DNA from: Zhihengliuella flava
Lineage (GTDB): Bacteria > Actinomycetota > Actinomycetes > Actinomycetales > Micrococcaceae
DNA: 64,000 nt
NCBI RefSeq assembly: GCF_015751895.1
Contig: NZ_JADOTZ010000001.1
Span: forward strand, 62,001 to 126,000
Direction: 5' to 3'
The number at the start of each line of letters is the position of its first letter. Position 1 is the stretch's first letter. Below the pieces are notes generated by a model. That model worked only from the letters and a program-made list of their open reading frames with translations. It searched no databases and had not been told where the DNA came from. Position numbers and translations under genes: made by a program. Shown here in pieces: positions 1 through 64,000 of this stretch.

Positions 1-45
1 CCGCACGCCGGGCTGCCAGCGCAGTCCGGCCGGCCCACGTGAAGA

Positions 46-87
46 AAAGGGGTACGACGCCGCCATGCGCCGGCGTCGTACCCCTTT
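46..87 (-). terminator. Intrinsic terminator of the VKOR gene
   Basis: A perfect 17-bp inverted repeat (46-62 with 71-87) surrounds an 8-nt loop. Read on the minus strand it is followed by TTTTC and lies 14 nt past the VKOR stop codon. It is a strong hairpin with a short U-tract, as expected of a Rho-independent terminator. Confidence 0.85.
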
Positions 88-101
88 CGTCTGGTGGGGG
101 A

Positions 102-713
102 TTAGCCGCCGAAGAAGACCCCGGCGAACTCCATCACGACGGTCGCGGCAACGAGGACGATGAGCCCGAGAGCGATGACCCAAGCCCACTCCCGAGCGAA
201 CCGCTGGAGCTTCTCGCCCCCGCCGATGAAACCGTGGCTGATGTTCCGGGCTGTGGTCAGCACAAACAGTGGGATCGTCATGGCCCACACCACCATGCAG
301 TAGAGGCACAGGATGCGAATCTCATAGACGGCCTGGCTCCATAGCCAGACGATGAAAGCGAAGGCGAGCGTGATGCCAATCTGCAGGCCGATCCAGAACC
401 AGCGCGGTAGCGAAGCGCCGGCCACGAGGCACATGCCAATCGTCATCACCACGGCGAATCCGACGATGCCGATGAGTGGATTGGGAAACCCGAAGAGCGC
501 GGCCTGCCACTGATTCATGACGGCCCCACAGGAAACCCATGGATTGATGTCGCAGCTCGTGACATGGTTGGGGTTGGCGTAGAGCTCAAGCCGCTCCAGG
601 ACCAGAATCACGGAGGCCAGCCACGCGATGGTGGAGGCGATGGTCAGGAACCACCCGAAGCCGCGGGCGGAGTCAGTGGGGCGCTCGGTGCGTGCCAACA
701 GAGTCTCGGACAT
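102..713 (-). CDS. Vitamin K epoxide reductase (VKOR) family membrane protein
   Basis: This 203-residue polytopic membrane protein has about five hydrophobic segments (roughly 21-40, 79-98, 105-125, 132-153 and 176-199). It has the VKOR cysteine set: Cys54 and Cys62 in the first extracytoplasmic loop, and a quinone-proximal CxxC (LCLYC, Cys136 and Cys139). Family members pass electrons from DsbA-like thiol oxidases to quinone and so drive disulfide formation outside the cell. No thioredoxin domain is fused to it, so it must work with a separate DsbA-like partner that is not in this window. It diverges from the RNase E/G gene. The start has no ribosome-binding site but sits 6 nt after a good -10 element. 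Confidence 0.93.
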   Translation of the reverse strand: MSETLLARTERPTDSARGFGWFLTIASTIAWLASVILVLERLELYANPNHVTSCDINPWVSCGAVMNQWQAALFGFPNPLIGIVGFAVVMTIGMCLVAGASLPRWFWIGLQIGITLAFAFIVWLWSQAVYEIRILCLYCMVVWAMTIPLFVLTTARNISHGFIGGGEKLQRFAREWAWVIALGLIVLVAATVVMEFAGVFFGG

Positions 714-719
714 GATGTC

Positions 720-725
720 AGTCTA
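720..725 (-). promoter_or_regulatory. -10 element for a leaderless VKOR transcript
   Basis: On the minus strand TAGACT lies exactly 6 nt before the ATG at 713, so transcription should begin at or next to the start codon. No Shine-Dalgarno sequence is present. This is inference from the TANNNT pattern and its spacing. Confidence 0.5.
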
Positions 726-1107
726 GGGACTGTGCGTGATTTCTGCCTGCGCGAAACCTGTGAGCCGCACGGCAGTGTGAGACAATGACCGTGGTCGGGG
801 ACGGATCCACAGTTCGTTGCCGACCCAGTGACAGCCTTCCCGGCCCACGGGCGATGTTTCGATACGGTGGCAGTGTGAGACGCCAGCGAGACGAATTCCG
901 CCCTCGGTCGCCGCAACAGAAAGCGGTATGCCAGGGAGCGCGCCGCTGGTTCGCAGCGTTTGTTAGCGCCCACCGATGACGGGCGCTCAGGCTGCGAATA
1001 GCTACTGACTTCCGGTCACCGGCTGCCCCACAGGGCCGCCGTTCCGACCGACCGATCGCCCGGGGCGTCGCTGTGGACGGACCGCCGGCAAGGAGATATT
1101 GAGTCCA
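726..1107. other. Divergent intergenic region with a 13-bp direct repeat
   Basis: About 380 bases separate the VKOR gene from RNase E/G. I see no credible gene. The 13-mer GGCAGTGTGAGAC occurs at 771-783 and again at 869-881, 98 bases apart on the same strand. The region presumably holds the rne promoter and a long 5' leader; RNase E genes in other bacteria are autoregulated through such leaders. The ribosome-binding site AAGGAG is at 1090-1095. Confidence 0.4.
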
Positions 1108-3987
1108 ATGGACGAAACGAAGGACACAAGCAACACGACGACGGATCAGGCGCCGGAGGCTCCAGCCGAGATCGCAGAGCCTCGTGAGCCAGTGACGGAG
1201 CCAGCGGAGGAGCCCTCGGCACCGAAAAAGGCCGTGAAGCGCGCCCCGCGCAAGCCCCGCGCCAAGAAGACTGCCGCTGCTGAGCCCACGGCCGGAGAGA
1301 AGGACGCCGCCGACGACGGTCAGGACGCCTCCGCGGAGTCGGCTGCACCTGAAACCACGGCCGAGGCGGTAACGACCGACGTCGACGCATCGGAAGAAGC
1401 GTCCCAGCAGACACCGGCAAGCGGGCCGAGCGGCCAAGCCGAGGAAGCGGCAGCGCCGGCCACATCGGTCTTGTTCCAAGCTCCCGATTTCAGCACGTTG
1501 CCGCCGGCCGAGCCGAGCGGTCGCTCCGGGGAGGACCGCGACGAGTCTGACGACGAGGAACAGGGCGGCACCAATCGCCGGTCCCGCCGCCGTCGTCGGC
1601 GTGGGGGCACCGAGCAATCTTCAACCGGGGAGCAGGCAGCGGAGGCAGACGCCACCGACACCGAGCAGGAGCCGGAGGAGGCTACGAGCCGTCGTCGCCG
1701 TCGTCGCCGTCGTGGCGACGCCGACCTCGAGGTGACCGACGACGCGACCGGGACCGTCACGCGCGTCCGTGCACCGCGCGGCGGCGAGCAGGGATCTCAG
1801 AAGGTTGCCAGCGTTAAGGGCTCTACCCGGCTCGAAGCCAAGCGCCAGCGCCGTCGGGAGTCGCGCGATTCCGGACGGCGTCGCCAAGTCATTACCGAGG
1901 CCGAGTTCCTGGCTCGCAGGGAGTCGGTCGATCGCCAGATGGTGGTGCGCCAAGCGGACGATCGCATCCAGATTGGCGTGTTGGAGGACGGGGTGCTGGC
2001 CGAGCATTTCGTTTCTCGAACCCAGCAGGACTCGCTGATCGGCAATGTCTACGTGGGCAAGGTTCAGAACGTGTTGCCGTCCATGGAAGCCGCATTCATC
2101 GACATCGGGCGTGGCCGTAACGCCGTGCTGTACGCCGGTGAGGTCAATTGGGACGCCGCAAAGCTGGATGGACAGCCGCGCCGCATCGAAAACGCGCTGA
2201 AGTCCGGCGATTCCGTCTTGGTGCAGGTGACGAAGGATCCAGTCGGGCACAAGGGCGCCCGCCTGACGAGTCAAGTGTCCCTGCCCGGCCGGTACTTGGT
2301 GTACGTTCCGGGCGGGTCCATGACCGGAATTTCTCGCAAGCTCCCCGACGTGGAGCGGAATCGTCTGAAGAAGATCCTTAAAGACCACCTGCCGGAGAAT
2401 GCGGGGGTCATTGTTCGCACCGCAGCCGAAGGCGCGAGCGAGGAGGAGTTGATGAATGACATCAACCGCCTGCGCGCACAGTGGGAGGACATCCAGGGCA
2501 AGTCCACCTCGAAGAAGACGACGCCGCCCGAACTGCTGTACTCCGAACCGGACCTGACGATCAAGGTGGTCCGTGACGTCTTCAATGAGGACTTCACCAA
2601 ACTCGTCGTCGCGGGCGAGGAAGCCTGGGACACCATCGAGGCTTACGTGACCTATGTGGCGCCCGATCTGCTCGAGCGGCTGGAGAAGTGGGAGGCTGAC
2701 GAGGATATCTTCGCGGCCAAGCGGATCGATGAACAGATCTTTAAGGCGTTGGACCGGAAGGTCTTCCTTCCGTCAGGTGGCTCGCTGGTGATTGATCGCA
2801 CCGAAGCGATGACCGTCATTGACGTCAACACCGGTAAGTTCACCGGCTCGGGCGGTAATCTCGAGGAAACCGTCACCAAGAATAATTTGGAGGCCGCGGA
2901 GGAGATTGTCCGGCAACTGCGCTTGCGGGACATCGGTGGCATCATCGTGATCGACTTCATCGACATGGTCTTGGAGTCCAATCGGGACTTGGTGCTGCGT
3001 CGCCTGGTGGAGTGCTTGGGACGTGACCGCACCAAGCACCAAGTGGCGGAAGTGACCTCCCTTGGATTGGTTCAAATGACGCGTAAGCGCATGGGTACCG
3101 GCCTCCTCGAGGTCTTCAGCGAAAACTGCGAGGCGTGTGCGGGACGTGGCGTCATTACGCATGACGAACCGGTTGAACACCGTCGCAGTCACAACTCGCA
3201 GGGCGAACCGCAGCAGGAGAAGTCGTCCCGCCGGCGTCGTAAGGGTGAGAAGTCTCAGGAATCCAAGCCCAAGTCGGCCCAGCAGAATCCGAGTCCCGAC
3301 GAGGAGGCGAAGGCGAACGCCACCCGCGCAGCGGTGGCCAACATCGCCGCCGCGGCCCATGCGGCGCACTCGCACGACGAGAAGGCTGACGAGCCGGCAG
3401 GCGCTCGAGCCGAGCGCGATGGCAACCGCCAGCATGACCAAGGAGCTGCACCAACACAGCCAGGGCGCGCAGCAGAACCGGCACCCACCCCGGAAACCGA
3501 ACCAGAAGCCGTCGTCGAAATCGCGGGGGAGAAGGTCAAGCTGCCGCGGTCACGCCGTGGTCGGCGTAAGGCGACGGCTCCGACGCAGAGTCCGGAGCTG
3601 ACGCTGGAGAGCCTGACGGCTGCCTTTGGGGTGACGCCCGGGGGCGAGTCCTCCGAGCAGGGCCGCACCGAGCAGGGCCGCACCGAGCAGGGCGCGAAGG
3701 CAGCGGCACCGGAGCCCAAGGCCCCGACGGCCAGCATGGCGCCTGAGGCGAGTGGTGCAGGAACCGCCATCGCCTCCGCGGCCACCCCCGCGCCAGCTCG
3801 CAAACGCGGGCGTGGTACCCGGGCGGCCACCAGCGCCCAGGGGTCGGGGCAGACGCCAATCGAGCGGCGCGCCAGCCTTGAGGCTGAAGGGACCGCGCAC
3901 ACGGTCAGCGCGACGGCGGTGCCGAAGAGTCAGGACGTGGAACAGCCCACCATGTTTGGCGTGGGCGTGCCCGCCTCCGAACTCTAA
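1108..3987 (+). CDS. rne: Ribonuclease E/G
   Basis: Single-strand-specific endoribonuclease central to mRNA decay and rRNA/tRNA processing. About the first 270 residues are a disordered acidic/basic extension with two arginine runs. Next come an S1 RNA-binding domain (about 284-400) and a catalytic DNase I-like core with the metal-binding aspartates in VIDVNTG (near 570) and IIVIDFIDM (near 612). The Zn-link motif CEACAGRG (near 673) is followed by a second disordered tail of about 280 residues. Long arms on both sides of the core are typical of actinobacterial RNase E. ATG 1108 is 12 nt after AAGGAG. A TTG at 1099 is in frame but only 3 nt from that site, so the start is uncertain by three residues. 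Confidence 0.93.
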   Translation: MDETKDTSNTTTDQAPEAPAEIAEPREPVTEPAEEPSAPKKAVKRAPRKPRAKKTAAAEPTAGEKDAADDGQDASAESAAPETTAEAVTTDVDASEEASQQTPASGPSGQAEEAAAPATSVLFQAPDFSTLPPAEPSGRSGEDRDESDDEEQGGTNRRSRRRRRRGGTEQSSTGEQAAEADATDTEQEPEEATSRRRRRRRRGDADLEVTDDATGTVTRVRAPRGGEQGSQKVASVKGSTRLEAKRQRRRESRDSGRRRQVITEAEFLARRESVDRQMVVRQADDRIQIGVLEDGVLAEHFVSRTQQDSLIGNVYVGKVQNVLPSMEAAFIDIGRGRNAVLYAGEVNWDAAKLDGQPRRIENALKSGDSVLVQVTKDPVGHKGARLTSQVSLPGRYLVYVPGGSMTGISRKLPDVERNRLKKILKDHLPENAGVIVRTAAEGASEEELMNDINRLRAQWEDIQGKSTSKKTTPPELLYSEPDLTIKVVRDVFNEDFTKLVVAGEEAWDTIEAYVTYVAPDLLERLEKWEADEDIFAAKRIDEQIFKALDRKVFLPSGGSLVIDRTEAMTVIDVNTGKFTGSGGNLEETVTKNNLEAAEEIVRQLRLRDIGGIIVIDFIDMVLESNRDLVLRRLVECLGRDRTKHQVAEVTSLGLVQMTRKRMGTGLLEVFSENCEACAGRGVITHDEPVEHRRSHNSQGEPQQEKSSRRRRKGEKSQESKPKSAQQNPSPDEEAKANATRAAVANIAAAAHAAHSHDEKADEPAGARAERDGNRQHDQGAAPTQPGRAAEPAPTPETEPEAVVEIAGEKVKLPRSRRGRRKATAPTQSPELTLESLTAAFGVTPGGESSEQGRTEQGRTEQGAKAAAPEPKAPTASMAPEASGAGTAIASAATPAPARKRGRGTRAATSAQGSGQTPIERRASLEAEGTAHTVSATAVPKSQDVEQPTMFGVGVPASEL
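3655..3693 (+). repeat. 15-bp tandem repeat in the rne C-terminal tail
   Basis: The unit GAGCAGGGCCGCACC occurs 2.6 times in tandem, in frame, and encodes the pentapeptide EQGRT. It lies in the disordered C-terminal arm and could vary in copy number without shifting the frame. Confidence 0.8.
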
Positions 3988-3994
3988 AATCGAT

Positions 3995-4023
3995 CCGGTG
4001 GCTCGGCGGGGACGAGCCACCGG
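3995..4023 (+). terminator. Hairpin downstream of rne
   Basis: An 11-bp perfect stem (3995-4005 with 4013-4023) with a 7-nt loop starts 8 nt after the rne stop. It has no U-tract, so it may be a weak terminator or a 3'-end stabiliser. Confidence 0.5.
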
Positions 4024-4105
4024 GCGTGCCGCAAGGCGAGCGGGTCGCGGGGGAGCGCCCCCGGGCTCACTCAGGGTCTTGACGGCGCGCCGGGGACCGT
4101 TGTAT

Positions 4106-4135
4106 TTGCTCCACGGGGGCGCACTAGCGTAGTCT
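4106..4135 (+). promoter_or_regulatory. Candidate promoter for rplU-rpmA
   Basis: TTGCTC (4106-4111) and TAGTCT (4130-4135) are separated by 18 nt. The transcript would carry a leader of about 160 nt before rplU. That leader contains the 9-mer GGATCATCA twice (4218-4226 and 4249-4257). Otherwise the 4024-4303 gap shows no gene. An L21 autoregulatory leader is possible but not demonstrated. Confidence 0.35.
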
Positions 4136-4303
4136 AGTTCTTCGGTGCGAACGCCGCTCATCGGAACTTTTCCAATCGGCGTGACTGCACAGCGCAATTC
4201 TCCGGAGCACGTCCCTTGGATCATCACGATCACCGAGCGGATCGCTGGGGATCATCATGCGCAGTAATGAGATTTAAGAACGTCGAGAGAAGTGAGTACC
4301 AAA

Positions 4304-4612
4304 GTGGTGTACGCAATTGTCCGCGCTGGCGGCCACCAGGAGAAGGTCTCGGTTGGAGACTTCATCACCCTTGACCGCGTTCCCGTAGCTGCTGGCGGCA
4401 CCATTGAGCTCCCCGCCCTGCTGCTGGTCGACGGTGACAAGGTGACTTCTGATAGCAACGAACTGTCCAAGGTCAAGGTGACGGCCGAGGTCGTCGAGAA
4501 CTACCGCGGCGGTAAGATCGTGATCCAGAAGTACAAGAACAAGACCGGTTACAAGAAGCGCCAGGGCTTCCGCGCTGCTCTGACCAAGGTCAAGGTCACG
4601 TCGATCGCCTAA
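4304..4612 (+). CDS. rplU: 50S ribosomal protein L21
   Basis: Large-subunit ribosomal protein that binds 23S rRNA. The protein opens [10 protein letters not shown], the normal L21 N-terminus, and carries the conserved C-terminal [13 protein letters not shown] segment that contacts rRNA. I chose GTG at 4304 because L21 proteins begin just before YAI. A GTG at 4292 is in frame and would add four residues but has a poorer ribosome-binding site. rpmA follows 47 nt later, the usual L21-L27 pairing upstream of the Obg GTPase. Confidence 0.95.
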
Positions 4613-4659
4613 GCGGCACGACGCGACAGAAACCCCTGAACCGAAGGTAGGCATATTCA

Positions 4660-4914
4660 ATGGCACATAAGAAGGGCGCGAGCTCCACTCGTAACGGCCG
4701 CGATTCCAACCCCCAGTACTTGGGCGTGAAGCGTTTCGGTGGCCAGACCGTCTCGGCCGGCGAGATCATCGTCCGCCAGCGCGGCACGCACTTCCACCCG
4801 GGCGCCAACGTTGGCCGTGGCGGCGACGACACCCTGTTTGCTCTGGCTGCAGGCTCCGTCGAGTTCGGCACCCGCCGTGGTCGCCGCGTCGTGAACATCG
4901 TTTCCGGCGAGTAA
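4660..4914 (+). CDS. rpmA: 50S ribosomal protein L27
   Basis: This 84-residue large-subunit protein has the glycine/lysine-rich N-terminus [16 protein letters not shown], which reaches toward the peptidyl-transferase centre. The conserved GVKRFGGQ and the [16 protein letters not shown] segment follow. There is no N-terminal prepeptide of the firmicute type. It is cotranscribed with rplU and followed by a strong terminator. Confidence 0.98.
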
Positions 4915-4960
4915 TTTTCACAAGTCTTCGCTGACGGGTTCGTCAACGTAGCTCTTGCAC

Positions 4961-5001
4961 CTGGAGGGTGGGCCCGCGGGCCCACCCTCCAGTCGTTTTT
5001 T
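4961..5001 (+). terminator. Intrinsic terminator of rplU-rpmA
   Basis: A GC-rich inverted repeat of 14-15 bp (4961-4975 with 4978-4992) is followed three bases later by six T residues (4996-5001). It is the clearest U-tract terminator in the window and separates the ribosomal protein genes from obgE. Confidence 0.92.
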
Positions 5002-5117
5002 CAGTGTTATTTTCCCCGCCGGTGGTCTACCGTCGGTACGGGGACGACGGCGCCGTGCCGTCACCCGCCGCCGGCCCACCTCGGGGTGCGCCGCACCAGA
5101 TGTTAGGAGCCCGAATC

Positions 5118-6689
5118 GTGGCAGCGTTCATCGACCGCGTCGTCCTGCACCTCTCCGGAGGCACCGGAGGGCATGGCTGTGTGTCCGTGCACCGTGAGAA
5201 GTTCAAGCCCCTCGGCGGTCCCGACGGGGGCAATGGCGGTGACGGTGGTGCCGTGATCTTCCGTGTTGATAGCCAGGTCAGCACCTTGCTGGACTACCAC
5301 CATGTGCCGCACCGCAAGGCGGAGAACGGTGAGGGTGGCAAGGGCGGCAATCGTCCGGGCAAGCATGGAGAGTCGCTGGTCCTGCCCGTCCCGGAGGGCA
5401 CCATCGTGAAAGACCGAGCCGGCAATATCTTGGCCGATCTCATTGGCGATGGGGCCGAGTATGTTGCCGCGGCCGGCGGCCAGGGCGGTCTAGGCAACGC
5501 TGCGTTGGCTTCCAAGAAACGTAAGGCTCCCGGCTTTGCGCTGCTGGGCATTCCCGGCGATGAGCGTGACGTCGTCCTAGAACTCAAGACCGTCGCCGAT
5601 ATCGCCTTGGTGGGCTATCCCTCGGCCGGCAAATCGAGCCTGATCGCGGCCCTGTCTGCTGCCCGTCCCAAGATTGCCGATTACCCCTTTACGACGTTGG
5701 TTCCGAATCTCGGCGTGGTTGAGGCGGGCGAAACCCGCTATACCGTGGCCGATGTGCCCGGTCTGATTCCGGGCGCTAGCCAGGGTAAGGGGCTGGGACA
5801 CGAGTTTCTGCGACACGTGGAGCGGTGTGCCGCACTGGTTCACGTGCTCGACTGCGGGGCGCTAGAGACGGACCGGGACCCGATCTCGGACCTCGATGTC
5901 ATTGAGGCAGAGCTGGCTCAATACGCGGTGGACTCTTCGTTCGCGGGCGCCGACGGTCAGCTCGTGCCTCTGAACGAGCGCCCGAAGCTCATTGCCCTCA
6001 ATAAGGTGGACCTGCCCGACGGTGCAGACATGGCTGAGTTTGTTCGCCCTGAGCTGGAAAAGCGAGGGTATCGAGTCTTCGAGATCTCCGCTGTTGCACG
6101 TCAAGGCTTGCGGGAGCTGTCCTTCGCGATGGCCGAGCTAGTCGCGGAAGCACGGGCAAAGATCGACGCAGCCCCCGCCGTCGTTGAGGCACCTGTTATC
6201 AAACCGCGCGCCGTGAATCAACGAGCGTTCACAATCCGGCGTGAAGAGCGAAACCTGGAGCCGCTCTTCCGTATTATCGGAGAGAAGCCGGTTCGCTGGG
6301 TCAAGCAAACGGATTTCCGCAATGATGAGGCTGTTGGTTATTTGGCCGACCGCCTCGCCAAGCTTGGCGTCGAGGACGAGTTGTTCAAGGTGGGTGCCCA
6401 GCCGGGCGACGCCGTCGTGATCGGAGACGAGGACGACAGCGTGGTCTTCGACTGGGAGCCGACCATGAGCGCCGGCGCGGAACTCTTGGGTTCGCGCCGT
6501 GGTCACGACGTGCGCTTGGAGGAGATGCACCGCCCGACGCGCCAGCAAAAGCGTGAGGAACATCAGGCTCGCAAGGAAGCCAAGCAGGCGGCCCGAGACG
6601 AGTTGGAAGCCGAACGCCGCGCTGGGATCTGGACGGAATCGGCGAACTACAAAATGCCCGCCCCTGAAGGAGACAGCGACAAGGCATGA
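5118..6689 (+). CDS. obgE: Obg/CgtA GTPase
   Basis: Essential ribosome-associated GTPase needed for 50S assembly and linked to the stringent response. A glycine-rich Obg fold (about 1-158) is followed by a G domain with P-loop GYPSAGKSS (near 165) and [12 protein letters not shown]-terminal OCT domain (about 365-435) and a charged tail follow. GTG 5118 gives the standard N-terminus [15 protein letters not shown] and lies 8 nt after AGGAG (5105-5109). Longer in-frame starts run back into the rpmA terminator and are rejected. The stop overlaps the proB start as ATGA. Confidence 0.97.
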
Positions 6690-7852
6690 AGCAACGCCTG
6701 AGGATGAAGGAAACTCGAAAACCGTCGGCAGTGCGCGAGCGCTCTGACATCACCCGAGCAGGACGAATCGTCGTCAAAGTCGGCTCATCCTCTCTGACCA
6801 CCGTCGACGGCGGCGTCAGTAGCGATGCACTCAAGGCGTTGGTCGATACCTTGGGCCGCGCACGTGCCGCGGGGACCGAGATCATCCTGATCTCTTCCGG
6901 CGCTGTCGCGGCCGGCCTCGCCCCCATGGGGGTCACTCGTCGGCCGCGCGACCTGGCCACGCAGCAGGCGTCAGCCGCTGTGGGACAGGGCCAGCTCGTC
7001 GCTCAGTACGTGGATGAATTCGCCAAGCACGATGTGATCGTGGGGCAGGTGCTGCTGACGGCGGAAGATTTGAATCGCCGTGAGCAGTACGGAAACGCGT
7101 TCGACACGCTCAACCGATTGCTGGATCTCGGCGTACTGCCGATCATTAACGAGCACGACACGGTGGCGACCCACGAGATCCGTTTTGGCGACAACGACCG
7201 TCTGGCTGCCCTCGTGGCCGACCTCGTCAAGGCTGAGACGCTCGTGCTACTTTCCGACGTCGATGCTGTCTATGACGGTCCTCCGCAGAAGGGCGCCAAG
7301 CGCATCAGCCGTGTCGATTCACCGGCGGATCTTGAAGGCGTCGAGATCGGCGGCACGGGGTCGGGCATCGGCACCGGCGGTATGGCCACCAAAGTCCGCG
7401 CCGCGACGATGGCAGCGGAGTCGGGGATTCCAGCCTTGGTGACCTCTGCCGCCAATGTGGGCCGTGTGCTCTCCGGTGAGGACGTTGGAACGTGGTTCTC
7501 CGCCCGCGGTGTGCGCCGTTCGGCACGCATGCTGTGGCTCGAGCACCTCGCTGATGCCGGTGGCCAGCTGGTCCTCGACGCGGGCGCAGTCAAGGCCATC
7601 GCCTCAGGCCGTAAGTCCTTGTTGCCGGCGGGCATTACCGCCGTCCAGGGTGCCTTTGATGCAGGTGACGTCGTTGAACTCACCGATAAGAAGGGCAAGG
7701 TCATTGCCCGCGGCGTCGTGAACTTCGATAACGACGAGCTGCCCGCCATGATCGGCAAGTCCACGCGTGAGCTCGCCAAGAAACAGGGCAAGCGCTATGG
7801 CCGATCGGTCGTGCACATTGATGACATGGTGGTGGTTGACCGCCGCCGCTAG
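6686..7852 (+). CDS. proB: Glutamate 5-kinase
   Basis: Phosphorylates glutamate to gamma-glutamyl phosphate, the first step of proline synthesis. The amino-acid kinase domain (about 25-290) shows [10 protein letters not shown] and [14 protein letters not shown]-terminal PUA domain (about 300-380) gives the long bacterial form of this enzyme. ATG 6686 overlaps the obgE stop by four bases, so translation is probably coupled; an in-frame ATG at 6704 is an alternative. proA follows after 39 nt. Confidence 0.97.
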
Positions 7853-7891
7853 AGATCACGTTCGAAGCCACTTCTACCCCTAGGGGGAATC

Positions 7892-9178
7892 ATGACTGAC
7901 ACTCTTAACGAAACGAACGCTACCGATGTCGATGCGGCGATTGCTGCGAAGGCTGACCGGGCCCGCTTCGCGTCGCGTATCTTGGCTCAGGCCAACCGCG
8001 ACCACAAGGATCGCGCGCTGCACACCATCGGCGAAACGCTCGATCAGAACCGTGCAGCCATTTTGGCCGGAAACGAAAAGGACCTGGCGCGGGGAGAGGC
8101 GAACGGCACCTCGCAGGCGTTGTTGGATCGTTTGCGGCTCGACGACGCGCGCATTGATGGCCTGATCTCTGCGCTGCAAGATCTCAGCGGCCTGCCCGAT
8201 CCCGTTGGTGAGGTGATGCGCGGTCAGACCCTGCCCAACGGTCTGCGCCTACGCCAGATTCACGTGCCTCTCGGCGTCGTTGGCGCCATCTATGAGGCGC
8301 GTCCCAACGTGACCGTGGATATCGCGGGAATTGCCCTCAAGAGTGGAAATACCGTCTTGCTGCGCGGCGGGTCTGCAGCCGAGGAGAGCAATAAGGTTCT
8401 CATCGGCCTGATTCGCGAGGCTCTGGAGAAGGTGGGCCTGCCAGCGGACGCCGTTCAGGGCATCGACGAGCTCGGTCGCCCGGGCGCGACGGCACTCATG
8501 GGCGCGCGCGGCAAGGTCGACGTCTTGGTTCCGCGCGGCGGGCACAACCTCATCCAGGCCGTCGTGCAGAACGCCACGGTGCCGGTCATCGAAACCGGTG
8601 AGGGCAATGTGCACGTGTTCGTCGATGAGAGTGCGCCCGAGGAATTGGCGGTTCCGATTGTTTTGAATGCCAAGACGCACCGGACCTCGGTGTGTAATGC
8701 GGCGGAGACGCTTCTGATCCACCAGAACGCGGCGGTGGCGCCGAAGGTGCTCAAGGAACTTTCCGATGCGGGTGTGCGTCTGCACGTTGACGAGCGCGCG
8801 GCGAAGCTGGCCGAAGGGCTCAACACCGTGGCGGCGACCGCGGAAGACTGGGACACCGAATACCTCGACATGGACATCGCAGTTGCGGTAGTGGATTCTC
8901 TCGATGACGCCATGGATCACATCCGTGCCCATTCCAGTGGCCACACCGAAGCGATCGTGACCAACGATCTTTCGCAGTCGGAGCGCTTCGTGCGGGAGAT
9001 CGATTCGGCCGCGGTGATCGTCAACGCGTCGACCCGGTTCACGGATGGCGGCCAGCTCGGCCTCGGGGCAGAAGTGGGGATTTCCACTCAGAAGATGCAC
9101 GCGCGCGGGCCAATGGGTTTGCGCGAGCTGACCACCACCAAGTGGGTCATTCAGGGCGACGGGCAGATTCGCCCGTAG
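7892..9178 (+). CDS. proA: Gamma-glutamyl phosphate reductase
   Basis: NADPH-dependent reduction of gamma-glutamyl phosphate to glutamate semialdehyde, the second step of proline synthesis. The 428-residue protein has the aldehyde dehydrogenase-like fold with the catalytic cysteine in TSVCNAAE (near 268), GGLGAEVG-like C-terminal glycines and the cofactor-binding region YEARPNVTVD. AGGGGGAATC precedes the ATG. It follows proB closely, and the labile acyl phosphate is passed between the two enzymes. Confidence 0.97.
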   Translation: MTDTLNETNATDVDAAIAAKADRARFASRILAQANRDHKDRALHTIGETLDQNRAAILAGNEKDLARGEANGTSQALLDRLRLDDARIDGLISALQDLSGLPDPVGEVMRGQTLPNGLRLRQIHVPLGVVGAIYEARPNVTVDIAGIALKSGNTVLLRGGSAAEESNKVLIGLIREALEKVGLPADAVQGIDELGRPGATALMGARGKVDVLVPRGGHNLIQAVVQNATVPVIETGEGNVHVFVDESAPEELAVPIVLNAKTHRTSVCNAAETLLIHQNAAVAPKVLKELSDAGVRLHVDERAAKLAEGLNTVAATAEDWDTEYLDMDIAVAVVDSLDDAMDHIRAHSSGHTEAIVTNDLSQSERFVREIDSAAVIVNASTRFTDGGQLGLGAEVGISTQKMHARGPMGLRELTTTKWVIQGDGQIRP

Positions 9179-9191
9179 GGCACGCGCGTCG

Positions 9192-9222
9192 TTCGGCAGT
9201 GGTGCGCAGTACTGGGTACCAT
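9192..9222 (+). promoter_or_regulatory. Candidate promoter downstream of proA
   Basis: TTCGGC (9192-9197) and TACCAT (9217-9222) are 19 nt apart, in the gap before the small membrane gene and nadD. The -10 fits TANNNT; the -35 is weak. Confidence 0.35.
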
Positions 9223-9239
9223 AGAGGGCAGACTGAGGG

Positions 9240-9267
9240 CCGGCCCGGCCGATCACGGCTGGGCCGG
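9240..9267 (+). other. Leader hairpin before the small membrane gene
   Basis: A 12-bp stem (9240-9251 with 9256-9267, one G-U pair) closes on the loop ATCA. There is no U-tract. It sits between the candidate promoter and the ribosome-binding site AAGGGAGA, so it may act in the 5' leader or as the proA end hairpin. Confidence 0.5.
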
Positions 9268-9293
9268 TCATACCAAGAGAGCAAGGGAGACAC

Positions 9294-9518
9294 ATGTTCA
9301 ATCAGGTCATCGCCTCGGGTGTAGTGACAGCTGCCGAGGAGGCGGAGAGTGCCATGGGCACCGCCCTGCTGATCGGCGGCGGCATCATGGCTGTGTTCTT
9401 GTTGCTGCTCCTCATTACCGTGTCCTTCGCCAACCGTGGCTTGGGCCATGAGCCGCATGCCGAAGTTCAGGATCCGCACCGCCAGCACCCGAATAACCAC
9501 GGTGGAGCGCATCACTAA
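9294..9518 (+). CDS. Small single-pass membrane protein
   Basis: This 74-residue protein has one strong hydrophobic segment (about 22-43, rich in Leu, Ile and Gly) and a histidine-rich polar C-terminus ending NNHGGAHH. An AAGGGAGA ribosome-binding site precedes the ATG. Its 3' end overlaps the start of nadD, which suggests coupled translation. Similar short membrane proteins occur between proA and nadD in related genera as far as I recall, but no function is known to me. The His-rich tail could bind metal; that is speculation. Confidence 0.75.
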
Positions 9519-10134
9519 ATCGACCACGGCGGGCCAGCGCGCCCGGGTCGGGGTGATGGGTGGTACTTTCGACCCGATCCACCATGGCCACCTAGTTGCT
9601 GCGAGTGAGGTCGCCGCCACGTTTGGCCTCGACGAAGTGATCTTCGTCCCAACCGGCCAGCCGTGGCAAAAACAACACAAAAAGGTGTCCCACTCGGAGC
9701 ATCGCTACCTCATGACTGTGGTGGCAACGGCCTCGAACCCGCGGTTCACGGTCAGCCGGGTCGACATTGATCGGCCCGGCGTCACGTACACCATAGATAC
9801 GCTCCGTGACCTGCGGCGCCAGCGCCCCCAGGCGGAACTTTTCTTCATTACTGGGGCCGACGCGCTGGCACAGATCATGTCGTGGAAAGACGTCGATGAG
9901 CTGTGGGGGCTCGCGCACTTCGTGGGAGTGACACGGCCGGGACACGAGCTTCCGGACTTGGGCCGGCAGGACGTCAGCCTGCTGGAGGTCCCGGCGCTTG
10001 CGATTTCCTCGACGGGGTGTCGGGAGCGTGTCGCAGAGCATCAGCCCGTTTGGTACCTCGTACCTGACGGAGTCGTGCAGTACATCGCCAAACATCAGTT
10101 GTATCTGGAATCATCAGAAGCTGAGAATGCATAA
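9502..10134 (+). CDS. nadD: Nicotinate-nucleotide adenylyltransferase
   Basis: Transfers AMP from ATP to nicotinate mononucleotide in NAD synthesis. Nucleotidyltransferase signature [12 protein letters not shown] is near the N-terminus and the ISST signature near the C-terminus ([12 protein letters not shown]). The start is ambiguous: the frame extends back to GTG 9436, with ATGs at 9448 and 9457, all deep inside the previous gene. GTG 9502 gives 210 residues, which is the usual family length, and a 17-nt overlap. No start has a convincing ribosome-binding site, which fits translational coupling to the upstream small gene. Confidence 0.93.
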
Positions 10135-10149
10135 TCGGGATTGGACAGC

Positions 10150-11403
10150 ATGAGCAACGATTCGGAGCCCGTCCTCACCCGGCGTGCTCTGCGGGAGCGG
10201 CAGCGCGCCAAAGAAGCTGCCGAGCGCGCAGCGGCCTCCGCGGGCGAGGCTGACGCGCCTGCGCCCTCCGAGGCGCCTGCGGCAACGGATGCCACTGCCG
10301 ATCAGCCGGTGCCGGCGTCTGAGGCACCTGCTGCCCAGGGGGCCCCTGATGCCGTGCCGGAGGATGACTCGACTGAGCAGGTCACGTCACAGCGTGTGAG
10401 GCGTGCCAATCGAAGTCGGCGTGCTGCAGAAGTTCCCGTTGACGCTATCCCGGCCCGCACTGAGCGCAGTTCTTTGCAGCGCCAACGTGATCGCGAAGCG
10501 TTGCGCCGTCGTCGAGCAGAAGAGCAGGCAGCCGAGCAGCAGCCGGCGGAAGAAGCGGCACCCTTGACGCGACGGCAGCTGCGTCTCCAAGCGAAGCAGC
10601 GCGAAGCTGCTCTCGCGGCGGAGGCCACAGCCGAGCAGCAAACGGAGGGGCAGGCAGCGAACGATCCGGCCCCTGATGCCAATTCCGCGCCGCAGCAGCG
10701 TGTTGAGCCCGCTGCCGAGGCGGATTTGGATACCGCGCCGACGCCGCGAGTGCGCCCTCTGCCCGAGGCCGAGACGGGTCAGCAGGCCAGCCCCGGTGAT
10801 CATCTGAGCGTCGAAGAGGCTCTGCGGCAGAAGGAAGAGGCGCAGCCGGAAGCGGCTCCCACAGCGGGGTCTGTGGGGACGGATGATACCGGACTCATCG
10901 ACTTGGAACAGTTGGCTGCCCAGCGCGAACATGCCGCTCGAGCGGCCGTGATTAATCGCCGCATCGCCGAGCGGCGTCGTCTCGAGGCGGAGAATGCTCA
11001 GCGTCTGAACCATGTCAGTTCGGATCCGTTTACCGGAGCGATGAATCAGTTTGTCAACGCCGATAGCGCGTTGACGAACACGGGCGTGACAGGGCCACCG
11101 ACGAGCGGTGTGGATCTGGATTTCTCCCGGGTCAACGAGCCACAGCAGGTCCAGCGACGCACGGGACGTCCCGTGCCCCAGCAGGAGGCGTCCTCTGCAT
11201 CACCCGCGGAGAGTCCAGCTCATCACGCGCCGGTTGAGGGGCCGCCCATGGCCGCCGTTGAGGCCCAGGGATTGGATCCCTTGGACTCCGTCACGGCCGG
11301 GATCCGCCGAGCCAACACGTGGCTCTACGTGTCCTTCGGTGCCCTGGCCGTGGGCGTAGGCACGTTCGTCGCCGGGCTGACGATGATCATCAATAGCAAT
11401 TAG
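10150..11403 (+). CDS. Low-complexity tail-anchored membrane protein of unknown function
   Basis: This 417-residue protein is dominated by Ala, Glu, Gln, Arg and Pro and is probably mostly disordered or coiled. A single hydrophobic segment lies at the extreme C-terminus (about the last 28 residues, LYVSFGALAVGVGTFVAGLT) with only a few residues after it. The bulk should therefore be cytoplasmic and anchored by its tail. The motif LTRRALRERQRAKEAAE near the N-terminus recurs as LTRRQLRLQAKQREAAL near residue 140. ATG 10150 is preceded by GGGA at a normal distance; a TTG at 10141 is in frame. It sits between nadD and rsfS, a conserved context. I do not recognise a function. Confidence 0.8.
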   Translation: MSNDSEPVLTRRALRERQRAKEAAERAAASAGEADAPAPSEAPAATDATADQPVPASEAPAAQGAPDAVPEDDSTEQVTSQRVRRANRSRRAAEVPVDAIPARTERSSLQRQRDREALRRRRAEEQAAEQQPAEEAAPLTRRQLRLQAKQREAALAAEATAEQQTEGQAANDPAPDANSAPQQRVEPAAEADLDTAPTPRVRPLPEAETGQQASPGDHLSVEEALRQKEEAQPEAAPTAGSVGTDDTGLIDLEQLAAQREHAARAAVINRRIAERRRLEAENAQRLNHVSSDPFTGAMNQFVNADSALTNTGVTGPPTSGVDLDFSRVNEPQQVQRRTGRPVPQQEASSASPAESPAHHAPVEGPPMAAVEAQGLDPLDSVTAGIRRANTWLYVSFGALAVGVGTFVAGLTMIINSN

Positions 11404-11424
11404 CACCTTCTAGGTAGGAGAGCC

Positions 11425-11811
11425 GTGGCGCTCAACGAACACACTCGCACCATCATCAATATTGCCGCTCGCGCCGCTGACGCTAAGCACGCAGAGAATC
11501 TCGCTGCGGTCGACGTCGGGGAGCGGCTAGGCATTACGGACGCGTTCTTTTTTGCCTCCGCAGAAACGGAGCGTCAGGTCAATGCCGTAGTCGACGCGAT
11601 CGAAGAGGCCTTGCTCGAACAGCTTGATCTCAAGCCCGCACGTCGTGAGGGTCGTAGCGAGGGCCGCTGGGTCTTGCTGGACTATCTCGACGTGGTGATT
11701 CATGTTCAGCATCAGGAAGACCGGGTCTTTTATGCTTTGGATCGTCTCTGGAGCGACTGCCCGGCGATCGAGCTTCCACATCTCGGTGCGCCAGGCGCCA
11801 CAGCCGAATAA
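11425..11811 (+). CDS. rsfS: Ribosomal silencing factor RsfS
   Basis: Binds ribosomal protein L14 and blocks subunit joining, which lowers translation under starvation. The 128-residue protein has the RsfS/Iojap fold: AARAADAKHAENLAAVDV at the start, the GRSEGRWVLLDYLDVVIHV core and the DRVFYALDRLW segment. The GTG start lies after AGGTAGGAG. The nadD-(membrane protein)-rsfS order supports the call. Confidence 0.96.
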   Translation: MALNEHTRTIINIAARAADAKHAENLAAVDVGERLGITDAFFFASAETERQVNAVVDAIEEALLEQLDLKPARREGRSEGRWVLLDYLDVVIHVQHQEDRVFYALDRLWSDCPAIELPHLGAPGATAE

Positions 11812-11837
11812 CTGGCACGCTGGATGGCGCCCCCGAT

Positions 11838-11866
11838 TTGGTGGGCCGCCGCCGGTCAACTAAGAT
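11838..11866 (+). promoter_or_regulatory. Promoter of tRNA-Ala
   Basis: TTGGTG (11838-11843) and TAAGAT (11861-11866) have an ideal 17-nt spacer and end 27 nt before the tRNA. Confidence 0.6.
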
Positions 11867-11893
11867 AAACGAGTTGCTCGAGGAGCAGCTTGC

Positions 11894-11966
11894 GGGGGTA
11901 TGGCGCAGTTGGTAGCGCGTCTGCATGGCATGCAGAAGGTCAGGGGTTCGAATCCCCTTACCTCCA
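11894..11966 (+). tRNA. tRNA-Ala (anticodon GGC)
   Basis: This 73-nt cloverleaf has acceptor arms GGGGGTA and TACCTCC (one G-U pair), discriminator A, anticodon stem TCTGC/GCAGA with loop ATGGCAT (anticodon GGC), and T-arm GGGG-TTCGAAT-CCCC. The 3' CCA is not encoded; CCC follows the discriminator base. It reads GCC and GCT alanine codons. Confidence 0.97.
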
Positions 11967-11975
11967 CCCAGATGA

Positions 11976-12007
11976 CACTAGGCTCGGACTTCGGTCCGGG
12001 CCTAGTG
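11976..12007 (+). terminator. Hairpin terminator after tRNA-Ala
   Basis: A 14-bp stem (11976-11989 with 11994-12007, one T-G pair) is capped by a stable TTCG tetraloop and begins 9 nt after the tRNA. There is no real U-tract; it is likely a terminator of the actinobacterial type or a 3'-end processing barrier. Confidence 0.75.
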
Positions 12008-12042
12008 CCGTTAAGGCCTCGGTGGCACAGCGGCGAGCGCGC

Positions 12043-12048
12043 TACGAT
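12043..12048 (+). promoter_or_regulatory. -10 element for a leaderless SRAP transcript
   Basis: TACGAT lies exactly 6 nt before the ATG at 12055, and no ribosome-binding site precedes that ATG. The transcript most likely begins at the start codon. Confidence 0.5.
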
Positions 12049-12054
12049 GGCCGC

Positions 12055-12819
12055 ATGTGTGGGCGATATGTGATGGCGCGGGCCACAGGGGACTTGTTGG
12101 CCGAGGCGGATGCGGTGCTGGGGGAGCAGGTAGAAGCTGAAGATCTCAGCCCCTCATGGAATGTTGCTCCAACTACCAACGTGCCGATCGTCGTGGAACG
12201 GCTGCAGGGTACCGCGGTTCATCGCGAAGTTTACGGCGCCCACTGGGGCCTGGTGCCCCGCTGGGCGAAAGACCGTCAGATCGGCGTTCGCGCCTTCAAT
12301 GCACGGAGCGAAACCGTGACGGAGAAGCCGATGTTTCGATCCGCCGTCGTCACCCGGCGCTGCGCGGTTCCCATGGATGGTTACTACGAATGGAAGCGCC
12401 AAGACACGGGAGCGAAAGCGCAGAAGCAGCCGTACTTTGTACATCCGGCCGATGGGTCGTTGGCCTTTTTTGCGGGACTCTATGAATGGTGGCGCGACCC
12501 GAGCGTTCCCGAGGACTCCGCTGGGGGGTGGATGCTTTCGACCAGTATTGTCACGAGGGACTCTCCCGATCCAGCCGCCGCCGGAGTCTTGGGGGAACTG
12601 GGGCAACTCCACGATCGGTTACCCGTCCCGCTCTCCGAGGCCTCGATGCAGGCGTGGATTGACTGTCGGGACCGCAATGCCGCAGTGCTCGTCGAGCGGG
12701 TGAGGCAGGACGCGTATGCGGTGGCGAAGACGTGGCAGCTTGATCCGGTGAGTGCCGCCGTCGGCAATGTGAGGAACAACGCTGCGGACTTGATCTCCCC
12801 AGTCAAGGCCTTGTTCTAA
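12055..12819 (+). CDS. SRAP-domain abasic-site processing protein (YedK/HMCES family)
   Basis: This 254-residue SOS-response-associated peptidase family protein crosslinks to abasic sites in single-stranded DNA through its N-terminal cysteine. The start MCGRY puts Cys2 at the N-terminus after methionine removal, which fixes the start codon. The other conserved residues are present: the Asn in WNVAPT (near 36), FNARSET (near 82-88), the Glu of GYYEWK and the His in LHDRLPV (near 186). A longer frame reaches back through the tRNA and is rejected. It lies just upstream of the LexA-box-controlled dnaE2 pair, so three DNA-damage genes are adjacent. Confidence 0.96.
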   Translation: MCGRYVMARATGDLLAEADAVLGEQVEAEDLSPSWNVAPTTNVPIVVERLQGTAVHREVYGAHWGLVPRWAKDRQIGVRAFNARSETVTEKPMFRSAVVTRRCAVPMDGYYEWKRQDTGAKAQKQPYFVHPADGSLAFFAGLYEWWRDPSVPEDSAGGWMLSTSIVTRDSPDPAAAGVLGELGQLHDRLPVPLSEASMQAWIDCRDRNAAVLVERVRQDAYAVAKTWQLDPVSAAVGNVRNNAADLISPVKALF

Positions 12820-12888
12820 ACAGCAATCTCGCTCGAGGTGAATCGCCCACTCTATTTTGTGGGGTGCCGCCAGCTAACCTCTCTGTAC

Positions 12889-12911
12889 TCGAACATATTT
12901 TCGAATACAAT
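12889..12911 (+). promoter_or_regulatory. SOS box (LexA operator) and -10 element of the dnaE2 transcript
   Basis: TCGAACATATTTTCGA (12889-12904) matches the actinobacterial/Gram-positive LexA palindrome TCGAAC-N4-GTTCGA at all but one position. One base later is TACAAT (12906-12911), a near-consensus -10. The operator thus occupies the -35/-10 spacer, where LexA would block RNA polymerase. It lies about 100 nt before the small gene that overlaps dnaE2. Confidence 0.88.
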
Positions 12912-13007
12912 GGAGGTTCACTCCTCGCTTCCCGGGGTGGCTCTTCCCGTTTCACTGACGCCGTGGCAGCTCACACCGCGGGCCTTGAGATGGAGGTTTA
13001 CACACCA

Positions 13008-13319
13008 ATGGGCTTGTTCACACAGGGCATAGAAGTTATCTGCTCATCGTCTGGAGCCCCCGAACTCCTGCAATGGCAGGAGCAGGATTTTCGGGTGACG
13101 GTTCCACCGGTGCGCTGGTTTGAGCGGCGGAACTGGTGGACCGAAGAGCCGCGCGTACAGCGCGGTAACGGTGCCGGCGTCGTGGATCACGAGATGTGGC
13201 GCGTCCAAGCTGTGGGTGCCCGTGACGGATCGCTGCGTACCTTCGAGGTTTCTCGTCACCAACGCTCGGGCCGATGGCGCATGATTCGTGTCCACGATGC
13301 CGTACGGGAAGCTGCATGA
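13008..13319 (+). CDS. Small DUF6504-like protein coupled to dnaE2
   Basis: This basic, Trp/Arg-rich 103-residue protein begins MGLFTQGIEVICSSSG. It contains RWFERRNWWTEE and DHEMWRVQA motifs and ends in a GRWRMIRVHDA strand. From memory it resembles the DUF6504 proteins found next to actinobacterial error-prone polymerase genes; that cannot be verified here. ATG 13008 has GGAGG 11 nt upstream; ATG 12990 and a GTG at 12864 are in frame but lack a good site. Its stop overlaps the dnaE2 start as ATGA, so it should be SOS-induced and cotranslated with the polymerase. An accessory role in the mutasome is inference. Confidence 0.75.
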   Translation: MGLFTQGIEVICSSSGAPELLQWQEQDFRVTVPPVRWFERRNWWTEEPRVQRGNGAGVVDHEMWRVQAVGARDGSLRTFEVSRHQRSGRWRMIRVHDAVREAA

Positions 13320-16300
13320 GCGGCTTTGTGCATCTCAGTGCAGCTAGTTCTTTCAGCGCACATTATGGCGTCTCCACCCCAGCAGAGCTGGCCGCTGCGG
13401 CAGCCGCGGATGGACAGCCTGCGCTGGCTTGCACTGACCGGGATGGTCTCTATGGGGCCGTCAAACACTTCTCTGCCTGCCGGGAGTCCGGCATTGGCGC
13501 GATTCTGGGGGTGAACCTGACACTGCTTGCACCAACGGGCGCGGCCCGGCATGGAGTCAGAGCGGGGGAGGCAACCCGCATGGAACCGGCCGGCCGGGTG
13601 ACCATTTTGGCGCGAGGGAACGACGGCGGCATTGGTTATGGTGCCCTGTGCCGCTTGATTTCCGTAGCTCATGCACGTGCGGACCTGATCGGTGTTGAAC
13701 TGACTGAAATTGCCCATGCGGCCGGGTCCGACGGGCGTCTGATCGTCCTATTGGGCCCGGAATCGGATGTTGGGCGCGCAGCGTTGCGGCGTGATGAAAC
13801 GCGTCAACGTGCCCTTCTGCGCCGGTGGGCGGCCCACCTGCCCCGAGGAAGCGTGGCCGTTGAGGCGGTGACGCACCTGAACGCCCCGGGCGCCTATCTC
13901 AGCACCGCGCACGCGGCGCGCATGGTGCGCGTTGCGCGGCAGCTCGGCGTATCCTCCGTGATAGCTAACGCGGTACGGTATGCCACTGCCGACGGTGCGG
14001 CGACGGCCGATGTTCTCGACGCGGTGCGCGCGTTGAGGCCACTGCATCGCTTAGGGAGCGATTCGACGCCGGGCGGGTGGCAGCCCAATGGTCAAGGATG
14101 GCTAAAAACCGGCGCGGAAATGGAGCGGGCAGCTCATGAGGTCGCGGCGGCCATGGGGCAGGGAGCTGCCCTTGCTCAGAAATTGCTGCACAACACCAGC
14201 ACCATCGCCCAGCGGTGCCAACTGGATCTTTCCGGTGACGTGGGATGGGGAAAGCCGGTGGTGCCAGAGGCTGGCGTTATTGGCATTGCTGGCTCCCCAG
14301 ATCGTGAATTGGCCAGGCGCTGTGCGGCGGGGGTGGATCGGTTATACCCAGACGCGCGGGCGGGAAGCGCTGCCGAGCGGGACTTGAGTCGACGGCTCGA
14401 TCTTGAACTCGACGTGATCGCCGACTTGGGATACTCGTCCTATTTCCTGACCGTTGCTGAGGTTTCAGACATGATCACCCGGCTCGGCGTGCGTAACGCG
14501 GCCCGTGGTTCGGGGGCGTCGAGCTTGGTGAACTATCTGTTAGGCATCAGCCACGTCGACCCCCTGCAGCACAACTTGATTTTCGAGCGCTTCCTTTCCC
14601 GCAATCGCACTACTCTGCCGGACATTGATATTGATGTCGAAAGTGCCGAACGGCACCGGGTGTACCGGGAGATCTTTTCCCGGTTCGGGCCCGAACGCGT
14701 CACGCTGATGAGCATGCAAAATGCGTACCGCGCCCGCGGGGCGGTACGCGATGTCGGGCTAGCGCTCGGGGTTGAGGAAAGCAGGGTGGACGATCTCGCT
14801 AAACAGCTGTGGCGGTTCTCCGCATCAAACTTTCGGGAAGCCTTAGAAGAAAAACCAGAACTGGCTGCACTCAGCGAAAAAGTCAGTTCACACCGACAAC
14901 TCGATTTGCTGGTTGACCTGACTGAACGACTGGACCGGCTTCCGCGGCATATTTCGATGCACCCCTGCGGTGTGATTCTCTCCGACGCATCGCTGCTCGG
15001 CCGTACCCCGGTACAGCCGAGCGGAATGGGCCTACCCATGAGCCAGTTTGATAAACACGACATGGACCCTATGGGGTTGCTCAAGCTTGACGTTCTGGGT
15101 GTACGGATGCAGAGCGCTATGGCCCATGCCGTGGCAGAAATCCGTCGCGTTCACCAGAAACCCGAAGATGTTGCCAAAGCTGGTGGCTACCTGACATCAG
15201 AGGGTGCACCGGAGTATGTCGGAGCTGACGGCACGCTCGATCTCGAAGGCCTCCCCTTAGATGATGAACCCACCTTCGAATTAATCCGCAGCACGCACAC
15301 GCTCGGCTGTTTCCAGATTGAATCGCCCGGGCAGCGCGAACTGGTGGGCAAACTTGCACCGCGCACGGTCAATGACCTGATCATTGATATTTCCCTTTTC
15401 CGCCCGGGGCCTATGCAATCGAACATGGTGAAGCCATACCTCGAGAACAGGCACGGGTTCGCGCAAGAGAAGTACCCGCACCCCGATCTGATTCCGGCAC
15501 TGGCGGAAACGCACGGAGTGACGGTATTTCACGAGCAGATCCTGCGCATTCTGAAAGTGATGACTGGCTGTGACTATGCGAAGGCGGATGTTCTACGCCG
15601 CTTGCTGGGCAGTTCCACACATGAAGCGCGGGTGGAAGAGTACTTTCGCCACCATGCCGCAGAGCGCGGGTATCGCCGCGCCGTCGTGGATGAGGTCTGG
15701 CATATTCTGGCCGCCTTCGGGAGCTTTGGATTCTGCAAAGCGCACGGTGCAGCCTTTGCCGTCCCCACCTATCAGAGCGCGTGGCTCAAAGCTCATCACC
15801 CCGAAGCCTTTCTGGCTGGGTTATGGGAGCACGATCCCGGGATGTACCCCAAGCGCCTTTTGGTCGCCGAAGCGCGTCGGCTCGGCATTCCGATCTTGCC
15901 CTTGGATGTCAACGCCTCGGATCTTTCGTATCGGGTTGAGCGGTGCGACGACGGCCAGTTGGGGATTCGGTTGGCGCTCACCGGAGTCTTCGGGGTCTCT
16001 CAGCGCGAAGTTGAGCGTCTAGCAGCCGGGCAGCCCTACAGGACGCTGACTGAGGTGAGGGAGCGTTCAGGACTCAAACGTGCCTCACTGGAACGATTCG
16101 CCGCCCTAGGGGCTTTTGACTGCCTCCAAAAGGGGCGAGGTAACCGGGTTGATTTGCTGCGGCATTGGGGTGCGCAGCCGAAAGCGCTTCCGAGAGGGCG
16201 CCGCCCTCTGCCAGGGCAACTGGCGTTACCCCTGCCGGACCTTGAACGGGAGCAACTCGAGGTCGGGGAAGAGATGCCGACCCGCGGCGAGCAGATCCGA

Positions 16301-16891
16301 ACCGAACTCAATTTGCTTTCGCTCGACGTCACGGGACACCTGATGGAAAGCTACGCGCCGCTGCTGCAACGGCTCGGCGTGACGCCGGCGAAGAATCTGC
16401 TGGGTCTGCGCAACGGAACCGAGGTCTTGGTGGCGGGCGTCCGCATCGCGACCCAGACACCGCCCATGCGCGGTGGTCAGAGAGTGGTCTTCATCAGTGT
16501 CGATGACGGAACCGGGTGCGTGGACTGCACGTTGTTCGACGACGCCCAGCAGCGTTCGGGGGCCCACCTCTTCGGCACCACCATGTTGCTGTTTCATGGG
16601 CTGACCCGGCGCACCGGTCCACGGGGCATCAGTGTTCAGGCGTTGCAAGCCTGGGACCTGTCAGATGCGCAAGCGCTGCCGCAGCCCGGGTACCTCAGCA
16701 GCCCGGAACGGCCACGAGAGGTTCGGCGGCGAAGCTCGGAGTCGAAGCAGGTGGAGCGCCTTGACGTGATGTCCGAAGCCGAGGGGCTCGATCAACGTGT
16801 CGCCGTCCACCATGGCGACGTGAGTCCTCTCACGTTCGCCTCCTCAGTGCCGCCGTCTGCTCATGCCGCGGAGACGTCGATGGTAAATTAG
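13316..16891 (+). CDS. dnaE2: Error-prone DNA polymerase III alpha-like subunit (ImuC/DnaE2)
   Basis: Translesion polymerase for damage-induced mutagenesis, 1191 residues. Order: N-terminal PHP domain (about 3-230), C-family polymerase palm with PDIDIDVES (near 438) and LKLDVLG (near 590) holding the catalytic Asp residues, helix-hairpin-helix region, and a C-terminal OB-fold. The PHP opening reads FVHLSAASSFS where active PHP domains have HLHVHSxYS, so the HxH metal ligands are lost and exonuclease activity is unlikely. GDDVGWGKPVV-type inserts mark it as DnaE2 rather than replicative DnaE1. Start chosen at the ATGA overlap with the upstream gene. No imuA or imuB gene is adjacent. Confidence 0.93.
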   Translation: MSGFVHLSAASSFSAHYGVSTPAELAAAAAADGQPALACTDRDGLYGAVKHFSACRESGIGAILGVNLTLLAPTGAARHGVRAGEATRMEPAGRVTILARGNDGGIGYGALCRLISVAHARADLIGVELTEIAHAAGSDGRLIVLLGPESDVGRAALRRDETRQRALLRRWAAHLPRGSVAVEAVTHLNAPGAYLSTAHAARMVRVARQLGVSSVIANAVRYATADGAATADVLDAVRALRPLHRLGSDSTPGGWQPNGQGWLKTGAEMERAAHEVAAAMGQGAALAQKLLHNTSTIAQRCQLDLSGDVGWGKPVVPEAGVIGIAGSPDRELARRCAAGVDRLYPDARAGSAAERDLSRRLDLELDVIADLGYSSYFLTVAEVSDMITRLGVRNAARGSGASSLVNYLLGISHVDPLQHNLIFERFLSRNRTTLPDIDIDVESAERHRVYREIFSRFGPERVTLMSMQNAYRARGAVRDVGLALGVEESRVDDLAKQLWRFSASNFREALEEKPELAALSEKVSSHRQLDLLVDLTERLDRLPRHISMHPCGVILSDASLLGRTPVQPSGMGLPMSQFDKHDMDPMGLLKLDVLGVRMQSAMAHAVAEIRRVHQKPEDVAKAGGYLTSEGAPEYVGADGTLDLEGLPLDDEPTFELIRSTHTLGCFQIESPGQRELVGKLAPRTVNDLIIDISLFRPGPMQSNMVKPYLENRHGFAQEKYPHPDLIPALAETHGVTVFHEQILRILKVMTGCDYAKADVLRRLLGSSTHEARVEEYFRHHAAERGYRRAVVDEVWHILAAFGSFGFCKAHGAAFAVPTYQSAWLKAHHPEAFLAGLWEHDPGMYPKRLLVAEARRLGIPILPLDVNASDLSYRVERCDDGQLGIRLALTGVFGVSQREVERLAAGQPYRTLTEVRERSGLKRASLERFAALGAFDCLQKGRGNRVDLLRHWGAQPKALPRGRRPLPGQLALPLPDLEREQLEVGEEMPTRGEQIRTELNLLSLDVTGHLMESYAPLLQRLGVTPAKNLLGLRNGTEVLVAGVRIATQTPPMRGGQRVVFISVDDGTGCVDCTLFDDAQQRSGAHLFGTTMLLFHGLTRRTGPRGISVQALQAWDLSDAQALPQPGYLSSPERPREVRRRSSESKQVERLDVMSEAEGLDQRVAVHHGDVSPLTFASSVPPSAHAAETSMVN

Positions 16892-16945
16892 CTCACAGCA
16901 GTCACCCTTTAAGTCCGTCCTGTGAGGCGGGGAAGGAGGCGGCAC
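16884..16945 (+). promoter_or_regulatory. pyr operon leader with PyrR-type RNA binding loop
   Basis: TAAATT (16884-16889), at the very end of dnaE2, is a candidate -10 giving a leader of about 50 nt. The leader contains TCCTGTGAGGCG (16918-16929), close to the PyrR binding-loop consensus around CCNGNGAGG, flanked by complementary CCTT (16906-16909) and AAGG (16933-16936). The right arm of the outer stem is part of the ribosome-binding site AAGGAGG. PyrR binding should stabilise the hairpin and block pyrR translation. The RNA site is inference from motif and position. Confidence 0.6.
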
Positions 16946-16946
16946 G

Positions 16947-17549
16947 ATGAATCCTGCGGATTCTGACAACCGCAGTACCAGTGTGTCCGCGACGTCGCGT
17001 ACGGTCCTGACCGGTAGCGACATCGAGCGCGTTCTGACGCGCATTGCCCACGAGATCATTGAAGCCAATAAAGGGACCAAGGACCTCGTTCTTTTGGGCA
17101 TCCCCACCCGTGGATATCCTCTAGCGCAGCGGCTGGGACAGCGAATCGCCGCGGCCGATCCAACCGTTGATCTGGAGTCCCTCGTGGGTCAACTCGACGT
17201 CACGATGTACCGCGACGACCTCCGTCACGGCACCTCCCGCACTCCGTCACCGACGCGCATTCCGGCCCAAGGACTCGACGATCAGGTCGTCGTGCTGGTG
17301 GACGACGTCCTCTTTTCCGGCCGCACCATCCGCGCTGCGCTGGACGCGCTGGCCGATATCGGACGCCCGCGCACAGTCCGCCTCGCCGTCCTCGTCGACC
17401 GCGGACACCGCCAGTTGCCGATCCGGGCGGACCACGTCGGAAAGAATCTGCCAACGGCGCTGAGTGAAAAGGTGCAAGTTCGACTCGCCGAAACGGACCA
17501 GTCGGACGGAACGCCCATTACTGACGTGGTGATTGAAGGTGGCGCGTGA
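16947..17549 (+). CDS. pyrR: Pyr operon RNA-binding regulator / uracil phosphoribosyltransferase
   Basis: UMP/UTP-responsive RNA-binding attenuation protein with phosphoribosyltransferase fold, 200 residues. The PRPP-binding loop [19 protein letters not shown] is near 112-130, and the RNA-contacting segments typical of PyrR ([18 protein letters not shown]) are present. AAGGAGG lies 7 nt upstream of ATG 16947. It is the first gene of the pyrimidine operon and overlaps pyrB by four bases (GTGA). A matching RNA site lies in its own leader, consistent with autoregulation. Confidence 0.96.
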
Positions 17550-18508
17550 AACACCTGCTCTCCACCTACGACCTAAGTCGCGCTGATGCTCTGCGGATCC
17601 TCGACGTCACCGAAGAAATGGCTGCGGTCGGGACTCGCGAAGTCAAGAAACTTCCCGCATTGCGCGGACGTACCGTTGCCACGCTCTTCTTCGAGGATTC
17701 CACCCGCACCCGCATCTCTTTCGAGGCTGCTGCCAAGCGCCTGAGCGCTGACGTCATCAATTTCGCTGCCAAAGGATCTTCTGTCTCTAAGGGAGAATCG
17801 CTGAAGGACACCGCGCAAACCTTGGAGGCGATCGGTGCTGAAGCCGTCGTGATCCGCCACGGTGCCTCCGGTGCCGCTGATCGGCTGGCGCAAACGGACT
17901 GGATCTCGGCTGCAGTCGTCAACGCTGGCGATGGAACGCATGAACATCCCACTCAGGCGCTCTTGGATGCATTCACCCTCCGCCAGCACTGGGCACGGGT
18001 CCACGGGGTTGACCCCACAGGGACAGACTTAAGCGGCATGAACGTGGTGATTGTGGGCGATGTCCTGCATTCACGCGTGGCCCGTTCAAACTTGTGGCTG
18101 CTTAACACTCTCGGCGCTCACGTGACGTTCGTCGCGCCCCCGACGCTCTTGCCTGTTGGCATCGGCAACTGGCCATGCACGATTAGCTATGACCTGGACG
18201 AGGCGCTAGCGACGGGCCCTGATGCCGTCATGATGCTGCGCGTCCAAGCCGAGCGGATGAATGCCGCCTATTTTCCCAGCACGGCCGAATACTCCCGGCG
18301 CTGGGGATTCGACGATGCTCGCCTCTCCGCACTGGACGAACGCGGCTTGGAGGACACGATCATCTTGCATCCGGGTCCGATGAATCGTGGGCTGGAGATT
18401 TCCGCAGGGGCAGCCGATTCGCCGCGGGCTGTCGTCCTGCAACAGGTGAGCAACGGCGTCGCTGTGCGCATGGCCGTGCTGTACCTCCTTCTTTCCGGTG
18501 ACCACTAG
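17546..18508 (+). CDS. pyrB: Aspartate carbamoyltransferase catalytic subunit
   Basis: Condenses carbamoyl phosphate with aspartate, the committed step of pyrimidine synthesis. The carbamoyl-phosphate motif [13 protein letters not shown] is near 49-61, [10 protein letters not shown] is near 136 and the C-terminal HPGPMNRG is present. At 320 residues it is the normal catalytic chain, and no pyrI regulatory subunit is encoded nearby. The GTG start overlaps the pyrR stop, so translation is coupled. Confidence 0.98.
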
Positions 18509-18564
18509 CGCGCGGCGTAACACCTCTCCCGGACGGCCCGCGCACACTAGACTTTGGAGCAATC

Positions 18565-19908
18565 ATGACCAGCACCGCAGCTAACGAAACGTACTTCATC
18601 AGCGGGGCGCGCCTCTTGGGCGATGCCCCTGCCGACCTCCTCATCGCCGACGGGGTTGTCGCGGCGATCGGCGCTGACGCAGCAGCCGATCCTCGCGCCA
18701 CTGAGGCCGTGAAAATCGAGGCCAACGATCAGATCCTGCTCCCTGGCATGGTCGACCTTCACACTCACCTCCGCGAACCCGGCCGTGAAGATGCTGAGAC
18801 GGTGGAAACCGGCACTCAAGCCGCGGCACTGGGTGGCTTCACGGCCGTGCACGCCATGGCCAATTCGAATCCGGTGGCGGACACTGCGGGCGTCGTCGAG
18901 CAGGTCTGGAGCCTGGGACGCCGTAGCGGGTGGGTCGATGTTCGGCCCGTCGGCGCCGTCACGATTGGTCTTGCCGGCGAGCGACTCTCCGAACTCGGCG
19001 CCATGGCCGAGTCCCGCGCGGGCGTTCGGGTGTTTTCCGACGACGGGATCTGCGTCTCTGATCCCGTCCTGATGCGGCGTGCGCTGGAGTACGTGAAAGC
19101 GTTCGACGGCGTCGTCGCTCAGCACGCGCAGGAGCCGCGGCTCACGGAAGGCGCCCAAATGAATGAGGGCGATGTTTCCGCAGTCCTCGGCCTGCCCGGG
19201 TGGCCGGCCGTTGCCGAGGAGTCCATCATTGCCCGCGATGTGCTGCTGGCCGAGCACGTCGGATCGCGACTGCACGTCTGCCACGTGTCCACCGCGGGCA
19301 GTGTTGACATCATCCGCTGGGCCAAGTCGCGGGGCATCGATGTCACCGCAGAGGTCACCCCGCACCACCTGTTGCTGACTGACGAAAAGGTGCGGACGTA
19401 CAACCCGGTGTACAAGGTCAACCCGCCCTTGCGCCGCGAACAGGATGTTATGGCTCTGCGTGAGGCACTCGCAGACGGGACGATCGACATCATCGGCACC
19501 GATCATGCGCCGCATCCTACCGAGGCCAAGGAATGCGAATGGGCCCAGGCGGCGATGGGTATGACGGGCCTAGAAACCGCCCTGTCTGTCGTCCAGCACA
19601 CCATGATCGAGACCGGCTTGATGGGATGGAAAGACTTCGCCCGCGTCACGTCGACGACGCCCGCTCGCATCGGCCGCGTCGTAGATCAAGGCCGCCCGAT
19701 CGCTGTGGGCGAGCCCGCCAACGTGACCCTTGTTGACCCCTCAGCCCGCTGGATCGTTGAGCCCACGGAGATGGCCACCATGGGCCGGAACTCGCCGTTC
19801 TCCGGTCTCGAGTTGCCCGGAAAAGTCACCGCCACGTTCTTCCACGGCACCGCCACCGTGCTCGACGGCGCTCTGCACCACCGCCGCATCGCCCAGGACA
19901 ACGCATGA
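18565..19908 (+). CDS. pyrC: Dihydroorotase
   Basis: Zinc amidohydrolase that cyclises carbamoyl aspartate. The 447-residue class I protein has the metal-binding DLHTHLREPGRED (near 73), TAEVTPHHLLL and GTDHAPHPTEAKECEW. It lies 56 nt after pyrB and overlaps the following membrane gene as ATGA. The complete TIM-barrel signatures indicate an active enzyme rather than the inactive pyrC-like partner found in some operons. Confidence 0.97.
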   Translation: MTSTAANETYFISGARLLGDAPADLLIADGVVAAIGADAAADPRATEAVKIEANDQILLPGMVDLHTHLREPGREDAETVETGTQAAALGGFTAVHAMANSNPVADTAGVVEQVWSLGRRSGWVDVRPVGAVTIGLAGERLSELGAMAESRAGVRVFSDDGICVSDPVLMRRALEYVKAFDGVVAQHAQEPRLTEGAQMNEGDVSAVLGLPGWPAVAEESIIARDVLLAEHVGSRLHVCHVSTAGSVDIIRWAKSRGIDVTAEVTPHHLLLTDEKVRTYNPVYKVNPPLRREQDVMALREALADGTIDIIGTDHAPHPTEAKECEWAQAAMGMTGLETALSVVQHTMIETGLMGWKDFARVTSTTPARIGRVVDQGRPIAVGEPANVTLVDPSARWIVEPTEMATMGRNSPFSGLELPGKVTATFFHGTATVLDGALHHRRIAQDNA

Positions 19909-20456
19909 ACCAGTATCTTCCCGCCATTCTCGCGACCCTCGGCACGTGTGCCGTGTTGGCCTTGCTCATCCTCTTGGGGTGGCGGCATCGGCTGCGTCGG
20001 CAAGGCGACGTTGCCTCTCCCGTGGCTCCACCCACCGAGCTCTCCGCGCCGTGGGTCACCGTGCCCGGCCAGTACGTCAGCACGACGACGGCCGGCGACT
20101 GGCTGGACCGTATCGCTGTTCACGGTCTCGGCTACAAGGCCAACGCAACCCTCACGGTCCACCCCGAAGGGCTCCTTTACGCCCGCGATGGCGCTCCTGA
20201 CGTCTATGTTCCCGCCGCAGCCCTCGTCGGCGCCCGGCGGGAGTCAGGCATGGCCGGCAAGTTCGTGGAACGTGACGGCCTCATCGTTATCGAATGGACG
20301 CTGGGCGACCACGCCGTCGACACCGGCTTCCGCCCGCGCTTTTCCGACGACTCGACGGCTGCCATCGCCGCCGTCGACATGATTCTTGCCGCGCGCACCT
20401 CAAGCTCGCCCGGCACTGACGACATCCACCCCGCTCAGAAGAAGGACACCAAGTGA
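19905..20456 (+). CDS. PH-like domain membrane protein within the pyr operon
   Basis: This 183-residue protein has an N-terminal signal-anchor (about 5-25, [21 protein letters not shown]) followed by a basic stop and one soluble domain (about 60-165) of predicted beta content. That domain resembles the PH-like domain annotated at this position in other actinobacterial pyr operons. Four-base overlaps with both pyrC and carA tie its synthesis to pyrimidine enzymes. There are no catalytic motifs; a scaffold or regulatory role is speculation. Confidence 0.85.
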
Positions 20457-21661
20457 CTGCACAGACCACCACCGGTGCACCCACCGCGCCGGCCACCGGC
20501 ACGGAGCCGGCCCTGCTCGTGCTCGAGGATGGACGCATCTTCCGCGGCAGGGCGTACGGAGCCCTCGGTTCCACGCTCGGCGAGACCGTGTTCGCCACGG
20601 GGATGACGGGGTATCAGGAAACCATCACCGACCCCTCTTACGCCCGTCAGCTCGTGGTCCAGACGGCTCCGCACATCGGCAACACGGGCGTCAACAGTGA
20701 AGACGCCGAATCTCGACGGATTTGGGTGGCCGGCTACGTGGTGCGTGATGCGGCCCGACGCCCCTCCAACTGGCGGAGCGAAATGACGCTCGATGAGGAC
20801 CTCGCGGCCCAGTCGGTTGTGGGCATCCGCGGAATCGACACGCGAGCGGTGACACGGCATCTGCGGGAGGCCGGCTCGATGAAGGGCGGCATCTTCTCCG
20901 GAGCGGCGGCTGAGCGGCCGGACGCCGAGCTGGTGGCCGAGGTTCAGGCGCAGCCGTCGATGAAGGGCGCCCGGCTCGCCGAGGAAGTGACGGCCGCCGA
21001 GGCCTACGTCGTCGAACCGGCGGACTGTGGCTGGGACGGTGCTCCGCGCTTCACGCTCGCGGCGATCGACTTGGGCATCAAGGGGATGACACCCTTCCGG
21101 TTCGCCGAGCGCGGGGTGAGGGTGCATGTCCTGCCCGCGACCTCGACGTACGCGGATATTCAGGCAGTCAATCCCGATGGTGTCTTCATGTCCAATGGCC
21201 CGGGAGATCCCGCGACCGCCGAAGCCCAGGTCGGGCTCTTGAGGCAGGTCCTCGACGCCAAGACTCCGTTCTTTGGTATCTGCTTCGGCAACCAGATCCT
21301 GGGCCGCGCGCTGGGATTCAGCACCTACAAGCTGCGCTTCGGCCACCGCGGTATCAACCAGCCGGTGCTGGACAAGACCACCGGCCGGGTCGAGATCACG
21401 AGCCAGAATCACGGCTTCGCCGTCGACGCCCCGCTTGAGGGCGAGGTCACTGCTCCCCACGAGCGCTACGGCCGGGTCGAGGTCAGCCACTTCTCGCTGA
21501 ACGACAAGGTCGTGGAGGGGCTGCGCTGCCTAGACCTGCCGGCCTCCTCGGTGCAGTATCACCCCGAAGCGGCGGCTGGTCCGCACGACTCCGCCTACCT
21601 GTTTGACCGTTTCATCGACGTCATGGCCGCACACGCTGGCTCGACCAAGGAAGAGAACTAA
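20453..21661 (+). CDS. carA: Carbamoyl-phosphate synthase small (glutaminase) subunit
   Basis: Hydrolyses glutamine and passes ammonia to CarB. The class I glutamine amidotransferase domain is in the C-terminal half, with nucleophile Cys in [14 protein letters not shown] and the catalytic YHPEA. The N-terminal half has the CPSase small-chain fold ([14 protein letters not shown]). The 402-residue length is normal. The GTG start overlaps the preceding stop as GTGA, and the stop overlaps carB as TAATG. Confidence 0.98.
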
Positions 21662-24600
21662 TGCCGAAGCGCGAAGATCTGAAATCCGTCCTCGTCATCG
21701 GCTCCGGACCGATCGTCATCGGTCAGGCCGCCGAGTTCGATTACTCCGGCACGCAGGCCCTCCGCGTGCTCAAAGAAGAGGGCCTGCGCGTGGTCCTGGT
21801 CAATTCCAACCCGGCGACGATCATGACGGATCCGGAGTTTGCTGACGCGACCTACGTCGAACCCATCACGCCTGAGGTGGTTGAGAAGATCATCGAGAAG
21901 GAGCGGCCTGATGCGGTCCTGCCGACTCTGGGCGGTCAGACGGCGCTGAATACGGCGATCGCACTGGACAAGAACGGTGTGTTGGAGAAGTACGACGTCG
22001 AGCTGATCGGTGCCAACATTGCCGCTATCGAGCTGGGCGAGGATCGCGAGAAGTTCAAGGGCGTCGTCGAGCGCTCCGGAGCCGAATCCGCGCGTTCGGT
22101 GATCGTGCACTCCATGGAGGAAGCGTTCGCCGCCGTCGATTACCTCGGATATCCCATGGTGGTTCGCCCGTCCTTCACGATGGGCGGGCTGGGTTCCGGT
22201 ATGGCCTACAACGAAGAGGACTTGCGTCGGATTGCCGGTGCCGGTCTGCAGTACTCGCCCACCACAGAGGTCCTCCTCGAGGAGTCCATCTTGGGGTGGA
22301 AAGAGTACGAGCTCGAAATGATGCGGGACAAAAACGACAACGTCGTGGTGGTCTGCTCCATCGAGAACTTTGATCCGGTGGGCGTGCACACGGGCGATTC
22401 CATCACCGTGGCTCCGGCGATGACCTTGACCGACCGTGAGTACCAGAAGCTGCGTGACATCGCCATCAACGTGATCCGCGAGGTCGGCGTGGATACCGGC
22501 GGCTGCAACATCCAGTTCGCCGTCGATCCGGCCACCGGACGTGTCGTCGTGATCGAGATGAACCCGCGGGTCTCTCGTTCCTCCGCGCTCGCCTCGAAGG
22601 CGACGGGCTTTGCCATTGCCAAGATCGCGACCAAGCTGTCGCTCGGCTATACGCTCGACGAGATCCCGAACGACATCACGCAGAAGACCCCGGCGAGCTT
22701 TGAACCCACCCTCGACTACGTCGTCGTCAAGGTTCCGCGCTTCGCCTTCGAGAAGTTCCCGGCGGCCGACAAGACGCTGACGACCACCATGAAATCGGTC
22801 GGCGAGGCGATGGCGATCGGCCGCAACTTCACTGAAGCCCTGCAGAAGGCGCTGCGCTCCCTCGAGCAGAAGGGAGCGGAACTGGCTTTTGATGTGCCGA
22901 CCCCAGCGGAGGCCACGGAGCTGATCGCCGCGTCCGAGAAGGGCAGCACGGAGCGGTTGTCGAACGTCCAGCGCGCGCTGCTCGGCGGTGCCACCATCGA
23001 CGAGGTCTTCGAGGGCACCAAGATCGATCCGTGGTATCTAGATCAGCTCGTCTTGATCAATGAGGTGGCCACGCGCGTGCGCGAGGCCGGATCCCTGAGC
23101 GCTGAACTGCTGCAGGAAGCGAAGCGGCACGGCTTCTCCGACGCGCAGATTGGCCAGCTGGCGAATCTGGACGAGGCCGTCGTGCGCGGTGTTCGCCACG
23201 CCCTAGGTGTTCGTCCCGTGTACAAGACCGTCGACACCTGCGCCGCGGAATTCGAGGCCTTCACCCCGTACCACTACTCGTCCTACGACGAGGAGAACGA
23301 GGTGGCAGACCACGCGAAGCCGAGCATCATCATCTTGGGCTCGGGCCCGAACCGCATTGGACAGGGAATCGAGTTCGATTACTCCTGCGTGCACGCCACG
23401 ATGGCCTTGCGCGATGCTGGGCACGAGACGGTCATGGTCAATTGCAATCCGGAGACGGTCTCCACTGACTACGACACGGCGGACCGACTGTACTTCGAGC
23501 CGTTAACACTCGAAGACGTGCTGGAAGTCATTCACGCCGAGCAGCAGAGCGGGGGCGTCTTGGGCGTCTACGTGCAGCTCGGTGGGCAAACGCCGCTCAA
23601 GTTGGCGGCGGATCTCAAGGCTGCGGGAGTGCCGATTCTGGGTACCAGCCCAGAGGCCATCGACTTGGCTGAGCACCGCGGGGCCTTCCAGCGGGTGCTC
23701 GATTCGGCTGGCTTGATTGCCCCGAAGAACGGCACGGCCGTCTCCTTCGAAGAGGCCAAGCGCATCGCGGATGAGATCGGCTACCCCGTCTTGGTTCGTC
23801 CGTCCTACGTCCTGGGCGGACGCGGCATGGAGATCGTCTACGACGAACCCAGCCTGGCTCGGTACATCGAGAACGCCACGGAAATTACTGAAGACCACCC
23901 GGTTTTGGTGGACCGTTTCCTCGAGGACGCCATCGAGATCGATGTCGACGCGCTGTTTGACGGCCAAGAGCTCTACATGGGCGGCGTCATGGAGCACATC
24001 GAGGAAGCGGGCATTCACTCCGGTGACTCGGCGTGTGTCTTGCCACCGATCACTCTCGCCGCCGATGTCGTGGACCGCGTCCGCGAGGCCACGGCGCACA
24101 TTGCGGCAGGGGTTGGTGTACGGGGACTGATCAACATTCAGTTCGCGCTGGCCTCCGACGTTTTGTACGTCATTGAAGCGAACCCGCGGGCCTCGCGCAC
24201 GGTGCCGTTTACGTCCAAGGCCACCGGCGTCCAGTTGGCCAAGGCCGCTGCCCTGATCGGCATGGGCCGCAGCATCGCTCAGCTGCGCGAACAGGGCCTG
24301 CTCAACGCCGAGGGCGATGGATCGCGCCTGCCGGAGGGATCGCCGATTTCCGTCAAGGAGGCAGTGCTCCCGTTCGCTCGCTTCCGGACGCCGGCCGGCA
24401 CCGTCGTCGACTCCTTGCTCGGCCCGGAAATGCGCTCCACGGGCGAGGTCATGGGCATCGATAAGCACTTCGACACCGCCTTTGCCAAAGCCCAGTCGGC
24501 GGCCAGCAATCCGTTGCCGACGAGCGGCCGCGTGTTTGTGTCGGTCGCCAACCGAGACAAGCGTTCAATCGTCATCCCGGTCAAGCACCTCGCCGATCTC

Positions 24601-24975
24601 GGTTTCGAGATTGTCTCCACGGGCGGCACCGCGGACGTGCTTCGCCGGAATGGGATCGACGCGACGGTGGTTCGCAAGGTGCGGGAGGGCTCAGGCGACG
24701 GTGAGGGAAACATCGTCGACCTCATCACTGAGGGCCGCATTGATCTCATTCTCAATACCCCGTCCGGGGGAGCGGCGCGTGGGGACGGCTATGAAATCCG
24801 AGCCGCTGCGACAAGTGTTGGCACGCCTGTCATTACGACGGTGGCCGAACTCGGCGCGGCGATTCAAGCGATCGACGCCATGCGCCACTTCCAGTGGAAT
24901 GTCTCCAGTTTGCAGGAACACGCGCGCACCATCGCGGCGGGTCTGCAGGTCGCCACGGAGTCCAGCCGTGCCTGA
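21661..24975 (+). CDS. carB: Carbamoyl-phosphate synthase large subunit
   Basis: Makes carbamoyl phosphate from bicarbonate, two ATP and ammonia for pyrimidines and arginine. The 1104-residue protein shows the internal duplication of two ATP-grasp halves: [17 protein letters not shown] (near 14) is mirrored by [16 protein letters not shown] (near 560). [16 protein letters not shown] and [16 protein letters not shown] are the paired metal/ATP motifs. A C-terminal MGS-like allosteric domain (about 950-1090) should bind UMP or ornithine. It overlaps pyrF by eight bases. Confidence 0.98.
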
Positions 24976-25819
24976 GCGCGCTCAGGCACCGGCCGCGTTT
25001 GGCTCACGGCTCACCGCAGCGATCGCCGAACGCGGCCGGCTGTGTGCCGGCATCGACCCTCACCCCGCCCTGTTGGAGGCGTGGGGATTGAACGACGACG
25101 TTGCCGGGCTGGAGTACTTCGCGCTCACCGCGCTCGAGGCGTTCGCCCCCGTAGCGGCCGCGCTGAAGCCGCAGGTTGCGTTGTTTGAGCGGCACGGCTC
25201 ACGAGGGTTGGCCGTGTTGGAGTCGCTTCTTGCTCACGCTCGGCAGGCTGATGTGTTGACGATCGCCGACGCCAAGCGCGGGGATATCGGTTCCACCATG
25301 GCGGCTTACGCGGACGCTTGGCTGGGGGAGCAGTCCCCGTTGGCGGCCGATGCCGTGACGCTGAGCCCGTATCTCGGGTACGAGTCCCTGCGCCCGGCGC
25401 TTGATCTGGCCGCGCAGACAGGCCGCGGCATCTTCGTTCTGGGGCTGACTTCCAATCCGGAGGGCGCCAGTGTTCAGCACGTCGGAGACGATCGCTCCGT
25501 CGCGCGACGCATTATCGAGGCCGCCGGGGCGGACAACCGCCACGAGGCCCCGGAAGGCCTCGGCCACGTCGGCCTAGTCATCGGGGCGACGGTCGGGAAC
25601 GCGTTGGAGCGCCTGGACATCGATCTCGCTGCGGCCCAAGCTCCGATTTTGGCTCCAGGCTTCGGAGCCCAGGGTGCCACGGCAGCCGACCTGCGCAGCA
25701 CGTTCGGTAGCGCGTGGTCTCAGTTGCTTCCGACGAGTAGCCGTGGGCTCCTGTCCGCTGGTCCTCACCTCGGGGCCCTGCGCGCGGCCGCAGAAAAATC
25801 GCGAGACGAACTGGCCTAG
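24968..25819 (+). CDS. pyrF: Orotidine 5'-phosphate decarboxylase (type 2)
   Basis: Decarboxylates OMP to UMP, the last step of the pathway. The 283-residue protein has the active-site signature [13 protein letters not shown] (near 97) typical of the longer type 2 enzyme of actinobacteria, with [11 protein letters not shown] near the N-terminus and a C-terminal phosphate-binding region [13 protein letters not shown] 24968 is inside the carB end. The same frame runs far upstream, but that part is an out-of-frame reading of carB. pyrD and pyrE are not in the window. Confidence 0.96.
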
Positions 25820-25837
25820 GTCCAGTTGGGCGCCGGT

Positions 25838-25861
25838 GCGGGGTGAGGTTGCTCACCCCGC
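25838..25861 (+). terminator. Hairpin at the end of the pyr operon
   Basis: A 10-bp perfect stem (25838-25847 with 25852-25861) with loop GTTG starts 19 nt past the pyrF stop. It is GC-rich with no U-tract. It lies before the mihF promoter and so probably ends the pyr transcript. Confidence 0.6.
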
Positions 25862-25901
25862 GGCGGCGCCGAATCTTGAGCAAAATCCTCCGCGCTACCC
25901 A

Positions 25902-25930
25902 TTGCGCACCGCACAGGCGTTCGCTAGGTT
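25902..25930 (+). promoter_or_regulatory. Candidate promoter of mihF
   Basis: TTGCGC (25902-25907) and TAGGTT (25925-25930) are separated by an ideal 17 nt, giving a 5' leader of about 50 nt before mihF. Confidence 0.55.
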
Positions 25931-25986
25931 CAAGCCACAGAGTCTTGATAGTGGGACGGCCTAGTCAAACGAGGGGTAAGAGCGTC

Positions 25987-26298
25987 ATGGTCTTAAAATC
26001 GTTGTCGGACGAGGATCGCGCACAGGCACGGGCCAAGGCCTTGCGGTCGCGCACGCGGCGTGCGGAAATCAAAGAGTCATTCCGAACGGGTAACATCTCC
26101 ATCGGCGAGGTGCTGGATTTGGCTGCGACAGACGAAGCGGTCGGTCGATTGCGCGTTGCCGACCTGCTCGAAGCCGTTCCCGGCGTGGGCCATGTTCGGG
26201 CCGCGGCGTTGATGGAACGACTCGGAATCTCCGCCAATCGCCGGGTCCGTGGCCTTGGACGCAAGCAGCAGGCAGCATTGAAGGACCACTTCAGCTAG
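25987..26298 (+). CDS. mihF: Actinobacterial integration host factor
   Basis: Nucleoid-associated DNA-bending protein unrelated in sequence to E. coli IHF, first known as a host factor for mycobacteriophage integration. The 103-residue protein has the helix-hairpin-helix-like core LLEAVPGVGHVRAAALMERLGI and the conserved basic end RRVRGLGRKQQAALK. ATG 25987 follows GAGGGGTAAG. The neighbouring gmk is the conserved context. Confidence 0.96.
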   Translation: MVLKSLSDEDRAQARAKALRSRTRRAEIKESFRTGNISIGEVLDLAATDEAVGRLRVADLLEAVPGVGHVRAAALMERLGISANRRVRGLGRKQQAALKDHFS

Positions 26299-26319
26299 TC
26301 AGACCTAACGAAAGGCACC

Positions 26320-26898
26320 ATGACAGACTCTCGCCAGCCACAGGTGACTGTTCTGGCCGGGCCCACCGCCGTTGGCAAGGGCACCGTCTCGACGTATATT
26401 CGCGACAACTACCCCGAGGTGTGGCTCTCCGTGTCAGCCACGACCCGATCCCCGCGTGCGGGGGAGCAGGACGGGGTGCACTACTACTTCATTGATCGCG
26501 AAGAATTCGATCATCGTGTACAAACCGGGCAAATGCTGGAGTGGGCCGTGGTGCACGGCAAGAATAGCTATGGAACTCTGCGCAGCACGGTTCAGGACGC
26601 CGTCGCAGCGGGACGTCGCGTGCTCTTGGAGATCGATCTCCAGGGCGCCCGGCAGGTGAAAGAGTCGATGCCGGAGGCTCAGTTTGTGTTTCTCGCCCCG
26701 CCGTCGTGGGAAGAACTCGTGCGTCGCCTCGTGGGCCGCGGCACGGAATCGGCCGAAGAACAGCAGCGCCGGCTGGAAACCGCTAAACTGGAACTTGCTG
26801 CCGAGTCGGAGTTCGACGTCACGATCGTCAACGACGACGTCCAGCGCGCCGCTGGTGAGCTGGTCGCCCTCATGGGACTGACCCCGCATTCGCGCTGA
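26320..26898 (+). CDS. gmk: Guanylate kinase
   Basis: Phosphorylates GMP to GDP. The 192-residue protein has P-loop [11 protein letters not shown] (near 14), [19 protein letters not shown] for GMP binding and [10 protein letters not shown]. The Ser-Gly usual before VGK is Thr-Ala here, a tolerated variant in actinobacteria. It lies 21 nt after mihF and 43 nt before rpoZ, a conserved cluster. Confidence 0.97.
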
Positions 26899-26941
26899 CT
26901 CTGGCCCTACCGAACGATTTTCTACCACTAATGGAGGCTTC

Positions 26942-27211
26942 GTGACCACGAACCTTGAGGGTGTCATCAACCCGCCGATCGACGAACTTTTGAAGACGAC
27001 CGACTCGAAGTACGCGCTGGTGATCAACGCGGCTAAGCGCGCTCGCCAGATCAATGCCTACTACGCACAGCTGCACGAGGGCCTCTTCGAATACGTTGGT
27101 CCGCTTGTTGATACCAAGCTGAACGAGAAACCGCTGTCGATCTCCTTGCGCGAGATCAACGAGGGGTTGCTTCAGGTGACCGACGCATCTGATCAGTCGG
27201 CTGCAGAGTAA
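26942..27211 (+). CDS. rpoZ: RNA polymerase omega subunit
   Basis: This 89-residue omega chain helps fold beta-prime. It contains [19 protein letters not shown] and [12 protein letters not shown], the omega signature. The C-terminal half is typical of actinobacteria ([13 protein letters not shown]). GTG start 26942 follows ATGGAGGC. It lies between gmk and coaBC as in most bacteria. Confidence 0.97.
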
Positions 27212-27228
27212 GCACGGCACGTTCACTC

Positions 27229-28485
27229 ATGACGCAGCAGCGAATCGTCCTTGGTGTTTGCGGTGGAATTGCCGCCTACAAGGTCGCTTCGCTGCTGCGC
27301 TTGTTTAAGGAAGCTGGTCATCACGTTGACGTGGTGCCCACGGCACACGCCTTGGAATTCGTTGGTCGAGCGACGTGGGAGGCGCTCAGCGGGCAACCGG
27401 TGACTGACTCCGTCTTCGAGGCTGTTGATACGGTCAACCACGTCAGGCTGGGACAACAGGCTGACCTCGTCGTGATCGCCCCCGCCACGGCGGATTTCCT
27501 CGGTCGCGCTGCGGCCGGCTTGGCAAACGATTTGTTGACCAATACGTTGTTGGCCACGCGCGCGCCAGTGCTCATGGCTCCCGCCATGCACACGGAAATG
27601 TGGGAGCACGCCGCTACCCAGGCCAACGTGGCCACGCTGCGCGGACGCGGGGTACGCATCGTCGAGCCAGCTGTCGGCCGACTCACGGGCGCCGACTCCG
27701 GCCCGGGGCGATTGCCGGACCCCGAGGATCTCTACGCAGCAGCTACAGCCTTGTTGCCGGGCGCGCCTGTGCGTGAGCAGTCGTTAGATGCTCCGGCCCC
27801 GCCCTCCCTGGCAGGGCGCACCGTCGTCGTGTCCGCGGGCGGGACGCGGGAGCCGCTGGATCCCGTTCGTTACCTGGGAAATCGCTCGTCAGGTAAGCAA
27901 GGTGTTGCCTTGGCCCGCGCGCTACTGGACGCTGGAGCACACGTGCGATTCGTCTCCGCCCATGTCGAGACGCCTCTTCCCGAGGGTGTTGAACTCACGA
28001 CGGCGTCCACGGCGGCTGAACTGCGCGAAGCAGTCCGGGCCGCCGCGCGTGGGGCCGATGCGGTGGTCATGGCGGCCGCTGTCGCCGACTTCCGCCCGGC
28101 GTCGCTGGCCGAGACCAAGATCAAGAAGTCGCCGGACGGCGGGGCTCCCACGATCGAGCTCGTGAGGAACCCCGACATTCTGGCCGAACTCGTCGCCGAC
28201 CGCGCGCGCGGCGAGCAGTTTCCGCCGGTCATCGTTGGCTTCGCGGCAGAGACCGGAGATGCACGGGCCAGCGTTGACGAATATGGCCGGGCCAAACTGG
28301 CCGCCAAGGGCTGCGAACTGCTGGTGGTCAACGAGGTCGGTGTCGACAAGGGGTTCGGGCGCGAGGACACGTCAGCCACTCTTTTGTGGCGCAATGATGA
28401 CGAACCGGGTCGTCACGTTGCGGGAACCAAGGACGACCTCGCCCGGGCGCTCGTTGAGGTCCTTTCTGAGACACTCAACCGGTAG
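27229..28485 (+). CDS. coaBC: Bifunctional phosphopantothenoylcysteine decarboxylase / synthetase
   Basis: Makes 4'-phosphopantetheine precursors for coenzyme A. The N-terminal flavodoxin-like CoaC domain (about 1-180) has the active His in [19 protein letters not shown] and [10 protein letters not shown]. The CoaB domain (about 195-418) has [13 protein letters not shown] and the ATP/CTP-binding [10 protein letters not shown]. The stop codon overlaps the -10 of the next gene. Confidence 0.97.
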
Positions 28486-28488
28486 AGT
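28483..28488 (+). promoter_or_regulatory. -10 element for a leaderless metK transcript
   Basis: TAGAGT lies 7 nt before the metK GTG (28496), there is no ribosome-binding site, and its first bases are the coaBC stop codon. A leaderless internal promoter is inferred. It leaves no room for a SAM riboswitch. Confidence 0.45.
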
Positions 28489-28495
28489 AGCTCAG

Positions 28496-29707
28496 GTGAT
28501 TGAAGCCAACTCCCTTCGCCTTTTCAGCTCCGAGTCGGTGACCGAAGGTCACCCCGATAAGATCTGCGATCAGATTAGTGACGCGATCCTCGATGCCATG
28601 CTCGAGCAGGATCCCAACAGCCGAGTTGCCGTCGAAACGATGACAACGACGGGCCTGGTGCACGTCGCCGGTGAGGTCACGACTGAGGGCTATGTCGAAA
28701 TTCCCCGACTGGTGCGGGACACCATTTTGGATATTGGCTACGACTCCTCAGCCAACGGTTTCGACGGCGAGCGGTGTGGTGTTTCCATCTCCATCGGTCA
28801 GCAGTCCCCGGAAATCTCGGCCGGCGTTGAGACCTCACTTGAGGTACGTTCCGGCCGCTCGACGGATCCGCGCGATGCCCAGGGGGCCGGGGACCAAGGC
28901 ATCATGTTTGGGTACGCGACAGATGAGACGGATGTGCTCATGCCAACACCGATCTATCTGGCGCACAGACTCTCCGAACGCCTGACGGAGGTCCGCAAAT
29001 CGGGCGCGCAGCCGCTGCTGCGCCCGGACGGTAAGACGCAGGTCACGATCGGCTACGACGGCGACCGGCCGGTCGCCGTGGACACAGTCGTCATCTCTGC
29101 CCAGCACGCCCGAGAGCTGGAACTGGGCGACCTGCAGGAGATCCTGGCGCGGGACGTCCTCTCTCCCGTGCTGGAGGAACTGAACCTCGATTTGGACACG
29201 TCCACGGTCACCCAGATCCTCAATCCAGCGGGTAAGTTCATCGTTGGCGGACCCGTGGGTGATGCGGGCCTGACGGGACGGAAGATCATCGTCGATACCT
29301 ACGGCGGCTTCGCCCGCCACGGAGGTGGAGCCTTTTCCGGCAAGGACCCCTCCAAGGTGGACCGTTCGGCCGCCTACGCGATGCGATGGGTCGCAAAGAA
29401 CATCGTCGCTGCGGGCCTGGCACGCCGAGCCGAGGTCCAGGTGGCTTACGCTATTGGACAGGCTCATCCGGTGGGGCTCTATGTGGAAACTTTTGGCACC
29501 GAAACCGTGGATCCAGCGCGGTTGCCTGACGCGATCCGCGCCATCTTTGATTTGCGTCCGTTGGGCATCATCGACGAACTTGATTTGTTGCGGCCGATCT
29601 ACCAGCGCACGGCTGCGCATGGCCACTTCGGGAGGACCGATGACGGGTTCCCGTGGGAGGCGACGAATCGAGTGGAGGAGCTGCGTCGTTTCTTCAGTGC
29701 GTCATAG
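28496..29707 (+). CDS. metK: S-adenosylmethionine synthetase
   Basis: Makes SAM from methionine and ATP. The 403-residue protein has [20 protein letters not shown] (Mg/ATP), [16 protein letters not shown], and the [19 protein letters not shown] loop. GTG 28496 gives the normal N-terminus; the frame remains open far upstream inside coaBC, which is rejected as a shadow. The gene begins 10 nt after the coaBC stop. Confidence 0.97.
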
Positions 29708-29717
29708 GGGGCTGTAG

Positions 29718-31775
29718 GTGCAAGGAGCTGACGGCGTGGACGCACATCAGCCGTCCCTACTGCAGGGTTTCGCCGCTAGCCCACAGCCACCAGGCAGTCC
29801 TGAGGTGGCCCCGGAAAATCCCGTCGCTCGGGTGATCCTCGAAACACCGGTCCCACACCTCGACCAACCCTATGACTACGCGGTCCCCGCCGACATGGCG
29901 GAGACCGCAGCGGCGGGGTGTCGTGTTCGCGTGCGCTTCGGCGGTCGCGAACTGAACGGATTCATCACGGAACGTCGGCAGACCACCGAGGCGGGAGTGC
30001 GTCTGCAGCCGCTGCGCAAAGTCATTTCGGCGGAACCGGTGTTGCACCCGGAAGTCCTTCGGCTCTGCCGGGCGGTCGCTGAGCGTTCCGCGGGCGTCGT
30101 CGCGGATGTTCTTCGGGCGGCCATACCGCCCCGGATCGCGCGGGTCGAGAAAGAACCCCGGGCCGACGCCGAAGCAGCCCGTCAGGCTCTGGTGGAACCA
30201 ACGCTGAACGCCTACGACGGCGGCGAAGCGTTCTGTGCTGAGCTGGCTGGCGGCCAGTCACCCAAGGCGGTGATCACCATCGCGCCCAACGCGATGCGTG
30301 GATCAGAACCACACGCCACGCCGAACAACTGGCTTAACGTGATGGCGGAGGCTGTGGCCGCCACAGTCGCGTCTGGGCGTGGCGCCGTGGTGGTGGTGCC
30401 GGACCAGCGCGATGTCGACCGCGTCTGCACGTTCTTCGACGAGATCTTCGGTTCGTCGGCCTATGCGCGCCTGACAGCGGAGGACGGGGCCACGCCACGC
30501 TACCGCAATTTCTTGGCGGTCAGCAGGGGCGAGGTCAAGATCGTCGTCGGCACTCGATCGGCGGCATTCGCGCCCGTGCGCAACCTCGGTTTGGTCCTCG
30601 TGTGGGAGGATCACGATTCCTCGCACGCTGAGCCACGGGCGCCCTACCACCACGTGCGCGAAACCCTCCTCTTACGCAGCGAATTGGAGGACTGTGGCCT
30701 GCTCGTCGCGGGATGGTCTCGGTCTCCGGAGGCTCAACGCCTCGTCCTCACTGGCTGGGCCCGCGAGCTGACGTTGCCCCGGCCTGCTTTGAGGAGCCGC
30801 GCACCACGCGTCACGGCAACGTCAGCTTCATATGAGGTGGAACGAGACCCGACACTTCACGCCGCCCGTTTACCGGCGGCCGCGTGGAAAGCTGCTCACG
30901 ACGGGCTTGAGCGCGGGCCCGTCCTCGTGCAAGTGGCGCGCACCGGATTCATTCCTGCCCTGCGCTGCGAACGATGCCGTGAATCGGCGCGGTGCCTCGA
31001 GTGTCAGGGGCCGCTGGCTCTCGACGCCAGCCGCAGAGATCCTCAGTGTCGTTGGTGCGGCACCGTGGCCCACGGCTGGGCTTGCTTGGCGTGTGGTGGT
31101 CAACGCCTGCGCGCGGCCTCCATCGGTGCGGATCGAACCGCAGAGGAGCTGGGGCGGGCGTTCCCTCGGGCGCGCATCGTGTCAGCAACCGGCGCTCGGC
31201 CGTCGTCGGACGTCTCGGGTACCGGCACTCTTGTCGTCGCAACGCCCGGCGCGGAACCCGTAGCGGACGGCGGGTATGCCGCCGTCGTGCTCCTCGATGG
31301 AGATCGGATGCTGGCGCGTGATTCGCTTCGGACAGCGGAAGAAGTCCTGCATCGGTGGTTCGCCGCCGCTGCGTTGGCCAGGCCACAGGCCGAGGGGGGA
31401 GTCGTGGTCGTCACGGCGGCCGACTCTCCGGTGGTGCAAGCCTTGGTCCGCTGGGACGCGGCAGGCTTCGCCGAGCGAGAGCTGGTTGACCGCCGAGAAA
31501 TCGGGCTGCCGCCGGCCGTGCGCAGCGCGGCGCTCACGGGGCCGGTGGAGGCTGTGGACGCGTTCATCGGGCGGCTCGAGCTGCCCCCGACTGTCCAGCG
31601 CGTCGGGCCGGTCATCCTGGAGCAGGAGGAGGCCCGGCACCACCGTTGGCTGTTGTTCTTTCGGCACAGCGACGGCCCGGCCGTGACGGCGGCCTTACGC
31701 CATCGACGCGCGGTCGGCTCGGCCAACCGGGAACCCGTCGTCAATATTCGGGTCGACGGCGACACCCAGCTCTAG
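29718..31775 (+). CDS. priA: PriA-like primosomal protein lacking helicase motifs
   Basis: Replication-restart protein N', 685 residues. The N-terminal DNA 3'-end binding domain (about 38-140), the zinc cysteines (CERCRESARCLEC and CRWCGT...CLAC, near 414-457) and the C-terminal PriA domain are kept. However the Walker A lysine is gone (the equivalent region reads APNAMRGSEPHA) and the DEEH box is WEDHDSSHAE. Actinobacterial PriA proteins are commonly such ATPase-dead versions, so DNA binding and scaffolding are more likely than unwinding. It lies 10 nt after metK. Confidence 0.93.
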   Translation: MQGADGVDAHQPSLLQGFAASPQPPGSPEVAPENPVARVILETPVPHLDQPYDYAVPADMAETAAAGCRVRVRFGGRELNGFITERRQTTEAGVRLQPLRKVISAEPVLHPEVLRLCRAVAERSAGVVADVLRAAIPPRIARVEKEPRADAEAARQALVEPTLNAYDGGEAFCAELAGGQSPKAVITIAPNAMRGSEPHATPNNWLNVMAEAVAATVASGRGAVVVVPDQRDVDRVCTFFDEIFGSSAYARLTAEDGATPRYRNFLAVSRGEVKIVVGTRSAAFAPVRNLGLVLVWEDHDSSHAEPRAPYHHVRETLLLRSELEDCGLLVAGWSRSPEAQRLVLTGWARELTLPRPALRSRAPRVTATSASYEVERDPTLHAARLPAAAWKAAHDGLERGPVLVQVARTGFIPALRCERCRESARCLECQGPLALDASRRDPQCRWCGTVAHGWACLACGGQRLRAASIGADRTAEELGRAFPRARIVSATGARPSSDVSGTGTLVVATPGAEPVADGGYAAVVLLDGDRMLARDSLRTAEEVLHRWFAAAALARPQAEGGVVVVTAADSPVVQALVRWDAAGFAERELVDRREIGLPPAVRSAALTGPVEAVDAFIGRLELPPTVQRVGPVILEQEEARHHRWLLFFRHSDGPAVTAALRHRRAVGSANREPVVNIRVDGDTQL

Positions 31776-31834
31776 CAGATCGCCGCCCGCAGCTGACTCA
31801 GATGCACTGCTGAGGACGACGACGCACGCGGCAT

Positions 31835-32728
31835 TCAGGTCGACGTGAAGGCGCGAATCGCGTCGGCAGCGCGCGCCGGCGATTCATAGTGAATGAGGTG
31901 TCCCACGTCGTTGTACACCTCGAGGCGCGCACCGGTGATGCGCGCGGCCAGAGCGCGTTGACTGGCCGGGCTCCCCAACTCGTCGAGGGCGCCGGCCAGC
32001 AAGAGCGTGGGCAGCTTCAGCCGATCCGCGTCATCTAAGACGGTGCGAGTGATCGACGCATTGAAGGCCTCGACCAAAGCTGTGCGCGAGGTGAAGCCAC
32101 CAAAGTAGCGCCGGTGTTCCGAGCGCACGAAGTCGCGCAGGGCCGGATCCGGTGACTTGGTCATCGTGGCGGACATGAGGTCGGTGATCAATCGGGCCCG
32201 CAGCAGCGGAACGCCAAACCGCTCCGGTAGGACCGCTGAGACCCGGTAGAAAAGGAGCGCGGCTCGGGACAGCAGCGCCTCGGAGCCTTCGAGCGCCGGC
32301 TCGCTGATGGGGTTGATCAAGACGAGGCGAGCCCAAGCCTCAGGCCGAGCCGCGGCGTCGTGAGCGGCGACGAGTGAACCGAAGGAGTGCCCCAGGAGCG
32401 TGGCGGTGCTCGGCACGTCCAAGTCGCGGGTGATGTGAGCGATGACCCGGGCATACCCGGGAACGTCGTGGTGGGTTGGTGTTGGGGCCGCGGTACCAAA
32501 AGCACTCGAGGCGCCAAACCCCGGTAGATCCGGAATCACGATCGTGCGGTCAGGGAGCGCGGCGACGATACGCTCCAGGCCATGATGATCGCCTCGGAAC
32601 CCGTGCACACCGACGACGACGGGCGGAGGTGAGCTGGTGCGCGTCACGGCCGGGTAGGTCCAGCAGCGTACGGTGGCGCCGTCGACGACGTGCGTGCTAA
32701 CAAGAGCGGAGCGGGACGTCATGACCAT
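31835..32728 (-). CDS. Alpha/beta hydrolase
   Basis: This 297-residue alpha/beta hydrolase-fold protein has oxyanion region GVHGFRGDHHG, nucleophile elbow GHSFGS (Ser), acid residue in LLLAGALDELGSP and the catalytic His in DVGHLIHYE. The substrate is unknown; esterases, lipases and C-C hydrolases share these motifs. The ATG at 32728 lies 4 nt past the stop of the SorC-type regulator, so the two form an operon divergent from glpD. A role in releasing glycerol from esters is an attractive inference only. ATG 32722 is an alternative start. Confidence 0.9.
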   Translation of the reverse strand: MVMTSRSALVSTHVVDGATVRCWTYPAVTRTSSPPPVVVGVHGFRGDHHGLERIVAALPDRTIVIPDLPGFGASSAFGTAAPTPTHHDVPGYARVIAHITRDLDVPSTATLLGHSFGSLVAAHDAAARPEAWARLVLINPISEPALEGSEALLSRAALLFYRVSAVLPERFGVPLLRARLITDLMSATMTKSPDPALRDFVRSEHRRYFGGFTSRTALVEAFNASITRTVLDDADRLKLPTLLLAGALDELGSPASQRALAARITGARLEVYNDVGHLIHYESPARAADAIRAFTST

Positions 32729-32732
32729 CAAT

Positions 32733-33740
32733 CTACCGTTCCTGCTGGTGGCGCTCGTGGTACCGCACGAGGTGCCGCGCGGCGCCCTCATCCACCACGA
32801 GGTCAGTGATATAGCCCGCGTGGAGGGCGGCGGCGAGGGCCGGAACCTTGGACCTGCCAGCGACGGCGCAGAGGCGTCGGGGCACGGCCTTGAACTGGTC
32901 CAAGGGCGGTCCGGTGGACCGGGCATTGATGTCAATGCCGCTCGTCTGACCATCGGCACGGAAGAAGACGGTGGCGATATCGCCGACCACACCCTGTTCG
33001 CGTAAGGCGGTGATCTCAGCGGGGGTCAGGTAGCCACCGCGATAGACGTGACTGGGGACCTCCGCGCCGATGGTGCCGAGGCCAAAGATGGCAAGCCCCA
33101 TGTGCTCGTGGAGGTTCAGCACACGTTGAACGGAGCGCTCCTGCCACATCAAGGCCCGCGTCTGGGCATGGTCGAAGAACGTCGGTACGGGGAATTGCTC
33201 CACTCTGGCACCGAAGGCTGTTCCGAAACGATGGAGGATTTCTGTGGCGTAGCCGATTCCGGACGATTGCGTGTTGCCGGAGCCGTTGAGCTGGACGATC
33301 ACGGAGTCGTGGGTGGGCTTGTGTTTGAGGTGGCGGCTGATGGCGCTCATGGTCGAACCCCATGCCACGCCCAGCGTCATCTCTGAATCGACCAGTCCGC
33401 TGACCACGTGTGCAGCTTGGAGCGCTACTCGATCCAGCACTTGGGCCTCGCTCAGTCCACCGTCGGTCGGGACCACATGGACGCGGACACCGAAAATGCG
33501 CGCGATCGATGCCGCCGTCTGCGGGGCTTGGCGGTCGAGCTCCGTGATGGAGATCGTGACCATGCCGGCGTCCCGTGCGTAGGTCAGGAGGCGAGAAACC
33601 GTCGACCGTGACGTACCCAAGTCGCGGGCGATCCGGTCCATGGTGAGGTGCTGTACGTAGTACAGATGGGAGGCCCGTAACGCTTGAGCGTCGCGGCGTT
33701 GGGACGCCTCCGTCCGGTGATGCTGCTCACGTTTTCTCAC
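32733..33740 (-). CDS. SorC-type sugar-binding transcriptional regulator of the glp cluster
   Basis: This 335-residue regulator has an N-terminal helix-turn-helix (about 18-50, MDRIARDLGTSRSTVSRLL) and a C-terminal SorC/DeoR effector-binding domain that binds phosphorylated sugars (GVAWGSTMSAI, GLGTIG, GDIATVFF, AVAGRSKVPAL). GTG 33740 has GGAGG 5 nt upstream; ATG 33785 is in frame and would add 15 residues but has no ribosome-binding site. It diverges from glpD-glpF-glpK, with a palindrome between them, so glycerol 3-phosphate or dihydroxyacetone phosphate is a likely effector. That is inference from context. Confidence 0.9.
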   Translation of the reverse strand: MRKREQHHRTEASQRRDAQALRASHLYYVQHLTMDRIARDLGTSRSTVSRLLTYARDAGMVTISITELDRQAPQTAASIARIFGVRVHVVPTDGGLSEAQVLDRVALQAAHVVSGLVDSEMTLGVAWGSTMSAISRHLKHKPTHDSVIVQLNGSGNTQSSGIGYATEILHRFGTAFGARVEQFPVPTFFDHAQTRALMWQERSVQRVLNLHEHMGLAIFGLGTIGAEVPSHVYRGGYLTPAEITALREQGVVGDIATVFFRADGQTSGIDINARSTGPPLDQFKAVPRRLCAVAGRSKVPALAAALHAGYITDLVVDEGAARHLVRYHERHQQER

Positions 33741-33786
33741 GCTGGCCTCCGAGTCCTCATGGTGAAGTAGCCGTCTGCGCTCCATA

Positions 33787-33804
33787 ATTGCACGTTTGTG
33801 CAAT
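33787..33804. promoter_or_regulatory. Candidate operator for the SorC-type regulator
   Basis: Perfect 7-bp inverted repeat ATTGCAC-GTTT-GTGCAAT in the divergent regulator/glpD gap, 5 bp from the TTGACC hexamer used below as the glpD -35. Size and symmetry fit a SorC/DeoR-family operator. Binding is not proven. Confidence 0.6.
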
Positions 33805-33808
33805 GACG

Positions 33809-33868
33809 TTGACCGACTGTGCGGTGTTTCCAAGACTGAACCTGTGACCGGGTGTTAGTGGTCACAGG
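33809..33868 (+). promoter_or_regulatory. glpD promoter and leader inverted repeat
   Basis: TTGACC (33809-33814) is followed after 17 nt by AAGACT (33832-33837). The predicted transcript would begin close to a perfect 9-bp inverted repeat, CCTGTGACC (33841-33849) and GGTCACAGG (33860-33868), with a 10-nt spacer. It could fold as a 5'-terminal hairpin or be a second operator. Its TGTGA/TCACA halves recall Crp sites, but the spacing is N14 instead of N6. Confidence 0.45.
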
Positions 33869-33899
33869 ACAAGAACTTTTTTGAGGAGCTACCAGCACC

Positions 33900-35591
33900 G
33901 TGCACACCGACCAGACACGTCAGATTGTTCGCCATCTCCACCAGCGTCCCCGGGCCCGGGTGCTCGTGGTGGGCGGGGGGATCAATGGCGTTGCGACCTT
34001 CCGCGACCTCGCGCTTCAGGGGGTGGACGTGACGCTCGTCGAGCGGGGGGACTACTGCCAAGGTGCCTCCGGCGCCTCGAGCCATATGATCCATGGCGGT
34101 ATTCGGTATCTGGAAAATGGCGAGTTCCGGCTCGTCCATGAGTCGGTCCAGGAGCGCAACAATCTTTTGGAAGTGGCTGCGCATCACGTCAAGCCGCTGC
34201 GCACCACGATCCCGATCTTTTCGACGTTCTCGGGGATCCTTTCGGCACCGCTGCGTTTTCTGACGCACCGTTCCGGCAAACCGACCGAGCGAGGTGCCGT
34301 CCTCATCAAGCTCGGGCTGATGATGTATGACGCGTTCGCGGGCATCAAGCGCAATACGCCGTGGCACACGTTCGTCGGCCGCCGAGGAAGCCTGGCAGCA
34401 CTCCCGCACTTGCGCGACGACGTAAAGTACACCGCCACCTACTTCGATGCCTCGGTGCACAACCCGGAGCGCCTCACGCTGGACGTCTTGCGCGATGGCC
34501 TCGCTGCCAATCCGCAGGCACGCGCCGTGAATTACGTTTCGCTGGTGGGCAACGACGGCGGCGCCGCGACGCTACGCGACGAGCTGACGGGTGAAACGTT
34601 TGAGTTTGCCGCGGACGTGATCGTCAATGCGACCGGCGCGTGGACTGACCAGACCAATACCGACATGGGCGCCCCAACCCGCTATATGGGCGGCACCAAG
34701 GGGTCCCACATCGTCTTGGATCATCCTGAATTGCACGCCGCCTGCGCCGGACGCGAGATCTTCTTCGAGCACACGGATGGACGGATCGTTCTCATCTACC
34801 CCCTGGGCGATCGCGTCCTCGTGGGTACCACGGACATCGATGCCGACATGAGTGTCGACGCCGTCTGCACGGAGGAGGAAGTGGACTACTTCTTCGACCT
34901 CGTGAGCCACGTGTTTCCTGCGATCCGCCTCGAGAGATCACAGATCGTCTACCGCTTCTCCGGGGTTCGTCCACTCCCGCGCCACGACGACACTGCTCCG
35001 GGGTTTGTTTCTCGCGACTACCGCATTGAGCGGCGTGAGGCGGGCAATGTTGTCTTGTCCTTGGTCGGAGGCAAATGGACCACGTTCCGCGCCGTAGCGG
35101 AGGAGTTGACGGACCACGTGTTGGGGGAGGTGGGCCTGTCCCGTTCTGTTCAGACCACCCGCTTGCCGATCGGCGGCGGCCGCAACTACCCGACCACGGA
35201 CGACGGCCGCCGCGCCTGGGTGGCGGCGCGCACTGAGTACGCCAGCACAGAACGTCTCCACGTTCTTCTGGAGCGCTACGGCACCCGCGCCGATGACGTT
35301 TTGCCCTACCTCCAGCACGACGACGCGCCCGTGTCCGGACTAGGCGACCCCAACGAGCTCAGCACAGCGGAGCTGGCGTACATGGTCGACCACGAGCAGA
35401 TCGGCCACCTGATTGACGTGTTGGTGCGCCGGACGGCCCTCGCCTTCCGCGGGCTCGTGAACCGTGAGCTTGTTGCTGCCATCGCTGACGAGCTCGCCAG
35501 GCGCCTCGGCTGGGACGCCGATCGCCGGGCGGAGGAGATCCGCGGGTGCGAGAAGGTCCTGCTCGACCTGCACCAGGTGGAGCTGGTCTAG
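33900..35591 (+). CDS. glpD: Glycerol-3-phosphate dehydrogenase (FAD-dependent)
   Basis: Membrane-associated flavoprotein that oxidises glycerol 3-phosphate to dihydroxyacetone phosphate and feeds electrons to quinone. The 563-residue protein has the N-terminal FAD Rossmann motif VLVVGGGINGVATFRDLALQ, the substrate region GASGASSHMIHGGIRYLENG and the C-terminal GlpD cap domain. GTG 33900 follows GAGGAG. It is first in the glpD-glpF-glpK cluster. Confidence 0.96.
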   Translation: MHTDQTRQIVRHLHQRPRARVLVVGGGINGVATFRDLALQGVDVTLVERGDYCQGASGASSHMIHGGIRYLENGEFRLVHESVQERNNLLEVAAHHVKPLRTTIPIFSTFSGILSAPLRFLTHRSGKPTERGAVLIKLGLMMYDAFAGIKRNTPWHTFVGRRGSLAALPHLRDDVKYTATYFDASVHNPERLTLDVLRDGLAANPQARAVNYVSLVGNDGGAATLRDELTGETFEFAADVIVNATGAWTDQTNTDMGAPTRYMGGTKGSHIVLDHPELHAACAGREIFFEHTDGRIVLIYPLGDRVLVGTTDIDADMSVDAVCTEEEVDYFFDLVSHVFPAIRLERSQIVYRFSGVRPLPRHDDTAPGFVSRDYRIERREAGNVVLSLVGGKWTTFRAVAEELTDHVLGEVGLSRSVQTTRLPIGGGRNYPTTDDGRRAWVAARTEYASTERLHVLLERYGTRADDVLPYLQHDDAPVSGLGDPNELSTAELAYMVDHEQIGHLIDVLVRRTALAFRGLVNRELVAAIADELARRLGWDADRRAEEIRGCEKVLLDLHQVELV

Positions 35592-35647
35592 AGCCACCCC
35601 TGAGAGTTTGAACCCAACCCATCAGTAACTGACAAAGGAGTCATCGC

Positions 35648-36379
35648 ATGACCGTTCACATATTCATCGCCGAGATGCTCGGCACCATGACCCTCTTGGC
35701 CCTCGGTTGTGGCGTCGTCGCCAACGTCGTCCTCGCTAAGACAAAGGGCAACAGCGGCGGGTGGCTGCTCATCAACTTTGGTTGGGGTCTCGGCGTGTTC
35801 TCCGGTGTGTTCGTGGCCGCGAGCTCAGGCGCCCACCTGAACCCGGCCGTGACCGTCGGGCTGCTGTCGAACCCTGACATTTCTGAATTCGCCGACGGCG
35901 TCCCGGCGACGTTCGCGAATGCGTTGCTCTATTTTGTTGCGCAGATGATCGGTGCCTTCCTGGGTGCCGTCCTCGCTTGGCTGACCTATAAGAATCATTT
36001 CGATTCGCCGGAGACCGATGCCGCAGGGAAACTGGCGGTGTTCTCCACGGGTCCGGAGATTCGCAACAAGCCGTGGAACGTAGTGACGGAAATTGTGGGC
36101 ACGTTCTTCCTCGTCTTCGTGCTGGGCGCCTTCGGCGGAACGCCACACGGGTTGGGACCGCTGGCGGCCGGCCTGTTGGTGCTGGCGATTGGTGCCTCCC
36201 TGGGTGGCCCGACCGGATACGCCATCAACCCGGCCCGTGACTTGGGTCCACGTATTGCCCACGCCCTCTTGCCGATCAAGGGCAAGGGCGGTAGTGATTG
36301 GAGCTATTCGTGGGTCCCGATCGTGGGTCCCCTCGTGGGCGGCATCATCGGCGGCCTGGCCGCTGGGGCCGTCTTCTAA
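35648..36379 (+). CDS. glpF: Glycerol uptake facilitator (aquaglyceroporin)
   Basis: Six-helix channel of the MIP family, 243 residues. Both pore motifs are present: HLNPAVTVG (near 60) and INPARDLGPRIAHALLP (near 195), and the Asp after the second NPAR is the aquaglyceroporin signature. Strong ribosome-binding site AAAGGAG. It lets glycerol diffuse in for trapping by GlpK, encoded next. Confidence 0.97.
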   Translation: MTVHIFIAEMLGTMTLLALGCGVVANVVLAKTKGNSGGWLLINFGWGLGVFSGVFVAASSGAHLNPAVTVGLLSNPDISEFADGVPATFANALLYFVAQMIGAFLGAVLAWLTYKNHFDSPETDAAGKLAVFSTGPEIRNKPWNVVTEIVGTFFLVFVLGAFGGTPHGLGPLAAGLLVLAIGASLGGPTGYAINPARDLGPRIAHALLPIKGKGGSDWSYSWVPIVGPLVGGIIGGLAAGAVF

Positions 36380-36430
36380 TTCCGCTCCCGCAGTCTGATA
36401 GATCAACCAGTACGTCAAAGGAGACCCAAC

Positions 36431-37942
36431 ATGAGCTACATCATTGCGATCGATCAAGGAACCACGTCGAGCCGGGCGATCGTCTTCGACCACGAAGGCA
36501 ACATCGTGTCGGTCGGCCAGAAGGAACATGAACAGATCCTGCCCAAGGCCGGATGGGTGGAGCACGACGCCGCGGAAATTTGGACGAACGTTCGTGAGGT
36601 GGTCGGCCAAGCGCTGTCTCGGGCGAACCTGACCCGCCACGACATCGACTCGGTCGGCATCACGAACCAGCGCGAAACGGCGGTGGTCTGGGACCGCACC
36701 ACAGGTGAGCCTGTCTATAACGCCATCGTGTGGCAAGACACGCGGACCCAGAGCATCGTTGATGAGCTCGCCTCCGATGGCGGGACTGACCGGTACAAGG
36801 ACCGCGTCGGCTTGCCGCTGGCGACCTATTTTTCAGGCACCAAGATCAAGTGGATCCTCGACAACGTCGACGGAGCGCGGGAGCGCGCCGAGGCCGGCGA
36901 TCTGATGTTTGGCACCACCGATTCGTGGGTGCTGTGGAATCTGACCGGCGGAACCGACGGCGGCGTCCACGCTACCGACGTGACGAACGCGTCGCGCACC
37001 CTCTTTATGGATCTGGACACGTTGACGTGGAACACGGACATCCTGGCGGACTTTGGGGTGCCGGAATCGATGATGCCCGAGATCCGCTCCTCGTCCGAGA
37101 TCTACGGGCACGTCGCGGGGTCACAATTGCTGCGCGAAGTGCCGGTGGCCGGCATCCTCGGTGACCAGCAGGCGGCCACGTTTGGGCAGGCGGCCTTCGG
37201 CAAGGGCGCGGCCAAGAACACGTACGGCACCGGCTGCTTCTTGATCTTCAACACGGGCGAGGAGATCGTCCACTCCGAGAACGGCCTGCTGACCACGATC
37301 GCTTACAAGCTCGGCGAAGAAAAGACGGTGTACGCGCTCGAGGGATCCATCGCGGTGGCCGGTTCGCTCGTCCAATGGTTCCGGGATCAGCTGGGGATCA
37401 TTTCCAGCGCTCCGGAGATCGAGGAGTTGGCGGACCAAGTCGAGGATAACGGCGGTGTGTACATTGTCCCGGCCTTCTCGGGTCTGTTCGCGCCCCATTG
37501 GCGCCCCGAGGCTCGCGGAGCCATCGTCGGCTTGACCCGATTCGCCAACAAGAATCACCTGGCGCGCGCGGCACTGGAGGCCACAGCCTTCCAGACCCGC
37601 GAGGTGCTGGACGCGGTGAATTCGGACGCGGGAGTGCCGCTGAACGAACTGCGCGTTGATGGCGGCATGGTTGCCAATGACGCGCTCATGCAATTCCAGT
37701 CGGACATCCTCGGGGTGCCGGTGGTTCGTCCGAAGATCATCGAGACAACAGCCCTCGGTGCCGCGTACGCGGCGGGTCTGGCCACCGGGTTCTGGAATGA
37801 CTTGGGTGAACTGACGGCCAAGTGGGCCGAGGATCAGCGGTGGGAGCCGAGCATGGACTCCGAAGAACGCGATCGTCAGATGCGCCTGTGGAAGAAGGCC
37901 GTGGACCGCACGCTGGACTGGGTCGACGAGGATGTGAAGTAG
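36431..37942 (+). CDS. glpK: Glycerol kinase
   Basis: ATP-dependent phosphorylation of glycerol to glycerol 3-phosphate. The 503-residue FGGY-family kinase has [19 protein letters not shown] at the N-terminus, [27 protein letters not shown] and the C-terminal [19 protein letters not shown]. Ribosome-binding site AAAGGAGA. It completes a pathway of entry (GlpF), phosphorylation (GlpK) and oxidation (GlpD). Confidence 0.98.
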
Positions 37943-37979
37943 GTCCTCGGAGGGCCTCCGGCGACCCCAGCCCCACGGA

Positions 37980-38013
37980 GGACGACGACGGCGGTGCCGC
38001 GCCGTCGTCGTCC
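37980..38013 (+). terminator. Hairpin terminator of the glp operon
   Basis: A perfect 14-bp stem (37980-37993 with 38000-38013) with a 6-nt loop lies 38 nt past the glpK stop, without a U-tract. It ends 14 nt before the leuS -10. Confidence 0.7.
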
Positions 38014-38026
38014 GCTCGGGGTGCTG

Positions 38027-38032
38027 TAAACT
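38027..38032 (+). promoter_or_regulatory. -10 element of leuS (leaderless leader peptide)
   Basis: TAAACT lies 7 nt before the ATG of the Leu-rich leader peptide at 38040. No ribosome-binding site precedes that ATG, so the RNA probably begins at the peptide start. Confidence 0.55.
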
Positions 38033-38039
38033 GGCGGGC

Positions 38040-38066
38040 ATGGTATTGCGCCTAGCCCTACGTTGA
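38040..38066 (+). CDS. leuS leader peptide MVLRLALR
   Basis: ATG-GTA-TTG-CGC-CTA-GCC-CTA-CGT-TGA encodes eight residues, three of them leucine, two by the rare CTA codon and one by TTG. Position directly after a promoter and before an attenuator marks it as the ribosome-stalling sensor for charged tRNA-Leu. It is too short for a normal gene search. Function is inference from the classical attenuation design; attenuators before leuS have been predicted in some Streptomyces. Confidence 0.7.
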   Translation: MVLRLALR

Positions 38067-38083
38067 CCGCGTGGAGACGCTCC

Positions 38084-38131
38084 CGAGGGGACGTCGACGC
38101 GCGGTTCGCCCCTTGCCTGCAAGGGGCTTTT
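38084..38131 (+). promoter_or_regulatory. leuS transcription attenuator (antiterminator plus terminator)
   Basis: The terminator is an 8-bp stem GCCCCTTG (38108-38115) with CAAGGGGC (38120-38127), loop CCTG, followed by TTTT (38128-38131). Its left arm CCCCTTG can pair instead with CGAGGGG at 38084-38090 (seven pairs, one G-U), which forms an antiterminator. A ribosome stalled on the Leu codons upstream would favour the antiterminator and allow leuS transcription. All parts are visible in the sequence; the switching is inferred. Confidence 0.75.
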
Positions 38132-38213
38132 GCATGTATTGGCCATGCCTGGCCGGTCCCGAGAGTGGGACGAGCCGACGCACCACGTACCGACAGTGAA
38201 GGTGAAACAACAC

Positions 38214-40712
38214 GTGAGCACGCAGCCCAGCGAAGCGACCCCCAGCGGCACCGCGTACGACTTCCGCGACATCGAATCTCAGTGGGCACCGGTCTGGGAG
38301 GACCTCGGTGTCTTCACGCCGGCCGACGACGGAAGCCGTGAGCGTCGCTACGTGTTGGATATGTTCCCGTACCCCTCCGGCGACCTCCACATGGGCCACG
38401 CCGAAGCCTTTGCCATGGGTGATGTGGTGGCCCGCTACTGGAACCAGTGCGGATATGACGTGCTGCATCCCATTGGGTGGGACTCCTTCGGTTTGCCGGC
38501 CGAAAACGCGGCGATCAAACGGGACGCCCACCCCGCCGAGTGGACCTACAAGAACATCGATACCCAGGCGGCGTCGTTCAAGCGCTATGCCATCAGCGCC
38601 GACTGGTCCCGGCGGCTCCACACCTCGGATCCCGAGTACTACCAATGGACGCAGTGGTTGTTTAACCGCTTTTACGAGAAGGGGCTGGCGTACCGCAAGA
38701 ACCACCCCGTGAATTGGTGCCCGAAGGACCAGACCGTGCTCGCCAATGAGCAGGTGGTTGACGGTGCGTGTGAGCGGTGCGGCACGGCCGTGACCAAGAA
38801 GAGCCTGAACCAGTGGTACTTCAAAATTACCGACTACGCTGACCGCCTGCTGGAAGACATGGAGCAGTTGAAGGGCCACTGGCCCGAACGCGTCCTCACC
38901 ATGCAGAAGAACTGGATCGGACGCTCGGCCGGCGCGCACGTCACCTTCCGGGTCGAGGCCGCCGCAGGCCGCGACGAGGAATCAGTGACCGTCTTCACCA
39001 CGCGTCCCGACACGCTCTACGGAGCGACGTTCTTCGTGGTCGCGGCGGACGCGGAACTCGCCGATCGGCTCGTCACCGACGAACAGGCCGGAGCGCTGGC
39101 CGACTACCAAGAGCGGGTGAAGGCCCTCAGCGAGATCGAGCGCCAATCCACGGAGCGAGAAAAGACGGGCGTCTTTACCGGCCGCTACGCCATCAACCCG
39201 CTCTCCGGTGAGCGGCTCCCCGTGTGGGCCGCTGACTACGTCCTGGCCGATTATGGAACCGGCGCTATCATGGCGGTACCGGCTCACGACCAGCGTGACT
39301 TGGACTTCGCCAAAACCTTCGACCTGCCCGTGCGCGTCGTCGTGGATACGGGCGAAGAGGACCCGGCCCAGACGGGCGTTGCCACAGCCGGCGACGGTCA
39401 GCTGATCAATTCTGGCGAGCTCGACGGACTCGACAAGGCGGCGGGCATCGAGCGGGCCATTGCCCTCGTCAGCGAGGCCGGAACCGGCGAGAAGACCATC
39501 AACTATCGACTGCGCGACTGGCTGCTCTCCCGCCAGCGCTTTTGGGGGACGCCGATCCCGATCATTCACTGCGGTGACTGCGGCGAGGTGCCCGTTCCGG
39601 ATGAGCAGCTGCCGGTGCGCTTGCCGGATAATCTCCGCGGTGAGGCGCTCGCCCCGAAGGGCACGAGCCCGCTGGCGGCGGCCGAAGACTGGGTCAACGT
39701 GGACTGCCCGTCGTGTGGTGGGGCCGCCACGCGTGATACCGACACGATGGACACCTTCGTCGATTCGTCCTGGTACTTCCTGCGCTTCGTGTCGCCGCAG
39801 TACACGGATGGCCCGTTTGATCCGGAGGCAGTCCGCCAGTGGATGCCCGTCGGCCAATACGTCGGCGGCGTTGAGCACGCCATTTTGCATCTGCTCTATG
39901 CGCGATTCTTTACCAAGGTGATCTACGACCTCGGGCTCATCGACGCTACGGAGCCCTTCGCCGCGCTGCTGAATCAGGGTCAGGTGCTCAACGGGGGCAA
40001 GGCGATGAGCAAGTCGCTCGGCAACGGTGTCGACCTCGGCGAGCAACTGGATCGGTACGGTGTCGACGCCGTGCGCTTGACCATGGTCTTTGCTTCGCCG
40101 CCGGAAGACGATGTGGACTGGGCCGACGTTTCGCCGTCGGGCTCCGCGAAGTTCCTCGCGCGGGCGTGGCGACTCGCGGGCGACGTCACCAGTGAGCCGG
40201 GGTGCGACGCCTCTGCGGGGGACACCGCTCTGCGCTCGGTGACCCACAAGGCCGTTGCCGAGGCCACGGAACTCATCGAAAACGGCAAATTCAATGTGGT
40301 GGTCGCCAAGGTGATGGAACTGGTCAACGCCACCCGTAAGGCCATCGACTCCGGGGCGGGAGGCGCCGATCCGGCGACCCGTGAGGCGGTTGAGGCCATC
40401 GCGATTGTCTTGAGTCTCTTCGCGCCCTACACCGCGGAAGACATGTGGGCACGCTTAGGGCACGAACCGTCCGTCGCGCGCGCCGGGTGGCCCTCGGTCG
40501 ACGAGGCGTTGCTGGTGGATGAGACGGTCACCGCCGTTGTTCAGATTAAGGGGAAAGTCCGGGACCGGCTGGAGGTCTCGCCCGAGATCAGCGAATCCGA
40601 GCTGGAGGCCGCCGCGATGGCGTCGCCCGTCGTACAGCGAGTGCTGGGCGGAGAACCGCCGCGCAAGGTGATTGTCCGCGCACCGAAGCTCGTCAACATC
40701 GTCCCGGCGTAG
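38214..40712 (+). CDS. leuS: Leucyl-tRNA synthetase
   Basis: Charges tRNA-Leu. The 832-residue class Ia synthetase has the HIGH-type motif [10 protein letters not shown] (near 57), the CP1 editing domain (about 230-420, [13 protein letters not shown]), a zinc-like CGDCGEVP segment, and the KMSKS loop [13 protein letters not shown] (near 600). GTG 38214 gives [12 protein letters not shown] and follows GAAGGTGAAAC. The frame is open back to 38130, but that lies in the attenuator. degV starts 10 nt downstream. Confidence 0.96.
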
Positions 40713-40722
40713 GGGGTCCACC

Positions 40723-41667
40723 ATGGCGACGCGCGGCCGGCCCGGGCGAGGCTGGCTGGACCGGATCCGTCGGCGGGCCTCCAGCGAGACCGCCGACGGA
40801 CCGCAGCCGCCGATCCGTCCGCGCGTCGCTGTGGTGACCGATAGCGCCGCTTCACTGCGGGCGAGCGATATTGAGCGGTGGGCATCGGTGGTGCGAGTCG
40901 TCCCCATGCCCGTCATGATCGATGGGCAGATTTTTACCGAGGGGCACGACGACGCCGCGGCGGCCTTGGCCCACGGTCTCGCCGCTGCGGTACGTATTTC
41001 GACCTCACGCCCGGCCCCGGGTGTGTTTGCTCGCTGCTATCGCGATCTGCTGGCCGAGGGATTTGAAGCCGTCGTATCGATCCACCTCTCGGGCGAACTG
41101 TCGGGAACCGCTGAGGCAGCCCGTGCCGCGGCGCGCGAGGTCGACGGCGAGGTACGTGTGGTCGACACACGAACTGTCGGTATGGCTGAGGGGTTCGCGG
41201 TGCTGGATGCTGCGGAGGCAGCCAGCTCCGGGTTAGCTGCTGAGGAAGTAGAGGCCGCAGCGCGCCGGGGTGAGGCTGGCATGATCAATTTCGTCCTGCC
41301 CACTTTGGAACAACTCCGTCGTGGAGGCCGCATCACCCTCGCGGCCTCTGTCCTCGGAACACTGCTCTCGGTTAAGCCCATTCTGACGCTCAATCACGGG
41401 CGCATTGAGATCCGCGAGAAGGCGAGGTCGACCAGCCGCGCGGTGGATCGCCTAGTGGAACTGAGCCGCCAACGCGCCCTGGAGTGTGAGCGGGAAACGG
41501 GCCGTAAGCCGCGCGTGGCCATTCATAGTTACGGCAGCGGCGAGGTGGGGCAGGAACTGGCCCATGAGCTCGCCGCGTTCGCTCGCGAAGAGGTGGTGCT
41601 GGTGGATCTACCCGCCGTCTTGGCGGCGCATACGGGCGCTGGCGTCGTCGCCGTCGTCGTGCGTTGA
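40723..41667 (+). CDS. DegV family fatty-acid-binding protein
   Basis: This 314-residue EDD-fold protein has the N-terminal VAVVTDSAASL, the fatty-acid-contacting STSRPAPG loop and SIHLSGELSGTAEAA. DegV/FakB proteins hold fatty acids for a fatty-acid kinase; no kinase gene is nearby. ATG 40723 follows AGGGGG, 10 nt after leuS. A short basic extension of about 40 residues precedes the fold, somewhat longer than in FakB. Confidence 0.92.
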   Translation: MATRGRPGRGWLDRIRRRASSETADGPQPPIRPRVAVVTDSAASLRASDIERWASVVRVVPMPVMIDGQIFTEGHDDAAAALAHGLAAAVRISTSRPAPGVFARCYRDLLAEGFEAVVSIHLSGELSGTAEAARAAAREVDGEVRVVDTRTVGMAEGFAVLDAAEAASSGLAAEEVEAAARRGEAGMINFVLPTLEQLRRGGRITLAASVLGTLLSVKPILTLNHGRIEIREKARSTSRAVDRLVELSRQRALECERETGRKPRVAIHSYGSGEVGQELAHELAAFAREEVVLVDLPAVLAAHTGAGVVAVVVR

Positions 41668-41747
41668 CTCTTTGTCCCCAACGGAGCGACACGAACGAGA
41701 TACCCACAGGCGCTGGTGCTAGCCGGTGTGCTCGCGGCATGTGAGCG

Positions 41748-41753
41748 TACGTT
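41748..41753 (+). promoter_or_regulatory. -10 element for a leaderless comEA transcript
   Basis: TACGTT lies 6 nt before ATG 41760, which has no ribosome-binding site. Confidence 0.4.
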
Positions 41754-41759
41754 CGTGGC

Positions 41760-42512
41760 ATGGTTCGGCATCGATGGCAGACGCAGCCAAGGACAGAGCG
41801 TTCATTACCGCGGTCTCGCGTGCGCTGGTCCATCGGCCGTGGAGCACTTCTCTGCCTCGGAATCTGTGTGCTCGTCTGGACCCTCGTGAGTTTATTGGTG
41901 CGGCCCTGGGCCGGCGAGGGAGAGGTCATCGGAGCGGTCGATCTCGAACGGTCGGACCCGTCGGCCGCCGCCTCGAGTGCTCCGCCGCAACCGGAAATCG
42001 AGGAAGGCACCCTCACCGCTGACGAACCGTCGACTGGAAGCGGGGTGGGGGAGCAACCATCGGCTGATGCAGACCTAATCCTCGTGCATGTAGCGGGCGC
42101 CGTGCACCATCCGGACGTGTATAAGCTGCCGCCGGGCGCGCGCGTTCACGAAGCCCTGACCGCAGCGGGCGGAGCCACCGAGGAGGCCTCGCCCGCAAGT
42201 CTCAACTTGGCGGCTGAGGTCCACGATGGGGAGCAGCTCTACGTGCCAACTCTCGATGAGGCGGCCGGGGCGCGGCCGCCGACAGGGCCGGGCAGCGGGT
42301 CAGAAGCCGACGCGGCGGAAGAGACGGTGAACGTGAACCTCGCGGATGCCGGTGCACTCGAAGAACTGCCGGGGATTGGGCCGGCCTTGGCGGAACGAAT
42401 CGTCGAGTTTCGCGAACGCAATGGCCCGTTTGGCGCGCTCGCTGACCTCGACGCCGTGTCGGGGATTGGTCCCGTGCTCGTGGAGGAGCTGGCGGATGCG
42501 GTGACATTTTGA
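41760..42512 (+). CDS. comEA: ComEA-like DNA-binding competence protein
   Basis: This 250-residue protein has a membrane anchor (about 28-48), a low-complexity linker, an SLBB domain (about 107-150, LVHVAGAVHHPDVYKLPPG) and a C-terminal double helix-hairpin-helix (ELPGIGPALAERIVEFRE and VSGIGPVLVEELADAV). ComEA binds incoming double-stranded DNA outside the membrane. It directly precedes comEC and overlaps it by four bases. Confidence 0.93.
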   Translation: MVRHRWQTQPRTERSLPRSRVRWSIGRGALLCLGICVLVWTLVSLLVRPWAGEGEVIGAVDLERSDPSAAASSAPPQPEIEEGTLTADEPSTGSGVGEQPSADADLILVHVAGAVHHPDVYKLPPGARVHEALTAAGGATEEASPASLNLAAEVHDGEQLYVPTLDEAAGARPPTGPGSGSEADAAEETVNVNLADAGALEELPGIGPALAERIVEFRERNGPFGALADLDAVSGIGPVLVEELADAVTF

Positions 42513-45055
42513 GCCCAGAAGCGCTCACAGCACGCCGGGTGAGCTCTCCGCCGTTGGACCTGCGGCCCGTCTGGGCTGTTGCCGGCGCGTGGCCAGCCGC
42601 GCTCCTCGAACCCGCCAGTGACGTTGCCTCCATCGCGGCAGCGACGGGTCTCGTGCTCACCGCTGGCGCTCTGTACGTCCTTCTGCGCGGGGTCGGGATC
42701 ATCGCATGGTCACATCACCTGTGGGGACCGGTGTTTGCCGCCGTCGGCGCGGCCACGCTCGTCGCCACGACCCTTGCCCTGTCCCCGCCAGACGCGGCCG
42801 GCGCCCAACGGGTCGACGATCTGATGGGTGAGGGGGCGGTGGTGCGGGCCGAAGTCGTCCTCAGTGCGGACGCGACGGTGCGTCCCAGCACGGGGCAGTG
42901 GCCTGGTGGGTCAGAGGAGGCAAGGCCGGAATCAAACAGTCCGCAGTGGCCATCCTCGGCGCAGAGTGTGCGGACATGGGAGCAACGAGGCCTAGCGGAG
43001 TTGACCCGGATTCGGGAGGGTCACCAGTGGAAGGCGGTCAGAGTCCAGGTGTTCATCGCGGTTCCTGTCGAGTCAGCGCCTGGTGTGCGTCCGGACGTCT
43101 GGCATCAGGGGACCCGGGTCATCGGATTCGTTCGTCTCGACCCGGCAGACCCGTCAATGAAACACGGGTACTGGGGGCGGTCGACGGGCACGCCGGCGGT
43201 GATCGAACCCCGTCGAGCGGCGTGGACCGAGCGTCTGCGGGATCAATTCACGCAGGCCGCAGCGGTGCTTCCAGAACAAGGCAGAGCACTGCTGCCGGGA
43301 ATGGTGATGGGGGATCGGAGCGGCCAGACGGAACAGCTCGATGAGGCTATGAAAGTGACGGGTTTGGCACACCTGACCGCCGTCAGCGGTGCGAATTGCG
43401 CTCTCATTATGGGGTTCGTCCTGTGGATCCTGCGTTTGGTTGATGTCCCGAGGGCTTTAGCCGCGCTTGTGGCTCTTGGCGCTCTGGGTGGGTTCGTTGT
43501 CTTGGTGGGGCCGGAGGCGAGTATTGTTCGCGCGGCAGTCATGGGCGCGATTTCTGCGGTTGCCGTCTTTGCAGGACGCGGACGTCAGGCCTTCGCTGCG
43601 CTCTGCCTGTGCATCGTCGTTCTCTTAGCGTGGATTCCGGACTTCGCGACGGACGTCGCATTTCAACTCTCGGTCTTGGCAACCGCCGGGATCGTCCTGC
43701 TGGGTCGTCCGTTGGCAGATGTGCTCAGCCGGGTGATGCCGTCATGGCTCGCGCAAGGAGTCGCCATCAGCGTGGCTGCACAGTTATTCTGCCAGCCGGT
43801 GCTGGTTCTGATCGAGCCGCGTTTGGCGACTTATGCGGTGATCGCCAACCTCGTGGTGGCTCCCGCAGTCCCGGTGGTGACGATCGCCGGAACACTGGGG
43901 CTCGTCCTCTCGAGCATGCCAGCTGTCTTCGTGATGCCGTTGGTCTGGGTGGCAGGGGTGCCCGCGCACGCCGTGGGACTGCTGGCCCTAGAGATCAGCC
44001 ACTGGCCGAGTGCTGCGGTGGCCTGGCCCGAGGGAGCGCTGGGAGTGATCCTGGCTGCGGCTCTGGCTGCACTCTGCGCACTCGGTACGGGGGCTGCGAG
44101 CTATGGGATGGGTGCAGGTCGAGGTTTTGCCGAGCGACAACTAGGCGTCAAGGCGCCGGGGCTCGCCATCGGAGCATTTCTTGCTGCCGGCGCGCTGGTA
44201 GCAGGCACCGTGGCCCCGGTGACGGCGCATATCGAGCCACGCGTATCCGCTGTGGTGGCGATGTGTGATGTCGGCCAAGGGGACGCCCTCATCATGAGGA
44301 CTGGCACCCACAGCGCGGTCGGGGTCGACGTCGGGCCGGATGCGGATGCCTATCTTGGGTGCCTCCACCGACTGGGAATTGACGAGTTGGAGGTTCTGTT
44401 CATTAGTCATTTGCACGCTGACCACGTCGGTGCCTTGGACGGAATCGCTGCTGAGATCCGAATCAGAAGGGTCTACTATTCGACTTCCCGACCAGTCGAT
44501 CAATCGCCGCAGGACCTGCCGCCTGCGTTGAGTGGGTCGGGCGTCGGCTCGCTCGAGATTCGTCGCGCCATCGCGGGAGATGTGGGACACGTTGACGTGC
44601 AGGCAGGGCCTCGGCACGGGCCAGGCCAGCTCGCGTGGAGTGTGCTGTGGCCCGAACCGAAGCGGATACCGGAGCAAGAGAACGACGCCTCGTTAGTCCT
44701 TCGCTTTCACCTCTCCGTGCCGCAGGGCAACCTGAGTGTCCTTGCAACGGGCGATATTGAACAAGAGGCGATGCGTGAATTTCTGAGGCACCACCCCGAT
44801 CTGTCGGCGGACGTCCTCAAAGTGGCACACCACGGGGCGCGAAATGGCGGTTTGGAAACGGCCGACGCGGTCCGGCCACGCCTGGCGCTGATCGGAGTGG
44901 GCGCGGGGAACAGCTACGGTCACCCGGCGACAGTGATTGTCGAGGGATTGGACGAGCGTGGGGTCGCCGTCGGACGAACAGATCGTCACGGCCTCGTGAC
45001 CATCACGTTCCCCACTGAAGGTCGCGCACAACTGCGAGGGCATCCGCAACCGTGA
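42509..45055 (+). CDS. comEC: ComEC/Rec2 DNA uptake channel
   Basis: Polytopic protein for transport of single-stranded DNA in natural transformation, 848 residues. Several N-terminal membrane spans are followed by the competence core (about 240-500, LTAVSGANCALIMGF) and a metallo-beta-lactamase-like domain with HLHADHVGALDGI (near 634) and KVAHHGARNG, which includes the metal ligands. The TTG start overlaps the comEA stop; a GTG at 42539 is a possible alternative. The pair is common in Micrococcaceae even where competence has not been shown. Confidence 0.93.
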   Translation: MSPEALTARRVSSPPLDLRPVWAVAGAWPAALLEPASDVASIAAATGLVLTAGALYVLLRGVGIIAWSHHLWGPVFAAVGAATLVATTLALSPPDAAGAQRVDDLMGEGAVVRAEVVLSADATVRPSTGQWPGGSEEARPESNSPQWPSSAQSVRTWEQRGLAELTRIREGHQWKAVRVQVFIAVPVESAPGVRPDVWHQGTRVIGFVRLDPADPSMKHGYWGRSTGTPAVIEPRRAAWTERLRDQFTQAAAVLPEQGRALLPGMVMGDRSGQTEQLDEAMKVTGLAHLTAVSGANCALIMGFVLWILRLVDVPRALAALVALGALGGFVVLVGPEASIVRAAVMGAISAVAVFAGRGRQAFAALCLCIVVLLAWIPDFATDVAFQLSVLATAGIVLLGRPLADVLSRVMPSWLAQGVAISVAAQLFCQPVLVLIEPRLATYAVIANLVVAPAVPVVTIAGTLGLVLSSMPAVFVMPLVWVAGVPAHAVGLLALEISHWPSAAVAWPEGALGVILAAALAALCALGTGAASYGMGAGRGFAERQLGVKAPGLAIGAFLAAGALVAGTVAPVTAHIEPRVSAVVAMCDVGQGDALIMRTGTHSAVGVDVGPDADAYLGCLHRLGIDELEVLFISHLHADHVGALDGIAAEIRIRRVYYSTSRPVDQSPQDLPPALSGSGVGSLEIRRAIAGDVGHVDVQAGPRHGPGQLAWSVLWPEPKRIPEQENDASLVLRFHLSVPQGNLSVLATGDIEQEAMREFLRHHPDLSADVLKVAHHGARNGGLETADAVRPRLALIGVGAGNSYGHPATVIVEGLDERGVAVGRTDRHGLVTITFPTEGRAQLRGHPQP

Positions 45056-45149
45056 GGGATGCCCCACCAGCACCCTCGGTCAGGGGAGAGGTGAGGCCAA
45101 GCGGGCGCGATAAGATCTGGTGTCAGCAGCCAACAGGAAGAGGAAGCTC

Positions 45150-46166
45150 ATGGCCGCAACGCGCTCACGTCAGGGTTCGACGCGCGGAGCGAATGACCCG
45201 CACGCGTGGCGTCAGCTCGAGCTCGCCCCGCTTATTCTCCTCAGTGGTCCAGAGAGCTATCTCGCTGCTCGCAGTTTCGAGATTGTTCGGCGCCAGGTTC
45301 TCGAGCGGGAGCCGGATACCGAAGTGACTCGTCTCGACGCGATGGCTTATGAAGCCGGGCAGCTGCTCATGGCGGCCAGCCCATCCCTTTTCGGTGAATC
45401 CAAGCACTTGGAGATTCGCTCCCTCGAGGGGATGAATGATGACTTTCTCCACGATGCTCTGCAGTTTGCCGCCGAAGCGCCCGCCGATGTCACGGTCGTG
45501 ATGCATCATGGCGGCGGCAACCGCGGCAAAAAGCTTCTCGATGCGCTGAAGAAGGCTGGGGCTGTCACCGTCCAGTGCCAACCGTTGAAGAAGGATGCCG
45601 ACAAATTGGACTTCGTCATGGCGGAGTTTCGGTCCCGGCGCCGTAAGATCCAGCCCGAAGCCGCGCGGGCCCTCGTGGCCGCCGTCGGGTCAGACGTTGC
45701 CGAGCTGGGTGCGGCGTGCTCACAACTGGTACAGGACGTCTCCGGCGAGGTGACGCATCAGGTTGTCGATGAGTACTTTGGCGGACGGGTTGAAGCGACC
45801 GGCTTCAAAGTTGCCGATGCCGCCCTCACAGGCAGGTCGGAAGCGGCACTGTCGACTCTGCGTCACGCGATCGCCACGGGAACCGATCCGGTGCCCGTTG
45901 TTGCCGCTCTCGCCGTGAAGCTGCGCCAAGTCGCCAAGGTGATCGGAGAACCCAAGTCTTCCGGTCAGCTGGCTCAAGAGCTCGGGCTACCGCCGTGGCA
46001 GGTCCAGCAGGCGCAAGAACAAGCGAGGTACTGGTCGCAACCAGACCTCGCGGCGTGCCTTGAACTTTTGGCGGAGACGGATCACATGGTCAAGGGTGCC
46101 GCGCGAGATCCCGAGTACGCGGTCGAGCGGGCCGTGGCTCGCATCGCCGCGGCGGCTCACCGGTAG
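45150..46166 (+). CDS. holA: DNA polymerase III delta subunit
   Basis: Clamp-loader subunit that opens the beta clamp, 338 residues. The N-terminal ATPase-like fold without P-loop (LILLSGPESYLAARSFEIV) and the C-terminal collar helices match HolA. ATG 45150 follows AGGAAGAGGAAG; a GTG at 45120 is in frame but sits only 3 nt from TAAGAT (45111-45116), a likely -10. The comEC-holA-rpsT order is the standard bacterial arrangement. Confidence 0.94.
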   Translation: MAATRSRQGSTRGANDPHAWRQLELAPLILLSGPESYLAARSFEIVRRQVLEREPDTEVTRLDAMAYEAGQLLMAASPSLFGESKHLEIRSLEGMNDDFLHDALQFAAEAPADVTVVMHHGGGNRGKKLLDALKKAGAVTVQCQPLKKDADKLDFVMAEFRSRRRKIQPEAARALVAAVGSDVAELGAACSQLVQDVSGEVTHQVVDEYFGGRVEATGFKVADAALTGRSEAALSTLRHAIATGTDPVPVVAALAVKLRQVAKVIGEPKSSGQLAQELGLPPWQVQQAQEQARYWSQPDLAACLELLAETDHMVKGAARDPEYAVERAVARIAAAAHR

Positions 46167-46171
46167 ACAGC

Positions 46172-46212
46172 AAAAATCAGGGCGGCTCCCGCAACGGGGA
46201 GCCGCCCTGATT
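46172..46212 (-). terminator. Bidirectional terminator between holA and rpsT
   Basis: A 16-bp perfect inverted repeat (46175-46190 with 46197-46212) with a 6-nt loop. On the minus strand it is followed by a run of five T, so it terminates rpsT. The same hairpin lies 9 nt after holA on the plus strand and probably serves both genes. Confidence 0.88.
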
Positions 46213-46227
46213 GAAAACGCGTGAGGC

Positions 46228-46488
46228 TTAGAGGGAGCCGACGCGCTGTGCGATACCGGACTTGCGGTTAGCAGCCTGGTTCTTGTGCAGAACTCCCTTG
46301 CTGACGGCCTTGTCCAGCTTGCGGCTAGCCGAGGCCAGGGCGGCCGTAGCGGCCTCCTTGTTGCCGGCAGCCACAGCCTCGTGAACCTTGCGGATCAGGG
46401 TCTTCAGCTCGGAACGGTACGCGGCATTGCGCGCACGCGCCTTCTCGTTAGTGAGGATGCGCTTCTTTTGGGACTTGATGTTTGCCAC
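46228..46488 (-). CDS. rpsT: 30S ribosomal protein S20
   Basis: This 86-residue basic protein of the small subunit binds 16S rRNA. It shows [20 protein letters not shown] and the helical [26 protein letters not shown] end. The GTG start follows AAGAGAG. It is convergent with holA. The 173 bases upstream, before the PemK gene, hold its promoter region and no other gene that I can see. Confidence 0.97.
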
Positions 46489-46661
46489 TTAGGTAAACTC
46501 TCTTGATATCGCGGATAAGGTCTGAGGGTGCTCTAGGAGGGCCATTGACTGAGTGGCGTGGGGATGCCTTTGGCGACCCTCTAGACGTGCCCGTCGACCT
46601 GCACGGGCACAGTGCCACTCAGTCTACCCTTCGGCGAGCCTGGGAGCAATGCGCGGTGCCG

Positions 46662-47207
46662 CTAGCGCACGTGGGACAACCGATCCGCCACCACCTGAAA
46701 CTCTTTGCGCCCCAAGATGGCCCCCTCGCGCCGTACTCCTTCTGGCAGCAGACGAATCACGCGGTCTAGTTTAACTTCACTGTCCCGGCCTTGTTGATCC
46801 CAGGCTCCGCTGCCAATATCGACATAGCGAGGATCCGAGGCGTGGGCGTTATTGCGGTCGCGACTCGTGAGCATAAGCCCCAAGAGGTAACCCCTGTCCC
46901 TGCCGACGAGGAGGACGGGGCGGTCTTTACCTTGCCCGAAGTCCTCCTCGAAGGGCACCCATGCCCAGACAATTTCTCCGGGATCGGGGCGACGGTCAGC
47001 GCGGGGTGAGTATTCGGGTCGTACCCGTCCCGTGAAATCTCCAGGGTAGCCGCCCTCTTCCCAGCTACCGCGGCCGAGTCCGCCGCGAACACTATCCGGC
47101 CGGTGCCGCCGTCGGGAGTCACTTCTCTGACCGGCCTTGTTGGCCTCGCGCATAATGCGCGAGAGCAGGCGCATGGCTCGCCGGACGTAGCTCACGTTGA
47201 ATCGCAT
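46662..47207 (-). CDS. Orphan PemK/MazF-family toxin-like protein
   Basis: This 181-residue protein has a MazF-like fold in the C-terminal two thirds ([49 protein letters not shown]), the layout of endoribonuclease toxins. A basic N-terminal extension of about 70 residues is unusual for a free MazF toxin. No antitoxin gene is next to it: rpsT lies on one side and the divergent lepA on the other. It is often seen at this locus in the family, which suggests a domesticated housekeeping role. ATG 47207 is 6 nt after a -10; ATG 47174 is an alternative. Confidence 0.85.
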
Positions 47208-47213
47208 AACGGC

Positions 47214-47219
47214 AAAATA
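47214..47219 (-). promoter_or_regulatory. -10 element for a leaderless PemK transcript
   Basis: On the minus strand TATTTT lies 6 nt before ATG 47207, with no ribosome-binding site in between. Confidence 0.45.
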
Positions 47220-47385
47220 TCAGGAGGAGCGTCAACACGCTCTTCAGGCTGACAACGACGACGGCCCCAGCCCGTGGCCCACCGCGGAGGGACGTCACGG
47301 CGGCGAATTCATGGGACAATGGGCCTTTGCGGCCGAGATCGGCCGGCTACGTCCCCGTGTCCGCATTACCAACGAGGTCTACAAC

Positions 47386-49236
47386 GTGTCTCCATTGGCC
47401 CGCACCGCGCCGGTGCCCGCCGCCACTGATCCGGCGATTATCAGGAACTTCTGCATCATCGCGCATATCGACCACGGCAAATCGACCCTGGCTGATCGCA
47501 TGCTGCAGGCCACGGGCGTCGTTCAACCGCGGGAAATGAAGGCCCAGTACCTTGATCGCATGGACATCGAGCGTGAGCGCGGAATCACCATCAAGTCACA
47601 AGCCGTGCGCATGCCGTGGGAAGTGGACGGTCAAGCGTACGCCCTCAACATGATCGATACGCCAGGCCATGTGGATTTCACCTATGAGGTGTCGCGGTCC
47701 CTCGCCGCCTGTGAAGGGGCCATCCTGCTCGTGGATGCGGCCCAAGGGATCGAAGCTCAGACGCTGGCCAATCTCTACATGGCCATGGAGAACGACCTCA
47801 CGATCATTCCGGTCTTGAACAAGATCGACCTGCCGGCCGCGCAGCCAGACAAGTATGCCGAGGAACTCGCGAGCCTGATTGGCGGGGAGCCCGAGGACGT
47901 CTTGCGGGTGTCCGGGAAGACGGGCGAAGGCGTCGAGGCGCTGCTGGACCAGATCGTTCGCGAACTGCCGCGTCCGGTCGGCGAGGCCAACGCGCCGGCC
48001 CGTGCCATGATTTTCGATTCGGTGTATGACAGCTACCGCGGCGTGGTGACTTATGTCCGCGTGGTTGACGGCAAGCTCGAACCGCGCGAGCGGATTCAAA
48101 TGATGTCCACTTTGGCTAGTCACGAACTGCTGGAGATCGGCGTTAGCTCGCCGGAGCCGACGCCCACGAAGGGCCTCGGCGTGGGGGAGGTGGGCTACCT
48201 CATCACGGGCGTCAAGGACGTGCGGCAGTCAAAAGTCGGCGACACCGTCACCAACTTGAAGAAGCCGGCCGAGCAGCAGCTAGCCGGTTACGAGGAACCG
48301 AAGCCCATGGTGTTTTCGGGCCTCTATCCCATCGATGGGTCTGATTATCCGACCTTGCGCGACGCCCTCGACAAACTGCAGTTGAACGACGCCGCCCTCG
48401 TGTATGAGCCGGAGACTTCTGTGGCGTTGGGCTTTGGGTTCCGTGTGGGCTTCCTCGGGCTCCTGCATCTCGAGATTATTCGTGAGCGCCTCGAACGTGA
48501 GTTTGGCTTGGATTTGATCTCTACGGCACCCAACGTGATCTACGAGGTGATGACCGAAGACAAGCAGATCGTCCAGGTGACGAACCCGAGTGAGTTCCCG
48601 GAGGGCAAGATTCTTGAGGTCCGGGAACCCATGGTCTCTGCGACCATTTTGGCGCCCAGCGAATATGTGGGAGCCATTATGGAACTGTGTCAAAATCGGC
48701 GCGGTCAAATGGGAGGAATGGATTATCTATCCGAAGATCGCGTGGAAATGCGCTACCGCCTTCCGCTGGCCGAGATTGTCTTCGACTTTTTCGACCAGCT
48801 GAAATCTCGCACACGCGGCTACGCTTCGCTGGACTGGAAAGCTGATGGCGAGCAGGTCGCTGACTTGGTTAAGGTTGACGTGCTCCTCCAAGGCGACCAA
48901 GTGGATGCATTTAGCGCGATTACGCATAAGGATAAGGCCTACTCCTACGGCGTGATGATGACGCAAAAGCTTCGAGAACTGATTCCTCGGCAACAGTTCG
49001 AGGTGCCGATTCAGGCCGCCATCGGTTCGCGCATCATCGCCCGCGAGAACATTCGGGCCATCCGCAAGGACGTGCTGGCGAAGTGCTACGGCGGTGACAT
49101 CAGCCGCAAGCGCAAGCTGATCGAGAAGCAGAAGGAAGGCAAGAAGCGGATGAAGACGGTCGGCCGCGTCGAGGTGCCGCAAGAGGCCTTTATCGCGGCG
49201 CTGTCCAGCACGGGCGGCGACGACAAGAAGAAGTAG
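47386..49236 (+). CDS. lepA: Elongation factor 4 (LepA GTPase)
   Basis: Ribosomal back-translocase/biogenesis GTPase, 616 residues. G1 motif [13 protein letters not shown], switch [14 protein letters not shown], an EF-G-like domain V and the LepA-specific C-terminal domain ending [16 protein letters not shown] 47386 has GAGG 8 nt upstream and gives the usual length. The frame is open to 47197, but that would overlap the divergent PemK promoter. hemW follows directly. Confidence 0.97.
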
Positions 49237-49238
49237 GC

Positions 49239-50468
49239 ATGCCCGGACCCCTTCCGCTGGGCGATCCCGCCCCTGCTGACGGACTGTTGCCTGAAAGTGC
49301 GGCGACCGGATCGGCTGAGCGTGACTTCTCTGTCTACGTCCACATTCCCTTTTGTGCGGTGCGGTGTGGCTACTGCGACTTCAACACGTATACCGCCACT
49401 GAACTTGGTTCGGGGGCCTCTCAAGCAACGTACGCTGGGGCGGCCTCGGCGGAAGTGCGGTTCGGCGCGGCCGCCCTCGAGCGCTCTGGTGTGGTCCCTC
49501 GTCCCGCCGGCACGGTGTTTTTTGGCGGCGGTACGCCGACGTTGCTGCCCGCGGAGGACCTTGTCAGCATCCTCGAGACCATTCGGCAGTCCTGGGGGCT
49601 GGCTGAGGATGCTGAAATTACGACTGAGGCGAACCCGGAATCTGTGACGCCGCAGACGTTTAGAACCCTCGCAGCGGGTGGGTTTACGCGCGTGTCCTTG
49701 GGCATGCAGTCTGCGGTGCCGCACGTGCTGCGTGTATTGGACCGGACGCATCGGCCGTCACGAGTCCCCTTAGCCGTGCAGTGGGCGCGTGAGGCTGGAC
49801 TGAGCGTGAGCGTGGACCTCATTTACGGCACGCCGGGCGAGAGCCTCGAGGACTGGCGCACCAGCCTGAGCGAGGCCATCTCTTACGCTCCGGACCATGT
49901 CTCGGCGTATGCCCTCATCATTGAAGAGGGGACCAAGCTCGCCGCACAGATCCGCCGCGGCGAGGTGCCCGACGTCGATGACGACGACCACGCGGATAAG
50001 TATGAATTGGCCGAAGAGATGCTCTCGAGCGCCGGTTACCGGTGGTACGAGGTATCGAATTGGGCGCTGCAGGCGGAAGCAGAATGCCGGCACAACTTGG
50101 CGTATTGGCGCGACGCCGACTGGTGGGGCGTCGGGCCCGGTGCCCACTCGCACGTTGGCGGAGTGCGCTGGTGGAACGTCAAGCACCCTGCCGCGTACCA
50201 ACAGCGTGTCGCTGCTGGAGAATCTCCGGCCGCGGGTCGCGAGCAACCAGATGCAGAGGCGCGCCTGCTCGAACGCGTCATGCTCGGTACTCGCCTGCGT
50301 GAGGGACTGCCACTCGACGTGCTCCCGGATGCAGCGCGACCGCGTGTCGGAGCCCTGATTGCGGACGGGCTCATTGACGGGCGTCAGGCCCTTAGCGGGG
50401 TGTTGCAGCTGACCCTGCGGGGACGTCTGTTGGCCGACGCCGTCGTTCGTCAAGTGCTGGGTTTCTAG
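49239..50468 (+). CDS. hemW: Radical SAM heme chaperone HemW
   Basis: This 409-residue radical SAM protein has the cluster motif CAVRCGYCDF (CxxxCxxC, near 43-50), GGGTPTLLP and the HemW-specific C-terminal domain. It is related to coproporphyrinogen dehydrogenase HemN but acts in heme delivery; the order lepA-hemW-hrcA is typical. The start is 2 nt after the lepA stop, so the two are cotranscribed. Confidence 0.94.
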   Translation: MPGPLPLGDPAPADGLLPESAATGSAERDFSVYVHIPFCAVRCGYCDFNTYTATELGSGASQATYAGAASAEVRFGAAALERSGVVPRPAGTVFFGGGTPTLLPAEDLVSILETIRQSWGLAEDAEITTEANPESVTPQTFRTLAAGGFTRVSLGMQSAVPHVLRVLDRTHRPSRVPLAVQWAREAGLSVSVDLIYGTPGESLEDWRTSLSEAISYAPDHVSAYALIIEEGTKLAAQIRRGEVPDVDDDDHADKYELAEEMLSSAGYRWYEVSNWALQAEAECRHNLAYWRDADWWGVGPGAHSHVGGVRWWNVKHPAAYQQRVAAGESPAAGREQPDAEARLLERVMLGTRLREGLPLDVLPDAARPRVGALIADGLIDGRQALSGVLQLTLRGRLLADAVVRQVLGF

Positions 50469-50485
50469 AACCGCAGCCCAGTTTT
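50457..50485 (+). terminator. Weak terminator candidate after hemW
   Basis: CTGGG (50457-50461) can pair with CCCAG (50477-50481), followed by TTTT (50482-50485). An inner GGTT/AACC pairing competes. It lies across the hemW stop and faces the convergent DUF4870 gene. Confidence 0.3.
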
Positions 50486-50503
50486 CTGCCTGAGATGGCT
50501 TGG

Positions 50504-50926
50504 CTACTGAATCAGGCGCAGGTTGAAGCGGTAGCGGTACGGGCGCCCCCGATTGGCCTCGAGGCCGGCGACGACACCAGAGACTGAGACGAAAACCCAC
50601 GTGGCCACCGCGAGCAGGGCGAAGAAGCCGCCGACGACAGGGATCAAGGTCAAAATATTGAACACCACCGCGGCGATGGTGAGAGGCAATGTGAAATTCA
50701 GGGCTTCCTTGGATTCCTGAGCCGTGAAGGCGCCGCGCTCGCGATAGACGTAGTAGATGACCGCTGCGGGAACACAACCGAGGATCGCACCAAAGTGGGC
50801 CATCGTTGCCCACTGCCGGTCTTGGCTTGGGGTCAGCGGCGCTGCCGCGGATGAGGAACCCTCGAATTGGGCGCCCGACGGGCCAGCATGGGAATCCCCG
50901 GGGGAACCAGGCCTCTGTTCGTTCAC
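50504..50926 (-). CDS. DUF4870 family membrane protein
   Basis: This 140-residue protein has a polar N-terminus (about 1-35) and three predicted membrane helices. MAHFGAILGCVPAAVIYYVY and ESKEALNFTLPLTIAAVVF are the DUF4870/Tic20-like signatures. Function unknown. GTG 50926 follows AAGGAG by 5 nt. It is convergent with hemW, and the DUF3097 gene lies upstream on the same strand. Confidence 0.92.
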   Translation of the reverse strand: MNEQRPGSPGDSHAGPSGAQFEGSSSAAAPLTPSQDRQWATMAHFGAILGCVPAAVIYYVYRERGAFTAQESKEALNFTLPLTIAAVVFNILTLIPVVGGFFALLAVATWVFVSVSGVVAGLEANRGRPYRYRFNLRLIQ

Positions 50927-51045
50927 CTGTACTCCTTCACGATGTCTTGACGACGACGGCTCGCAGGAGCGCGAGTCCGCTCGACAGGGTCAACTCTAAC
51001 GCTGCGAATGGCTCGAAGTGTGCAGCAGAGGATGTGAGAGGCACA

Positions 51046-51903
51046 TCACTCGCGCGGGGCGGTCAAGAAATCGATGACCTCTTCCACGCGGCCGAGGAGC
51101 GACGGCTCGAGGTCTGCGTACGAGTTGACGGAACCCAGCAATCGCTTCCAGCCCAGCGCTACGTCGGCCGCCGACTCATGGGGCCATCCAAGCCCACGTA
51201 GGATCCCGGTCTTCCAATCTGTGCCGCGCGGCACGGTGGGCCACGTGGTGATTCCGAGGGTACTGGGCTTGATGGCTTGCCAGACGTCGACGTAGGGGTG
51301 GCCGACGATGAGGACGTGGGAGGAGGCGCCAGGAACCCGGAGGGCCTCGGCGGCGATGCGCGATTCCTTCGAGCCTTCCACCAGGTGATCGACCAGAATG
51401 CCGAGCCGCCGCCCGGGTCCTGGCGCAAAGTCGCTGATCATCCCCGCGAGGTCGTCGACCCCGTGCAGGGGCTCGACGACGATGCCTTCTACGCGGAGGT
51501 CGTCACCCCAGACCTTCTCAACGAGTTCGGCGTCGTGCTTGCCCTCGACCCAGATGCGGCTGGCTCGTGCGGTGCGTGCGCGGGCACTCTCTACCCGAAC
51601 CGATCCAGAGGCTGTGCGTCTCTGGGCTGCGGTCGAGGCGGCGGGACGGGGCGGGACGATCTCGACCGGTTGTCCGTCCAGGAGAAACCCAAACCCGACG
51701 GGGAATGACTTGGTGCGCCCGCGGCGATCTTCGAGGGCCATCACCATCATTCCCCCAGCCTTCTCGAGGCCAACGACGGCGCCGACCCAACCCGACTCAG
51801 CGTCCTCGAGGACCATCCCACGTTCGACGGGCACTTGAGTGAGCTGCTGTGGCTTCGGTTTCGTGAGCTCTTGAGCGCCCCACGAGTAGTCGAACACGCG
51901 CAT
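51046..51903 (-). CDS. DUF3097 family protein
   Basis: This 285-residue actinobacterial protein is of unknown function. The N-terminal small beta domain (WVGAVVGLEKAGGMMVMALE) is followed by a Toprim-like segment with IWVEGKHDAELVEKVWGDDL and LGILVDHLVEGSKE, where Glu and paired acidic residues could bind metal. ATG 51903 gives MRVFDYSWG; a longer frame to 51972 is unlikely. It is divergent from the CIRCE-hrcA promoter. Confidence 0.88.
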   Translation of the reverse strand: MRVFDYSWGAQELTKPKPQQLTQVPVERGMVLEDAESGWVGAVVGLEKAGGMMVMALEDRRGRTKSFPVGFGFLLDGQPVEIVPPRPAASTAAQRRTASGSVRVESARARTARASRIWVEGKHDAELVEKVWGDDLRVEGIVVEPLHGVDDLAGMISDFAPGPGRRLGILVDHLVEGSKESRIAAEALRVPGASSHVLIVGHPYVDVWQAIKPSTLGITTWPTVPRGTDWKTGILRGLGWPHESAADVALGWKRLLGSVNSYADLEPSLLGRVEEVIDFLTAPRE

Positions 51904-52041
51904 CCTTCCGGGGTGACAGGGCGGCGGACAGCCCCTCGCGGGGGACTGAGGTCTCGCGGCCCGAGGGGCCAACGGACACCGGTGCGGCGTCTGTTCGCCA
52001 GCAGTGAGATGCTGACCATGCTAACAACGGGTCCAACGTAT

Positions 52042-52073
52042 TAGACTTAGCACTTGAACGTGTCGAGTGCTAA
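52042..52073 (+). promoter_or_regulatory. CIRCE operator and -10 element of hrcA-dnaJ
   Basis: TTAGCACTT (52047-52055), nine bases, then GAGTGCTAA (52065-52073): one mismatch from the perfect CIRCE inverted repeat. TAGACT (52042-52047) is the likely -10. HrcA encoded 23 nt downstream binds this element, so the operon is autoregulated by heat shock. Confidence 0.92.
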
Positions 52074-52095
52074 GTGAGCGGGGACGGAGGGAACG

Positions 52096-53109
52096 ATGTC
52101 GGAAGCACGCCGCCTCGAAGTCTTGCGAGCCATCGTCGAGGACTTCGTACATTCGCGAGAGCCGGTGGGGTCCAAGATGTTGCTGGACCGCCATCAGCTA
52201 GGCGTCTCGGCTGCAACGATCCGCAATGACATGGCCCAGCTTGAAGAGGAAGGGCTGATCGTGGCCCCGCACACCTCCTCGGGGCGAATCCCGACCGAGC
52301 AGGGCTATCGCCGTTTCGTCGACCGGATTGAGGACGTTCGGCCCTTGTCTGCGGCGGAGCGACGTGCCATCCAGGCGCTCATTGATGGGGCCAGCGATGT
52401 TGACGAGGTCATGGAACGCACGGTTCGGTTACTAGCTCAGCTGACCAACCAAGTGGCCGTGTTGCAGGTGCCGCAGTTTAGTCGCAGTGTGGTGCGCCAC
52501 ATCGAGCTGGTCGGCCTGGGCGGTGGACGGACCCTGGTGGTCCTGATTGCCTCCAATGGGCACGTTGATCAGCGCGTGGCCCAACTCGATCCCGAACTCA
52601 GCGAAGATGACCTCCACCTAGTGAAGAACGCGCTGCTGCGCGGTCTCGCGAACGCTCGGCTCGAGGAGATCGCTCGGCTTTGTGCCGCCGTCGTCGAGAC
52701 CCTGCCCCACCACCTGCACGATGCGGGTACCCGGGTGGGAACGGCACTAGCTGCCCTCTCGGATCACCGGGTGACGGACAGGATCGTCATGGCCGGCACT
52801 GCCAACCTCGCCCGCTCCAACAGAGATTTTTCCCTGACCATCACCCCGGTTCTGGAAGCCCTTGAGGAGCAAGTGGTCCTGCTGCGGCTCCTCTCGGAGC
52901 TAGAACTCGACCGTCGCGGAATCGCTGTGCGGATCGGCCGCGAGAACTTTTACGACGGATTCGAGGAGACCTCGCTCGTGGCCACGGCCTACGGCCCGGA
53001 CCAAGCCGCCAAGGTCGGCGTGCTGGGACCGACCCGCATGGACTACAGTTCTTCGATGGCCGCAGTGCGAGCTATCGCTCGATACCTCTCCCGCATACTT
53101 TCCACCTAG
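52096..53109 (+). CDS. hrcA: Heat-inducible transcriptional repressor HrcA
   Basis: Represses class I heat-shock genes by binding CIRCE. The 337-residue protein has an N-terminal winged helix ([37 protein letters not shown]) and the HrcA GAF-like dimerisation domain. Ribosome-binding site GGAGGGAACG. dnaJ follows after 67 nt. A CIRCE element lies in its own promoter. Confidence 0.97.
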
Positions 53110-53176
53110 ACCTGTTCGGCGCGCGAGAACCCGCGTCGCATCCTTCAGACCAGTTCGAAAGGACCTTGCGAACACC

Positions 53177-54301
53177 GTGAGCAATTACTATGACGTCCTC
53201 GGCGTGGCCCAAGACGCCTCCGCCGAGGAGATCAAGAAGGCCTACCGTAAGATGGCCCGGAAGCTTCACCCGGACGTGAATCCGGGCGAGGACGTCGCCG
53301 ACAAGTTCAAAGAGGTCAGCCGGGCCTATGAAGTTCTGTCCGACCCGCAAAAGCGGCAGAACTACGATGCCACTGGCGACGAGAACGGTGCTCCGGCCGG
53401 CGGCGGCTTCGGCGGCGGTGGTTTTGGGGGCTTCGGAGACATCTTCGAGCAATTCTTCGGCGGCGGCGCACAGCAGGGTCCTGTCTCCCGAACCCAACCG
53501 GGCCGGGACGCGCTGATTACGGCCACGATCGACCTCAAGGACGCGGTGCAGGGTGTCGTGCACCCGCTGGACATCGAAACGGCCGTCACCTGCAAGGCCT
53601 GTGAGGGGTCGTGCTGCCAGCCGGGCACGCAACCTGAAACGTGCACCAACTGCCAGGGCCGCGGCCAAGTCCAGCGGCCGGTGCGATCCATGCTGGGCAC
53701 CATGATGAGCCTCGAGACGTGCCACATTTGCCGCGGCTTTGGCAACACCATTCCGAATCCGTGCCACGAGTGCAATGGTCAAGGGCGAGTCCGCGAACGT
53801 GTGACCAAGCAGCTCAAGATCCCGGCCGGCGTGGCCTCCGGCACGCGCATCCACCTCGGCGGGCAGGGTGAGGCCGGCTTGGGCGGCGGGCCTAACGGCG
53901 ATCTGTATGTCGAAATCGAGGTACGCCGCCACAAGATCTTCGAACGTGACGGCAACGACCTCCACGCGACCATGCCCATTCCCATGACCGCCGCCGTGCT
54001 CGGCACGGACCTCAAGTTTGAGACGTTCGACGGTGAGCAGGACATCACGGTTGACCCCGGAACGCAGTCCGGCACCAAGGTGCGGCTCCGAGAGCTGGGC
54101 GTGCCACGACTGCGCGGCTCAGGCCGCGGTGACCTTGTGGTCCACTTCCAAGTGGAGACCCCGACGAAGCTGACCGATGAGCAGCGCGCGTTGGTTGAGC
54201 AACTCGCCGAATTGCGCGGTGAAGAGCATGCCGAGGGGCGCCTCGCCGATCGCGGGAACGTCTTCACGCGGCTGCGGGACAAGTTCGGTCACCGCGGCTG
54301 A
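53177..54301 (+). CDS. dnaJ: Chaperone DnaJ
   Basis: Hsp70 co-chaperone, 374 residues. J domain (about 1-66) with HPD in KLHPDVNPG, a G/F-rich linker (about 68-100), a zinc region (about 135-215) and C-terminal substrate domains. The zinc repeats are [27 protein letters not shown] and CHECNGQGR. The first departs from CxxCxGxG because the last Gly is Cys. Being next to hrcA and without dnaK, it is the DnaJ2-type copy. The stop overlaps rsmE (TGATG). Confidence 0.96.
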
Positions 54302-55068
54302 TGAGCAACCAGGCCTTCGTCATTGAGCCGGCCGTCGCGGATCATGCGGCGGTCGGCGACGTCGTCGCGCTGTCTGGCGACGAAGGCCATCATGCGGTCA
54401 CGGTTAAGCGGGTGCGGGCGGGCGAAAGAATTGACCTGATGGATGGCAGAGGTCGCCGATTGGTGACGACTGTCGAGACGGTCTCCAAGCGCCACCTCGA
54501 GGCGCGGGTGGAGCAGGTCATGGACGAACCTCGCCCCGCCCGGCGGGTGACGCTGATTCAGGCTCTGGCTAAGGGGGATCGAGACACGCAGGCCGTCGAG
54601 GCAGCGGTGGAGCTGGGCGTCAGTCGTGTGGTGCCCTGGCAAGCGGAGCGTTGCGTGGTTCGTTGGTCCGGGGATAAGGCCCAGAAGGGCCGCTCGAAGT
54701 GGGCCGCAACGGTGCGCGCAGCAGTCAAGCAGTCCCGCCGCGCCTATGAGCCGGACGTCGACGCTGCGGTGACGACGACGGAACTGAGCGCGTGGATTGC
54801 CGCTGACGCCGCGCGTGCGGTGCTGGTCCTGCACGAGGCCGCGACTCAGCCGCTCGCCGAGGCGGTCACCGACCTGATGGCAGATCAACCAGACCTGACG
54901 GAGCTGGGGCTAGTGGTCGGCCCCGAGGGCGGTATTTCGCCGGCTGAGCTAGAGCAGCTCACGCGTGCCGGTGCTCGGCCGGTCCTCTTGGGCCAGCATG
55001 TGCTTCGCGCAGGAACCGCCGGCCCGGCGGGAGTCGTTCTCGTCCGGCATCTGGTGGGGGAGCTTTAG
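54301..55068 (+). CDS. rsmE: 16S rRNA (uracil1498-N3)-methyltransferase
   Basis: SPOUT-class methyltransferase of 255 residues. An N-terminal PUA-like domain (GDEGHHAVTVKRVRAGERID) is followed by the knotted SAM-binding domain with LVVGPEGGISPAELE and GQHVLRAGTAGPAGV. It overlaps dnaJ by one base, the common hrcA-dnaJ-rsmE order. Confidence 0.96.
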   Translation: MSNQAFVIEPAVADHAAVGDVVALSGDEGHHAVTVKRVRAGERIDLMDGRGRRLVTTVETVSKRHLEARVEQVMDEPRPARRVTLIQALAKGDRDTQAVEAAVELGVSRVVPWQAERCVVRWSGDKAQKGRSKWAATVRAAVKQSRRAYEPDVDAAVTTTELSAWIAADAARAVLVLHEAATQPLAEAVTDLMADQPDLTELGLVVGPEGGISPAELEQLTRAGARPVLLGQHVLRAGTAGPAGVVLVRHLVGEL

Positions 55069-55100
55069 CCCGGGGGAGTGCATGGAGCGGGTGCAGTGGG

Positions 55101-56021
55101 TCATGAGCCCTTTCCGCCGACGCTAAAGGTCTTGGAATCCTCAGCCCGTCGCTCGCCCTCTTCCGTGAGCCCCCACACGGAGACTTCGTACGTTCCGGCG
55201 GGGAGGTCCAACGCCAGCGCATACAGGCCGTCCTCGGCCTGCTCCGTAACGGCCCCGGACTGTTGCGCTGAGTCGGAGTCGAGGGGCCGGACACGCCAGC
55301 GAAGCCCCTGCGCAAAGTGTTCCGCCACACCAGAGATCTCAAGCTCCCCACTGGAGCGTTCACTTCCGTGTTGCGGAGAGATGAGCCAGACGGGGGCCTG
55401 ATATTCACCGCGTCGAGGTATGGGGCGATTGAGCTTGACGTGGCCAAATGCGGGGCGGTCCGACCGGCCGTCGATTAAGAGCTGCACACGAGGTTGGGCG
55501 CCCTCAGAGAGTAGGCCCGCGTTCCACGCGGCGGCTGTGGCGGTGAAGACCAGTTGTTGTACCGCTGCATCGGCGCGCTCGGGTGAGAGATCAGCATCGA
55601 AGGCGTCCCCACCGATGTCGACCGTGATGACGTTGTCCGTGCTGATGGACGTGCCGAGGTCTTCCGTGGCCTGCCATACGGATGAGTAGTCCGGATCGAA
55701 CGGCTGGGCCGAGAGCATGTAGTGGATGCTGGTCGCGATCGGATCCCCGTGGTCTTGGCCGTGGACGAACTCGCGGTAGAGGCGTGGTGCGCCGTCAACG
55801 TCCCCGAACCAGTACACCGGGGTCAGCTTGGTGGAGGTCACCGATTCCTGCCGCGCGCTGCGTGCGGCGGACTCCTGATCCAGCGTCACCGCAGGAGCGC
55901 TCGTCATGCTGTCCGCCTGGGGTGCGATCGCTGCCTGGGGTGCACACGCGGTGGCAACCACAGCGGCTGCGACCGCGGCACCGGTCAGGCGGAGTGATCT
56001 GCTGAGGTGGATACTGGGCAC
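55101..56021 (-). CDS. GerMN-domain lipoprotein
   Basis: This 306-residue secreted lipoprotein has an N-terminal signal MPSIHLSRSLRLTG with a hydrophobic stretch and lipobox ending ATAC (Cys26). A GerMN-like domain follows (about 60-200, TPVYWFGDVDGAPRLYREF), then a Gmad2 Ig-like domain (about 210-300, PVWLISPQHG). The architecture is shared with actinobacterial cell-envelope lipoproteins beyond spore formers; function unknown. GTG 56021 is the only start that leaves a proper signal peptide. The longer frame (to 56180) puts about 50 polar residues in front and is rejected. It is convergent with rsmE. Confidence 0.85.
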   Translation of the reverse strand: MPSIHLSRSLRLTGAAVAAAVVATACAPQAAIAPQADSMTSAPAVTLDQESAARSARQESVTSTKLTPVYWFGDVDGAPRLYREFVHGQDHGDPIATSIHYMLSAQPFDPDYSSVWQATEDLGTSISTDNVITVDIGGDAFDADLSPERADAAVQQLVFTATAAAWNAGLLSEGAQPRVQLLIDGRSDRPAFGHVKLNRPIPRRGEYQAPVWLISPQHGSERSSGELEISGVAEHFAQGLRWRVRPLDSDSAQQSGAVTEQAEDGLYALALDLPAGTYEVSVWGLTEEGERRAEDSKTFSVGGKGS

Positions 56022-56237
56022 TCGGTGAGGTCTTTCGGGCGGTGGACAGCGGACAAGCCATTTCTGGCACAGGTCTTTCAGATTGCCATACGAGGGTGCT
56101 GCTTGCGCGCGAAAATCCCGTGCTGGGGATAACCGTTGCCGTACTGATACTCGAGAGTGCGTAGTTATGCGGTGTTTCATAAACCTCTCAGCGCTGGTGC
56201 CGTAGATCTTCGCGATGGCCTCACGAGGCGAGTCACG

Positions 56238-56243
56238 TAGAAT
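56238..56243 (+). promoter_or_regulatory. -10 candidate for the phoH operon
   Basis: TAGAAT in the 292-nt gap between the lipoprotein gene and phoH, 70 nt before the start. No clear -35. The rest of the gap shows no gene or strong hairpin to me. Confidence 0.4.
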
Positions 56244-56313
56244 GTGATCAATCGGCTCAGGCGGCGCGTAGGGCGCGCCGCGCGACGACTTTTCAGGAGG
56301 AACTGCCCAACCG

Positions 56314-57465
56314 ATGACTCACGACGCCGACGCACCTTTGGGTGCCAAACTGCAGGGCACGCTGTCCTCGATTGACGACTCGGACGCTGGAGTCCAGCGA
56401 GCGCGTGCCAGCGCTGCGCCCGAACTCGTGACCTTCGCGTCGACCGAGGAAATGGTGGCCTCGCTCGGTGCGCACGATGAGGTGCTTCGCATCCTGCAAA
56501 GCGTGTACCCCCGCACCGTCTTGCATGTGCGGGGCAATGAGTTGACGGTGACGGGCGAGGCCGAGCAGGCGGGTCGAGCGCTCCGAGTGGTTCAGGAGGC
56601 GCGGTCGCTCGCCGCCAAGGGCACGCGGGTGAATCCGCAGTTGGTGGAGCAGCTTGTCCGCATGGTTAACGATCATCGCGCGGTCCCCGCCGGCGCCGGA
56701 GACGTGTTTGGGCTCAATATCCTGTCCGGCCGCGGCCGCAGCATTCGGCCGAAGACGGTCAACCAAAAGTCGTACGTCGATGCCATCGACGAGAACACGG
56801 TGATTTTTGGGATTGGTCCAGCGGGAACCGGTAAGACGTTTCTGGCCATGGCTAAAGCTGTTCAGGCCTTGCAGGAAAAGGAAGTCAGTCGGATCATCCT
56901 GACGCGGCCCGCCGTCGAGGCGGGGGAGAAGCTCGGATTCTTGCCGGGCACCCTGACGGACAAGATCGATCCGTATTTGCGACCGCTCTACGATGCCTTG
57001 CACGACATGATCGACCCGGAAACCATTCCGCGTCTCATTGCCGCAGGAACGATTGAAGTGGCGCCCTTGGCGTACATGCGCGGACGCACGCTCAACGACG
57101 CGTTCATCATCCTCGATGAGGCGCAGAACACCACGCCGGAGCAGATGAAAATGTTCCTGACGCGTCTGGGGTTCGGGTCCAAAATTGTCGTCACGGGAGA
57201 CGTCACTCAGGTGGATCTGCCTGGCGGAACGAAGTCCGGTCTGCGCATCGTGACCGACATTCTGGACGGAGTCGAAGACATCGCGTTTTGCCGGCTGGGC
57301 GCGGACGATGTCGTCCGTCACCGGCTCGTTTCCGACATCGTCTCAGCGTACGAATCGTGGTCCGACGCTGAAGAGAGGCGCGCTGAAAAGCGCGCCCAGC
57401 GCCGTGCTTCCCCTCAGGCGCGCGCTCGGTCTGAACGACGTCGTCCGCAGTCCGAGGAGGACTGA
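56314..57465 (+). CDS. phoH: PhoH family ATPase
   Basis: This 383-residue PhoH-like ATPase has Walker A GPAGTGKT (near 169), Walker B FIILDEAQNTT and sensor VVTGDVTQVDLPG. The N-terminal part (about 45-95) resembles a KH-like RNA-binding fold. The C-terminus is Arg/Glu-rich and disordered. The gene is next to ybeY as in most bacteria, which supports a role in RNA or ribosome metabolism. Confidence 0.95.
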   Translation: MTHDADAPLGAKLQGTLSSIDDSDAGVQRARASAAPELVTFASTEEMVASLGAHDEVLRILQSVYPRTVLHVRGNELTVTGEAEQAGRALRVVQEARSLAAKGTRVNPQLVEQLVRMVNDHRAVPAGAGDVFGLNILSGRGRSIRPKTVNQKSYVDAIDENTVIFGIGPAGTGKTFLAMAKAVQALQEKEVSRIILTRPAVEAGEKLGFLPGTLTDKIDPYLRPLYDALHDMIDPETIPRLIAAGTIEVAPLAYMRGRTLNDAFIILDEAQNTTPEQMKMFLTRLGFGSKIVVTGDVTQVDLPGGTKSGLRIVTDILDGVEDIAFCRLGADDVVRHRLVSDIVSAYESWSDAEERRAEKRAQRRASPQARARSERRRPQSEED

Positions 57466-57467
57466 GC

Positions 57468-57941
57468 ATGGCGGTTGACGTCAACAACGAGTCCTCGATG
57501 GAGGCGGACCTCGATTCGCTCTCCGGCCTCGGAAAGCACATCCTGGAGCGGCTGCACGTGCATCCGCAGGCCGAGGTGTCCATCATCCTGCTTGATGAGG
57601 ACGCCATGGAACGCCTTCACATCGAGTGGATGGATCTCGAAGGTCCGACGGACGTGATGTCCTTCCCCATGGATGAGCTGACGCCTGGCCGGCCCGGCGC
57701 CCTCACGCCTGCTGGCACCCTTGGAGACATCGTCATTTGTCCGCAGGTCGCGGCTGAACAGGCGCAGCGCGGCGGCCACACGACGGCCGATGAGATGCTC
57801 CTGCTCGCCACTCATGGCCTGCTGCACCTGCTGGGCTTCGACCACGCCGAACCGGCCGAACGTGAGGAGATGTTCGGACTGCAGCGCGATCTCTTGACCG
57901 AGTTTTTGGGACGTCCCGCGCCGCGGGAGACGATCGAATGA
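57468..57941 (+). CDS. ybeY: Endoribonuclease YbeY
   Basis: Metal-dependent RNase for 16S rRNA 3'-end maturation and ribosome quality control, 157 residues. The zinc site HGLLHLLGFDH (H3xH5xH) is near 116-126, and PTDVMSFPMDE is conserved. It starts 2 nt after the phoH stop and overlaps the next gene by four bases. Confidence 0.97.
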   Translation: MAVDVNNESSMEADLDSLSGLGKHILERLHVHPQAEVSIILLDEDAMERLHIEWMDLEGPTDVMSFPMDELTPGRPGALTPAGTLGDIVICPQVAAEQAQRGGHTTADEMLLLATHGLLHLLGFDHAEPAEREEMFGLQRDLLTEFLGRPAPRETIE

Positions 57942-59272
57942 TCGTGCTGGTCTTGGCCGTCCTCGCGGCCCTGTGTATCGTCTGCGCCGCACTGTTGACG
58001 GCCGCGGAGTCGGCCTTCTTTTTCCTTCCGCGGCAGGAAGCGGAACAGATGCTCGCGGGCAAATCGCGTCCGCGTCTCCGCGCGATTCTGGCCGATCCCG
58101 CCCCGCATACGCACGCGGTGCGATTTTGGCGTATCTGGTTTGAGATGGCGTCGGCGGTGGCGCTCGGCATCCTCTACCACGATGTCCTCGACCATTTGTT
58201 CTTCGCCGGCCTCCTCGCCACCGCATCCATGGCTGCGATTGGCTTCGTCCTCGTCGGCATTTCTCCTCGCCGGCTGGGTCAGGTCCACGCTGCTTCGGTG
58301 GTCGTGTTGGCTGCTCCGCTCGTCCGGTTCTTGCGGCTCATTCTTGGCCCCATTCCAACGTGGCTAGTCCGCCTCGGCTCACGCTTGAGTCCCGGCGACG
58401 CCGCGGACGAGGAAGCTTTTTTCACCGAGCAGCAATTTCGCGAGTTTGTGGACCGCGCGAACGAAGCGGACGTTTTGGAAGACGTTGAGGCGGATCTCAT
58501 CCACTCCGTCTTTGAACTGGGGGACACCCGGGTCCGTGCCGTGATGGTTCCACGGACCGACATGGTCACGGTCGAGGCCGGCACGGGACTGCGCGAGGCC
58601 ATGAGTTTGTTCTTGCGCTCCGGATACTCGCGCATTCCTGTCATTGAGGACAGTGCGGATAACGTCGTCGGTATCGTTTACCTGAAGGACCTTGCCGCGG
58701 CCCTACATGCGTCCGAGGGGGATCGACGGACGGTGGAAGCGCTCGCCCGCGACGTGCGCTACGTCCCCGATTCCAAGGGCGTGGCTGAGCTGCTCCAAGA
58801 GCTCCAGCATGAGTCCACGCACGTGGCCATTGTGATCGACGAATATGGTGGCACCGCCGGCTTGGTGACCTTGGAGGATCTCATCGAGGAAATCGTCGGC
58901 GAGATCGACGATGAGTACGACGCCGACCGCCTCGAACCCCAAGAGGTTGAGGCCGGTATTTTCCGCGTTGACGCCCGCATGTCCATCGACGACCTCGGAG
59001 AACTGTTTGGCTTGGACCTCGACGATGACGAAGTCGACACGGTGGGCGGGTTGCTGGCCAAGAGCTTGGGCCGGGTCCCCATTGTTGGTTCCGAGGTCTC
59101 GGTACGCGGGTTGAACTTGCATGCGGAGGATCTGGAGGGGCGGCGCAACCGGGTGCGGTATGTACTCGCTTGGGCGGCCTCGCCGGAGACGAACGAGCTC
59201 GGTGAAGAGCGCTCCCACGACGGCTCCCGCGGGCGCCGCAGCGCCGATGATATTTCGGAGGAGACGGTATGA
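57938..59272 (+). CDS. CNNM/CBS-domain membrane protein (HlyC/CorC family)
   Basis: This 444-residue protein has an N-terminal DUF21/CNNM membrane domain with about four helices. A CBS pair (about 200-320, VMVPRTDMVTVE, GYSRIPVIEDS, VAIVIDEYGGTAGLVTLEDL) and a C-terminal CorC_HlyC domain (about 335-415) follow. The family is linked to Mg/Co efflux and membrane integrity; the label hemolysin is historical. ATGA overlaps on both sides couple it to ybeY and era. Confidence 0.93.
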   Translation: MIVLVLAVLAALCIVCAALLTAAESAFFFLPRQEAEQMLAGKSRPRLRAILADPAPHTHAVRFWRIWFEMASAVALGILYHDVLDHLFFAGLLATASMAAIGFVLVGISPRRLGQVHAASVVVLAAPLVRFLRLILGPIPTWLVRLGSRLSPGDAADEEAFFTEQQFREFVDRANEADVLEDVEADLIHSVFELGDTRVRAVMVPRTDMVTVEAGTGLREAMSLFLRSGYSRIPVIEDSADNVVGIVYLKDLAAALHASEGDRRTVEALARDVRYVPDSKGVAELLQELQHESTHVAIVIDEYGGTAGLVTLEDLIEEIVGEIDDEYDADRLEPQEVEAGIFRVDARMSIDDLGELFGLDLDDDEVDTVGGLLAKSLGRVPIVGSEVSVRGLNLHAEDLEGRRNRVRYVLAWAASPETNELGEERSHDGSRGRRSADDISEETV

Positions 59273-60264
59273 CGAAGAAGCACGACGACGCGGCCCGGCC
59301 GGTCAGCGCGGGCGAAGCGACAGGACATTTCCTGACGGACCTGCCCGACGGCTATCGTGCGGGGTTTGCCTCCTTTGTGGGTCGCCCCAACGCGGGCAAG
59401 TCCACGCTGACGAACGCGCTCGTCGGCCGCAAGGTGGCCATCACCTCGAATAAACCCCAGACGACGCGGCACACCATTCGTGGCATCGTGCATCGGCCCG
59501 ACGCGCAGTTGGTGCTCGTCGACACGCCCGGCCTACACCGCCCACGGACACTCTTGGGTGAAAGGCTCAACGATCTTGTCGAGGAAACACTCGCGGAAGT
59601 TGATGTCATTGGGTTCTGCCTGCCCGCCAACGAAAAGGTCGGGCCCGGGGACCGTTTCATTGCGCAGCAGCTCTCCGGCCTGGGGCGCAAGCCCATCGTG
59701 GCTGTGGTGACCAAGGCTGATCTGGTTTCGCGTGACGCACTCGGCGCTCACCTGATAGCGGTGACTCGCCTCGGTGAGGATCTCGTCGACGGCGGATGGG
59801 CCGACGTCGTTCCCGTGTCTGCGACCGGTGACTATCAGGTGGACGCGGTCGCCGACGTGCTCGTCAGCCACTTGCCGGTGTCGCCGCCGCTCTATCCAGA
59901 GGGTGAGCTAACGGACGAACCAGAAATCAAAATGGTGGCGGAGCTGATCCGAGAGGCCGCCCTCGAAGGCGTGCGCGACGAATTGCCGCACTCGCTGGCC
60001 GTGGTCGTCGAGGAAATGCTCCCGCGCGAGGGCCGTAGTGAGGACCGTCCCCTCGTGGATATTCACGTCAACGTGTTCGTCGAACGCCCCAGCCAAAAGG
60101 CCATTGTCATCGGTCGTGGCGGCGCGCGCCTGCGCGAGGTCGGATCCCGCGCTCGCAAGAGTATCGAGGCGTTGCTGGGGACGAAGGTCTACCTCGACTT
60201 GCACGTCAAGGTGGCCAAGGAATGGCAACGTGACCCTAAGCAATTGGGGCGACTGGGATTCTGA
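59269..60264 (+). CDS. era: GTPase Era
   Basis: 16S rRNA-binding GTPase required for 30S maturation, 331 residues. G1 GRPNAGKST (38-46), G2 TTRH, G3 DTPG, G4 TKAD and a C-terminal KH domain (about 235-320, VIGRGGARLREVGSRARKSI). The start overlaps the preceding stop as ATGA. It completes the phoH-ybeY-CBS-era ribosome-biogenesis operon. Confidence 0.97.
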   Translation: MTKKHDDAARPVSAGEATGHFLTDLPDGYRAGFASFVGRPNAGKSTLTNALVGRKVAITSNKPQTTRHTIRGIVHRPDAQLVLVDTPGLHRPRTLLGERLNDLVEETLAEVDVIGFCLPANEKVGPGDRFIAQQLSGLGRKPIVAVVTKADLVSRDALGAHLIAVTRLGEDLVDGGWADVVPVSATGDYQVDAVADVLVSHLPVSPPLYPEGELTDEPEIKMVAELIREAALEGVRDELPHSLAVVVEEMLPREGRSEDRPLVDIHVNVFVERPSQKAIVIGRGGARLREVGSRARKSIEALLGTKVYLDLHVKVAKEWQRDPKQLGRLGF

Positions 60265-60329
60265 GCGGGAACCGCTCGGTTCGGTGCAATATTCTCGCGC
60301 CCGAATCAGCGTTCCTTCTCGCCCGGTGC

Positions 60330-60335
60330 TAGGGT
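60330..60335 (+). promoter_or_regulatory. -10 element of leuA (leaderless leader peptide)
   Basis: TAGGGT lies 6 nt before the ATG of the Leu-rich leader peptide at 60342. No ribosome-binding site is present. Confidence 0.55.
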
Positions 60336-60341
60336 GCCGAT

Positions 60342-62236
<1,895 letters not shown>

Positions 62237-62256
62237 TCCGGGCGAGGGCCGACGCA

Positions 62257-62295
62257 CGACGACGCCGCCGCACCATGGGGTGCGCGGCGTCGTCG
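62257..62295 (+). terminator. Hairpin terminator of leuA
   Basis: A 17-bp stem with one bulged C (62257-62274 with 62279-62295) and loop ATGG starts 20 nt after the leuA stop. GC-rich, no U-tract. Confidence 0.7.
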
Positions 62296-62338
62296 GCTAC
62301 GGCCGTCTGGCCACACTCGGCGCGCGACGGCGATGGGC

Positions 62339-62344
62339 CATAAT
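62339..62344 (+). promoter_or_regulatory. -10 element for a leaderless recO transcript
   Basis: CATAAT lies 6 nt before ATG 62351. GGAG directly before the ATG is too close to serve as a ribosome-binding site. Confidence 0.4.
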
Positions 62345-62350
62345 GGAGCA

Positions 62351-63097
62351 ATGCCTCGCTCCACGTTCGCCTCAACGTCGTATCGCACCCCCGCGATCGT
62401 GTTGCGCACGTACAAGCTGGGGGAGGCCGACCGGATCATCGTCTTCCTGACTCCGAGCCATGGACAGGTGAGGGCCGTGGCCAAGGGCGTGCGGCGGACC
62501 AGTTCAAAACTCGGTGCCACGCTGGAGCCCTTTATGCTGGTTGACGCCCAGATTTCCACCGGACGCAGCCTGCACATCGTCACCCAAGCCCAACTGCGCA
62601 CCCCCTACGGCCAGGCGCTCGTGGCCGACTACCGGGCCTACACGTGCGCTCACGCCATGGTGGAGGTGGCCGAACACCTCACGGAAGATGAGGATACGGC
62701 CGCCCAGTACCGGCTCCTGCACGGCGCCCTTGCCGCACTCGCGCGTGGCACCAAAGATCCCTCCTTGGTGCTGGATTCCTACCTCTTAAGGGCCCTTGCG
62801 GCGGCGGGATGGCCTCCGAGCTTCGCGGCATGCGTTCGCTGCGGCGCCCCTGGCCCGCATCGGGCCGTCAACGTGCCCCTTGGAGGCTCTGTGTGCCCCG
62901 AGTGCCGTCCCGCGGGGTCGGCCTCCCCGGCGCCGGCCACCGTGGACCTGCTGGACGCGCTCCTCAGGGGTGACTGGTCCCGGGCCGAGGCCGCAGAGCC
63001 ACAGGCCCGCGCACAGGCGGCCGCTTTCGTCGGAAACTACCTCCAGTGGCACCTCGAACGAGCGGTGAAGTCACTCAAGCACGTGGAAAGAGCATGA
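62351..63097 (+). CDS. recO: DNA repair protein RecO
   Basis: RecFOR pathway mediator that loads RecA on SSB-coated DNA, 248 residues. The N-terminal OB-fold ([20 protein letters not shown]) is followed by a helical domain and a zinc finger CVRCGAPG with CPEC (near 160-190). ATG 62351 is the normal start; GTG or ATG codons to 62333 are in frame. It overlaps uppS by four bases. Confidence 0.95.
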
Positions 63098-63906
63098 TGC
63101 AGATTCAGCGAAGCGCCGGCCGCCAGCCGGCTGTCCAGCGACCAGCCCCGCACCCCAGCGGGGCCGTACCGCCGCAGATTCCGAGGGACCTGATTCCGCG
63201 GCATGTGGCCATCGTGATGGATGGCAATGGGCGTTGGGCCAACCAGCAAGGCTTGCCACGGACTGAAGGGCACCGGGCCGGTGAGGCGGCGCTTCTCGAC
63301 GTGGTGGCCGGGGCTATTGAGTTGGGGATTGAGTACGTGAGCGTTTACGCGTTCTCCACGGAAAATTGGCGACGGAGTCCGGATGAAGTGCGGTTTCTGA
63401 TGGGGTTTTCTCGAGACGTGCTGCGCCGCCGCCGCGACCAATTGAATGAGTGGGGCGTGCGCATCAAATGGTCCGGGCGGGAACCGCGGCTGTGGAAGAG
63501 CGTCATCAAGGAGCTCAAGAGCGCCGAACGGTTGACCAGCGGTAATGACACCTGCCAGCTCACCATGTGCGTGAACTACGGAGGGCGGGCGGAAATCGTT
63601 GACGCGGTGCGAGCGATCGCCGATGACGTCGCGGCCGGGCGCGTCTCACCCAAGGGTCTTAACGAGCGAAGCCTCGCGAAGCACCTCTACGCGCCCGAGC
63701 TACCCGATGTTGACCTGTTCCTGCGCAGCTCGGGAGAGCAACGCACGTCAAACTTCCTGCTCTGGCAGTCGGCCTACGCGGAGATGGTGTTTCTTGACGT
63801 CCTGTGGCCCGACGTCGATCGCCGCACGCTGTGGGAAGCCGTCGAGATCTACGCACGCCGCGATCGACGCTACGGTGGGGCCATCGACCAGCCGCAGCAG
63901 TCCTGA
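63094..63906 (+). CDS. uppS: Isoprenyl transferase (cis-prenyltransferase UppS)
   Basis: Makes long-chain polyprenyl diphosphate carrier for cell-wall synthesis. The 270-residue protein has the signature [19 protein letters not shown] (Asp near 42), [14 protein letters not shown] and [19 protein letters not shown] polar N-terminal extension of about 35 residues is usual in actinobacteria. The first ATG of ATGATG overlaps the recO stop. Confidence 0.96.
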
Positions 63907-63913
63907 CGGCGGT

Positions 63914-64000
63914 TCATTCGGGCGCGGAGAGCCCACTGGCGTAGCCGGTGGCCCAGCTGCGAATGGCCGTAAACGCTTGCCGCCGCGGCTCAGGTTTGGA
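63914..64000 (-). CDS. C-terminal end of a gene cut by the window edge
   Basis: On the minus strand an open frame enters at the edge and stops at TGA (63914-63916), giving 28 residues that end GYASGLSAPE. Codon third positions are mostly G or C, as in the neighbours. It is convergent with uppS, 7 nt away. The product cannot be identified from this fragment. Confidence 0.4.
   Translation of the reverse strand, partial: SKPEPRRQAFTAIRSWATGYASGLSAPE

What the first reader, a model, noticed from the sequence alone, without database searches (positions are those of the whole stretch)
38027..38213. Complete classical attenuator with a minimal leaderless Leu peptide before leuS
A -10 element, an 8-residue peptide with Leu at three of eight positions (two CTA, one TTG), an antiterminator arm and a U-tract terminator follow each other within 105 nt. 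The terminator arm 38109-38115 can pair either with 38120-38126 or with 38084-38090, so the two structures exclude each other. The peptide starts at the predicted 5' end of the RNA, so the sensing ribosome must load on leaderless RNA. Attenuators before leuS are predicted for some Streptomyces; a peptide this short in a Micrococcaceae-like genome seems little described.
Basis: partly seen in the sequence, partly recalled or inferred. Interest (0 to 1): 0.72.

Follow-up and report, generated by a model that had tools for sequence, protein, structure and literature searches.

The report
Leaderless leucine-sensing switch before leuS
Just before the gene for the enzyme that loads leucine onto tRNA lies an eight-codon open reading frame that probably acts as a leucine gauge; the same design recurs across many actinobacteria and is already known from Streptomyces, but it lacks the competing RNA hairpin that textbook attenuators use.

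Summary
In detail: a -10 box 7 nt before an ATG, an 8-codon ORF (MVLRLALR*) and a U-tract terminator stand before leuS. It is conserved. A covariance model of the region finds 159 of 295 family genomes and 117 of 345 class genomes. In all 128 family genomes that I could check it lies 52-257 nt upstream of leuS. In 88 of 88 leuS-type copies the in-frame codon starting 8 nt before the base of the first hairpin (P1) is Leu, and in 85 it is CTT or CTA, both rare in leuS.

Its GAGGGG arm is peculiar to this species within the genus. Complements to the terminator's 5' arm are scarcer than in shuffles, and covariation shows only P1 and the terminator, side by side.

It is a short-peptide member of the leaderless leuS attenuator published for Streptomyces (LeuL2; Seliverstov 2005). 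Best reading: a ribosome waiting at the control Leu codon masks the lower stem of P1, and P1, once free, favours termination at the abutting terminator. The P1 step is inferred; no expression data exist here.

The parts
38027..38032 (+). -10 element TAAACT, 7 nt before the start codon; predicts a transcript whose 5' end is the ATG
   Evidence: in 88 leuS-type copies a -10-like hexamer lies 6 nt (67) or 7 nt (20) before the start in 87 (86 TANNNT, 1 CATCCT); the mean -10 to TSS distance in S. lividans is 6.3 nt (PMC8079986, passage)
38040..38066 (+). leaderless leader ORF MVLRLALR*, 8 codons and stop TGA
   Evidence: 51 of 88 leuS-type copies have exactly 8 codons, 21 have 11
38058..38060 (+). 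control codon CTA (Leu 7), 8 nt before the model's base of P1 (38066)
   Evidence: in-frame Leu at this distance in 88 of 88 (CTT 73, CTA 12, CTC 3); CTA is 3.0% of Leu codons in 30 long ORFs of the window and 0 of 63 in its leuS
38065..38106 (+). P1 hairpin: 38065-38073 pairs with 38098-38106; its 5' arm takes in the last bases of the stop codon
   Evidence: minimum free energy; covariation; pair at the third stop-codon base G-C in 24 rows, A-U in 4
38108..38131 (+). intrinsic terminator: 8-bp stem 38108-38115 / 38120-38127, then TTTT; 1 nt from the 3' arm of P1 in the fold
   Evidence: by model columns the spacer is 1 nt in 72 of 88 copies
38084..38090 (+).
38214..40712 (+). leuS, leucine--tRNA ligase, start GTG

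Best explanation
A leucyl-tRNA-sensing, ribosome-mediated transcription attenuator that controls leuS. Transcription starts at the A of the ATG, so a ribosome loads on the bare 5' end and translates eight codons. At codon 7, a rare Leu codon, it pauses when leucyl-tRNA is short. With that codon in the A site its leading edge (about 12 nt ahead; recalled value) covers the invariant lower five base pairs of hairpin P1, so P1 cannot close. When leucyl-tRNA is plentiful the ribosome reaches the stop codon at the foot of P1 and leaves; P1 closes beside the terminator, and transcription ends before leuS. I infer that P1 itself promotes termination (as a pause hairpin or by stacking on the terminator) and that masking it gives read-through; no antiterminator takes part. 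Shown by sequence: promoter position, ORF, control codon, P1, terminator, their fixed spacing and conservation. Inferred: stalling, release, the effect of P1, regulation by leucine. I put the attenuator reading as such at about 0.85 and the P1 step at about 0.4.
For: Same layout in the genus and across the class; 128 of 128 checked matches lie just upstream of leuS on its strand. The control codon is the constant residue: Leu 8 nt before P1 and in frame in 88 of 88, CTT or CTA in 85, while the two codons before it are mostly CTC or CTG and CTT is 2.1% and CTA 0.4% of Leu codons in leuS of 29 named loci. P1 and terminator covary (55 two-sided changes against 13.5 in shuffles; the nine highest-ranked pairs are all P1 or terminator pairs). 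The invariant block of P1 (model columns 27-31, 92-100% conserved) is the stretch such a ribosome would cover; most of the upper stem varies. A footprint of 26 nt centred on the codon, as assumed for M. tuberculosis ilvB1 (PMC13236596, passage), would cover it too. The model found copies encoding MRAVRLLLSEPR, the peptide published as LeuL2, transcribed leaderless before leuS in S. lividans (PMC8079986, passages).
Against: No transcript, reporter or leucine-response data for this organism. The terminator remains in the predicted fold when the ribosome-covered RNA is removed (92 of 93), so pairing energies do not explain why read-through should follow. One relative (L048) has the ORF, the Leu codon and the terminator but no visible P1. 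In the LLL-type peptides a stall at the first Leu would leave P1 free. The model has no match in 136 of 295 family, 289 of 396 order and 228 of 345 class genomes; one variant form (L166) was seen among the unmatched genera.
Confidence: 0.6

Rival explanations
1. Classical trp-type attenuator: a stalled ribosome lets 38084-38090 pair with the terminator's 5' arm, so that an antiterminator replaces the terminator.
For: The 7-bp pairing exists in the window. Seliverstov 2005 calls the Streptomyces leuS leaders classical and names antiterminator hairpins (two of three parts of the text read; figure not held).
Against: The arm is not conserved; best helices with the terminator's 5' arm are 3 bp or less in 76 of 93 copies against about 38 expected from shuffles, and 3 or less in 19 of 20 further copies. 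No third covarying helix. The 3' arm of P1 plus terminator loop folds slightly worse than with shuffled loops.
Confidence: 0.12
2. P1 opposes termination: a ribosome waiting at the earlier Leu codons leaves P1 free and transcription reads through, while a ribosome at the stop codon masks P1 and the terminator acts (the order of events proposed for M. tuberculosis ilvB1, PMC13236596, passages).
For: The stop codon lies at the foot of P1 in the 8-codon copies, so a ribosome there would mask the whole 5' arm; most peptides have further Leu codons at 5 and 6.
Against: The constant, rare codon is the last one, from which the ribosome would itself mask the lower stem; P1 and terminator are compatible in 87 of 93 folds.
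Confidence: 0.15
3. The stalled ribosome acts directly on RNA polymerase or blocks the terminator by closeness, and P1 is only a pause or spacer.
For: In L048, without P1, the terminator stem starts about 7 nt after the stop codon.
Against: In the 88 model-aligned copies P1 separates the ORF from the terminator, and P1 is kept by covariation.
Confidence: 0.15
4. No regulation: an ordinary leaderless small ORF and a constitutive partial terminator.
For: No expression data.
Against: Rare Leu codon at a fixed distance in 88 of 88 copies and placement before leuS in 128 of 128 checked.
Confidence: 0.05

Closest known systems
LeuL2 leader of Streptomyces lividans leuS (SLIV_24828; PMC8079986, passages read)
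   Same: Leaderless transcript, Leu-rich short peptide, hairpin and U stretch, upstream of leuS; the model built mainly from Micrococcaceae-like copies finds copies encoding the published peptide MRAVRLLLSEPR
   Different: 12 codons there, 8 here; here the stop codon stands where the longer form continues, and forms the base of P1; the control codon is CTA, not CTT as in the Streptomyces-like copies
Predicted leuS attenuators of S. coelicolor and S. avermitilis (Seliverstov et al. 2005, PMC1262725, parts 1 and 2 of 3 of the text read)
   Same: Leader peptide and terminator before leuS
   Different: They report an antiterminator; none is conserved in the copies examined here
ilvBNC attenuator of Corynebacterium glutamicum (PMC11857589, outline and passages)
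   Same: Leader start codon one nucleotide from the transcription start, CUU Leu control codon, terminator
   Different: 15-residue peptide; a three-hairpin model (antiantiterminator, antiterminator, terminator) supported by mutations; other gene
E. coli trp attenuator (recalled)
   Same: Ribosome position on a control codon decides termination
   Different: Shine-Dalgarno start, stop codon between the arms of the first hairpin, conserved antiterminator

Membership tests
Leaderless leuS leader-peptide attenuator (LeuL2 kind) | short Leu-containing ORF upstream of leuS | tested here: met
Leaderless leuS leader-peptide attenuator (LeuL2 kind) | ORF starts at the transcript's first base | tested here: inconclusive
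   -10 placed for it in 87 of 88 copies; no 5'-end data here; mapped by others in S. lividans
Leaderless leuS leader-peptide attenuator (LeuL2 kind) | hairpin plus U stretch before leuS | tested here: met
Leaderless leuS leader-peptide attenuator (LeuL2 kind) | matches the same covariance model as copies with the published Streptomyces peptide | tested here: met
   (E 5e-7 to 1e-5 for most of those copies); convergence is not excluded
Classical (trp-type) attenuator | control codons for the cognate amino acid at a fixed distance from the first hairpin | tested here: met
   88 of 88
Classical (trp-type) attenuator | conserved antiterminator that excludes the terminator | tested here: not met
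Classical (trp-type) attenuator | amino-acid-dependent read-through | not testable with these tools
   needs reporter or 3'-end data
T-box or other Rfam leader | match to an Rfam model at gathering score | tested here: not met
   only a tRNA in the window
[quoted passage not shown]
   the gene here is leuS; no pseudoknot search was made

The most novel reading that the evidence does not exclude
Actinobacteria have a class-wide attenuator design, used before leuS and also ilvB and a citramalate synthase gene, that needs no antiterminator: a ribosome on a bare 5' end, stopped at one rare codon at a fixed distance, gates a hairpin that must form beside the terminator for termination to work.
Probability: 0.35. 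Interest if true: 0.75.

Novelty: new variant of a known kind. Interest (0 to 1): 0.52.

Why it matters
It extends a leader known in print from Streptomyces to about a third of the sampled class genomes (117 of 345) and reduces it to what stays constant: a leaderless start, one rare Leu codon, P1 and a terminator usually 1 nt away. The missing antiterminator makes a clear, testable question of how ribosome position is turned into read-through, and the fixed 8-nt codon-to-hairpin distance gives a ruler for finding such leaders before other genes.

Tried and rejected
Rejected: the antiterminator reading. Rejected: an antiterminator made by the 3' arm of P1 and the terminator loop; folding energies were weaker than with shuffled loops (mean -4.16 against -4.58 kcal/mol). 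Rejected as uninformative: a transcription-pause signature (pyrimidine then G, 10-13 nt after P1, in 85 of 88 against 58 expected), because that stretch overlaps the conserved terminator stem. Considered and dropped: pairing of the P1 3' arm with the U-tract seen in single folds; it could form only after RNA polymerase has passed.

Model limits: at E up to 0.01 some matches are tRNA genes followed by a terminator (L228, L229, L235, read by eye), so the genome tallies hold a few false hits. Rows dropped: 100 model matches, minus these 3 and 4 duplicates, gave 93; minus 5 ilvB- or citramalate-type copies gave 88. The model was built from 28 of the copies, and counts made on its alignment lean towards its structure. 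One search used the 128 family matches whose leuS row was also printed; the other printed matches (22 by my count) and those not printed (159 genomes matched in all) were not checked. In one search one of 20 rows (L263) was misassigned by my script, its helix count included; its sequence reads MRAVRLLLSEPR with CTT. In one search one row (L125) was aligned 3 nt inside its GTG start, which explains its missing -10 and makes its ORF one codon too short. Fourteen genera without a model match were looked at with one genome each: 13 upstream regions of roughly 330-480 nt read by eye, one gene cut off; one variant element (L166), one doubtful (L167), none seen in the other 11. Of the 80 named loci, four hold under 150 nt upstream of the match (L070, L075, L088, L121).

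Paper searches that bear on novelty: (open-licence library only). None listed a title or abstract about a Micrococcaceae leuS leader; of the papers opened, only PMC1262725 and PMC8079986 were seen to describe leuS leaders. (NusG and terminators) was a search listing only; PMC3890552 and PMC8914203 were searched for leuS (0 occurrences). A note in the notebook gives 30 of 80 named loci; the right number is 29.

Full report
Observation. The predicted minimum-energy fold holds two adjacent hairpins, P1 (38065-38073 with 38098-38106) and the terminator, at -48.1 kcal/mol (z -3.8). The gene downstream is leuS (TIGR00396), starting at GTG 38214. The window is part of a 2.9-Mb genome in one contig.

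Conservation near by. The genus holds five genomes here. All five have the -10, an 8-codon ORF, Leu at codon 7 and the CCCCTTG/CAAGGGG terminator. The peptides are MVLRLALR, MVVPPVLR, MVLRPALR, MVLRPVLR and MDLSLQLT; besides Met 1 only Leu 7 is constant. Farther relatives have MNAVLLLS, MRAILLLS, METTLLLR and the like; one branch has MNPKRNLV and similar, again with CTA as codon 7.

Breadth. A covariance model from 28 copies matches 159 of 295 family genomes (18 of 32 genera), 107 of 396 in the order sample (41 of 109 genera) and 117 of 345 in the class sample (51 of 127 genera). Weak matches include a few tRNA genes and ilvB-type leaders. For 128 family genomes whose leuS position was also printed, every match lies 52-257 nt upstream of leuS on the same strand. 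It matched 29 of 80 named leuS loci (four of the 80 hold under 150 nt upstream), among them Arthrobacter, Paenarthrobacter, Nocardioides, Nonomuraea, Actinomadura and Microlunatus. No copy was found by script or model in Kocuria rhizophila, two Yaniella and Acaricomes. The Glutamicibacter copy (L056) was found by script but not by the model.

What is constant. In 88 leuS-type copies: a -10-like hexamer 6 or 7 nt before the start in 87; start ATG 71, GTG 16; 8 codons in 51, 11 in 21; P1 and terminator 1 nt apart in 72. The codon starting 8 nt before the base of P1 is Leu and in frame in 88 of 88 (CTT 73, CTA 12, CTC 3, never CTG), whereas the two preceding codons are mostly CTC or CTG (58 and 53 of 88). 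CTT and CTA make 2.1% and 0.4% of Leu codons in leuS of 29 named loci, all 29 with CTT as control codon, and 5.6% and 3.0% in 30 long ORFs of the window. Twenty further class-level copies, chosen from the 117 matched genomes, gave CTT in 19 by script and in the twentieth by reading.

Structure. On the 28-row alignment 93.1% of cells pair, with 55 two-sided changes against 13.5 in shuffles. The lowest P1 pair of the model uses the third base of the ninth (here stop) codon: TAG with C in 24 rows, TGA with U in the 4 of the window's kind. Mutual information over 93 copies ranks nine P1 and terminator pairs first and shows no third helix; the alignment was fitted to the model, so this confirms rather than discovers. 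P1 and terminator coexist in 87 of 93 folds.

No antiterminator. Over 93 copies the longest complement to the terminator's 5' arm is 3 bp or less in 76, against about 38 expected; in 20 further copies it is 3 or less in 19. Removing the RNA covered by a ribosome at the last Leu codon leaves the terminator in 92 of 93 folds. So the defining switch of a classical attenuator was tested and not met, although the element most likely works like one in sensing leucyl-tRNA.

Mechanism. A ribosome with the control codon in its A site should reach about 12 nt ahead (recalled), which is the fifth base of P1; model columns 27-31 are 92-100% conserved while most of the upper stem varies. This fits a ribosome that keeps P1 open while it waits. 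Since P1 and terminator do not compete, I infer that P1 helps termination; pausing, stacking and Nus factors are possible means, none tested. The rare control codon fits the recalled idea that leader codons are those whose tRNAs lose charge first. Exception: L048 lacks P1.

What is known. Seliverstov 2005 predicted leuS attenuators in two Streptomyces. In S. lividans LeuL2 (MRAVRLLLSEPR) is leaderless, before leuS, with hairpin and U stretch (PMC8079986, passages). Eight unnamed class-level copies (L260-L267, presumably Streptomyces) encode MRAVRLLLSxPR, six of them the exact peptide (L263 by reading). The window element therefore belongs with this published leader as a shorter form; leaderless branched-chain leaders are also known in corynebacteria (PMC5784534, PMC11857589, passages). 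New here, as far as my searches go: the breadth, the fixed rare codon, the missing antiterminator and the shared design with ilvB-type leaders.

Same design elsewhere. Four model matches stand before acetolactate synthase genes and one (VAHKALLIT*) before citramalate synthase. The window's genus has a leaderless-looking ilvB leader, MQNIITVLRVTKRVA* in the window's own genome.

Noticed in passing
G000:C1 about 381.5-381.8 kb (L248, minus strand): The genus's ilvB has an ATG 7 nt after a -10-like AAAACT with TTGACA upstream, encoding MQNIITVLRVTKRVA* in the window's own genome, followed by a terminator-like hairpin and a T run, read by eye (four of the five genomes aligned).
   Followed up: partly
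L239, L240, L231, L227: Leaderless 8-codon (in L227 longer) leaders such as VARILVLP* with a similar hairpin-plus-terminator layout stand before acetolactate synthase genes.
   Followed up: partly
L221 / L246: A leader VAHKALLIT* of the same design stands before a citramalate synthase gene (TIGR00977); no specific paper search was made.
   Followed up: partly
window 37980-38013: A 14-bp perfect inverted repeat (GGACGACGACGGCG / CGCCGTCGTCGTCC) just before the leuS promoter covers where a -35 would lie; probably the end of the preceding gene (ORF 36431-37942). A similar repeat is seen by eye in the genus.
   Followed up: no
downstream of the U-tract, e.g. L031 about 1378-1387: TGTGTC followed by GG is conserved after the terminator in many family members though no structure found here needs it.
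   Followed up: no
L048: A relative with MYSQFHLL* and a terminator stem about 7 nt after the stop codon, with no P1: a natural test of whether P1 is needed.
   Followed up: no
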